A DNA stretch of 34,961 nucleotides from a virus: IMG/VR virus record IMGVR_UViG_3300008448_000318, positions 1 through 34,961 of that record; one strand, given 5' to 3'. This document shows, piece by piece, positions 1 through 34,961 of this stretch (positions within the stretch are counted from its first letter, which is position 1; every line of letters starts with the position of its first letter). The position numbers were made by a program, and so were the translations under genes. A model generated the notes under the pieces. That model had not been told where the DNA came from and did not search any database. It worked only from the letters and a program-made list of their open reading frames with translations.

Positions 1-52
1 CTCTTCCTTTGGAATCTCGATTCGCTCAATCTCTACCTTCTTGATCTTGCGT
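1..52. repeat. Left copy of imperfect terminal overlap (circle junction)
   Basis: Matches 34910-34961 at 48 of 52 positions in the same orientation. Read on the minus strand, both copies encode the same 17 residues, and all four differences fall at third codon positions. It is best explained as an untrimmed assembly overlap of a circular or circularly permuted genome sampled from a mixed population. Confidence 0.9.
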
Positions 53-933
53 TCTCCATAGCCTTCCTTGTACAACTCTCTAGCAGCTTCAGAGTAATTT
101 CCACTAAAGAACTTCCATGCGTAGATAGCAAATGGGCTAAGCGGTGTCTCATGCGGGTAGATAGTTGCAGTAGTAAACAGGTAGCATAGACCTGTGTCCT
201 TGTAGATAAATCCATGCAGTGCATCCTTGCTTTCTACCTTGCGTAGAACTATACGATCAGATAGGTGTTTAATGGCACTAAATTCGCCTTGTAAGAGGTC
301 CAATGCCTTGTTCCTATGGTTATAGTCATCCCAAGGTGTTAGACCGCTGTAATCGGCCTCTTTTGGCCTCGTTTCATCTACCCTCTCTTCATAGTGAAAA
401 TACTTACATAGATTCATTAACAGATCACGCTCTTCTGGGGTAATCTCCTGAATCTGCTCATAAGACAATTCGCTTACCTGATTATCGTAGATGTAGATGT
501 ATCCACCTGAACCTCTAGTCTCAATCAGAGCCTGAGAATGTCCCTTGAGCGTAGCAAGCTTTCTGTTGCCTTCAACCTTAGAACATCTGTAGATGATGTG
601 GTAGCCTGAGTTGATGGTTTTGTAGATTACGAACTTTCTAGCGAAGTCATCTATGTAATCTGAAACGAATGCGATAAACTCATTCCAAAATTTCTTACCC
701 TCTTGTACACTAGGGAATACTTTTAGGTCTATGTCTATACATTCAGTACCATAAAATCCTGTAATAATACCATAACCTTTAGTTTTAGACTCTAGCCTTT
801 CTAGTTCGGCTTTTTCTATCTTTTTAGTCTGGTATTCCTTCCATAAAATCAGTGGTTTTTTGCCTTCTGATATAGGCATGACGCTGAAGCCAGCGTTCAA
901 TAAATTAATTGCTCTTCCTAAAGTGACGTTCAT
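1..933 (-). CDS. Primase-polymerase/helicase, N-terminal part (continues at 34961)
   Basis: This is the first 311 codons of a replication protein that runs off the window start and continues, through a 52-base overlap, into the frame at 33635-34961. The N-terminal half is an archaeo-eukaryotic-type primase-polymerase (bifunctional prim-pol family). It shows the GKKPLILW entry motif (about residues 24-31), the catalytic DID (67-69), SGYH (109-112) and ETRGSGGY (138-145). It would make primers, and possibly short extensions, for phage replication. The chosen ATG is at 931-933, just downstream of a cluster of palindromic repeats. Residues 150-311 link to the helicase part and end in KIKKVEIERIEIPKEE, the same peptide that opens the other fragment. 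Family assignment is firm; exact biochemical activity is inferred. Confidence 0.9.
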   Translation of the reverse strand, partial: MNVTLGRAINLLNAGFSVMPISEGKKPLILWKEYQTKKIEKAELERLESKTKGYGIITGFYGTECIDIDLKVFPSVQEGKKFWNEFIAFVSDYIDDFARKFVIYKTINSGYHIIYRCSKVEGNRKLATLKGHSQALIETRGSGGYIYIYDNQVSELSYEQIQEITPEERDLLMNLCKYFHYEERVDETRPKEADYSGLTPWDDYNHRNKALDLLQGEFSAIKHLSDRIVLRKVESKDALHGFIYKDTGLCYLFTTATIYPHETPLSPFAIYAWKFFSGNYSEAARELYKEGYGERKIKKVEIERIEIPKEE

Positions 934-978
934 TGCGTTTTACAAGTGTTTGTAGAAAATGGGCTATTTTTGGCAAAA

Positions 979-1251
979 AGTGTACACTAAGTTTACACTA
1001 AGTTTACACTAGAGTGTAAACCCCTAAAACCCCTTATACTCTCTAATTTGGCCGATTTTTGGCACTTTTTTGGCTTAGGTTTACAAGTTTACACTTTTTT
1101 TGTTAAAGTGTTTTTTTTTACCACCTGAAAATTTATTTTTTTTCATTTTTCCCAAAAAGTGTTCAAAGTGTTCACTTATTGCGATTGGAGCCAATGGAGG
1201 CCGATTTTGGTTTACACTTAGGTGTACACTTAGTGTACACTTGTGTACACC
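979..1251. repeat. Cluster of ~10 palindrome-type 10-bp iterons
   Basis: Copies or close variants of AGTGTACACT / AGTTTACACT lie at 979-988, 990-999, 1001-1010, 1013-1021 (inverted), 1086-1095, 1158-1166 (partial), 1167-1176, 1209-1218, 1221-1230, 1232-1241 and 1242-1251. The tight groups are spaced 10-12 bp, about one helical turn. AGTGTACACT is a perfect palindrome. The block fills the gap of about 300 bp between the triple-HTH gene and the primase gene; the last copies lie in the 3' end of the HTH gene. The gap also holds A/T tracts and two copies of GGCCGATTTT-like sequence near 1050 and 1200. It is likely a replication origin and/or an operator array controlling the primase. The binding protein is not shown by sequence alone. 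Confidence 0.8.
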
Positions 1252-1685
1252 CCTGTTCGGATCTTGCGAACCCAGTATTGGACCTGTCCATAGGGTATGT
1301 CTAGCTTGTAAGAAATGTTAGCTATTTTATACCCATCTTCCCATAATCGTTGCACTTCTCTAAGATTTTTTATGGTTATTCCTTGTCTTCTGCGGTAGGT
1401 AGTCAACTTAATGATCTCACAGATTTGGTGATGTGATAGTCCAGTGCGTTCTGTGATCTGCTTGTAGGGGTAATCGTTCTTGTACATTTCAATGACCTCA
1501 TCAGCTAGTTTAAGATGCGCTCCGTTATTCTTAGCACGCTCATTGGTCTTTAGATATTCCTTGTAGAGAAAGTTGTTTACCACATGGAATGATACTCCTA
1601 GAAACCTAGCAATGTTCTTGTTCTTTATTTTAAGCTTGTAAAGTCTGATGACTTCGTCTTTCTGTTCCTGTGTTAGTGATGTCAT
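1230..1685 (-). CDS. Triple helix-turn-helix DNA-binding protein
   Basis: A 151-aa protein built from three consecutive homeodomain/resolvase-like helix-turn-helix units. The first covers about residues 3-40 (LTQEQKDEVIRLYK, then IARFLGVSFHVVNNFL), the second about 58-92 (ADEVIEMYK, then ITERTGLSHHQICEII) and the third about 103-143 (LREVQRLWEDG, then ISYKLDIPYGQVQYWV). No catalytic domain is visible. The ATG at 1683-1685 follows the upstream stop by one base; a TTG at 1712 in the same frame would overlap the upstream gene and is less likely. The gene lies directly beside the palindromic repeat cluster, and its last codons are made of that repeat. It is therefore the obvious candidate to bind those repeats as an initiator or regulator, which is inference. 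Confidence 0.75.
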   Translation of the reverse strand: MTSLTQEQKDEVIRLYKLKIKNKNIARFLGVSFHVVNNFLYKEYLKTNERAKNNGAHLKLADEVIEMYKNDYPYKQITERTGLSHHQICEIIKLTTYRRRQGITIKNLREVQRLWEDGYKIANISYKLDIPYGQVQYWVRKIRTGVYTSVH

Positions 1686-1686
1686 G

Positions 1687-1938
1687 TTAGTAGTTATAGT
1701 TGCAGTAGTCAAGGATATTTGTTAAAATGCGTTCTAATTCATTACCATTAATAGGTACTGAATCATATTCTACCTTATAGCTTACTATTTGGTCGAATCT
1801 CCTATTGTTTTTTACCACCAGGGCCTCGATGTACCAGTAGCTATCGTAGAAAGCAAACTGATAGATTTCATCCTTGATGTGGGTTACTGAAAGGTCTAAG
1901 CTACCTAGATGCTCTTCTTCTAATTCAATAAAGTTCAT
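1687..1938 (-). CDS. Hypothetical protein, 83 aa
   Basis: I do not recognise this protein. It is acidic at the N terminus (MNFIELEEEHLGSLDLS) and rich in aromatic residues (a YDSYWYIEALV segment; the C terminus ends in YCNYNY). No membrane segment or known motif is visible. It starts inside the stop of the preceding gene (ATGA overlap at 1935-1938) and ends one base before the HTH gene, so it belongs to the leftward recombination/replication operon. The tight coupling and lack of a better frame make it a real gene; its function is unknown. Confidence 0.7.
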   Translation of the reverse strand: MNFIELEEEHLGSLDLSVTHIKDEIYQFAFYDSYWYIEALVVKNNRRFDQIVSYKVEYDSVPINGNELERILTNILDYCNYNY

Positions 1939-2138
1939 AGTTCTTCTTCTCTAGTGTTTACAAATTTTTTATTGTTTAAATCTTCTTCCTCCTTCGTGGA
2001 TATGAACATATCGCAGTATTCATATTGGTAAGGGGTCTCAATAAAGTAAAACTGGTAGTAATTCGGAATAGCCGTATATCTGTAGCATTTGCTCCTGATG
2101 GGGCAATCTATGCCCTCGCACATGGTTATATCGCTCAT
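1935..2138 (-). CDS. Small Cys-containing protein, 67 aa
   Basis: The N terminus carries CEGIDCPIRSKCYRYTA, three cysteines spaced C-x4-C-x5-C. A fourth cysteine follows near residue 42 (YEYCDMF), making a plausible metal site. The C terminus is charged (KEEEDLN...NTREEEL). Proteins of this pattern are seen in Bacteroidota phages, from memory and without a database check, with no assigned function. It overlaps the exonuclease gene stop by 4 bases (ATGA) and the next gene in the same way, so translation is probably coupled along the operon. Confidence 0.7.
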   Translation of the reverse strand: MSDITMCEGIDCPIRSKCYRYTAIPNYYQFYFIETPYQYEYCDMFISTKEEEDLNNKKFVNTREEEL

Positions 2139-2734
2139 GATAGTAGTTCTTTAACATAGTCCCTACACTCTTTAATCCTAGCCTTAGCTGTCTCAATTAC
2201 CATAGGGTCATATTCTATTTCAAATTCTTTTACTCTATAGCTGTTATCTACATGAGCGTAGCTCACAGGCTCCTCATGGGTCAGGTAGTCAGGGGTATCC
2301 TGAAGCGTGTACACTAGCTTAGCCTTTCTAAGCCCTGTCAGGTGCATATACACCTGGAGCTGATAGTAGTATCCCATGTCAGGCTCCTGATCGAACAGAG
2401 GGAATGTAAAGCAGTCCCAGGAGGTCTTGAAGTCATAGACTATACCCTCGTGCATACAGTCAGGCGTACCTGTGAAGAAATCATCCTCAAAGTGGTCTAG
2501 GTTCTTAATCATGAAGTCCTTATCCATAGCAACAGAATAGAACTCTATAGCCTGATCCTCGAGGGCTAAACCTTTCTGCAAGTACTTAGAATTAATCTGC
2601 TTCTTGATTCCATAAATCTGCTCTTTTACCCACTCTTCTAGGTAGCTCTTTGTAGTGTGGGATAAAGTCTCAGACTTAGACCTTGGGTTAGTCATTAACT
2701 TACCCAAGGCACTTGCTCTGCATTTAAAGTTCAT
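2135..2734 (-). CDS. YqaJ-like PD-(D/E)XK exonuclease
   Basis: A 199-aa nuclease of the lambda-exo/YqaJ viral recombinase type. The N terminus has the RASALGKLMTNPRSK motif. The middle has the QKGLALEDQAIEFY helix, whose Glu is typical of the family. The catalytic core reads TGTPDCMHEGIVYDFKTSWD (Asp...Asp-Phe-Lys, about residues 89-108), followed by YYYQLQVYMHLTG, the conserved Q-x-x-x-Y. It would resect double-stranded ends to give single strands for the ERF-type annealing protein encoded immediately upstream (ATGA overlap at 2731-2734). Together they form a RecET-like recombination pair. Family confidence is high; end polarity is not deduced. Confidence 0.87.
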   Translation of the reverse strand: MNFKCRASALGKLMTNPRSKSETLSHTTKSYLEEWVKEQIYGIKKQINSKYLQKGLALEDQAIEFYSVAMDKDFMIKNLDHFEDDFFTGTPDCMHEGIVYDFKTSWDCFTFPLFDQEPDMGYYYQLQVYMHLTGLRKAKLVYTLQDTPDYLTHEEPVSYAHVDNSYRVKEFEIEYDPMVIETAKARIKECRDYVKELLS

Positions 2735-3264
2735 CCTAGTAGAAGTTTTTCGTTCTCAGCAGTCAGGATATAGACAGCCTTAATCTGTTCTATAGTTACT
2801 TTTCCACTAGCTAGGGAATCCTTGGCTCCTTGCCACTTAGGATGCTTTGGACTAAGCTCCTCCTTTTTTGCACCATGGTCATTGGTACTATCAGGGTCTT
2901 TGGTATCATCTATGAGAAATAAACCATTGAGCGCATACTTTCGAGAATATGAGCTGCTGCTCCCGAACGACTGCGCTATGTCCATGCCCTTGCGGTTGAC
3001 ATCTATCCCTGCTTGAGCTGTTACCGCTCTGCCTTCTGTTCTACCTTCTTTATCAACCTGGATAGCAGCGGTAGATTCAATAAATACTATACCACCTACT
3101 TCTTTAACCTCATCCTCTATGGTCAATGTACATTCGTACTTTAACAGCAGGGGCTTTAAAGCCTCTAGGATGTCCTCGCAAGATCGGTACTTGTACTTCC
3201 CGAATGCGTTAAACTGATTTTTTGGAGCCTTTAGCTCCGCCTGGATTGCAATTAGTTCTTTCAT
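2731..3264 (-). CDS. ERF-family single-strand annealing protein
   Basis: A 177-aa protein with the ERF signature: KNQFNAFGKYKYRSCEDI (about residues 15-32), a central beta region (CTLTIEDEVKEVGGIVFIES), and the conserved GMDIAQSFGSSSSYSRKYAL segment (about 93-112) followed by NGLFLIDDTKDPD. ERF proteins anneal complementary single strands in phage recombination and end repair. The C terminus (about 130-177) is a variable Lys-rich tail. The partner exonuclease gene overlaps its stop. The start ATG at 3262-3264 is preceded by a T/G-rich stretch with no Shine-Dalgarno. Confidence 0.88.
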   Translation of the reverse strand: MKELIAIQAELKAPKNQFNAFGKYKYRSCEDILEALKPLLLKYECTLTIEDEVKEVGGIVFIESTAAIQVDKEGRTEGRAVTAQAGIDVNRKGMDIAQSFGSSSSYSRKYALNGLFLIDDTKDPDSTNDHGAKKEELSPKHPKWQGAKDSLASGKVTIEQIKAVYILTAENEKLLLG

Positions 3265-3337
3265 GTGTTTGTGTGTTTGTTTTAATTAAGTAAAGTTCTC
3301 CAATTAATTGATCTAATTTTTTTACTAGGTCGTCCAT
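3209..3337 (-). CDS. Possible small ORF, 42 aa
   Basis: The ATG at 3335-3337 opens a frame starting MDDLVKKLDQLIGELYLIK, an amphipathic helix. It then becomes Lys/Gly/Ser-rich and overlaps the ERF start by 56 bases. It spans the otherwise empty gap between the ERF and membrane-protein genes. The long overlap and low-complexity tail make it uncertain; it could act as a leader for ERF translation. Confidence 0.3.
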   Translation of the reverse strand: MDDLVKKLDQLIGELYLIKTNTQTHERTNCNPGGAKGSKKSV

Positions 3338-3492
3338 GTGATTAAGTAAATTAAATTAATGAGTATTAGAATTGTCGATGCTATGAGAAAGTCAACTATG
3401 AAGTATTTTTCACTATGCTTTTTCACTATACCTATGCCTAGAGCTATCAGGACTGATAATATCATGAAGCAGGCAACATAGACAAAGGTCAT
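3325..3492 (-). CDS. Small membrane protein, 55 aa
   Basis: Two hydrophobic segments, VYVACFMILSVLIALGIGIV (about residues 4-23) and VDFLIASTILILINLIYLI (about 33-51), are joined by a charged KKHSEKY loop, so two transmembrane helices are predicted. I chose the ATG at 3490-3492 because it overlaps the stop of the upstream 47-aa gene as ATGA. A longer frame could start at 3531 (MVCQVCNSK), but this would lie inside that neighbour. No family recognised; it could be an early membrane or host-takeover peptide. Confidence 0.6.
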   Translation of the reverse strand: MTFVYVACFMILSVLIALGIGIVKKHSEKYFIVDFLIASTILILINLIYLITWTT

Positions 3493-3632
3493 GGCTTGTG
3501 ATGTTTTAGAATTGCAGACTTGGCATACCATAGTCCGTACTTATCCCATAGAAGCTCGAAGGTAGTAGCTATCGCTATTCTCTTCTCTAGAGGTATTTCC
3601 CCGTAGTGCTTGGTGATAAACTCATCTACCAT
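3489..3632 (-). CDS. Small hypothetical protein, 47 aa
   Basis: The ATG at 3630-3632 opens a 47-codon frame beginning MVDEFITKHYGEIPLEKRIA and continuing through FELLWDKYGLWY. It overlaps the stop of the HTH-like gene upstream by 11 bases, and its own stop overlaps the membrane-protein start as ATGA. The composition is balanced, with regular amphipathic helices, as in a folded small protein. No family recognised. Confidence 0.55.
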   Translation of the reverse strand: MVDEFITKHYGEIPLEKRIAIATTFELLWDKYGLWYAKSAILKHHKP

Positions 3633-3807
3633 CTTTAATCCAATTAGGGTCTACAAATACTACCCATTGATTGCCTATCTTCTTAGGAGGATGGGTCCAC
3701 TCAGCAGGGAATTTACCAGACCTGATGATCTGATGCACTCGAGTTGATTTTTCACTATAGCCCTTTAGTACACCGTACTCTTGGGCTGACATCATTTCAT
3801 AAAACAT
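3622..3807 (-). CDS. Excisionase/MerR-like small DNA-binding protein, 61 aa
   Basis: The sequence SAQEYGVLKGYSEKSTRVHQ, then IIRSGKFPAEW and KKIGNQWVVFVD, follows the pattern of small winged-helix excisionase/MerR-type domains (entry helix, recognition helix after GYS, then a wing leading to a strand). Without an integrase in the genome, a role in excision is unlikely, so it is more probably a transcription regulator of the early arm. It overlaps the upstream gene by 16 bases. Start alternatives are the Met residues at positions 1, 5 and 6. Confidence 0.6.
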   Translation of the reverse strand: MFYEMMSAQEYGVLKGYSEKSTRVHQIIRSGKFPAEWTHPPKKIGNQWVVFVDPNWIKDGR

Positions 3808-4031
3808 TTCTTAACCTCCTGTTCTAATTGTTCAACAATAAATGGATCTAGCACCGAGCAGATAGTCCTGTAGTGGTCTGAGAATTTCTCCGTCAGGTCA
3901 TCGTAGATGTCCAAGGTCAGGGACTTTCCCCCACCGAAATAGAGTTCCAAGGATATGCCCTGGTTCTCGAATGATTCCAGCTCGAGGGTCAACCCTGACT
4001 GGTCTAAGCAGTAATAATGGTCTTTTAACAT
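3792..4031 (-). CDS. Hypothetical protein, 79 aa
   Basis: First gene of the leftward operon that starts downstream of the DnaA-box-like repeat block. The acidic protein alternates beta-prone stretches (LTLELESFENQGISLELYFG, KSLTLDIYDDL) with a C-terminal helix (VEQLEQEVKKCFMK). No family recognised. Upstream on the minus strand at about 4045-4085 is a TTTGCA ... TAGACTTTTG arrangement that loosely matches a Bacteroidota promoter. Confidence 0.6.
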   Translation of the reverse strand: MLKDHYYCLDQSGLTLELESFENQGISLELYFGGGKSLTLDIYDDLTEKFSDHYRTICSVLDPFIVEQLEQEVKKCFMK

Positions 4032-4099
4032 GATTAAAGTGTTTAGTGATAAGCGAAATTACAAAAGTCTATATTCAATGCAAATAAATAATTAGTTTT

Positions 4100-4280
4100 T
4101 TTTCCACTATGGTGATTTTTTTTTCCACTATGGGGGACAAGTCCAACATTTTATTTTCCACTAGGGTCTTATTTAGAATCATTCTGTTTTACACTATGGG
4201 TTTTGTTTTCCACTATGGGTCAAACCGCCATGTTTTCCACTAGGCCATGTTTTCCACTACCCTATGTTTTCCACTATGGG
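4100..4280 (+). repeat. Eight direct DnaA-box-like repeats (TTTTCCACTATGGG)
   Basis: Copies, all in the same orientation, begin at 4100, 4121, 4154, 4187 (TTTTACACTATGGG), 4206, 4233, 4250 and 4267. The core TTTTCCACT matches 8 of 9 positions of the relaxed DnaA box TTWTNCACA, and the ATGGG extension is kept in most copies. They lie in a gene-free 457-bp gap. AT-rich sequence (4032-4100) flanks one side as a possible unwinding element, and a GC-rich island (4285-4400) the other. This is the best origin-of-replication candidate in the window. Whether host DnaA or a phage protein binds is unknown. Confidence 0.75.
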
Positions 4281-4456
4281 CATGGGTACGCGGTCGCGCT
4301 TGGGCGCGGTTGGGCGCGTCACGGCATGGCATGGCAAGGCTAGACCTAGCAAGGCAACACGGGCTATTTTTAAGCCCGTAGCGGGACGATATTTTTATTT
4401 TGGTATACTTACATAGGCAAAGTATTTTGAGGTCTTAAAATGGCTTAAAATGGCTT
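4281..4456. other. GC-rich, gene-free stretch with hairpin and short tandem repeats
   Basis: The stretch has unusually high GC for this genome. TTGGGCGCG is repeated at 4300-4308 and 4310-4318, and GGCATGGCATGGCAAGGC starts at 4323. A 7-bp-stem hairpin (ACGGGCT / AGCCCGT) lies at 4359-4379, and CTTAAAATGG is tandemly repeated at 4434-4453. No credible ORF. It is part of the putative origin region. Confidence 0.6.
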
Positions 4457-4482
4457 AAAAAAAAAGCCCTATATTCTAGGGC
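4457..4482 (-). terminator. Intrinsic terminator after the 4489-4674 gene
   Basis: On the minus strand GCCCTA-GAATA-TAGGGC forms a hairpin followed by nine T. It ends the first leftward unit before the repeat block, insulating the putative origin from transcription. Confidence 0.75.
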
Positions 4483-4488
4483 CTTGGT

Positions 4489-4674
4489 TTAACTTTGAAA
4501 TTTTGTATTTAATACTTGCCAAACGCAAGTAACAAATTCATTTGAGCTTCTGGCATAATTGGAATTAACGCAATTATTTAAAATTGCCTTATATACACTT
4601 GAGTACTTTGGGCCGTAAATTTCAATCATTTGATCTACAAATTTTGCCGCGGCTTGGTAGGTTTTATTTTCCAT
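4489..4674 (-). CDS. Hypothetical protein, 61 aa
   Basis: Predicted mostly helical (YQAAAKFVDQMIEIYG, SSVYKAILNNCVN), with two cysteines and no recognised motif. It lies between a gene 4 bp upstream and an intrinsic terminator just downstream, so it is the last gene of a short leftward operon. It is real by context and balanced composition; function unknown. Confidence 0.6.
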   Translation of the reverse strand: MENKTYQAAAKFVDQMIEIYGPKYSSVYKAILNNCVNSNYARSSNEFVTCVWQVLNTKFQS

Positions 4675-4678
4675 GTTT

Positions 4679-4891
4679 TTAGATATTGTTTAAATAGCAA
4701 AAGTTATCAAAATACGCGTTCTCTTGCGCTTGAATATGGCAAAAGGTTTGCTCATTCTCTTTGGCGTTTTGGTAGGTTTTGGAACTACTAGAAAAGGCTT
4801 TGCCATCAAAGTAGATTGGTTCCCCCTTTTTAATTTTTGCGCTTGTTTCAGCGCAATTACTCGCGAATTTAGACTGCATAAATTTTCCCAT
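4679..4891 (-). CDS. Small treble-clef-like protein, 70 aa
   Basis: SKFASNCAETSAKIKKGEPI followed by YFDGKAF resembles small zinc-binding proteins with a C-x2-C...IKKGE-YYD pattern, but the second half of the first Cys pair is missing here (NCAETSAK). Ser/Gln-rich middle; the C terminus has FCHIQ and FCYLNNI with further cysteines. A degenerate metal site or simply a resemblance; function unknown. Confidence 0.55.
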   Translation of the reverse strand: MGKFMQSKFASNCAETSAKIKKGEPIYFDGKAFSSSSKTYQNAKENEQTFCHIQAQENAYFDNFCYLNNI

Positions 4892-4913
4892 GTTTTATTT
4901 GGTTTTGGTTAAT

Positions 4914-4937
4914 ATAAAAGGGGCATGCGCCCCCCTT
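4914..4937 (-). terminator. Hairpin downstream of the 291-aa gene
   Basis: On the minus strand GGGGC-GCAT-GCCCC is followed by TTTTATATT. The stem is GC-rich, but the T-run is short (4), so this is a weak intrinsic terminator or attenuator between 4959 and 4891. Confidence 0.45.
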
Positions 4938-4958
4938 ATTTCGGCTATTTAAGCCTCG

Positions 4959-5834
4959 TCAGTTAACCTGTTTGAATACTTGATTAATAACAGGCCAAGC
5001 TATCAAATGGCACCCAATTTTTACATGATCTAGGGTTGATTCTATTAAGGTAAAGCCCTCAATTTTTTCCCCTTTCACATCTTGATTTGCTTGAATCTTT
5101 GCCAACAAGCGCAACGCTGAATCAAGTCCTACTTTGGCGCCCTTGGTAGTTTCTATTTGTGTCCCATCTTTAGAAACGCGCAAATGCACGGGTATTCCAT
5201 ATAATTGGCCGTGGTATTCATTATTTAGCCATCTATTTAGTAGTTCCTTTTCCTTTTCTAGTTTCTTTAACTCTTTGGCCTTTTCGCGTTCCCCTTGAGT
5301 AGATCGCAAATAGTCCGCCTTTTCTTTTGCCTTATCCCAATTTTCGGGCCGTGCTGGAATATCTAGGTCAAACAAAGTGCAAATTTCTTTGATTTCGTCA
5401 AATTTTTCATTCGCATCTAAAAAGTAGAAAAAATTAGAAACGGCCTTGAGTTGATCATAAACTAAATTTCTGCATTGAATTAGCATTGACTCAATAACTT
5501 TGCTCAATTCGTTAATATCAAAATAATGCTTTTGCATAACCCAATAAGATCCGTTACGCTTAATAAAAGGAACTTTAAACGCAAATATGCCGTCTGGTAT
5601 TGCGTTCAAAACATGGTTAGTATGTTTTGCCGTACTACTGCTGTAGTAGTTTGAATTTACAAAACAAACGCGTTGACCATTGGGGGCCGTAACAAAACGG
5701 GCTATCTCATAGTGCGTTCCGTAACTATAAATTACGGGGCCTTCAAAAAACATATTACCAGTGCGCCCTTCGCTTTGTAGCTGGTTTGCCCAAACATGGG
5801 CTAGTTCTGAATTACTAGAAAATACTGTTTTCAT
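4959..5834 (-). CDS. Conserved phage/plasmid-type protein of unknown function, 291 aa
   Basis: Residues about 10-110 contain LAHVWANQLQSEGRTGNMFF, then IYSYGTHYEIARFV, and NYYSSSTAKHTNHV. This pattern recurs in phage and plasmid proteins (recalled from memory, not searched). A Lys/Glu-rich coiled-coil-like region follows at about 165-205 (KAKELKKLEKEKELLNRWL). The C-terminal third (about 210-291) is a separate alpha/beta region. I cannot assign a reaction; the conserved H/W/Y residues could bind a ligand. The gene starts at the ATG at 5832-5834 and ends before a GC-rich hairpin. Confidence 0.65.
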   Translation of the reverse strand: MKTVFSSNSELAHVWANQLQSEGRTGNMFFEGPVIYSYGTHYEIARFVTAPNGQRVCFVNSNYYSSSTAKHTNHVLNAIPDGIFAFKVPFIKRNGSYWVMQKHYFDINELSKVIESMLIQCRNLVYDQLKAVSNFFYFLDANEKFDEIKEICTLFDLDIPARPENWDKAKEKADYLRSTQGEREKAKELKKLEKEKELLNRWLNNEYHGQLYGIPVHLRVSKDGTQIETTKGAKVGLDSALRLLAKIQANQDVKGEKIEGFTLIESTLDHVKIGCHLIAWPVINQVFKQVN

Positions 5835-5867
5835 GTTGTGTTGTGTTTATTGGGTTAAAATTTGTTT

Positions 5868-5975
5868 TTAGTTTGACAATAATTTAATCCCTAGTAAGTA
5901 ACCCAAAAAAAAGATAGGGCTAAGTGCAATTACTAGGTAAATGATTTTTCCGAGTACTTGAGTTGCTTTTTTCAT
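5868..5975 (-). CDS. Tiny membrane peptide, 35 aa
   Basis: MKKATQVLGKIIYLVIALSP, then an IFFLGYLLGIKLL run, is predicted as one long or two short transmembrane segments with a positive N terminus. Its ATG (5973-5975) overlaps the stop of the 43-aa gene upstream as ATGA. Lysine-first membrane peptides are common in phage early regions; function unknown. Confidence 0.5.
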   Translation of the reverse strand: MKKATQVLGKIIYLVIALSPIFFLGYLLGIKLLSN

Positions 5976-6103
5976 AGGTAAGTTTTGTAAAAGTCCATAA
6001 ATCTTTTTGCGGTTGCCCAATTAATTGAGCCAATGACCGCTTCACTAGAATAAAAGGCATACATATATTTAGCGCCTTGTTTTGTTACTGGTCCGTAAAT
6101 CAT
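5972..6103 (-). CDS. Small protein, 43 aa
   Basis: MIYGPVTKQGAKYMYAFYSS, then INWATAKRFMDFYKTYL. It reads like a compact beta/alpha mini-domain and has both start and stop in ATGA overlaps with its neighbours. This chain of coupled tiny genes supports coding. No family recognised. Confidence 0.5.
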   Translation of the reverse strand: MIYGPVTKQGAKYMYAFYSSEAVIGSINWATAKRFMDFYKTYL

Positions 6104-6183
6104 GCTTTGCTTGTTTTAAGGGTTGCGAAATAAGTTAGGCCGAAAATTAGGGCCGTTCCGATAATGATAATTAGTAGGTCCAT
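6100..6183 (-). CDS. Tiny membrane peptide, 27 aa
   Basis: MDLLIIIIGTALIFGLTYFA followed by TLKTSKA gives one transmembrane helix with a short basic tail. The ATG is at 6181-6183; the TGA overlaps the next ATG. Very short, so support comes mostly from context and the clean hydrophobic/basic layout. Confidence 0.45.
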   Translation of the reverse strand: MDLLIIIIGTALIFGLTYFATLKTSKA

Positions 6184-6202
6184 GTTTATATAGTTTATTG
6201 GT

Positions 6203-6439
6203 TTAAAATCCTTTTGGGGTTGACTTGGTAGTTTTATCCTTCATTGCGTCATAAGTATGCGAGTAGCTAAATTTAAATGTGCTGTTATCCATTAAAAAGA
6301 AAGCTGTTTTAAAACTTTCAATTTGAACGGCTAGATATTCAGTTTCTGAAAATACCGCTGGAATAACAGTGCTAACTTTCAAGCCTAAAACTTGCGCTTT
6401 GTACTTAATTTCGGCACCTGTGTAAATTGCATTTTTCAT
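6203..6439 (-). CDS. Hypothetical protein, 78 aa (first early gene)
   Basis: Beta-rich protein (IYTGAEIKYKAQVLGLKVST, EYLAVQIESFKTAFFLMD) with a basic, Thr/Ser-rich C terminus (KDKTTKSTPKGF). No family recognised. It is the first gene of the leftward arm, with a leader of roughly 80 nt from the promoter at 6524-6553, so it is probably made immediately after infection. Confidence 0.65.
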   Translation of the reverse strand: MKNAIYTGAEIKYKAQVLGLKVSTVIPAVFSETEYLAVQIESFKTAFFLMDNSTFKFSYSHTYDAMKDKTTKSTPKGF

Positions 6440-6523
6440 ATTCTTGTTTGTTTAAAGTTGTACTATTTTTAGTTAAAGTTGAATTTTACCGCTTTTTGAG
6501 CCCGTTTGGCTGCTTTCGATACC

Positions 6524-6553
6524 CAAACATACAAAGGTTTGTATTAAATGCAA
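6524..6553 (-). promoter_or_regulatory. Early leftward promoter, Bacteroidota type
   Basis: On the minus strand TTG (6551-6553), 19 bases, then TATGTTTG (6524-6531). This is an exact match to the Bacteroidota primary sigma pattern TTG-N19-TAnnTTTG. It would drive the early arm from 6439 downward. Confidence 0.7.
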
Positions 6554-6598
6554 GGGAATTATTCAATAATTATTTATTTATTATCTATCTAAATAACC

Positions 6599-6606
6599 TA
6601 GTTTTG
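6599..6606 (+). promoter_or_regulatory. Possible rightward -7 box (TAGTTTTG)
   Basis: A TAnnTTTG match 30 bp before the small terminase ATG, in the divergent gap 6440-6636. No TTG is seen at the usual distance upstream, so this is tentative. Confidence 0.35.
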
Positions 6607-6636
6607 GTTAACCATATTTTTCCAAAATTAGTTAGC

Positions 6637-7020
6637 ATGACAATTAAAAAGGATAACAGAGGCGGACCTAGGCCGAATTCAGGTCGACCTCCGAAAATCA
6701 AAGAAATAAAGCTAATTGAACAAATGGACGCTATAGCCGTACCTTCTGAAATATGGGAAGCTTTGCTATTTAAAATTAAACAAGGCGACACACAGGCGAT
6801 TAAACTTTGGCTATCTTACCGCCTAGGTTTACCGAAGCAACAAATTGATATTACCAGCAACGGCGAAAATATAGCGCCTCCGATAAGCTGGTTAACAAAG
6901 GAAATAGAGTTTAAAGAAGCGGAGGAAATAGACTTCGAAGCGGTACCCGTAGACCTCCATGGCCTGAAGGCGTTGGCTATCCATGGCCTAGAAACCCCTG
7001 ATAATGAGGGGGATATATGA
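6637..7020 (+). CDS. terS: Terminase small subunit
   Basis: A 127-aa protein starting MTIKKDNRGGPRPNSGRPPK. The basic Gly/Pro/Arg arm is typical of small terminase subunits of Bacteroidota phages. A helical region follows (IEQMDAIAVPSEIWEALLFK, then IKQGDTQAIKLWLSYRLGLP) and then an acidic C-terminal tail. It would recognise the packaging site and load the large subunit. The ATG at 6637 was chosen; an in-frame extension to 6427 crosses the divergent promoter region and looks non-coding. It lies immediately before the terL leader with its direct repeats. Confidence 0.8.
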   Translation: MTIKKDNRGGPRPNSGRPPKIKEIKLIEQMDAIAVPSEIWEALLFKIKQGDTQAIKLWLSYRLGLPKQQIDITSNGENIAPPISWLTKEIEFKEAEEIDFEAVPVDLHGLKALAIHGLETPDNEGDI

Positions 7021-7204
7021 AACAATATGCAACAAAGAAGGGGGGGGGTATACTTTCGAGTGTAGCCAAACCAGGGGGAAAACCCAAATGGTGAAAATTC
7101 AGATATTCAAAAAAAGGGGTACCCCTTATCCTGAGTGTACAGGAATGAAACGGAAAATCAAAATGGTGAAAATTCAGATATTCAATGATTCAGCTCTTAC
7201 CTGA
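7004..7204 (+). CDS. Doubtful ORF across the terS-terL gap, 66 aa
   Basis: An open frame from the ATG at 7004 covers the whole gap and runs 20 bases into terL. The peptide MVKIQIF appears twice because the DNA carries a 25-bp exact direct repeat. A run of nine G also lies inside. The repeats more likely reflect a DNA site than a protein. Confidence 0.25.
   Translation: MRGIYETICNKEGGGYTFECSQTRGKTQMVKIQIFKKRGTPYPECTGMKRKIKMVKIQIFNDSALT
7086..7185 (+). repeat. Exact 25-bp direct repeats upstream of terL
   Basis: 7086-7110 is repeated exactly at 7161-7185, 75 bp apart; the unit begins AAATGGTGAAAATTCAGATA. The second copy ends at the first base of the terL start codon. A nine-G run is at 7040-7048. 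Repeats next to the terminase genes are typical of pac/cos recognition regions. Confidence 0.75.
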
Positions 7205-8420
7205 CTACAAGCCTTTATTCTATGAGAATCCTGAGACTAGGTACTACTTGATTACGGGTGGTCGTGGTTCGGGTAAGTCATGGACATTGGCCTTGTTTCT
7301 CTTGAACTTGACTTATGAGAAGGGTCATGTGATATTGTTTACTAGATGGACCTTGGTGTCTGCGTTTATTTCGATTATCCCTGAGTTTATTGATAAGATT
7401 GAGATAATGGGTAAAGAGGCGGATTTTGAGATTACTCAGACGGAGATTATCAATAAGCGGACTGGGTCAAAGATATTGTTTAGGGGTATTAAGACGAATC
7501 ATGGTACTGCGACTGCGAACTTGAAGTCGATTGCCAATGTGACGACATGGGTATTGGATGAGGCTGAAGAATTGGGTGATGAGGATGTGTTTGATAAGAT
7601 TGATTTGAGTATCAGGGCTAAGGATAGGCCGAACAGGGTAATCTTGGTGATGAACCCTAGTTTCAAGAGTCATTGGATATATAAGCAGTTTGTTAGGGAT
7701 AAGAGAAGTGATACTACTTATATCCACACGACATACTTGGATAATAAGCAGAACTTGAGTGAGTCGTTTGTGAAGGCTGCTGAGAAGTCGAAGTTGGAGA
7801 ATCCTCACAGGTATGCTCACTTGTTCTTGGGGGTGTGGTTGGATGACAAGGATGGATTGCTGTGGAACAGGGAGATTATTAAGAAGGCTAGGTTGGCAGA
7901 GGCACCGAACCTGCATAGGATTGTGGTGGCGTTAGACCCTGCGGTGACTGCGAACATGGATAGTGATGAGACAGGTATCATCGTGTGTGGTAAGGACAGG
8001 GATGGGAATGCGTATGTGTTGGAGGACTTGAGTGGGAAGTACTCACCGAATCATTGGAGTAAGATTGCTAACGATGCTGCGTTCAGGTGGAATGCGGATT
8101 GTATTGTGGCGGAGAAGAACCAGGGTGGAGACATGGTGGAGGCTGTGTTGAAGAGTCAGGGTGTTGGCACGAGGGTGAAGTTGGTGTCGGCTACGAAGGG
8201 GAAGTATGTGCGAGCGGAGCCTGTGTACTCGTTGTATGAGCAGGGGAAGGTGTACCACGTAGGGTCGTTCCCTGCGTTAGAGAATCAGATGGTGAGCTTC
8301 GATCCTGAGCGAGGGAAGTCACCCGATAGAGTGGATGCGTTGGTGTGGGGATTGACTGAGTTGATGGTGAAAAAGAAGGGTGAGGGGTTTGTGCTGATAA
8401 GGGGGAAATTATTTAGGTAA
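7185..8420 (+). CDS. terL: Terminase large subunit
   Basis: A 411-aa DNA packaging motor. The ATPase domain has Walker A GGRGSGKS (about residues 25-32) and Walker B WVLDEAEEL (about 121-129). The nuclease domain (about 240-400) has the RNase H-like acidic residues in VVALDPAVTAN (Asp near 248) and the conserved end DPERGKSPDRVDALVWGL. It cuts concatemers and pumps DNA into the prohead through the portal. The length is typical. Base composition is notable: it is much richer in G (many TTG, GTG and AGG codons) than terS or the tail genes, suggesting a different origin for this segment. Confidence 0.95.
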   Translation: MIQLLPDYKPLFYENPETRYYLITGGRGSGKSWTLALFLLNLTYEKGHVILFTRWTLVSAFISIIPEFIDKIEIMGKEADFEITQTEIINKRTGSKILFRGIKTNHGTATANLKSIANVTTWVLDEAEELGDEDVFDKIDLSIRAKDRPNRVILVMNPSFKSHWIYKQFVRDKRSDTTYIHTTYLDNKQNLSESFVKAAEKSKLENPHRYAHLFLGVWLDDKDGLLWNREIIKKARLAEAPNLHRIVVALDPAVTANMDSDETGIIVCGKDRDGNAYVLEDLSGKYSPNHWSKIANDAAFRWNADCIVAEKNQGGDMVEAVLKSQGVGTRVKLVSATKGKYVRAEPVYSLYEQGKVYHVGSFPALENQMVSFDPERGKSPDRVDALVWGLTELMVKKKGEGFVLIRGKLFR

Positions 8421-8426
8421 AATTTG

Positions 8427-8434
8427 TACTTTTA
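8427..8434 (+). promoter_or_regulatory. -7-like box TACTTTTA before portal
   Basis: Matches TAnnTTT[G/A], 18 bases before the portal ATG, in the 32-bp gap after terL. No clear upstream TTG. Confidence 0.3.
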
Positions 8435-8452
8435 CAAATAAAATAGAAATAG

Positions 8453-9847
8453 ATGAATCTTCTCAAGGCATTTAGAACTAAGGAGCTAGGCTTACCACAG
8501 GCGTTGCAATGGCAGTATATAAAGGGGGTTTGGATGCCTTACGATGCAAAAGACAGCATATTTATAGATAAGGCGTATAAGAGTATCCCTGTAGTACAGT
8601 CTGTGGTTTCTAAGATTGTAGAGAAGTCTGCTGATGCTCCTGTGATGTTGTATAAGGTCAAGGACAAGCGATTTGCAGAGAAGTACTTTGCTAAGAAGAA
8701 GTACTTGAAGAACAAGGAGAATGCTACGGAGTTAGCTAAGTTAAGAGTTAAGGCGTTTGAATCTATTGAGCAGCATCCGTTCTTGGAGCTGATGGATAAG
8801 CCGAACCCGACTAGCACAGGCAGACAGCTGAGAGAAGAGGTTGCAGGGTATCTGTTGATTACAGGGAATGCGATTGTGTATGCGAGCGTGCCTGGGGTTG
8901 GATTACGAGCTAAGCAGCCTGTAGAGTTGTGGAGTGTGCCGAGTCCGACTGTGAAGCCTGTAATGTCAGGAGAAAGAACACAGCCGTTGGCAGGGTATGC
9001 GATTACATATAACTTTGAGAATATCATCCCTAGAGAGCAGATAGCACATTTTAAGTACTTTAACCCTGTTTCTGAGTGGCAAGGATACGAGAGTACGTTC
9101 TGGGGGTTGAGTCCACTAAGAAGTAGCTTGAATGTAATTTCTCAAAAGAGATTTGCAGATGTAGCTCAAGGGTCGTTGTTTGCTAACATGGGTCCTAGTG
9201 GTATTGTTAGTGGTAACGCTAGACACGCAGATCAGTCAGAGTTGACTGCCGAGCAGGCTGTAGCGATTAACGATTCGTTCAGACAGAACCACATGGGTGC
9301 TCATAATGCAGGAGACATTGTTGTGACTCCTAGTGACCTGAAGTGGGTGCAGATAGGCTTGAGTCCTGTGGACATGGGAATCTTGGACTTTAATCAGGAC
9401 TTGGAGAGACAGATTGCAAATATCTACGGATACCCATCTCAGTTGTTGACTCCGCAGGGAACATTGGCAAATAGTGAGACAGGTGACACTAGAGTTGTGA
9501 CTAACTGCGTATTGCCATTGTTGAGAAAGATGGATGATGTGTGGACTAAGATGGCTAGAGAATGGTATAATGACAACACCTTGGTTGTGATGTCAGACAC
9601 TGACGTTTATCCTGAATTGGAAGGTGATAAGAAGGAGTTGGTACATTGGATGCGTCAGGCAATGGTATTCAGTCAGGATGAGATTAGAGAAGCTCTAGGA
9701 TATGGAACATTGGTAGATGAGACTCAGGTGTTGGTACCTACGAACTATATGCCGTTGAGTGATATGCGAGGAACTGATTTAGAAACAGAAAACATAGACA
9801 GAATAGACACGGAAGATGAAGACGAAGATATTGACCAAGAACTTTGA
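8453..9847 (+). CDS. Portal protein (HK97 family)
   Basis: A 464-aa portal. Typical landmarks are IPVVQSVVSKIVEKSADAPV (about 45-65), LMDKPNPTSTGRQLREEVAG with LLITGNAIVYA (about 115-145), HFKYFNPVSEWQGYESTFWG with LSPLRSSLNV, and the crown region after IANIYGYPSQLL. The C terminus is strongly acidic (Glu/Asp repeats). It forms the dodecameric DNA gate, the platform for terminase and the connector. It precedes an inserted modification cassette rather than the protease, which usually follows directly. Confidence 0.93.
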   Translation: MNLLKAFRTKELGLPQALQWQYIKGVWMPYDAKDSIFIDKAYKSIPVVQSVVSKIVEKSADAPVMLYKVKDKRFAEKYFAKKKYLKNKENATELAKLRVKAFESIEQHPFLELMDKPNPTSTGRQLREEVAGYLLITGNAIVYASVPGVGLRAKQPVELWSVPSPTVKPVMSGERTQPLAGYAITYNFENIIPREQIAHFKYFNPVSEWQGYESTFWGLSPLRSSLNVISQKRFADVAQGSLFANMGPSGIVSGNARHADQSELTAEQAVAINDSFRQNHMGAHNAGDIVVTPSDLKWVQIGLSPVDMGILDFNQDLERQIANIYGYPSQLLTPQGTLANSETGDTRVVTNCVLPLLRKMDDVWTKMAREWYNDNTLVVMSDTDVYPELEGDKKELVHWMRQAMVFSQDEIREALGYGTLVDETQVLVPTNYMPLSDMRGTDLETENIDRIDTEDEDEDIDQEL

Positions 9848-10004
9848 TCCTCTAAATGGGAAGATAACAGTTAAGGCTCAAAGGTTGACAGACGAATACA
9901 GCTGTTGGTGCAAGGCTCAGGACTATACGTTTGAGTTTGAAGAAGGAATCGGTAAGAAGGAAATAATAGAGCAGACTATAAAGCTGCTATCTATGATGCC
10001 ATGA
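9816..10004 (+). CDS. Hypothetical protein, 62 aa
   Basis: It starts within the last codons of the portal gene (32-base overlap) and overlaps the methyltransferase start by 4 bases. KITVKAQRLTDEYSCWCKAQ with DYTFEFEE suggests a small beta-rich protein with two close cysteines (CWC). No family recognised. Position links it to the portal/modification segment. Confidence 0.55.
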   Translation: MKTKILTKNFDPLNGKITVKAQRLTDEYSCWCKAQDYTFEFEEGIGKKEIIEQTIKLLSMMP

Positions 10005-10534
10005 TAATAACGGAAGAAGAGTTTCTAAGAGCAGAGGTCGAGGATATGAACTTGACTATGCATAATGTAGCGTTTGTAAACCTAGCTACTAGTGTTGCGG
10101 AGTACTGCAAGAAGTTTAACGCAGAGAATGTAATTGACTACGGATGTGGCACAGGAGTTTATTCTGAGGTAATGCGTCAGCATGGATATGATATTATGGC
10201 CTTGGATGTGTTTAAGAGTCACAGGGACTACTGCAAGAAGGAATATCCTGAGTTAAAGGTGATTGCTAGACCAAAGGTTGCTGACTTGATGTTGTTTATT
10301 GAGGTTGCAGAACACATGACTGATGATGAGATTTTTAAGGCTGTGGATTTTATAGAGCCACGATTGATAGTATTCAGTTCTACTCCTCATAAAACGCCAA
10401 ATGATGAGGCATGGGGACACATTAACATTAAGGATGAACCAGAGTGGATTGAGTTTTGGAATGGTCTAGGGTATAAATTACTAGAGAAGCCACAAACACC
10501 TACAGGATGGACTCTGATGCTAGAAAAAATTTAA
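10001..10534 (+). CDS. Class I SAM-dependent methyltransferase
   Basis: A 177-aa Rossmann methyltransferase. Motif I is VIDYGCGTGVYS (about 44-55), the acidic motif II is IMALDV (Asp 69), and a motif IV-like loop is LMLFIEVAEHM. The C-terminal strands end in WTLMLEKI. The E-V-x-E-H loop resembles small-molecule or sugar methyltransferases of the UbiG/TylF-like type rather than DNA methylases (no DPPY or NPPY). Two glycosyltransferase-like genes follow with overlapping starts, so its substrate is probably a glycan or its lipid/protein carrier. The substrate is inferred. Confidence 0.85.
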   Translation: MIITEEEFLRAEVEDMNLTMHNVAFVNLATSVAEYCKKFNAENVIDYGCGTGVYSEVMRQHGYDIMALDVFKSHRDYCKKEYPELKVIARPKVADLMLFIEVAEHMTDDEIFKAVDFIEPRLIVFSSTPHKTPNDEAWGHINIKDEPEWIEFWNGLGYKLLEKPQTPTGWTLMLEKI

Positions 10535-11154
10535 TCTATTTCATCTACTACAATGGTAAGCTAGGACATTACCATGTATTGAATCTAAAGCTCTTAGAGG
10601 TTTATTGGAAGGTCTTTGATGGTCAAAGGATTGTCAAGATAGCAGTAGATGGTAACTATAGTTTGGCACCTATTGTGGATATGTTGCCTAAAGATTGCGA
10701 GTATCGAGTTGTGAGAAATATCAGCACAACAGGAGAAGCATACCACTTCTTAGAATCTTTGGTAGAAATAGATTCAGGCATGACATTCTATGGTCATTGC
10801 AAAGGTGTTACACGGCCGATGTGGCGTGGATTAGACACATGGATTACTCACTTGTATAGAAAGAATTTAGATAATGTTCCTACGCTTGGCGATAAGATAT
10901 TTGCAGGTGTGCTTGGTAAGCTGTTGCCTTGTCCTCCTTATGTACCTGAAAGTTTCCACTATAGTGGATCGTTTTATTGGATGGATACAAAGAAGGTTAA
11001 GAGTAGGCTAAAGAAATTTACTTTGGACAAGTATTTAACTGAAAGATTCCCTGCAATAATTGCAAACAAGGAGGAATGTATCTTTGGATATGGCACTACT
11101 GACAAGAACTTAAATTTCTACGATGAGAGAACATGGAGAGAAATAAGAAGGTAG
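10507..11154 (+). CDS. Glycosyltransferase-like protein, 215 aa
   Basis: Landmarks: LIYFIYYNGKLGHYHVLNLK at the N terminus, FYGHCKGVTRPMW (about 94-106), FHYSGSFYWMDTKKV (about 147-161) and an acidic ECIFGYGT segment near the end. The H-x-KG-V/T...W and S/N-GSFYW patterns are seen in bacterial and phage proteins annotated as glycosyltransferase-like. There is no signal peptide, so it acts in the cytoplasm. It overlaps the methyltransferase by 28 bases and the next transferase by 22 bases. The donor sugar is unknown. Confidence 0.65.
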   Translation: MDSDARKNLIYFIYYNGKLGHYHVLNLKLLEVYWKVFDGQRIVKIAVDGNYSLAPIVDMLPKDCEYRVVRNISTTGEAYHFLESLVEIDSGMTFYGHCKGVTRPMWRGLDTWITHLYRKNLDNVPTLGDKIFAGVLGKLLPCPPYVPESFHYSGSFYWMDTKKVKSRLKKFTLDKYLTERFPAIIANKEECIFGYGTTDKNLNFYDERTWREIRR

Positions 11155-12323
11155 TATATACTGTACTTCTAGGAGGATATGATGAGATAAGTCCTGCTCC
11201 TAAGTTTGAGGGGTGGGACTTTGTGGTATTTACCGATGATTTAAAGTTGAATGTTGATGGGTGGAATATATGCTATGTAGAAGGCGGTAAAGATTTACAT
11301 AAGGAATCTAGGAAGTATAAGTTCTTATCTCATGTGTATCTAAGTGAATACGATTTGGTCTGCTACATTGATGGGAATGTTAAGCTGATAGCAGAGCCTC
11401 CTAGTAATCCGATATGGTTTACCCATAGAATGCACAATAGTGTTTATCAGTATGCCATGACTAGGTCTATTGATTTAGACATGGTTAAAAGGCAGATCAG
11501 GTACTACATGGAGTTAAGATTCAGCGACAAGGGAGGATTGTATCACAACAATTTCTTTGTGCGTTCGAATCGCAACGATGTGCAGAATAAGTTGATGGAG
11601 AAGGTGTGGGATATTGTTAACGAGCATACTGCTGTTGATGAGTTAGCAGTTCCGTTTGCTATGTGGGTTACGCAGTCACGGATGGAGAACATTCAGCATC
11701 AGTCATTGCAGAGTCGATACATTAAGGTTAAGGCACATAAGAAGCAGCTTGAGGACAAGAAGAATGTAAATGTGCATCACATCACCCCTGGGAGATCAGA
11801 CAAGAACATTGGAAAGGCTATAAACGATATAATCGAAACGCTACCTGAGAACGATTGGATTTGTCTTAGGGACATTGACACGCTACCGATGTATCACGAG
11901 AAGATTTATCAGCAATGTGAGGACATAGCTAGAGCAGGAGAGTTTGATCTAGTGGGTTGTATGACTAACCGATTGGGATTGCACTATCAGCTAGTAGGAG
12001 GAAGGAAGAGCAACGATTCTAATATATTAAATCACAGAAAGATTGCTGTGGAGCTATATAACAAGCATGGAATCGAGATTATGCCGATACAGCAGGTGAT
12101 TGGTGGATTGTTTATGTTGTTTCCTAAGAGTATGTGGAGGCAAGTTGGTGGATTCCCTGAGGGAGGTATTCAGATACAAGGGCATTTCTTTGACTACCAC
12201 TTCTGCAAGAAAGTTATGCAACACAGATTAAGGATTGGTATCGCTAAAGGTATATACTTGTTTCACTACTATAGGTTTGAGCATGGAGAGGATACAAGGA
12301 AGGCAATTAGTCATCTTCTATGA
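11133..12323 (+). CDS. Two-domain glycosyltransferase, 396 aa
   Basis: Residues 1-205 resemble the DUF616/TOD1-like glycosyltransferase domain: VVYTVLLGGYDEI, WDFVVFTDD, LVCYIDGNVKL, then LYHNNFFVR. Residues 215-396 resemble a GT2/GT-A domain: the Rossmann-like segment HHITPGRSDKNIGKAI, a DxD in CLRDIDTLP (Asp247, Asp249), IGGLFMLFPKSMWRQVGGF and a terminal HYYRFEHG. The two domains may add two sugars in sequence. It is the last gene of the cassette, placed before the protease. The likely target is a virion protein, given its position in the late operon, but a host glycan cannot be excluded. Confidence 0.8.
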   Translation: MERNKKVVYTVLLGGYDEISPAPKFEGWDFVVFTDDLKLNVDGWNICYVEGGKDLHKESRKYKFLSHVYLSEYDLVCYIDGNVKLIAEPPSNPIWFTHRMHNSVYQYAMTRSIDLDMVKRQIRYYMELRFSDKGGLYHNNFFVRSNRNDVQNKLMEKVWDIVNEHTAVDELAVPFAMWVTQSRMENIQHQSLQSRYIKVKAHKKQLEDKKNVNVHHITPGRSDKNIGKAINDIIETLPENDWICLRDIDTLPMYHEKIYQQCEDIARAGEFDLVGCMTNRLGLHYQLVGGRKSNDSNILNHRKIAVELYNKHGIEIMPIQQVIGGLFMLFPKSMWRQVGGFPEGGIQIQGHFFDYHFCKKVMQHRLRIGIAKGIYLFHYYRFEHGEDTRKAISHLL

Positions 12324-12348
12324 GTTTGTTACTTTAATAGTTTTTTTC

Positions 12349-12356
12349 AATCTTTG
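12349..12356 (+). promoter_or_regulatory. -7-like box AATCTTTG before protease
   Basis: Three bases before the protease ATG. A TTTG at 12325-12328 lies 20 bases upstream, close to promoter spacing. Confidence 0.4.
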
Positions 12357-12359
12357 TGT

Positions 12360-13412
12360 ATGGAATTAATTAGCATAAAAAACGCTGACAGCTATTCAGA
12401 CTATCCTGAAGCAGTTAGAAACAATGCAAAAAGAGTTCTGAAGTTTGTTGAAGAGAATGGCTGGGGACCATGCGGAACTGATGTAGGAAAGCAGAGAGCC
12501 AACCAACTAGCTAAAGGAGAAGCCCTTAGCGTAGATACAATAAAAAGGATGTACAGCTATCTAAGTAGACATGAAGTTGATTTAGATGCTTCAACTTCTT
12601 ACGAGGATGGATGCGGTCTTTTGATGTACGATGCCTGGGGAGGAAAAGCTGCTCTATCATGGAGTAGAAGTAAACTAAGAGAATTAGGAGAAATAAAAGA
12701 ACAGAACGCAAATATGCTTACTAAAGGATTAAATCAAGGCTTTCAAGATGCAGACATGAAGCAAGGTATTGTTTCAGGTTACTTTGCAATGTTCGGAAAT
12801 AAAGACCTAGATGGTGATGTCATCGAAAGAGGTGCATTCACTAAGACTATCATGGAGCGTGGACCTCAAGGCAAGAAACTTATTAAGTACTTGCTAGACC
12901 ATGATTCTAAGAAATCTGTAGCTCTTATTACTAACCTAGACGAGGATATGAAGGGCTTGAGATATGAGGCTAAGATTGGCACTCATGCTCTTGGAGTTGA
13001 CTTCATGAAGATGGTAGAATCAGGGCTTATTAACCAACATAGCTTTGGATTCTCTGTGCCAAAGGACAAGCAGTACTTTGACCAGAGCAGAAAGGCAAAT
13101 GTTATTAAAGAAGTAATTATGTTTGAAGGATCAGCAGTACAATTTCTAGGAGCTAATCCTGAGACTACATATATCGACCTAAAGTCAGAGTCTGACGCAT
13201 TCGAGTACCTAGAGAAACTTGAGAAGTTTGTAAGAACTTCAGATGCTACTGATGAGACTTTGGCAAAACTAGAAGAAAGACTTAAATCACTTTATGAGAC
13301 TATGAAGCCAGCACCTGCTACTTCAGAGGAGGATGAAGCCGAAATAGAAGCACAATTAATTATCGAATCACTTAAATCTACATTTAGAAATCATGGCAGA
13401 ATTGCAAATTAA
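12360..13412 (+). CDS. HK97-type prohead protease with N-terminal helical domain
   Basis: 350 aa. Residues about 10-115 form an accessory domain (PEAVRNNAKRVLKFVEENGW, LSVDTIKRMYSYLSRHEVD, WGGKAALSWSR) found fused to some phage head proteins. Residues about 125-270 are the S78 protease: VSGYFAMFGNKDLDGDVIER, the catalytic-His region LLDHDSKK, and the Ser region QHSFGFSVP. The C-terminal region is acidic, as in scaffold-type tails. It matures the capsid and degrades the delta domain. The ATG at 12360 is preferred over an in-frame TTG two codons earlier. It overlaps the capsid gene by 20 bases. Confidence 0.9.
   Translation: MELISIKNADSYSDYPEAVRNNAKRVLKFVEENGWGPCGTDVGKQRANQLAKGEALSVDTIKRMYSYLSRHEVDLDASTSYEDGCGLLMYDAWGGKAALSWSRSKLRELGEIKEQNANMLTKGLNQGFQDADMKQGIVSGYFAMFGNKDLDGDVIERGAFTKTIMERGPQGKKLIKYLLDHDSKKSVALITNLDEDMKGLRYEAKIGTHALGVDFMKMVESGLINQHSFGFSVPKDKQYFDQSRKANVIKEVIMFEGSAVQFLGANPETTYIDLKSESDAFEYLEKLEKFVRTSDATDETLAKLEERLKSLYETMKPAPATSEEDEAEIEAQLIIESLKSTFRNHGRIAN
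13379..13386 (+). promoter_or_regulatory. -7-like box TACATTTA before capsid gene
   Basis: Six bases before the capsid ATG, inside the protease 3' end. It could provide the strong extra transcription expected for the capsid. Confidence 0.35.
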
Positions 13413-14553
13413 GGAAGTTCAGGACTTCCTAGCAGAAGAGTTAACTACTCTTAAGAAGAACTTCTCTACTGAAAGAGAAAAAGACGTTGCAGGATTTGAC
13501 GCAAAAGTTAAAGACGCAATGGACAAATTGACTGCTGATATGCAGGCAAAACATGCTGACATCCAGAAAGAAATGGATTTGGCTTTGGCTCAGGCTAACG
13601 AAAAAGCTGCTCAGAAGGTTGAGCGTAAGAACTTCGGATGGTCTTTGCATGAGACTTTGAAGGCTAACCACGCTGATATGGTTAAGAACGTAAAGTCTGG
13701 TAAGGGCATGGAAATGACTATGAAAGATTTCAACTATTCTGACTTCACAGGATATGAGCCTTTCGTAACTGACTTCCGTGATCCAATCTTGGTGAAGTAT
13801 GAGTCTTTCCACTACAGAAACATCCTTCCTGGTGGAACTATGGCAGGTGAATTTGTTAAGTATCCAAAGGAGAACGCTACTGTAGGTGGTGCTAACACTT
13901 GGGCTTATGGTGATGGTGCTAAGCCTGAAATCGAGCCTAAGATGACTACTTACCAGGCTGATGCCGAGTGGATTGCAGGTCTTATCAAGGGAGTTCCAAT
14001 CTCTATGATTGAGGATTTGGCTTGGATGACTTCATTCTTGCAGAACAAAGGTCGTGCTGAATTGTTGAAGAAGGAAGATACCTTTATCCAAGGTTTGCTT
14101 CTTGACGCTGCTAACTCTGAGAACTACAATGGTTCTAAGACTATCAGCATCGAAATCTTGATTGATGCTGCTTTGCGTCAGTTGAAGAACAACCTTCACA
14201 CTCCAACTGGAATCGTGTTGAGCAACCAAGATTATGTAAACATCTTGTTGGGTAAAGCTGCTGGTTCTGGTGAGTATGACTTCCCTGGTGTTGTAACTGT
14301 TAATCCTTTGACTGGACAGTTGAACGTAGTAGGTATCCCTGTATTCTCTAACTCTTACCTTTCTCAAGGAACTGGTATCGTTGGTGATTGGAACCAAGCT
14401 CAATTGTTGACTCGTCAGGCACCTCGTATCAGATTCTTCGATCAGAACTCTGACGATGCTGAGAAGAACGTAATCCTAGTTCGTGTTGAAGAGAGAGTTG
14501 CTCTTCCTGTGTTCTATGACAACGCCTTCATTAAGGTAACTTTGGCTTCCTAA
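13393..14553 (+). CDS. Major capsid protein (HK97 fold)
   Basis: 386 aa. Residues 1-75 form a charged coiled-coil delta/scaffold domain (EEKxx-type heptads, KDAMDKLTADMQAKHADIQK) expected to be cut by the upstream protease. The rest fits an HK97-fold shell: the E-loop/N-arm region FRDPILVKYESFHYRNILPG, WIAGLIKGVPISMIEDLAWM (spine helix area), LRQLKNNLHTPTGIVLSN, and the P-domain/A-loop end RVEERVALPVFYDNAFIKV. Codon choice is uniform and G/T-ending (CTT, TTG, GCT), as expected for a highly expressed gene. An intrinsic terminator follows. Confidence 0.93.
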   Translation: MAELQIKEVQDFLAEELTTLKKNFSTEREKDVAGFDAKVKDAMDKLTADMQAKHADIQKEMDLALAQANEKAAQKVERKNFGWSLHETLKANHADMVKNVKSGKGMEMTMKDFNYSDFTGYEPFVTDFRDPILVKYESFHYRNILPGGTMAGEFVKYPKENATVGGANTWAYGDGAKPEIEPKMTTYQADAEWIAGLIKGVPISMIEDLAWMTSFLQNKGRAELLKKEDTFIQGLLLDAANSENYNGSKTISIEILIDAALRQLKNNLHTPTGIVLSNQDYVNILLGKAAGSGEYDFPGVVTVNPLTGQLNVVGIPVFSNSYLSQGTGIVGDWNQAQLLTRQAPRIRFFDQNSDDAEKNVILVRVEERVALPVFYDNAFIKVTLAS

Positions 14554-14578
14554 TTAGGAATCACTAGTTTGAATTAAG

Positions 14579-14605
14579 AGCCTTGGATTTTTCCAAGGCT
14601 TTTTT
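14579..14605 (+). terminator. Intrinsic terminator after capsid gene
   Basis: AGCCTTGGA / TCCAAGGCT, a 9-bp stem with a 4-base loop, followed by a run of T to 14605. It probably limits read-through from the capsid gene into the connector genes. Confidence 0.85.
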
Positions 14606-14607
14606 AT

Positions 14608-14615
14608 TATCTTTA
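14608..14615 (+). promoter_or_regulatory. -7-like box TATCTTTA before connector gene
   Basis: Four bases before the ATG at 14620 and immediately after the terminator. It could restart transcription for the head-tail joining genes. Confidence 0.45.
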
Positions 14616-14619
14616 CAAC

Positions 14620-15159
14620 ATGGCAGGCTACGAATATAACGAAGATATGCTTGGCGATATATTGCCAGTATATGACTATCAAGGTGCAACAGGACTACAA
14701 GTAACTTTCACTAGTGAGGCTAGTTACGTTGAACCTTACAACATTGAGGACTTTAAGGATTACGCAAGGATTGACTTCGATACAGATGACAACTTGATTG
14801 CTTTGTTTCTAAAATCTGCAAGACAGAACATTGAGCAGTATATGCAGAAGTCTCTTGGTATCAGAACCATTAGGTTAATTGCTCTGCACCTGCCTAAGAA
14901 TTACAAGTTGCCTTATGGTCCAATCACTTCTATCAGCACAGCAGGTTACACCTTATTTGGTGATTTGCTTAAAGAAGGTGGAAAAGACATTGACATTAGC
15001 TATGTAACCAATGCTAGTTTGGTAAACGAAGCAATAAAGCAAGCAATCTATCGTCAGGCGTATCACTATTATGAGTACAGAGAAGAGTATTCTAAGCCTG
15101 ATTTGTTGAATGAGGTTAAATTGCTTGTAAATCCATACAGAAGAATTGTATTCCCATGA
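14620..15159 (+). CDS. Head-tail connector, HK97 gp6-like
   Basis: A 179-aa connector. The diagnostic region VEPYNIEDFKDYARIDFDTD, then DNLIALFLKSARQNIEQYMQ and SLGIRTIRLI, matches the gp6/SPP1 gp15 family. The C-terminal helix IKQAIYRQAYHYYEYREEY also fits. It forms the ring below the portal on which later adaptors assemble. An N-terminal 35-residue extension is poorly conserved. Overlaps the next gene by 4 bases. Confidence 0.85.
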   Translation: MAGYEYNEDMLGDILPVYDYQGATGLQVTFTSEASYVEPYNIEDFKDYARIDFDTDDNLIALFLKSARQNIEQYMQKSLGIRTIRLIALHLPKNYKLPYGPITSISTAGYTLFGDLLKEGGKDIDISYVTNASLVNEAIKQAIYRQAYHYYEYREEYSKPDLLNEVKLLVNPYRRIVFP

Positions 15160-15500
15160 TGCGAGAGAAAATTGCATTTAAGCGTTCTGTGCAGACTCAA
15201 GACCCTGTAACAGGTCAGTTGATTAACACGGTTTCTACTTACTACGAGCCTAAAGGAGCTAGTGTGCGAGAGATTAGTGCTAGTGCTGATACTGTTATAC
15301 AGAAGCAGGACTTGAGTACGTTGATTGAGGTTGTAATAAGATACAATCCTTCTGTTGCCATTATCAATGGAGATCAGATTGAGTGGAGAGGTTTTTACTT
15401 TACTTCTATGGCTCCTAAAGTTGACCCATTGAGAAGGTATATTACTATACGAGCATTCTCTGCAATGGAAACAACTAACAGAAATGGCAGTCCAAGTTAA
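15156..15500 (+). CDS. Head closure / head-tail adaptor (SPP1 gp16-like)
   Basis: 114 aa. The pattern IAFKRSVQTQDPVTGQLINT at the N terminus, central VREISASADTV, then EVVIRYNPSVAIINGDQIEW with GFYFTSMAPKVDPLRRYITI, is typical of the Phage_H_T_join family. It closes the portal-connector channel after packaging. Gene order (connector, closure, gp10-like) supports the call. It overlaps its downstream neighbour by 17 bases. Confidence 0.85.
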   Translation: MMREKIAFKRSVQTQDPVTGQLINTVSTYYEPKGASVREISASADTVIQKQDLSTLIEVVIRYNPSVAIINGDQIEWRGFYFTSMAPKVDPLRRYITIRAFSAMETTNRNGSPS

Positions 15501-15930
15501 GGTAAGTGGGGTCAACATTCTATTACAAGACTTAGATAAGTACTCGAAGGAAGTTCAAGCAGGAGTCTACAAAGAAGTTCGTGGATGGGCAGAAAGAACT
15601 GAGGCTGATGCTAAGAGAGATGTTGCATTTGATACAGGAGCTTTGCAGCGTAGTATTCGTTCTGTAGTATCTCAGAATGGTCTTACTTGGATAGTTAAGG
15701 CAGGAGGTATTAATAATGTAGATTACGCACCTTACATAGAGTTTGGTACGGGAGTTGGTGTAGACCAATCTTTTTTACAGCAGTATGGATTAGTAGAATA
15801 TGCAAGTCAATTTAGGGGAACTCAACCTCCATTTTCTCCTTTACCTGCTAGGTCATTTTTATACAAGAACGCTAGGATAGAGTTTGATAAGACTCTAGCA
15901 AACATCAAGAAACTATTACAACAAACATGA
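15484..15930 (+). CDS. HK97 gp10-like tail completion protein
   Basis: 148 aa. The N-terminal helix segment ends in AERTEADAKRDVAFDTGALQ with RSIRS, followed by VDYAPYIEFGTG. The D-TG-L-RSI and YA-YIEFGT pairs are the hallmark of HK97 gp10/neck proteins. A C-terminal helix follows P-ARSFLYKNAR. It joins the tail to the connector. The start at 15484 lies in the end of the adaptor gene. Confidence 0.88.
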   Translation: MAVQVKVSGVNILLQDLDKYSKEVQAGVYKEVRGWAERTEADAKRDVAFDTGALQRSIRSVVSQNGLTWIVKAGGINNVDYAPYIEFGTGVGVDQSFLQQYGLVEYASQFRGTQPPFSPLPARSFLYKNARIEFDKTLANIKKLLQQT

Positions 15931-16106
15931 TAAAACTTAAGGATTTAGCACAGATTGGCTTTCTAGCTTTTCTGTGTTTAGCAATCTGTTCAGGGATTGT
16001 AGAATTTGCTATTTGGCTTAATAAGCCATTTGCATACTTATTGTCGATTTCTATTGCTTTTTTAGTAATTTGGGGAGCAGTTGAAATCTACGAGCGTGCT
16101 AAATGA
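15927..16106 (+). CDS. Two-helix membrane protein, 59 aa
   Basis: MIKLKDLAQIGFLAFLCLAI then CSGIVEFAIWL, and PFAYLLSISIAFLVIWGAVE, predict two transmembrane helices. The start overlaps the gp10-like stop (ATGATAA) and the stop overlaps the next ATG (AAATGA), so it is well embedded. A membrane protein is unusual between connector genes. It could be a second holin/antiholin, a superinfection-exclusion factor or an assembly aid; the sequence does not decide. Confidence 0.65.
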   Translation: MIKLKDLAQIGFLAFLCLAICSGIVEFAIWLNKPFAYLLSISIAFLVIWGAVEIYERAK

Positions 16107-16909
16107 ATTACCCAGATTCCATATTCTTATCTCGACATTCTTATTTTGAGAAGAGGTTTGCTCGTTTGATAAGAAGAGCGTTATCAGATCAGTACAATGA
16201 AATGGCTAATTTATTTGCCACAGGACAAGATATTGGCAAAGTTGATGACAATGGGTTAAGGATGGTTTATCAGGCCATGTATCAGCTTATTATGGAGGAT
16301 GAGGGTACATTAACTTGGAACTCTATTGTTGCTCCGATAACTAGCCAAGAAATAACTACAAAGGACATATTTGATGAGGTTGCAAGTACTCTTAAACCTC
16401 AAGAGACAAGTGAGATGACTTCGTTTTGGAGAAGGCTTATGGATGGCTTCTTGCAGACATACATTATCTTTAGAATTAACGAAGTCCTTAGCACGGGTAT
16501 TAAGCGTGTTACAGAGCTTATATCTAAGCAGAGAGGTCTAGGGTTAAGTGACCAAGAGATAACGCAGCTAATACGCTCTGTGGACCTAGAACTGCGTGCT
16601 AACAGGATAGCAAGAACCGAGACTACCAATGCGATGAGCAAGTCACAGATATTTGCTTTAGAATCATCAGGATTGAATTGGGAGAAAGCATGGAAAGCTA
16701 TGCGTGATGATAGAACTAGAGATTCTCACATTATGACTGACCCTAAGTTCTTTATTCCGTTGAAGGACAACTTTATTGTGCAAGGTCAACTTCTTGCCTA
16801 TCCTGGAGATTCAACCCAAGGAGCTACACCTAATAACACAATTAATTGCCGATGCAGACTTGCCTTCCGACAGACAGGTTCAAGATTTGGATTTAATATC
16901 AATCGCTAA
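16103..16909 (+). CDS. Minor head protein, Mu gpF/SPP1 gp7-like
   Basis: 268 aa. The C-terminal third has the family signature: RIARTETTNAMSKSQIFALE (about 174-193), WEKAWKAMRDDRTRDSHIMT, then LLAYPGDSTQG and NTINCRCRLAF. This corresponds to the R-x-E-T, W-x-D-x-R-x-x-H and N-C-R-C motifs. These proteins sit at the portal vertex, and some are ejected or affect DNA release. The usual location is right after the portal; here it comes after the connectors, which is atypical. The start at 16103 overlaps the membrane gene. Confidence 0.87.
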   Translation: MNYPDSIFLSRHSYFEKRFARLIRRALSDQYNEMANLFATGQDIGKVDDNGLRMVYQAMYQLIMEDEGTLTWNSIVAPITSQEITTKDIFDEVASTLKPQETSEMTSFWRRLMDGFLQTYIIFRINEVLSTGIKRVTELISKQRGLGLSDQEITQLIRSVDLELRANRIARTETTNAMSKSQIFALESSGLNWEKAWKAMRDDRTRDSHIMTDPKFFIPLKDNFIVQGQLLAYPGDSTQGATPNNTINCRCRLAFRQTGSRFGFNINR

Positions 16910-16917
16910 AAAAAACT

Positions 16918-16925
16918 TATCTTTG
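16918..16925 (+). promoter_or_regulatory. -7 box TATCTTTG before tail terminator gene
   Basis: Exact TAnnTTTG, three bases before the ATG at 16929, in a 19-bp intergenic gap. Confidence 0.45.
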
Positions 16926-16928
16926 ACT

Positions 16929-17351
16929 ATGGATTTATCTAAAGCGTTAAAATCAGGTTACTATCAGGCTTTGTACCCCGAGATTGGTGTGCCTGTGTAC
17001 GATGCTTTTTCTATTCCTGAGAATGCTGCTTACCCTTATGTGATTATATCAAATATCACGACAAACGAGATTCAGAACGCTGACTGCAAGAAGTTTAATG
17101 CTGAAGTTACTGTTGATATTGTAACAGGCTTTACTAGACCTACAGGCATGGATCAGGCTCTTGACATTGCCGAAGATATTGACGATATTATCAATCCAAT
17201 GGACATGGATGACATAAACATCACTGCCTATGGATGGAGAGTTGGTGAGACTAGATTGAACTCTTCAAATAGTGTTCAGTTACGGACAGGTGAGTATTGG
17301 ATTTATCGAAATATCCGAACTTACTTCCACATTGTAGTACCTTTTGATTAA
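16929..17351 (+). CDS. Tail terminator protein (DUF3168-like)
   Basis: 140 aa from the ATG at 16929. YYQALYPEIGVPVYDAFSIP, then YPYVIISNITTNEIQN, and a beta-rich middle with VDIVTGFTRPTGMDQALDI fit tail-terminator/neck proteins that cap the tail tube and contact the connector. The longer in-frame extension to 16776 overlaps the minor head gene and reads as non-coding. The order, before the tube gene, agrees with the call. Sequence-level similarity is moderate. Confidence 0.75.
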   Translation: MDLSKALKSGYYQALYPEIGVPVYDAFSIPENAAYPYVIISNITTNEIQNADCKKFNAEVTVDIVTGFTRPTGMDQALDIAEDIDDIINPMDMDDINITAYGWRVGETRLNSSNSVQLRTGEYWIYRNIRTYFHIVVPFD

Positions 17352-17373
17352 TTGATATTTTCTATTACCTTTG
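17344..17373 (+). promoter_or_regulatory. Late promoter before tail tube gene (TTG-N19-TACCTTTG)
   Basis: TTG at 17344-17346, exactly 19 bases, then TACCTTTG at 17366-17373, with the ATG 21 bases further on. This is the best complete Bacteroidota-type promoter on the plus strand. Confidence 0.65.
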
Positions 17374-17394
17374 AAATAATAATTGATAACGACT

Positions 17395-17823
17395 ATGGCT
17401 AACGAATTATTTAGTAAAGATATTGGTGTCTATGTTGACACATCTGCTACCTCAACTCCTGCTTGGAAATTGGCGGTATGCACTTCTTCTAAGTCTCTTT
17501 CAATCTCTGTTGGAGCTACTGAAATCAACAACGATTGCACTGGTGATTTCGTAGAGAACCTCCCATCTACTGCTTCTTGGACTATGTCTTTTGAAGGAGA
17601 TGTGAATACAGACCCAGGAGTAAACGAAGTTTCTGCATCTGACATATTCGGTTATGTTGTTGCTCGTGATGTTAAGAAGTTTAAGTTTGCTACTGCTGAT
17701 AACAGCTACCTAAGATATGGTGAAGGTTTTATCTCCCAATTTGACGAGACTGCTACAGCTCCTGAATATCAGACATTCTCTGTAACCATCACTGGTTCTG
17801 GACCTATTGCTGATACTATCTAA
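17395..17823 (+). CDS. Major tail tube protein
   Basis: 142 aa starting MANELFSKDIGVYVDTSATS. KSLSISVGATEINNDCTGDF with ENLPSTASWTMSFEGDVN is the pattern of the TP901-1/lambda V-type major tail protein family, which polymerises round the tape measure as hexameric rings. The C-terminal strand YQTFSVTITGSGPI fits. Its own promoter and terminator suit high expression. The ATG at 17395 is chosen over a TTG four codons upstream. Confidence 0.85.
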   Translation: MANELFSKDIGVYVDTSATSTPAWKLAVCTSSKSLSISVGATEINNDCTGDFVENLPSTASWTMSFEGDVNTDPGVNEVSASDIFGYVVARDVKKFKFATADNSYLRYGEGFISQFDETATAPEYQTFSVTITGSGPIADTI

Positions 17824-17856
17824 GAATTTCCTGTTTTCCGTGTTTGTGTTTAGTTA

Positions 17857-17886
17857 AAGCCCCTCGTTATGAGGGGTTTTTTTTTT
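17857..17886 (+). terminator. Intrinsic terminator after tail tube gene
   Basis: AAAGCCCCTC, loop GTTAT, GAGGGGTTTT, then T up to 17886. A strong stem with ten T from 17877. Confidence 0.9.
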
Positions 17887-17898
17887 GGTTTTAATTAC

Positions 17899-17906
17899 TA
17901 AATTTA
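17899..17906 (+). promoter_or_regulatory. -7-like box TAAATTTA before tail chaperone gene
   Basis: Four bases before the ATG at 17911 and 12 bases after the T-run of the strong terminator, so some restart signal is needed here. Confidence 0.45.
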
Positions 17907-17910
17907 CGGC

Positions 17911-18336
17911 ATGACAGGAATCATGAAACTAAACATCGGAGGTCAGGAAAGAACCTTGCGATTTAACAACTTTTCAGCCATAGAATTGGCTAAGATAATT
18001 TACAACGGAGAGCAAGCTAATTTTGAAACTGAGGACTTGCTAAATCGAATAATGAAACTCAATGAAGAGAATCATTATTTGTTGGTTAAAACATTAATCT
18101 ACGCAGGACTTATTGGAAATGACTATGTTGTTGGTTTTTCTAAGACTGCAACAGCAGAGCAGGTAGGTGAGTGGATTTCCGAGCTAAGTGGAGATGAAAT
18201 TTATTCTGTGTGGAATACTTTTTGGAAATCTATGGGTGTTGATTTACCTGCTATTCAAGAACTAGAGAAAAACTCTGTTGCTGAAAAAAAAAATCAACGT
18301 GGTATGAAATCTGCCAAGAAATCTTTGGAGAAGTAG
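17911..18336 (+). CDS. Tail assembly chaperone, short form (gpG-like)
   Basis: 141 aa: MKLNIGGQERTLRFNNFSAI, then ELAKIIYNG, a helical middle and ISELSGDEIYSVWNTFWKSM. This size and position (between tube and tape measure) fits the G-type chaperone. Two in-frame ATGs (17911, 17923) are possible starts. Near its end is a run of ten A (18284-18293). Slipping back one base enters the frame of the next gene, giving the fused GT-type chaperone. Without slippage the product ends KKSLEK. Confidence 0.8.
   Translation: MTGIMKLNIGGQERTLRFNNFSAIELAKIIYNGEQANFETEDLLNRIMKLNEENHYLLVKTLIYAGLIGNDYVVGFSKTATAEQVGEWISELSGDEIYSVWNTFWKSMGVDLPAIQELEKNSVAEKKNQRGMKSAKKSLEK
18284..18293 (+). promoter_or_regulatory. 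Slippery A10 run, probable -1 frameshift site
   Basis: In the zero frame the run is read GAA-AAA-AAA-AAT. A -1 slip continues STWYEICQEIFGEVGILPKN and on through FYEMTFAETI, open all the way to 18599. There is no stop in the -1 frame between the run and the downstream ATG. Confidence 0.8.
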
Positions 18337-18599
18337 GCATACTTCCTAAAAATTTTTATGAAATGACTTTTGCAGAGACAATACTTACTCTGAGAGGGCA
18401 TCATACATCTCAGTCTAGGGATTGGGAGAAGTATAGGTTAGTAGCCTATCAGGTTTACACTTCTATTCCTAAGAAAAGTGCTAATAAGTCAATTAAGCAG
18501 TATTTTCCATTACCTACTGATGGTGGTGGGGTTAAACTTGATGCAGAGCTTATCAAGGCTCGTAGAAAGTACTTCTTAGATAACATGGCTAAAAATTAG
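18290..18599 (+). CDS. Tail assembly chaperone T-domain, made by -1 frameshift
   Basis: The -1 frame from the A10 run yields TWYEICQEIFGEVG, LPKNFYEMTFAETILTLRGH and a basic C-terminal part ending FLDNMAKN. The W-x-E-I...G-I-P-x-F-x-x-M-T pattern is typical of gpT/Gp14-type domains. An ATG at 18363 could start an independent 78-aa protein, but it would cut the conserved domain, so the frameshift product (about 229 aa with gpG) is preferred. The chaperone binds the tape measure during tail assembly and is normally absent from mature tails. Confidence 0.8.
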
Positions 18600-18607
18600 T
18601 ATTTTTG
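18600..18607 (+). promoter_or_regulatory. -7 box TATTTTTG before tape measure gene
   Basis: Exact TAnnTTTG beginning right after the chaperone stop codon; four bases (AGTC) separate it from the ATG at 18612. Confidence 0.45.
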
Positions 18608-18611
18608 AGTC

Positions 18612-20543
18612 ATGAACGAACTTCAGATACGCCTAACTGCCGATATTCAAGGACTGCAATCTGCCATAAATAAGGCCAAGCAGACTTTAAAGTCATTTGA
18701 ATCAGAAACTTCTACTGATTCTGAGAAATCAAATGTAGGTTTTAGACGCAAGATAGGTCTTATCGAACAGCTTACTGCTAAGGCGAAGCAGTTAAAGGTT
18801 TCGCTTTCTCAAGCTACTAATGAGCAGCAGATTGCTTCTTTTAATGCAGAGCTTGAACAAACTAACATTGAATTAGCGAGGCTTAATGCTTTAGGTAAAA
18901 GTTTTGCAAATACTTCAACTCAATCATTTGATAAGTTTAGAGTATCAGCAGGTGCAGCTAGTGGATCAGCTATTGCATTTAATAGAATTATTCAGGATGC
19001 TCCGTTTGGAATTATTGGTGTTGGTAACAACATTCAGCAGTTTGCAGAACAATTAAGTGCTTTAAAAACAACTACTGGAAGTACTGGTGCTGCTTTGAAA
19101 TCTTTTTTTAGCAGTTTAATTACTCCTGCTAACCTTGCTATTTTAGCAGTGTCTGCTGTTACTACTGCATTAACTTTCTATGCTCTTAATGCAGATAAAA
19201 CAAAATCTCCTGTACAAGAACTTACAGAAGCACAGGAAGAGTTTAATAAATCACTTAAAGATACCAATGCTTTATTGGCTCAAGATTTATTAAATAAATT
19301 ACTTAAAGATGTAGGTTTATTAAGGACTGAAAATGTTGGAGGTAAATTAATTGATGTACCTGCATTTGAAACAGCAGGTCAAGTTGTTGACGCTTTGTCA
19401 GGTAAAATTAATAGACTTAGAAAAGGTGAACTTGAGTTATTAGAAAGATTTCTTACAGAACAGATTTCAACTGCAACTAGAGATTTTGCTAATTCTAATT
19501 CTGCTTTAGAGAAATCATTAGCAACTGAACAAATTGGTTTATATAGAGGTCTTTTAGAAAAGGTAAATCAGCAATTAGGATTTTATAAAGATGTAACAAA
19601 AGAAGCTACAAAAGAAACAGAAACATTTTTTGATTTACAAGCTGCATTAACTGATAAACAAACAGATTATTTAGATAGATTAATTGAAAAGTATGGTGGT
19701 TTAAAAAAGGCAATAGAAGAATCTCCAGCTATTGAAGTTGATGAAACCCAATTACAAGGTTTAGAATTACCTGGAAAACAAGACCCAGGTATAGTAGAGA
19801 GATTAGAAAAAGAAATAGCTCTTTATGAATCCTTAAAAAGAGTAACTAGTGACCCTGGTCAATTAGAAAAATATAAATTAAAACTTTCTGAATTAAGAAA
19901 TGAATTAGCTTCAGTAAATGGAGAACAAGTAAAAAGTAATTTAGAAATAATTGTTGATGCTTTTAGTTCTCTCGGTGCAGGGATAGCTGCCTCCTTAGAT
20001 ATTGGAGATAGAGCATTAAGAGGTTTTGTAACTACATTACTTTCTTCAACTCCAAAAATTATTGCAGCAATTATTCAACAATCTGCGGCAAATAAAGCAG
20101 CCGCTGCATCAAACATAGCAACAGACAAAGCTGAATCAATATCTAGTGGTATAAAGCAAGGAACTAAATTTGCTGAATCATTAGGCCCTGTAGGTCTTGC
20201 GTTACTGCCTGTATTGATAGCTGGAGCTGTCGCTGTAATTAGTTCTGCATTTGGTAAAGCTTCAGGAGGAGGTTCAGTATCTTCTAGCACAGGATCTAGT
20301 TACACCAATAGAAGAGAATTTGGTGGTCCTGTATCTAAGGGCAGAGCTTACATTGTAGGAGAACGTAGACCTGAGTTGTTTGTTCCTAACACCAATGGAA
20401 TTATCGTGCCTCAGTTGCCATCTATGGACTACTCAGGTGCTTCGATGGCGGCATCGAACTACGGGGTAGACATTAGACTAAAAGGTCCTGATGACTTGCT
20501 ATTCTTCGTAGAGCAAGCTCAAATAAGAAGAGGATTGAGATAA
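18612..20543 (+). CDS. Tail tape measure protein
   Basis: 643 aa. The N terminus has coiled-coil segments (ADIQGLQSAINKAKQTLKSF; heptads to about residue 95). DAPFGIIGVGNNIQQFAEQL (about 133-152) is common in Bacteroidota tape measures. A hydrophobic segment follows (LITPANLAILAVSAVTTALT), then a long helical rod (about 205-455). A second Ala-rich hydrophobic zone (about 475-550) and the end motif FGGPVSKGRAYIVGERRPEL then FVPNTNGIIVP close it. At about 0.15 nm per residue it predicts a tail of about 95 nm, in the siphovirus range. The middle of the gene (about 19.2-19.95 kb) is more AT-rich than its ends. Confidence 0.92.
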   Translation: MNELQIRLTADIQGLQSAINKAKQTLKSFESETSTDSEKSNVGFRRKIGLIEQLTAKAKQLKVSLSQATNEQQIASFNAELEQTNIELARLNALGKSFANTSTQSFDKFRVSAGAASGSAIAFNRIIQDAPFGIIGVGNNIQQFAEQLSALKTTTGSTGAALKSFFSSLITPANLAILAVSAVTTALTFYALNADKTKSPVQELTEAQEEFNKSLKDTNALLAQDLLNKLLKDVGLLRTENVGGKLIDVPAFETAGQVVDALSGKINRLRKGELELLERFLTEQISTATRDFANSNSALEKSLATEQIGLYRGLLEKVNQQLGFYKDVTKEATKETETFFDLQAALTDKQTDYLDRLIEKYGGLKKAIEESPAIEVDETQLQGLELPGKQDPGIVERLEKEIALYESLKRVTSDPGQLEKYKLKLSELRNELASVNGEQVKSNLEIIVDAFSSLGAGIAASLDIGDRALRGFVTTLLSSTPKIIAAIIQQSAANKAAAASNIATDKAESISSGIKQGTKFAESLGPVGLALLPVLIAGAVAVISSAFGKASGGGSVSSSTGSSYTNRREFGGPVSKGRAYIVGERRPELFVPNTNGIIVPQLPSMDYSGASMAASNYGVDIRLKGPDDLLFFVEQAQIRRGLR

Positions 20544-20569
20544 AAAAAACCTTGGTCATAAACCAAGGT
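20542..20569 (-). terminator. Intrinsic terminator for the antisense gene
   Basis: On the minus strand ACCTTGGT, loop, ACCAAGGT, followed by eight T. On the plus strand only CTTTA follows, so it works best leftward, although it also sits right after the tape measure stop. Confidence 0.8.
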
Positions 20570-20595
20570 CTTTACAAACTCAAAACCCAATAAAA

Positions 20596-20766
20596 CTATG
20601 TTACTCTTTTCTTAAATCCTGCAATCTTGCGGACTACATCTTCATCTATCTCGTAGTTGATGCAAGCTCTCTCAATTAATTCTTCTGTTATCTCAGAACC
20701 ATGCGACCTGATTTCAGCAATGGTTTTAGCGATTATAGTACTGCTTTCGTTTAGTGTTCGTCTCAT
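20596..20766 (-). CDS. Antisense small protein in tail operon, 56 aa
   Basis: The ATG at 20764-20766 opens MRRTLNESSTIIAKTIAEIR, then EITEELIERACINYEIDEDV and a basic end (KIAGFKKRV). It is predicted all-helical and is the only minus-strand gene between 6.6 and 30.3 kb. It has its own intrinsic terminator downstream and a promoter-like pair upstream, so it looks like a transcription unit added to the operon (a moron). The I-T-E-E-L-I-E-R-A...D-V-V-R-K-I layout could be a small DNA-binding or regulatory fold, but no family is recognised. Confidence 0.6.
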   Translation of the reverse strand: MRRTLNESSTIIAKTIAEIRSHGSEITEELIERACINYEIDEDVVRKIAGFKKRVT

Positions 20767-20775
20767 TATGACCCA

Positions 20776-20804
20776 ATAATACTAGATTGAAAATTCTAAG
20801 TCAA
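20776..20804 (-). promoter_or_regulatory. Sigma70-like promoter for the antisense gene
   Basis: On the minus strand TTGACT (20799-20804), 17 bases, then TATTAT (20776-20781). The ATG is 9 bases after the -10, so the leader would be only a few bases. This is the classical -35/-10 layout rather than the TTG/TAnnTTTG layout used elsewhere in the window. Confidence 0.5.
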
Positions 20805-20825
20805 GAGAATCCTTATTTTTTTTCG

Positions 20826-20833
20826 TATTTTTG
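20826..20833 (+). promoter_or_regulatory. -7 box TATTTTTG before distal tail gene
   Basis: Exact TAnnTTTG with four bases (ACCA) to the ATG at 20838. It is the first plus-strand signal after the antisense unit. Confidence 0.45.
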
Positions 20834-20837
20834 ACCA

Positions 20838-23060
20838 ATGGCACAATATAGATTCAGCTGGGCAATAGTTAACGGAACAGGTACGATAACTGTCAATAGT
20901 AATCCTCCTGAGCTATTCTACGAGGAAGGTACTAGCTTAACCATTCTAGGGACCTTTGATTCAGGGTTTAGCCTTATTGGTTATGACATAAATAATGGAT
21001 TTTTAATTTCAGGCACAAACCCTTGGACATTTACCATGCCATCAAGGGATGTTAAACTTAGGGTTAATCTAACAGGTACCTTTACCCCTAGCGATACAGA
21101 TTACGAACTAAAGTACTTTTCTGAAACTGAGGATCAGTCTCTTCAACTTATCAGACTAGAGATTTATGAGTACGGGTATATAGGTGCTGCTACTGAAAAA
21201 CAAACAGCAGGTTTTCAATTCCGATGGGGAAACTTTGGTGCTGATGAGATTGAGCCGATAGTTAGAAGTTTCTTGAACTTTGGATTAGTAGGTACCCGTG
21301 ACGAATACTTTGAAATTCTTGAAGGAGGCTATAGAAAGTGGCAGGTTAAGTTGCTTATTGATGGTGACTTATTTTGGGAAGGCTACATCAACAACTCTAC
21401 TTTAACTATCAATGAGGTAGGCATTACAGAAGTCATGGAGTTCACAGCTTCTGATGGATTTAACTCTTTTGATTCTAAGAGAGTAAACGAGCAGTATTTC
21501 GATGGATTCTCAGGCAATACATTTGTTGGTGGTTTCTTTGGTGCATTGAGTCAGACATTTCCATTGCTAAGACCAATCCACATGGCTTGTGAGATTTACG
21601 AGACTAGGCTTGATACTAACGATGGTGTATTTGAACAGCTACTAATTCCTTCCAATGCTGTGTTTACAGATGGTGAGATACCTTTGTATCTTTCAAGTAA
21701 TGGCATTACTGAGAACACATCTGTTTATATTTCAGAGTTCTTAGAGGCATTGCTAAAACCATTTCTTTGCAGAGTATTCTTGTGGAAGAATGAGTTTTAC
21801 ATCATTTCTTTGCCTGAGTTAGCCAAGGATAGTTACAGGCTATTTAACTACAACACAGACGCTACTAGAGAGGGTATTACTACCATAACTCCTGGGATGG
21901 ATGTCTCCTGCAAGTTTACAGCAGGACAGCGTACAGGCAGACCTGTTTACACCGAGTTTACAGGAACGCTAGAGCTTGGTGTATTAGATTACTCAGCTCG
22001 TGGAGGTATCTATGAGGAGCCATTTTCTGTAGATTCTTGGGAGTTTAATTTACCAGGAAGTGCATATCCAGGCGTTTATCAGCTTAGAGTTTGGAACTAC
22101 ATTAGTGCTATTCCTAGTGGTCAGCCTGCATCTTATCCTACAGGAATTAACCCTGCAAGGATTCAGTATGTTGCTGATGCTTTAGGTGAGTATTGTAAAA
22201 TATGGGGAACTTCTGCTGTAAGTGGAACTGCTGACACTTATTTGTCATTTATAGAGCTTGATACTACAAGAACAGGTCAAGCCATTCCTATTGCTCAGGA
22301 CTTGGCTAATACATTAAGCTTTCAAATTGAGTTTATCTTTGAGCCAAGATTTAGTGGAGATTTACCAAGACCAAACACGTTTGCAGGAGTTTTGATAAAC
22401 ATCGGATCTAGCTACCTATCATTTGATGGGGTTGACGTGTTTACATGGACAAATACTTTTACAATCATGCAGTTCCCTATGGGATCAATGTATGCTTGGA
22501 ATAAGCTAGATATTACTAACGTAGTAGTACCTGAAGATGGCAATGTCATTATCAGGCTATATCAGACCATTACAACCAACTCAGCTTCTGTAGATAAGTA
22601 CACAGTAGGCTATAGAAATATGTCGCTTAAAATCGAGGAAAATGATTCCTTTGCGACTGCTGAAATATCAGAAAAATTTGTAACAGATGAATCGTACTCA
22701 AACGTATATCCCGATGTCAAGTTTAAAATCGGTGATGTTGACACAGAGAACTCGAGCAGTGCTATACGGCTCGACTTGGTTGGATATGGGTATCCAAATT
22801 CTCAGGCTTGGTCTAGGGATGGTGTCGAATCAGTACCATTGATTCAGATATTCCTTCAGGAGTTAGCAAACATTAAGGGTAAGCAGAATCCTAGATTGAT
22901 ATTGACATTGCCTAGAAACGCTGCCAATCCATTGGAGATTAAACCATATCAGAACATTGAATACGATGGGTACTATTGGATGGTAGTTGCAATGGAGGTA
23001 GATTTAATGGCGAATAGTTGGAGATTAGAATTAGCAAGATTAGAAGAAATAGGAAGTTAA
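20838..23060 (+). CDS. Distal tail / baseplate hub protein, 740 aa
   Basis: Residues about 1-80 form a Listeria-Bacteroides-type repeat domain (GTGTITVNSNPPELFYEEGT, then FSLIGYDINNGF and WTFTMPSRDVKLRVN), likely exposed for surface contact. Residues about 90-220 have the tail-tip region GNFGADEIEPIVRSFLNFGL with YRKWQVKLLIDGDLFWEGYI, common in Bacteroidota phage tail proteins. The remainder alternates beta-rich modules to the end (NIEYDGYYWMVVAMEVDLM). Position after the tape measure and before the fibre supports a Dit/Tal-like role, anchoring the fibre. No lysozyme motif is seen. Confidence 0.75.
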   Translation: MAQYRFSWAIVNGTGTITVNSNPPELFYEEGTSLTILGTFDSGFSLIGYDINNGFLISGTNPWTFTMPSRDVKLRVNLTGTFTPSDTDYELKYFSETEDQSLQLIRLEIYEYGYIGAATEKQTAGFQFRWGNFGADEIEPIVRSFLNFGLVGTRDEYFEILEGGYRKWQVKLLIDGDLFWEGYINNSTLTINEVGITEVMEFTASDGFNSFDSKRVNEQYFDGFSGNTFVGGFFGALSQTFPLLRPIHMACEIYETRLDTNDGVFEQLLIPSNAVFTDGEIPLYLSSNGITENTSVYISEFLEALLKPFLCRVFLWKNEFYIISLPELAKDSYRLFNYNTDATREGITTITPGMDVSCKFTAGQRTGRPVYTEFTGTLELGVLDYSARGGIYEEPFSVDSWEFNLPGSAYPGVYQLRVWNYISAIPSGQPASYPTGINPARIQYVADALGEYCKIWGTSAVSGTADTYLSFIELDTTRTGQAIPIAQDLANTLSFQIEFIFEPRFSGDLPRPNTFAGVLINIGSSYLSFDGVDVFTWTNTFTIMQFPMGSMYAWNKLDITNVVVPEDGNVIIRLYQTITTNSASVDKYTVGYRNMSLKIEENDSFATAEISEKFVTDESYSNVYPDVKFKIGDVDTENSSSAIRLDLVGYGYPNSQAWSRDGVESVPLIQIFLQELANIKGKQNPRLILTLPRNAANPLEIKPYQNIEYDGYYWMVVAMEVDLMANSWRLELARLEEIGS

Positions 23061-23061
23061 T

Positions 23062-26000
23062 ATGGCAGACGTACCAGGTAAATTTTATAGAGCGACCAAA
23101 GTAAGAACAGGCGTTTCTCCGAGTAGTGCAGGGTCTATTGAAGGCGAACCATTACCTCCTGTTAACCCTCCAGGCAGTTCATTGAACTCGGTTGGGCTTA
23201 CTATGCCTTCTGCGTTTACTGTGTCTAATTCTCCTTTGACTGCTAACGGAACTATAGGTGTAGCAGGTGCAGGAACCGTTTCACAATATATTCGAGGCGA
23301 TGGTAGCTTAGCTGACTTTCCTGAGTCTAGCGGTGGAGGAGGTTCTGTAAGTTACTACTTGAACGGATCTGTAAACCAAGGAACTATTGGAGGGGTTGCA
23401 TACAAGGAGTTGAATAAAGTTCCTATTCTTGGAGCGGGTACCGACTTTACAATTAATGCTGACGGCTACATTGCTTCGTTTATTACGGATGCTGGAGACC
23501 CAAATTTGCTTGAAATCCCTGGTGGTAACTGGAACTTTGAAACCTACTTTAGCTCATCATCAAGTGGAGGTACACCTACATTCTATGTAGAGCTTTACAA
23601 GTATGATGGCACTACTTTCACTCTAATTGCTTCTAGCGTTACATCTCCTGAGTTCATTGCATTTGGCACTACTTTAACTCCTTACTTCTCTACGCTTGCA
23701 GTTCCTACGACTACGCTTGCGTTGACAGATAGGTTGGCGATTCGTTACTACGTTACGCACAGCGGTAGAACGATTACTCTTCATACGGAGAATAATCACC
23801 TATGCCAGATTATTACCACGTTCACGACAGGATTGACTGCGTTGAATGGCTTGACTGCGCAAGTTCAGAACTTTGCCGTAGGTACCACAGGAACGGACTT
23901 TAACATTGCTAGTGCGGTATCTACGCATACGTTTAACCTGCCTACTGCTAGTGCTACGAATCGAGGTGCTTTAAGTAGTGCGGATTGGGCCTTGTTTACT
24001 CAAGCATACAACGATAAGATTAACTCGGCTTCGGTTACAGGAACGACTACTAAGACTTTGACTTTGACGCAACAGGATGGCGGAACAATTACTGCCTCGT
24101 GGAGCGATTTAAACACAGATGCTGTTCTTAGCGTATTTGGCAGAACAGGTTCAGTTGTCGCTGTAAGCGGTGACTATACTACTGCTCAGGTTACTGAGAG
24201 TGGTAACTTGTACTACACAGACGCAAGGTCTCGTGCTGCGTTGTCCTTTGCCGCAGGTAGCGGTGCATACAACACTAGCACAGGGGTAATAACAATACCT
24301 ACTAATAACAATCAGATTACCAATGGTGCAGGGTATATAACAAGTGCTGCTTTGGCGGGTTACTTGCCTTTAAGTGGTGGGGTAATGACTGGGCCAATTA
24401 CGACTCCAAACGGAACTTTTGGTATTGTTATAGGTGACGATTCAAGATTAGCAGATAGAAACATTGCTAATACTTTGTTTCTAGAGGGTGCTCAGAATAA
24501 CGACAGAGGTTATATAAACTTTTCTCAAACCACAGGTAATGCTTTAGGGGCGATTAATGGAGGTGATTTAACTTGGAGAGGAAATACAGTTTTAACAGGT
24601 TCTGCTTCAGCAGGTCAAGTTGCTTATTGGTCTTCAGGTTCTGCAATTACAGGAGAATCAAACCTATTTTGGGATGCAACAAATGATAGGTTGGGAATTG
24701 GTACCAACACTCCTCAAACTGGATTGCACCTTTTTTCAACTAGTCCTAATATAATTATACAAAATTCTGCAACCTCATCAGTTGGAAATATCTCTCGTTT
24801 ATTTTATCGTGCTTTATTATCAAGTGGAAATACTGCATTTATTGGATTTATCGATGGTGTCTTAGATAGTACTATACAAAACACTGGACATTTAGAGTTT
24901 TATACATATAATAATGGTATTACAGATGAAGGAATGCGAATTTTTTCTGGAGGAAATGTTCATATAGGTCCAAGTCCATCATCAAATAATGGAGCAAGGT
25001 TACAAGTTAGTGGCAATGCTACATTTTCAGGTGCGTATGGAACTTCTAGCGGTGTTTATTTATCAGGTACTACTTACGGAGTATATGGTGCAAATAGAGG
25101 TGCTAGTAGTGCTTCTGCTGGGATGAATTATTTTACCGTAGGTTCTCAAAGATGGTTTGCTGGCATTTATGAAAATTCAGATAACTTTGGAATTTACTCT
25201 GTTGGAACTGGTGGATTTCCTTTAGTAATTAATTATTCGACAGGAAATTTAGAAATTTCTGCAACTTCGGATATTACTTTTGGTGGTTCAGGTAAAGGCA
25301 TTTTTTTAAGTAGGGCTGGATTAGGACCAAGAGCATCGCTTACAACAAGAGCAGGTATTACATACGTTGACATTGCTAATTCTAGCGATTGGAGCGGAGT
25401 AACTTTAGCGGCTTCAGGTGGAAATGTATTAATTGGTACAACCTCCGACAACGGAGCAAGGTTGCAGGTTAGTGGGACAGCTACCTTTAGTAGCACAGTT
25501 CAAACAGGTGGAAATGTTCGAGTTCCAGCAGGTTCAGGGATTGCTTTTGTTGGCGACGCTTCAAGAATAATGACTCCAGAGGATAATGTTCAAGGAGCAA
25601 AAATTGCAACACCCGGAGGATTTTTAGTTGAGGCTTCACTTTTTAAATTTATAGGCGGCAACGTGGGGATTGGGACACCGAGTCCAGCAGCTTTAACAGA
25701 AATTAATCCTGGCAACATTACTAATGGTGGAGCTGCAAAATTTGCTTTAGCAATAAGAAGTGGTGGAACTACATATTTAGATTTTTATCAAGGATATAAT
25801 AGTACAATAGCAGGGCAATCAATTTTGGGGACTACCTTAGTTTCAAGTGATGCCTTAGCATTTGCAACAAGTGGTACCGAAAAAATGCGTATAACATCAG
25901 CAGGAAGAGTATTAATAGGAAATCCTCCTCCTGCTGAGTCAGTTTATACTTTAGATGTTGTAGGCGGTGCAAGGTTTACAAATTCTACTCGTATTGATAA

Positions 26001-26967
26001 TGGGACTTTGATTATTACAGATATTAATACTCCACAACAAAGTATTTTATTAAATGATATTGCTACAAATGGAAATACTTTTGCACTTTTAAGTTTTGGA
26101 GGTAGATGGAATTCTACAACATACGGAAGCGGGTCACAAATTAGAGCAACGTCAGTTGGAACATGGTCTTCAACTAATTACGGGACAAATTTAAGCTTTG
26201 CAACAGTTGCTCAAAATAGTACCACTATGACCGAAAGAATGCGTGTTACTTCAGGAGGTGATGTTATAGTTGGTTTTAATCAAAATACATTAAAGACAAT
26301 AGGTAGAACATTTACAACTAACCACGTTTCTGGTAACAGGGGAGCGGCATTGTTCTATGGTATAGCTGATGGAAGTAATGGTGGTATGTTTGTTTACAAT
26401 GTTGCGTCAACTAATCCATCATTTAATGCACAATACATAACTTTTGAAACTCATCAAGGAGGAATTAGTGCTGGCGAACGAATGAGAATCAATGCGGATG
26501 GAAATGTTGGTATAGGAGCTACAAATGTAACTGGTAGATTAGTTATTTCAGCAGATGATTCTCAATATGTTTTAAGGTCTCAAAATGCTTCAGCTGGATT
26601 TCCGAATCAATTTTATATACAACATAACCTTGGAAATGTAATTATAGGAAATGATAGAGGTACGGTTACTTATGGAAATCCGTCGGATTACAGATTAAAA
26701 GAAGATTTAAAAGATTATGACGCTTTAAAAATTATAGTTAAGTTAAAAACTTATGATTTTAAATGGAAAGAAAAAAGCGTCAGAGATTATGGAGTTATGC
26801 CCCATGAATTGCTAGAAGTGTTGCCTAATTATGTTACAAGATATAAAGATGCTATTAATGAAGATGGTAGTATTCAAGCACAAAGTGTTGATTACTCTAA
26901 ACTAGTTCCTATTTTAATAAAATCAATCCAAGAATTAAAACAAGAAATTGATATACTAAAAAGCTAA
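23062..26967 (+). CDS. Tail fibre with C-terminal S74 chaperone domain, 1301 aa
   Basis: N-terminal part: Gly/Ser/Pro linker, then GRTGSVVAVSGDYTTAQVTE and YLPLSGGVMTGPITTPNG, motifs of phage fibre shafts. Then at least five repeats of the type NVGIGTPSP...LQVSGNATF, typical of trimeric fibre stems (LGIGTNTPQTGLHL, HIGPSPSSNNGARLQVSG, LIGTTSDNGARLQVSG, GIGTPSPAALTEINPG, IGNPPPAESVYTLDVVGG). The last 90 residues are an S74 intramolecular chaperone: PSDYRLKEDLKDYDAL with the Ser/Lys dyad, FKWKEKSVRDYGVMPHEL and SVDYSKLVPILIKSIQEL. It would trimerise and then cut itself off. The DNA becomes markedly more AT-rich after about 24.4 kb, consistent with a swapped receptor-binding part. Confidence 0.92.
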   Translation: MADVPGKFYRATKVRTGVSPSSAGSIEGEPLPPVNPPGSSLNSVGLTMPSAFTVSNSPLTANGTIGVAGAGTVSQYIRGDGSLADFPESSGGGGSVSYYLNGSVNQGTIGGVAYKELNKVPILGAGTDFTINADGYIASFITDAGDPNLLEIPGGNWNFETYFSSSSSGGTPTFYVELYKYDGTTFTLIASSVTSPEFIAFGTTLTPYFSTLAVPTTTLALTDRLAIRYYVTHSGRTITLHTENNHLCQIITTFTTGLTALNGLTAQVQNFAVGTTGTDFNIASAVSTHTFNLPTASATNRGALSSADWALFTQAYNDKINSASVTGTTTKTLTLTQQDGGTITASWSDLNTDAVLSVFGRTGSVVAVSGDYTTAQVTESGNLYYTDARSRAALSFAAGSGAYNTSTGVITIPTNNNQITNGAGYITSAALAGYLPLSGGVMTGPITTPNGTFGIVIGDDSRLADRNIANTLFLEGAQNNDRGYINFSQTTGNALGAINGGDLTWRGNTVLTGSASAGQVAYWSSGSAITGESNLFWDATNDRLGIGTNTPQTGLHLFSTSPNIIIQNSATSSVGNISRLFYRALLSSGNTAFIGFIDGVLDSTIQNTGHLEFYTYNNGITDEGMRIFSGGNVHIGPSPSSNNGARLQVSGNATFSGAYGTSSGVYLSGTTYGVYGANRGASSASAGMNYFTVGSQRWFAGIYENSDNFGIYSVGTGGFPLVINYSTGNLEISATSDITFGGSGKGIFLSRAGLGPRASLTTRAGITYVDIANSSDWSGVTLAASGGNVLIGTTSDNGARLQVSGTATFSSTVQTGGNVRVPAGSGIAFVGDASRIMTPEDNVQGAKIATPGGFLVEASLFKFIGGNVGIGTPSPAALTEINPGNITNGGAAKFALAIRSGGTTYLDFYQGYNSTIAGQSILGTTLVSSDALAFATSGTEKMRITSAGRVLIGNPPPAESVYTLDVVGGARFTNSTRIDNGTLIITDINTPQQSILLNDIATNGNTFALLSFGGRWNSTTYGSGSQIRATSVGTWSSTNYGTNLSFATVAQNSTTMTERMRVTSGGDVIVGFNQNTLKTIGRTFTTNHVSGNRGAALFYGIADGSNGGMFVYNVASTNPSFNAQYITFETHQGGISAGERMRINADGNVGIGATNVTGRLVISADDSQYVLRSQNASAGFPNQFYIQHNLGNVIIGNDRGTVTYGNPSDYRLKEDLKDYDALKIIVKLKTYDFKWKEKSVRDYGVMPHELLEVLPNYVTRYKDAINEDGSIQAQSVDYSKLVPILIKSIQELKQEIDILKS

Positions 26968-26972
26968 AATTC

Positions 26973-27254
26973 ATGAAACCAATCGAACCAATTACAATTT
27001 GGAAAAACGGCAAAAGCCAAGAGGCTAACTTGCTAGTTGCCTACATTATCAATGACAACCTAGAATCGTCTTGTACATTTTACTACCAGCTTTGCTCTAG
27101 CACAGAAGGAGATGAGACAATGGCTTTTATTATTCAACAAAGTCTTGCAGAAGGAAATGTAAGTATGTCAGGTGAAGATTATTTAGCTTGGGATGGCGAT
27201 AATAATTATGCCTATACTTATATTGCACAGCAATTAAACTTAACACTTATATGA
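26973..27254 (+). CDS. Small fibre-associated protein, 93 aa
   Basis: MKPIEPITIWKNGKSQEANL, then a Thr/Ser/Tyr-rich beta region and MSGEDYLAWDGDNNYAYTYI ending QLNLTLI. Proteins of this shape are found right after fibres in Bacteroidota phages (from memory). It might be a fibre cap or assembly factor; no catalytic motif. Five bases after the fibre stop; overlaps the next gene by 4. Confidence 0.65.
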   Translation: MKPIEPITIWKNGKSQEANLLVAYIINDNLESSCTFYYQLCSSTEGDETMAFIIQQSLAEGNVSMSGEDYLAWDGDNNYAYTYIAQQLNLTLI

Positions 27255-27538
27255 AAGTAAACTTAGCAGTTGCCGTTACAGACATCGAAGGCAATGAAAT
27301 CCCAAACGAAAGAGGTGAACAAATGCTTCTTAGCAAGCTAGTTGGAAACGCTCTATTCACCGCAGAGGACAAAGAAGACCCGATTCGAGTTTATGAGTTG
27401 GCCAAGAAAATCTACTACTCCGAAGGCGAAATTGAGATGACCAAAAGCGATGCCGAACTAATCAAGGAGAAGGTCAAGGCTAAAGGCTTTACTGTGCTTA
27501 TTTTAGCACCGCTCTACGAGGCGTTAACAGAAAAGTAA
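27251..27538 (+). CDS. Hypothetical protein, 95 aa
   Basis: MKVNLAVAVTDIEGNEIPNE, then LLSKLVGNALFTAEDKEDPI and RVYELAKKIYYSEGEIEM. This is a mixed alpha/beta acidic protein without a recognised domain. VGNALF...A-K-IY...E-I-x-M-x-x-x-D-A recalls a small protein widespread in Bacteroidota phages, function unassigned. Followed directly by an intrinsic terminator, so it is the last gene of the fibre unit. Confidence 0.65.
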   Translation: MKVNLAVAVTDIEGNEIPNERGEQMLLSKLVGNALFTAEDKEDPIRVYELAKKIYYSEGEIEMTKSDAELIKEKVKAKGFTVLILAPLYEALTEK

Positions 27539-27562
27539 GGGGCTACAACAGTCCCTTTTTTT
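27537..27562 (+). terminator. Intrinsic terminator after fibre unit
   Basis: AAGGGGCT, loop ACAAC, AGTCCC, then seven T. A 6-bp stem with one G-T pair, extended by two A-T pairs. Confidence 0.75.
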
Positions 27563-27579
27563 ATTGCTTTAAAATGCCT

Positions 27580-27587
27580 TATTTTTG
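27580..27587 (+). promoter_or_regulatory. -7 box TATTTTTG before lysis genes
   Basis: Exact TAnnTTTG, 23 bases before the ATG at 27611 and just after the terminator. Likely a start for the lysis cassette. Confidence 0.4.
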
Positions 27588-27610
27588 GTAAACGAAATGC
27601 AATTAATGAA

Positions 27611-27814
27611 ATGAATATACTGCAAAAGGATGAAATCGGAGTTCCATCGACCTTGGTGGCCATTTTCGCAAATGTTTTCCAAGCGATAGGCGTGGATTTT
27701 ATCAACGTAGTATTTACAATGTCTATTTCGGTGCTGTCAATCGTGTACTTGGTTTACAAGATCAAAAACGAGAAGGCAATTTTTGACAAGAGAAAAGATG
27801 AAGAAGGGAAGTAG
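27611..27814 (+). CDS. Small membrane protein, holin-like, 67 aa
   Basis: An N-terminal helix (VPSTLVAIFANVFQAIGVDF) and INVVFTMSISVLSIVYLVYK predict one strong and one weaker membrane segment. A highly charged C terminus follows (KNEKAIFDKRKDEEGK), as in holins and holin partners. It opens the lysis region. A second holin-like gene lies at 27920, so the pair may work as holin and antiholin. The assignment is by topology and context. Confidence 0.6.
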   Translation: MNILQKDEIGVPSTLVAIFANVFQAIGVDFINVVFTMSISVLSIVYLVYKIKNEKAIFDKRKDEEGK

Positions 27815-27923
27815 CTCACAAGTAAAGCCAACTTCTTTTGGCAAACGCAGAGAAGGAAAGGCTAAGAAGTCCTATTCTAAGGCATTAAATAAACCTAAAA
27901 AATACAGAGGTCAGGGCAGATGA
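27798..27923 (+). CDS. Highly basic small protein, 41 aa
   Basis: MKKGSSSQVKPTSFGKRREG, then KAKKSYSKALNKPKKYRGQG and a final Arg. Nearly a third of residues are Lys/Arg and acidic residues are almost absent. The start overlaps the end of the holin-like gene by 17 bases and the stop overlaps the next ATG by 4. Likely nucleic-acid or envelope (lipopolysaccharide) binding, or a spanin/holin accessory; function unknown. Similar peptides recur near holin genes in Bacteroidota phages (from memory). Confidence 0.6.
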   Translation: MKKGSSSQVKPTSFGKRREGKAKKSYSKALNKPKKYRGQGR

Positions 27924-28120
27924 AGTTTTTGAGTTGGTTAAAAGGGTTCCTAAGCGAAAACGGGGAAGCATCTAGCAAGCGTCTTGTAGGTGTAATAACT
28001 GCAATAACTTTGTCCTATACTCTTTTAAATAATCAAAACGAAGCATTAGTATTTTCTGTTGCTGCTTTGTCTGCGGCTGCTCTAGGGATCACAGCAGCCG
28101 AAAAGATATTTAGAAAATGA
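27920..28120 (+). CDS. Holin-like membrane protein, 66 aa
   Basis: MKFLSWLKGFLSENGEASSK with RLVGVITAITLSYTLLNNQN, then ALVFSVAALSAAALGITAAE and a basic IFRK end. An amphipathic N terminus, two transmembrane helices and a charged tail match class II holins. The stop overlaps the endolysin start by 4 bases, the classic holin-endolysin order. Confidence 0.75.
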   Translation: MKFLSWLKGFLSENGEASSKRLVGVITAITLSYTLLNNQNEALVFSVAALSAAALGITAAEKIFRK

Positions 28121-28509
28121 AGATCAGCACACACCTAAACCTAGCAGAAGTTACACGTAGTGACGCAGCCAAAAGACACGGCATTGACAACACGCCAACG
28201 GCAGAGCATTTGGAGAACTTTAAGCTACTAGCTGAAAAAGTATTTGAGCCAATCCGATTGCATTTTAAGACGCCTATATTTATCAGCTCAGGTTACCGAT
28301 CTAAGGCTCTAAATGATTTTATCAAGGGGAGTCCTAACTCTCAGCATTGCAAAGGTCAGGCTATTGACATTGACATGGATGCAAGCAACGCAGGGGTGAC
28401 TAATAAGATGATCTTTGACTTTATCGTGTCACGACTAGAGTGGGATCAAATTGTGTGGGAGTTCGGTACAGACGCAAACCCTGATTGGGTTTATGTTAGC
28501 TACGTTTAA
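28117..28509 (+). CDS. M15-type peptidase endolysin, apparently truncated
   Basis: 130 aa. FISSGYRSKALNDFIKGSPN, then SQHCKGQAIDIDM (His77 and Asp84 as zinc ligands) and WDQIVWEF (Glu115), match the M15 D-Ala-D-Ala carboxypeptidase-like family that cuts peptidoglycan cross-links. The expected third ligand in the W-V-H-V-S-Y motif is Tyr here (WVYVSYV, Tyr126). A TAA at 28507-28509 stops the frame where family members continue. The same frame after the stop reads TGNRKQKLKAVRSKGKTTYI and ends at a TAA overlapping the next ATG (28576-28578). The protein may be decaying, read through, or altered in function. Confidence 0.8.
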   Translation: MKISTHLNLAEVTRSDAAKRHGIDNTPTAEHLENFKLLAEKVFEPIRLHFKTPIFISSGYRSKALNDFIKGSPNSQHCKGQAIDIDMDASNAGVTNKMIFDFIVSRLEWDQIVWEFGTDANPDWVYVSYV

Positions 28510-28578
28510 ACAGGAAACAGAAAGCAAAAGCTAAAGGCCGTTCGGTCTAAGGGTAAAACAACCTATATCCCTATTTAA
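28510..28578 (+). pseudogene. Separated C-terminal tail of the endolysin frame
   Basis: 22 in-frame codons after the internal TAA (TGNRKQKLKAVRSKGKTTYI plus Pro-Ile), ending TAA-TG at the start of the next gene. The N-R-x-x-L-x-A-x-x-x-G-K-T-x-Y pattern is the normal end of this peptidase family. Translated only if the stop is read through. Confidence 0.7.
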
Positions 28579-29459
28579 TGGAAATAATCAAAATTGCACG
28601 AAATGTGCATACTCTTTTGTTATCAAAAGAGGAAAACCGAATAGCTCTTTTGTCTGACATACATTGGGATAATCCTAAGTGCGATAGAAAGATGCTAAAG
28701 TCTCACCTAGAGTACTGCAAGGAGAACGATATTCCAATCTTTATCAATGGAGACTTCTTCTGCCTTATGCAGGGAAAGTATGACCCAAGGAGAAATAAGA
28801 AAGACATCCTCCCTGAGCATAACAAGGCAAACTACATAGATGCAGTAATTGAGGATGCCGTTGAGTATTGGAGTCCTTATGCTCATCTGCTAACTGTTAT
28901 CGGCTACGGAAACCACGAGACTGCAATAATTAAGAACCTAGAGACCGACCCATTGCAAAGATTCGTTGACTTGTTGAACTACACCAATAAGACAAATGTG
29001 CAGACAGGTGGTTACGGAGGTTGGTTGGTATTAAGGTATTTATATTATGAGAGTACTATTTTAAGCAAGAATATAAAGTACTTCCACGGATCAGGTGGAG
29101 GTGGCATAGTTACGAAGGGAGCTATAAACCTTACTAGAGCATTGGAGATGTACGAGAATATGGATGTTTTTATCATGGGTCATATTCATGAGAATGCAAG
29201 CCGCAATGATGTTCGAGAGACTATGGAGTACAACACAGGCAAGCGAAGTTATGAATACCTGCACAAGCCGATTCACCTTGCTATAACTGGATCGTACAAG
29301 GAGGAATACCAAGACGGTGCCTTTGGTTGGCACGTGGAACGAGGTGCGCCTGTTAAGCCAGTAGGGGGAAGGATTCTCATGCTACATGGTACAAGAGACA
29401 GGATAGATGGTAAGCAGAATTATGAATTATTGATTGACAGCTGTAAATTTCCGCTATGA
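28578..29459 (+). CDS. Calcineurin-like metallophosphoesterase, 293 aa
   Basis: Metal-binding motifs in order: ALLSDIHWDN (D-x-H, about 24-33), FINGDFF (GD, about 56-62), IGYGNHET (GNHE, about 112-119), KYFHGSGGGG (His, about 168) and FIMGHIHENA (GH-x-H, about 198-207). These are the complete set for a two-metal phosphodiesterase/phosphatase. The substrate could be nucleic acid, nucleotide or a phospho-sugar; it is not determined. It sits in the late arm after the lysis genes, with its ATG in the end of the endolysin frame. Confidence 0.85.
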   Translation: MEIIKIARNVHTLLLSKEENRIALLSDIHWDNPKCDRKMLKSHLEYCKENDIPIFINGDFFCLMQGKYDPRRNKKDILPEHNKANYIDAVIEDAVEYWSPYAHLLTVIGYGNHETAIIKNLETDPLQRFVDLLNYTNKTNVQTGGYGGWLVLRYLYYESTILSKNIKYFHGSGGGGIVTKGAINLTRALEMYENMDVFIMGHIHENASRNDVRETMEYNTGKRSYEYLHKPIHLAITGSYKEEYQDGAFGWHVERGAPVKPVGGRILMLHGTRDRIDGKQNYELLIDSCKFPL

Positions 29460-29677
29460 AAGCTACCCTAACATTTAACCTTCCTGAGGATGAGGATAAG
29501 TACTGCGATGCTGTAAATGCTTCTAAGATGCATTCTATTCTATGGGATGTTGACCAATGGCTTCGAGCTAAGATGAAATATGAAGAACTAAGCGATGGTC
29601 AATACGATGCTTTTAAGGAAACAAGAGATCACCTTCGTAGGTTATTAATTGAAGAGAATATAGACATAGATAAATAA
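29456..29677 (+). CDS. Conserved phage small protein, 73 aa
   Basis: MKATLTFNLPEDEDKYCDAV, then LWDVDQWLRAKMKYEELSDG and EETRD-like helices ending ENIDIDK. This M-K-A-T-L-x-F-N-L-P-E-D...L-W-D-D-Q-x-L-R pattern is frequent in phages, without assigned role. Small acidic helical protein; overlaps both neighbours (4 bases and 1 base). Confidence 0.7.
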   Translation: MKATLTFNLPEDEDKYCDAVNASKMHSILWDVDQWLRAKMKYEELSDGQYDAFKETRDHLRRLLIEENIDIDK

Positions 29678-29832
29678 TGCCACTACCTAAGCCAAAACCG
29701 AAGGAGACTCAATCAGAGTTTATTTCAAGATGTATTTCTGATCCTATAATGGGTCGTGAGTTCCCTGATAGAGATCAAAGAGCTGCTGTATGTTATTATC
29801 AGTTTACCAATGGAGGACAAGGAAAGAATTAA
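29677..29832 (+). CDS. Small conserved protein, 51 aa
   Basis: MPLPKPKPKETQSEFISRCI, then SDPIMGREFPDRDQRAAVCY and YQFTNGGQGKN. The F-I-S-R-C-x...E-F-P-D-x-x-Q-R-x-A-V-C core is a recurring phage mini-domain, sometimes found at the end of portal or capsid-related proteins; here it is free-standing. The two cysteines flank the core and could pair or bind metal. The start overlaps the stop of the previous gene (TAATG). Confidence 0.65.
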   Translation: MPLPKPKPKETQSEFISRCISDPIMGREFPDRDQRAAVCYYQFTNGGQGKN

Positions 29833-30349
29833 GATAGCTAGTCTATCATTTATGATAGGTGTTGTACTTGCGTTTATTGTGTTCCCTAAACCAAAGTATG
29901 AGGAGGTCTATAAGTTTACTACGAAGGTAAAAACTGACACAATTTACTCTCGAGAAATAGACACTATTTATGTCGCTAAAAACAAGATTAAAACGGAAGT
30001 TTTAAGGGATACAATACTAATCGATTTTAAGCCACAAATTAGCCTGTTTGAGAGTACTTTCCCTTTCGAGTATGGAAGTACTAAGGTGAGCGGAGAAGTC
30101 CTCGGAGAAGTGCTTAAAATGACCGCTACAAGCGACTACAATATCCCTGTGGTAACTAATACGATAACCAACACAGAAACTAGGACTATTGTGCAGAAAC
30201 CGAAGGGAATTTATCTAGGTGGAGTGGTTAGTTCCAAAATGGAACTTGGTGCTAAAGTTGCCTATTTGGACAACAAGTACTTGTTTGAATACCAATACCA
30301 GCCTTTCCAAAAGGTTCATCAGATTGGGGTATCTAAAAAGTTATTTTAA
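29810..30349 (+). CDS. Membrane-anchored protein, spanin-like, 179 aa
   Basis: From the ATG at 29810: a short charged N terminus, one membrane helix (IASLSFMIGVVLAFIVFP, about 8-25), then a long extracytoplasmic part. The first half is helical and beta-rich with repeated Thr-Asp-Thr-Ile-Tyr (VKTDTIYSREIDTIYVAKN). The end is beta-rich (YLGGVVSSKMELGAKVAYLD, then YQYQPFQKVHQIGVSKKLF), resembling strands of an outer-membrane barrel edge. The topology and last-gene position fit an inner-membrane spanin that bridges to the outer membrane; no lipoprotein partner is seen. A structural role is possible. Confidence 0.6.
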   Translation: MEDKERIKIASLSFMIGVVLAFIVFPKPKYEEVYKFTTKVKTDTIYSREIDTIYVAKNKIKTEVLRDTILIDFKPQISLFESTFPFEYGSTKVSGEVLGEVLKMTATSDYNIPVVTNTITNTETRTIVQKPKGIYLGGVVSSKMELGAKVAYLDNKYLFEYQYQPFQKVHQIGVSKKLF

Positions 30350-30385
30350 AAGTTAACAAAGTTTCCTTATTTGTAAACTTATGGG

Positions 30386-30415
30386 TTGTTACCTTTTTAT
30401 ATTTTTTGGTAACAA
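30386..30415. repeat. Inverted repeat between converging arms
   Basis: TTGTTACC (30386-30393) and GGTAACAA (30408-30415) with a 14-base A/T loop, in the 73-bp gap where the late and early arms meet. Position suggests a bidirectional terminator, though neither side has a clean T-run outside the stem; an operator is also possible. Confidence 0.5.
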
Positions 30416-30422
30416 ATCCGAA

Positions 30423-30767
30423 TTATATAATCTCGTCTCTCAACTCCTGTTGCAACTTCTTTACTAGCTCCTGCTTTTCTTTAATCTCTCTCCATCCATG
30501 AGTTGCTCTAGGCTTAGAGTCTAAAATCTTTAGCAGAACTAGATAGCCAATCAGGTCATTTACCACATCTTCATCATCCTTATCTAGTGATCCGTTCTTG
30601 ATTCGCTTGAGCTTATCATCTATGCGGACCAATAGTCCTTCTTTAGCAGACAAATGACTGAATACTCCTAGAGGTTCTAGTGCAGAGTTTCCGTACTTCT
30701 GATTCTTTGCTATCAGCATTTCCTGAATGTCTCCAAGGACTTTGTAAACCTGCTCGTGAAAAGTCAT
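30423..30767 (-). CDS. MazG/DUF1599-like nucleotide pyrophosphohydrolase, 114 aa
   Basis: LIAKNQKYGNSALEPLGVFS (about 18-37), then LLVRIDDKLKRIKNGSLDKD and EDVVNDLIGYLVLLKIL fit the all-alpha NTP pyrophosphohydrolase fold of the DUF1599 (nucleotide modification-associated domain 1) type. The acidic E/D-x-x-D residues of the metal site lie in the R-I-D-D-K and D-V-V-N-D-L-x-G-Y segments. It probably adjusts nucleotide pools during replication. Last gene of the leftward arm. Confidence 0.7.
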   Translation of the reverse strand: MTFHEQVYKVLGDIQEMLIAKNQKYGNSALEPLGVFSHLSAKEGLLVRIDDKLKRIKNGSLDKDDEDVVNDLIGYLVLLKILDSKPRATHGWREIKEKQELVKKLQQELRDEII

Positions 30768-30838
30768 AGGTGTATCTCAATAAATTTAATCCACCAATAA
30801 GCTAGGGCCATAATTAAGCTTATGAACCCTAGCCGCAT
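30764..30838 (-). CDS. Tiny membrane peptide, 24 aa
   Basis: MRLGFISLIMALAYWWIKFI plus EIHL: one transmembrane helix. The stop overlaps the next ATG as ATGA; it fills the only gap between its neighbours. Short, so moderate support. Confidence 0.4.
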   Translation of the reverse strand: MRLGFISLIMALAYWWIKFIEIHL

Positions 30839-30854
30839 GGAGACCTGTTTAATT

Positions 30855-31046
30855 TTATTTAAAGAATCTTTTAATGACACTTTCTTTCTGTTCTCTGTGG
30901 AGGTAGAGCTTCTGTCTGAGAATCTCAATAAGCTCGATAGCTATGTGATTATCAATCTCCTCTAAATCATCTAAGTATTCAATAACGAGTTTTCCTGTTT
31001 CCGTATCAACAAAGAACTCTAGTTGTTCGTATTTGTATTTAATCAT
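30855..31046 (-). CDS. Hypothetical protein, 63 aa
   Basis: MIKYKYEQLEFFVDTETGKL, then an acidic helix (EYLDDLEEIDNHIAIELIEI) and a basic tail (RQKLYLHREQKESVIKRFFK). No family recognised. Overlaps the gene upstream by 4 bases, consistent with coupled translation. Confidence 0.55.
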   Translation of the reverse strand: MIKYKYEQLEFFVDTETGKLVIEYLDDLEEIDNHIAIELIEILRQKLYLHREQKESVIKRFFK

Positions 31047-31273
31047 CTGTAGTTGTGTGTTAGGTGTCTCTGTATTAGTTCTAGTTTTATTATATACCGA
31101 GGGTTCTGTAGCAGTTCTGCAAGCCTAGGCTCTACAGCACCACAGAAGTAATTGTAGAAGATGTCTCCTGCTTCAGGGTGATCTTCCATCTCCATGTCTG
31201 CCTTAATTCCGTTGCGTTCACAGAACACGCAGGATCTAACAGCCCTCTTGATTTGGTCCTTTGAGTATTTCAT
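31043..31273 (-). CDS. Hypothetical protein with Cys pair, 76 aa
   Basis: MKYSKDQIKRAVRSCVFCER (C-x2-C), then an acidic stretch (ADMEMEDHPEAGD) and NYFCGAVEPRLAELLQNP. Three cysteines could hold a metal with a histidine. No family recognised. I use the ATG at 31271-31273; a TTG one codon upstream is in frame. It starts inside the 59-aa membrane gene (38-base overlap). Confidence 0.55.
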   Translation of the reverse strand: MKYSKDQIKRAVRSCVFCERNGIKADMEMEDHPEAGDIFYNYFCGAVEPRLAELLQNPRYIIKLELIQRHLTHNYR

Positions 31274-31415
31274 CAATCACTGAGTTTAAGTAGGTAATAT
31301 AGATTGCTAGAATTAGTGCAAACATTCCGAATCCTACGCTTACAAGCCATAAAGCTACGCAGAATCCTATTGCTACGTTTAAGAATTTTAGAATTTTCCA
31401 AAGTATTGGTTTCAT
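31236..31415 (-). CDS. Membrane protein, 59 aa
   Basis: MKPILWKILKFLNVAIGFCV, then ALWLVSVGFGMFALILAIYI, and a hydrophilic end (NSVIDEILKGPNQEGC). Two closely spaced membrane helices or one long hairpin. The ATG overlaps the stop of the preceding gene as ATGA. No family recognised; early membrane proteins often interfere with the host envelope or secondary infection, which is only a possibility here. Confidence 0.55.
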   Translation of the reverse strand: MKPILWKILKFLNVAIGFCVALWLVSVGFGMFALILAIYITYLNSVIDEILKGPNQEGC

Positions 31416-31669
31416 TTAGGTATGAATTTAATGGGTTCATCAGTTACATTTCCATTGTAATCTAGCAGTTTACCATCTTTTTCAAACCATACTTCAACGT
31501 GCTTGCTTCTATAATTTTGCACTAGGACCTTAATCTTATCCTGCACATCCTCTAGGGAGAGCCACTCCCCGTGACCAATATCCTGCCACGGGGTGTACTC
31601 ATTGAATTTATTGATAAACCTACGTTTAAGCGTGTAATCAGAACGGGAGGCTACTTTCCGTTTGGGCAT
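31412..31669 (-). CDS. Hypothetical protein, 85 aa
   Basis: A basic start (MPKRKVASRSDYTLKRRFIN), then WQDIGHGEWLSLEDVQDKIK, VEVWFEKDGKLLDYNGNV and a terminal IKFIPK. Basic N-terminal arm plus an alpha/beta core; no family recognised. Overlaps its upstream neighbour by 32 bases and the downstream membrane gene by 4. Confidence 0.55.
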   Translation of the reverse strand: MPKRKVASRSDYTLKRRFINKFNEYTPWQDIGHGEWLSLEDVQDKIKVLVQNYRSKHVEVWFEKDGKLLDYNGNVTDEPIKFIPK

Positions 31670-31952
31670 ACTCTTTTTTACTTACATGACCTGCTTCTTT
31701 CTTTTCAGCAACTACCGAAGGCTTGTTGTCTGACCAGAATACCTTTCCTGATCCTGTGTAGAACTTAGGCTTCTTAGCTTCTCTATCCTCTTTAGACTGC
31801 GATACATAAGAGTTTACATTCTGACCCCATTCGTTTGCTGTGTCATTCTGACTAATGGTGATTGATACACCTTTTAGACCTTTTGCCTTTACTGTGTTTA
31901 GTAAAGTTTCTAGTGTTTCCTGCTTGAGAAAAATCTCAGATAAATTTGCCAT
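31638..31952 (-). CDS. Early protein with SSB-like C-terminal tip, 104 aa
   Basis: MANLSEIFLKQETLETLLNT, then GVSITISQNDTANEWGQNVN, SYVSQSKEDREAKKPKFYTG and an unstructured Lys/Glu tail ending TESSLPF. The first 75 residues look like a compact alpha/beta domain found in Bacteroidota phages (from memory). The final L-P-F with a preceding acidic/polar stretch resembles the D-D-I-P-F tip by which SSB recruits partners. It could be a ssDNA-binding or replisome accessory protein; evidence is modest. Confidence 0.55.
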   Translation of the reverse strand: MANLSEIFLKQETLETLLNTVKAKGLKGVSITISQNDTANEWGQNVNSYVSQSKEDREAKKPKFYTGSGKVFWSDNKPSVVAEKKEAGHVSKKEYAQTESSLPF

Positions 31953-32016
31953 AATTGTTGTTTTTTAGTTTGTGAAGTAATAATAATTGTTTCATTTTAA
32001 AGATTCTAGGAATTCG

Positions 32017-32817
32017 TCATATTTTTTTTAATAATGCCTCATCTTTTTCAGAATGAACTTGTCTGTGGCATTTGATACATAAGGTAAGTCCATTTTCTAA
32101 ATCAAATCTTTTGTCTTTAAATTTTGCCCATGGATAGATATGATGTGCATTTAATTGACCGCCTATTTGACCACATTTTTGGCATTTATACTTATCTCTT
32201 TTAAATACGGATTTAATCCATTCATTATGTTTCTTTGAATTTCTTCCAATTTGATTTTTTAATTTTATACCGCCTTTCCAGTTTGGATTATTTGATGATA
32301 GATATTTTTTCTCTGCGTTTTTAATAAAACAGGTTTTTGAACAAAACTTTTTTGATTGATATTTTAAATGGAATTCTTTATCGCATTCATGGCACTTCTT
32401 AAATTTTTTTAATTTTTGTAATGATTTTACGTAACATACATTACATTTTTTCGATGAAATATCTTTTTTCTCACCGCAAGAACATTTTTTATTTGGGTTA
32501 TTTTTGCCATCAATCTTTTTTTGATAAATATATTTTAGTGTGTTTTCATGTAAAATTACTTGTCTTCCAATTGAAAAATCACTAGAACATTTATGGCAAC
32601 AGAATAATCTTTTTAAATATGGGTTTGAACTGATGAATTCTATTTTACAATTTTTGCATATTTTTTTCTTAGCACCACCCCTCCAATTATTGTTTAAATT
32701 TCCTGTTTTATTTTTTTGATTAATGTTTTGGCATTTTTTTGAACAGCAAAACCTTTTATCAAAATGAGATGGCTTTACATTAAAATCATTTTTACACACC
32801 AGACAAATTTTTATCAT
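32017..32817 (-). CDS. HNH homing-type endonuclease with zinc knuckles, 266 aa
   Basis: The N-terminal two thirds hold about four Cys-rich knuckles (CLVCKNDF...FCCSKKC; CKNCKIEF...FCCHKC; CSCGEKKDISSKKCNVC; CHECDKEF...FCSKTC) interspersed with NNWRGG and NNPNWKGG motifs. The C-terminal domain (about 200-260) is a classical HNH: WIKSVFKRDKYKCQKCG, LNAHHIYPW, then DLENGLTLCIKCHRQVH. It is far more AT-rich than its neighbours, with AAA/AAT codons, a mark of a selfish free-standing endonuclease. It lies between two replication-region genes with an unusual structured leader. Confidence 0.88.
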   Translation of the reverse strand: MIKICLVCKNDFNVKPSHFDKRFCCSKKCQNINQKNKTGNLNNNWRGGAKKKICKNCKIEFISSNPYLKRLFCCHKCSSDFSIGRQVILHENTLKYIYQKKIDGKNNPNKKCSCGEKKDISSKKCNVCYVKSLQKLKKFKKCHECDKEFHLKYQSKKFCSKTCFIKNAEKKYLSSNNPNWKGGIKLKNQIGRNSKKHNEWIKSVFKRDKYKCQKCGQIGGQLNAHHIYPWAKFKDKRFDLENGLTLCIKCHRQVHSEKDEALLKKI

Positions 32818-32931
32818 TTTACCTAAAATAAAAATGCCTCAATAAATCACCATTGCGTCTGACTTCAACGGTTCATTAAAGAGGCTAAAATTTTTGATTC
32901 AATAGTGTCAGACGTGAATCAGTATATAAAT
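32818..32931 (-). other. Structured leader between nuclease and HNH genes
   Basis: Two inverted pairs interleave: GCCTC 32836-32840 with GAGGC 32881-32885, and CGTCTGAC 32856-32863 with GTCAGACG 32907-32914, an A-B-A'-B' order typical of a pseudoknot. GATTCA 32896-32901 pairs with TGAATC 32915-32920. No ORF. It probably acts in the RNA as an attenuator or translation block for the HNH gene. Confidence 0.5.
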
Positions 32932-33417
32932 TTAAGAGTATTTACTTATAAATTCAATATATTTTGAGTAAAAATCATCAAAAGATTTAATTATGAAGTA
33001 GTTAGTAACTTTTGATTCATAATTTTTTTGGTCTTCACTTTGTCTGTCCTTATTAATCTTAACCTCCCATTTTACAGCTATTGGAATCAAATTGCAGTTT
33101 ATCATTACCTTGATTTCTGAATGTATGTCAGCACTTCCTTTTGTTCCAGTGGTTGGAATATATTTTGTAGACCCAATAGTTTTAGTGCGGCCAATAACAT
33201 CTGTGTATGTTTTTCTATTGTCAATAACACGACCCATTGTGTTTACCCTTTCTGCAAAGTGACCAGATAGCATTAGAAATTCAATAACGCACTTAGTAAG
33301 TCCGTTGGCTGTTTTGTCATCGTACTTAGGTAATGCGATTGCATATCTAGGTACATTTGGATGCTCTTTGATACTATCATTGAGCTTGAGTTCCCTGAGT
33401 ATGTCTAGTGGTTTCAT
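32932..33417 (-). CDS. VRR-NUC-like PD-(D/E)XK nuclease, 161 aa
   Basis: The C-terminal half has GTKGSADIHSEIKV (G-S-A-D), then IPIAVKWEVKINKDRQSEDQ (E-V-K, then Q-S-x-x-Q), and YFIIKSFDDFYSKY. These are the catalytic D...E-x-K and Q of VRR-NUC/Holliday-resolvase-like nucleases often encoded next to phage primases/helicases. The N terminus (about 1-75) is a helical DNA-contact region. It could process recombination or replication intermediates; substrate not shown. Confidence 0.8.
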   Translation of the reverse strand: MKPLDILRELKLNDSIKEHPNVPRYAIALPKYDDKTANGLTKCVIEFLMLSGHFAERVNTMGRVIDNRKTYTDVIGRTKTIGSTKYIPTTGTKGSADIHSEIKVMINCNLIPIAVKWEVKINKDRQSEDQKNYESKVTNYFIIKSFDDFYSKYIEFISKYS

Positions 33418-33638
33418 CAGAAGGGAAGGTCAAAGTGTTGCAAATGCTTCCAAGGTTCTTTGTAGTCGCTACCGAACTGACATAGGTATTGAAATGCCAA
33501 TATCCTGTTTGCTTCTCTCATCTTTACCCAATAAACTTCTGTAGTAAATTGGTCATAGATACCTGGGTATAAGTCCATAAACTTCGCCCAGAATACTTCA
33601 AATGGGATTTCCGTAATCTCGTCTAGTGCTTCAATCAT
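33417..33638 (-). CDS. Hypothetical protein downstream of helicase, 73 aa
   Basis: MIEALDEITEIPFEVFWAKF, then YDQFTTEVYWVKMREANRIL and FGSDYKEPWKHLQHFDLPF. Predicted helical with many aromatic residues, no motif recognised. It starts in the helicase stop (ATGA) and shares one base with the nuclease start. Constant linkage to the helicase suggests a replication role. The end also reads D-L-P-F, like the 31638-31952 protein. Confidence 0.6.
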   Translation of the reverse strand: MIEALDEITEIPFEVFWAKFMDLYPGIYDQFTTEVYWVKMREANRILAFQYLCQFGSDYKEPWKHLQHFDLPF

Positions 33639-34961
33639 TTTTTCAAGTGTTTATATATCGTTGTTCTACTAACATTCAGTATCTCCGCAAGTTCTGACCT
33701 GTTAAAGTCAGGGATAGCTTCCTGAATCTGCTGTATCTTTCTTTCAATCGACTCATTCTTTAATGAGCGAACCAACTCATTTAGCTCGGAGCTTTCCAAT
33801 GAGTTTACCTTAATCTTTTTAGACATGGCAATGAAGTAGTTACTCAACTTCTCTGCTTTCAGGAGGCTATCCTTACTTACCCAATCAAAACCGCTAGAAT
33901 TATTGTAAGCAGTAATTGAGTTGATAATCAGAGCGAACCTTGGGATGTAAGCCTTCTGCTTACTCAACATACTCTTGACATACTCAGAAATATCATCTGA
34001 GTTCTGCATATCTGTAATGTTGTTGAATATCCGCTCCCATTCCTGTTCTGCTTCCGTATCAAATCGTATCACTCTAGGCTCAATCTCACCGAATTTATTA
34101 AACTGCAAGACTTCTTTTCTTATCAGGTTATAGAACTGCGACATATAAGCCTCGTACCAATCCAATACTTCCTGATCTATGGCATTCCTGTTGTAATGCT
34201 CAATGTCCTTATCAGGATAGCAGACAAGCAACCTATCTAGGAATCCATTGTCCTTGTTCTCCAAGGTAGAAATCTGCGAGAATATGCCAGGCTGTATGCC
34301 TCCTAGAACAGGAATTAAAGGCGATTGAATAAAGCTACTCTTTGCAGTCTTTCGAGTCATGATAGCCTCTTGATTCGACCAACAGGACAGCCAAAATTCT
34401 AGGTCAGAACCAGGTTTATACTTGTTCATGTCCTTAATCCATCCGTTTAGCTCATCCTTAAATACTGCAATGCCTACTGCGTTCTCTTCATGTAAATCCG
34501 CCAATGCCTCCACAGTTACATCGTTGACAATAATCTGCTTTCTAACAGGCTCTTTAACCTCCTCCACATCTTTCTTATCCTTTGTAGAAAGCTTTTCATA
34601 TTCCTTGTACTTCTTGTACTCGTTCTGATAGTGCTTAATCTCAAAACTATTCTTTTTAGCCAATGGGAATATGACCGCATTTATACTAGGGGTCTTACCC
34701 AGACCTGCCTTGCCAATCAATCCTAGCCAAATGTTTACCGACTCTCTCCATCCTGTCTTGACCTGAACCTTGCAGCTGTTACCAATACATATAGAAATGT
34801 ACCAAAGTAAGGAGCAACCCATATAGTCAATAGAATGATTCAAGGTTTTCTGATTCAACAGAATATAATTTTGTAATGTCTCAGGGAACACTTCTAGCGG
34901 AAATATCAGCTCTTCCTTGGGAATCTCGATACGCTCAATCTCAACCTTCTTAATCTTGCGT
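33635..34961 (-). CDS. Primase-polymerase/helicase, C-terminal part (continues from 1)
   Basis: The open frame enters from the window end and continues the gene at 1-933. The core is a DUF3987-type helicase: WLGLIGKAGLGKTPSINAVI (P-loop GKAGLGKT, about residues 377-384 of the joined protein), GIAVFKDELNGWIKDMNKY (acidic Walker B-like region), then SPLIPVLGGIQPG. The last 25 residues hold a helix-turn-helix (FNRSELAEILNVSRTTIYKH). Joined length is about 735 aa, as usual for prim-pol/helicase fusions. It would load on the origin, unwind and prime. A frame start at 34891 is an internal GTG, not a real start. Confidence 0.9.
   Translation of the reverse strand, partial: RKIKKVEIERIEIPKEELIFPLEVFPETLQNYILLNQKTLNHSIDYMGCSLLWYISICIGNSCKVQVKTGWRESVNIWLGLIGKAGLGKTPSINAVIFPLAKKNSFEIKHYQNEYKKYKEYEKLSTKDKKDVEEVKEPVRKQIIVNDVTVEALADLHEENAVGIAVFKDELNGWIKDMNKYKPGSDLEFWLSCWSNQEAIMTRKTAKSSFIQSPLIPVLGGIQPGIFSQISTLENKDNGFLDRLLVCYPDKDIEHYNRNAIDQEVLDWYEAYMSQFYNLIRKEVLQFNKFGEIEPRVIRFDTEAEQEWERIFNNITDMQNSDDISEYVKSMLSKQKAYIPRFALIINSITAYNNSSGFDWVSKDSLLKAEKLSNYFIAMSKKIKVNSLESSELNELVRSLKNESIERKIQQIQEAIPDFNRSELAEILNVSRTTIYKHLKK
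34910..34961. repeat. Right copy of imperfect terminal overlap
   Basis: Same 52-base segment as 1-52. On the minus strand the codon pairs that differ are ATT/ATC, GTT/GTA, CGT/CGA and CCC/CCA (right/left copy); the encoded peptide is unchanged. Confidence 0.9.

Follow-up and report, generated by a model that had tools for sequence, protein, structure and literature searches.

Short direct repeats in gene-free DNA may serve a replication initiator or a transcriptional regulator, and the locus described here raises the question of which protein reads them. The window, the whole stretch of DNA analysed, is a virus record of 34,961 bases from an uncultured Bacteroidota-type phage family. Leftward genes occupy the part from 6.4 kb down to 30.4 kb, by way of the window ends; rightward structural genes take up the remainder. 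An initial annotation of the repeats had proposed a replication origin, which would recruit host DnaA through a modified box or bind a phage initiator at a 14-bp site.

Eight boxes in one orientation precede a recombination operon

The repeats, here termed array A, comprise eight boxes, all on the + strand, starting at 4100, 4121, 4154, 4187, 4206, 4233, 4250 and 4267. The array and its flanks are as follows:

4032..4099, − strand: leader, 78% AT, separating the 79-aa gene p79 from the first box (composition, alignment)
4100..4280, + strand: array A, direct-repeat boxes TTTT[C/A]CACTA; the box at 4187 is TTTTACACTA, the other seven are TTTTCCACTA
4281..4400, unstranded: GC-rich (58%) flank of array A (composition)
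4463..4485, − strand: intrinsic terminator-like hairpin with a T-tract (four such in the region versus 0.9 expected)

All eight coordinates and the shared direction given in the initial annotation were correct, and the contrast in composition between the two sides was borne out. So was the absence of genes: the block 4032-4488, between the leftward ORFs at 3792-4031 and 4489-4674, holds no ORF of at least 60 aa. Exact TTTTCCACTA occurs eight times in the whole window, while 0.10 copies are expected from dinucleotide shuffles; seven of these lie within 4100-4276 and the eighth at 2800, inside the ERF gene. As had been stated, the nine-base core departs from the relaxed DnaA box TTWTNCACA at its last base alone. 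The claimed 14-bp site with a shared ATGGG did not hold up. The 14-mer is exact at three boxes only (4121, 4206 and 4267), with one mismatch at 4100 and 4187, two at 4154, three at 4233 and more than three at 4250, and relatives keep only the 10 bp TTTT[C/A]CACTA, without ATGGG.

The leader contains a promoter-like block, TTGCA...TTGTA, which the alignment shows to be kept in most relatives; matches to the sigma-70 consensus in 4032-4099 did not exceed chance. Judged by its sequence, the hairpin at 4463-4485 would halt leftward transcription short of array A. The leftward genes that follow the array are:

3792..4031, − strand: p79, 79 aa, at the head of the leftward operon (model with a weak likeness to the PUR/Whirly fold)
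3622..3807, − strand: hth61, 61-aa winged helix-turn-helix (HTH) protein with a predicted Xis/BldC-like fold, candidate binder of array A
3325..3531, − strand: 68-aa protein with hydrophobic segments, p79 operon
2731..3264, − strand: ERF single-strand annealing protein, p79 operon (contains the stray TTTTCCACTA)
2135..2734, − strand: exonuclease (phrog_5715), p79 operon
1230..1712, − strand: hth160, with repeated HTH motifs
1..933, − strand: Prim-Pol (PF09250)/DUF3987 helicase/C-terminal HTH, N-terminal part (start codon at 933)
33635..34961, − strand: remainder of the Prim-Pol/DUF3987/HTH gene, joining 1..933 across the window ends

Because the Prim-Pol gene, whose product has 735 aa in the relative L088, spans the window ends, the genome is circular or circularly permuted. 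Positions 1-52 and 34910-34961 form an imperfect 52-bp direct repeat within this gene, which fits such a genome. Among annotated phages, no DNA match to the window and no homologue of hth61 or p79 was found; the sole gene that Riemerella phages have in common with the window phage is ERF.

Array A is conserved in the phage family

A three-box scan of IMG/VR returned 108 stretches. Together with the window these were sorted into 65 arrays and 44 coding repeats with 41/31 spacing. Eight of the 65 arrays, found in unrelated phages or in other sequences, were excluded; the family then counted 56 loci apart from the window. Once relatives of the downstream HTH gene had been included, p79 was present at 121 loci. 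In related phages, where the initial annotation had called for a search, array A was present 5' of p79, and thus of early genes, in all 49 non-redundant relatives, with 4–22 boxes each and usually 72–92 nt from the p79 start codon. The boxes in these 49 relatives all lie on the + strand with one exception on the − strand, the single orientation that characterizes Xis/Cox/BldC arrays. The absence from close relatives that would have told against the initial proposal was thus not observed. What stood of the proposed origin array is a conserved, phage-specific array of several copies in one direction, of protein-binding type, 5' of early genes; host DnaA and the 14-bp site were not supported, and the origin role is doubtful.

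The main box types in the family are TTTTCCACTA and TTTTACACTA, while ATTTCCACTA, TTTTCGTCTA, TTTTATACTA and TTTTACTCTA are rarer. Spacings in the non-redundant set are 17, 19, 27, 29, 31, 33 and 39 bp. Up to 33 bp they are odd in 53 spacer clusters and even in six, the clusters being not fully independent of one another. In many relatives (e.g., L010, L094 and L021), although not in the window, palindromes of the GAACYGGTTC type (e.g., GAACCGGTTCGAACCGGTTA) lie in or beside the array; these are possibly sites of another regulator.

Two groups from the scan proved to be different things. The 44 loci with 41/31 spacing lie mostly within an ORF of ~370 aa, on the opposite strand. The repeats of L039, L051 and L106, often 23 bp apart, have the core GAGCTTTTCCACTACAGGGG in common and belong to unrelated phages, near a putative structural gene.

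A second array beside the Prim-Pol gene is the better origin candidate

A further cluster of boxes lies directly 5' of the Prim-Pol/DUF3987 helicase gene:

about 969..1254, unstranded: array B, GTKTACAC(T) boxes in both orientations, candidate replication origin (box clusters flank an AT-rich core)

Its boxes start at 980, 991, 1002, 1087, 1210, 1222, 1233 and 1243 on the + strand and at 987, 1021, 1229, 1240 and 1250 on the − strand; the core, 1095-1165, is 79% AT. Array B thus presents two iteron sets around an AT-rich region by a primase-helicase gene. The same arrangement is found in PICI origins and with the primase-helicases P4 alpha and PICI pri-rep, which carry a C-terminal HTH (PMC6092414; domain prediction, PMC5862659), and origin recognition has been proposed for the winged-helix domains at the C-termini of these primases (PMC5862659). 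The likeness is to array B, not to array A, and the window encodes an AEP-type Prim-Pol with DUF3987. Unlike P4 and the PICIs, moreover, the window phage family is not a satellite and has its own terminase and portal.

Conservation of array B is far above that of array A. Distant phages with Prim-Pol homologues (62–70% identity) have neither p79 nor array A, and carry other boxes just 5' of the Prim-Pol gene: TTTTACAC in L265, GTTTACAC in L318, and TTTTGCA in L266, L321 and L334. The candidate origin box varies along with the Prim-Pol protein in distant relatives. A genome-wide scan for 8-mer clusters in six genomes found exactly two, A and B, in family genomes; in distant phages it found the Prim-Pol-adjacent cluster, plus one unrelated extra repeat in G001. 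In three of these distant phages (G001–G003) the Prim-Pol gene and its adjacent array are kept and array A is absent, so that it is not array A that accompanies the initiator gene. Since the cognate array stays by Prim-Pol in distant phages that lack array A, array B appears from its sequence context to be a better candidate for the replication origin than array A. GC skew, which had been suggested as a check, follows gene direction and therefore cannot decide where the origin lies. DUF3987 helicases of "unknown function" are widespread in mobile elements, and a mapped origin for one of them would thus help to assign their role.

hth61 is the favoured reader of array A

The best explanation, which we rate at about an even chance, is that array A is a cooperative direct-repeat operator array of hth61 over the early recombination operon; the binder, its cooperativity and the effect on transcription are all putative. 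Copies of hth61 would load on TTTT[C/A]CACTA boxes in a single orientation and would cooperate along the array, beside the promoter region of the operon. The operon p79-hth61-(68 aa)-ERF-exonuclease would thereby be switched steeply, probably by autoregulation.

The hth61 gene lies two genes downstream of array A in the leftward operon. Array A, hth61 and p79 occur together in 92 out of 92 covered segments, and boxes lie upstream at 228/228 hth61 loci (redundant fetches). The AlphaFold model of hth61 (pLDDT 82.7) matches BldC–DNA structures (6ama/6amk) with Z 5.3 and lambda Xis–DNA structures (1rh6/2og0/2ief) with Z 4.7–4.8 and an rmsd of ~1.9 over 45 residues; Pukovnik Xis and the phage P2 DNA-binding protein 4lhf were matched as well. 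These predicted structural matches are weak (Z ~5), and at the sequence level no homologue of hth61 was found, nor any homology to BldC.

The core of hth61, E19-G31, is invariant. Where hth61 reads RGFTEKSTRV, 70% of the boxes are TTTTACACTA, versus 1% at loci where it reads RGFSEKSTRV, and the C-terminal HTH of Prim-Pol is identical in sequence in the two groups. Box type thus tracks the hth61 allele with the Prim-Pol HTH unchanged, which points to hth61, not Prim-Pol, as the reader of array A. Both the co-occurrence and this correlation fall within one lineage or a few lineages, however, and may reflect common descent. G003 encodes a distant hth61-like protein (32% identity) but has no such array, and a search seeded with that protein returned itself alone. 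The 13–22 boxes of some loci are also many for an operator, which counts against this reading. Given the few lineages and the case of G003, we therefore retain, next to the operator, an auxiliary and an origin role for array A, both weighed below.

For a phage family known here from metagenomes only, the analysis yields a pair of cis elements that can be put to the test, one an operator-like array and its candidate binder, the other a putative origin and its candidate initiator.

Array A compared with known systems

Several small DNA-binding proteins offer parallels to hth61 and array A. Apl of coliphage 186, like phage Xis/Cox proteins, is a small winged-HTH protein with direct repeats in one orientation by early promoters; seven such operators lie between the early promoters of phage 186, and binding is highly cooperative (PMC7498355). 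The sites of Apl and Xis/Cox are 10–11 bp apart and number 5–7, while those of array A are 17–39 bp apart and number 4–22. Proteins of the Apl type also serve an integrase, whereas the window proteins that were scanned include no recognisable one. BldC of Streptomyces, whose DNA complexes the hth61 model matches, binds variable numbers of AT-rich direct repeats head-to-tail in one direction (PMC5859096), but its repeats measure 9 bp. The 9–11 bp, or one helical turn, that separates known RDF and BldC sites is thus not the spacing of array A, and hth61 binding is putative. This one-way array with odd spacing lends itself well to the question of how so small a winged-HTH protein can read direct repeats that stand apart from one another.

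Improbable, and offered tentatively, is the broader proposal that array A is a new control element: long, fast-evolving, strictly one-way and odd-spaced, with a 61-aa winged-HTH reader that works without an integrase, and linking recombination early in infection with a Prim-Pol origin that lies apart, ~3 kb away.

Alternative roles for array A

The most probable of the alternatives, although still an improbable one, is that array B is the origin and array A a further set of sites read by the Prim-Pol/DUF3987/HTH protein; array A would then aid initiation, or titrate and handcuff the initiator. The crr of satellite phage P4 is a precedent for a second initiator array, and two iteron arrays also share one replicon, as A and B do here, in P1 (oriR/incA) and F (ori2/incC). 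The incA and incC repeats share their sequence with the origin iterons, whereas A and B differ: within one genome the two consensus sequences consistently diverge at positions 1–4, TTTT versus GTKT. The array A core TTT[C/A]CACT does resemble GTTTACACT of array B and the L265 origin box TTTTACAC, A and B are ~3 kb apart and are the sole two such clusters per complete family genome, and a known case is that of P4 alpha and its cognate sites (PMC6092414). Yet relatives with a Prim-Pol of 62–68% identity carry the Prim-Pol-adjacent array only, and box type shifts where the Prim-Pol HTH does not. It is unlikely that replication starts at array A itself, with a phage initiator (Prim-Pol, or hth61 or p79 as origin-binding factors) opening the DNA and the AT-rich segment 4032-4099 as the unwinding element. 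The iteron-like copies of array A are intergenic, have an AT-rich segment on one side and stand at the head of a recombination operon, and the model of p79 bears a weak likeness to nucleic-acid-binding folds of the PUR/Whirly kind; but array B has the better origin anatomy and stays by Prim-Pol in distant phages, and the AT-rich segment of array A looks like a conserved promoter or leader.

Array A might also act as structured RNA or single-stranded DNA with hairpins between linkers, which we regard as the least probable of all. A number of spacers form short, perfect inverted repeats, in slight excess over shuffles, and the mean fold z is −1.5 on the − strand of 49 relatives; in the window, by contrast, fold z is ~0 on both strands, and in many cases the spacer is too short to form a stem. 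Binding of host DnaA through a modified box is very unlikely. The core TTTTCCACT is one base off TTWTNCACA, and in several Bacteroidota the recognition motif of DnaA is KDHATV, where E. coli DnaA has DHTT, so host specificity may differ. However, 98% of the boxes carry T at position 9, contrary to a DnaA box; TTWTNCACA is absent from array A and, in each of the six genomes tested, rarer than expected; and the DnaA core is disrupted in the degenerate boxes TTTTCGTCTA and TTTTATACTA. Moreover, a scan of ~85,000 genomes yielded only 17 stretches with three tandem boxes, and those examined were not origin-like.

A host oriC with the same box was sought among these stretches and rejected. The chromosomal TTTTCCACTA triplets of L118 and L126 lie in the near-palindrome TTTCCACTATANTGGAAA, that of L118 being 5' of an ATPase-like ORF, and the triplet of L116 lies at the end of a large ORF. 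Bacteroidota oriC boxes were also looked for near dnaA and were not located. Several of the Bacteroidota genomes L399–L406 encode a DnaA whose domain IV has the motif KDHATV or RDHST, and seven out of these eight genomes lack tandem TTWTCCACA pairs. In the Flavobacteriia genomes, the near-palindrome is repeated in tandem with a period of ~32 bp (L118:1330-1430 and L126:900-1020).
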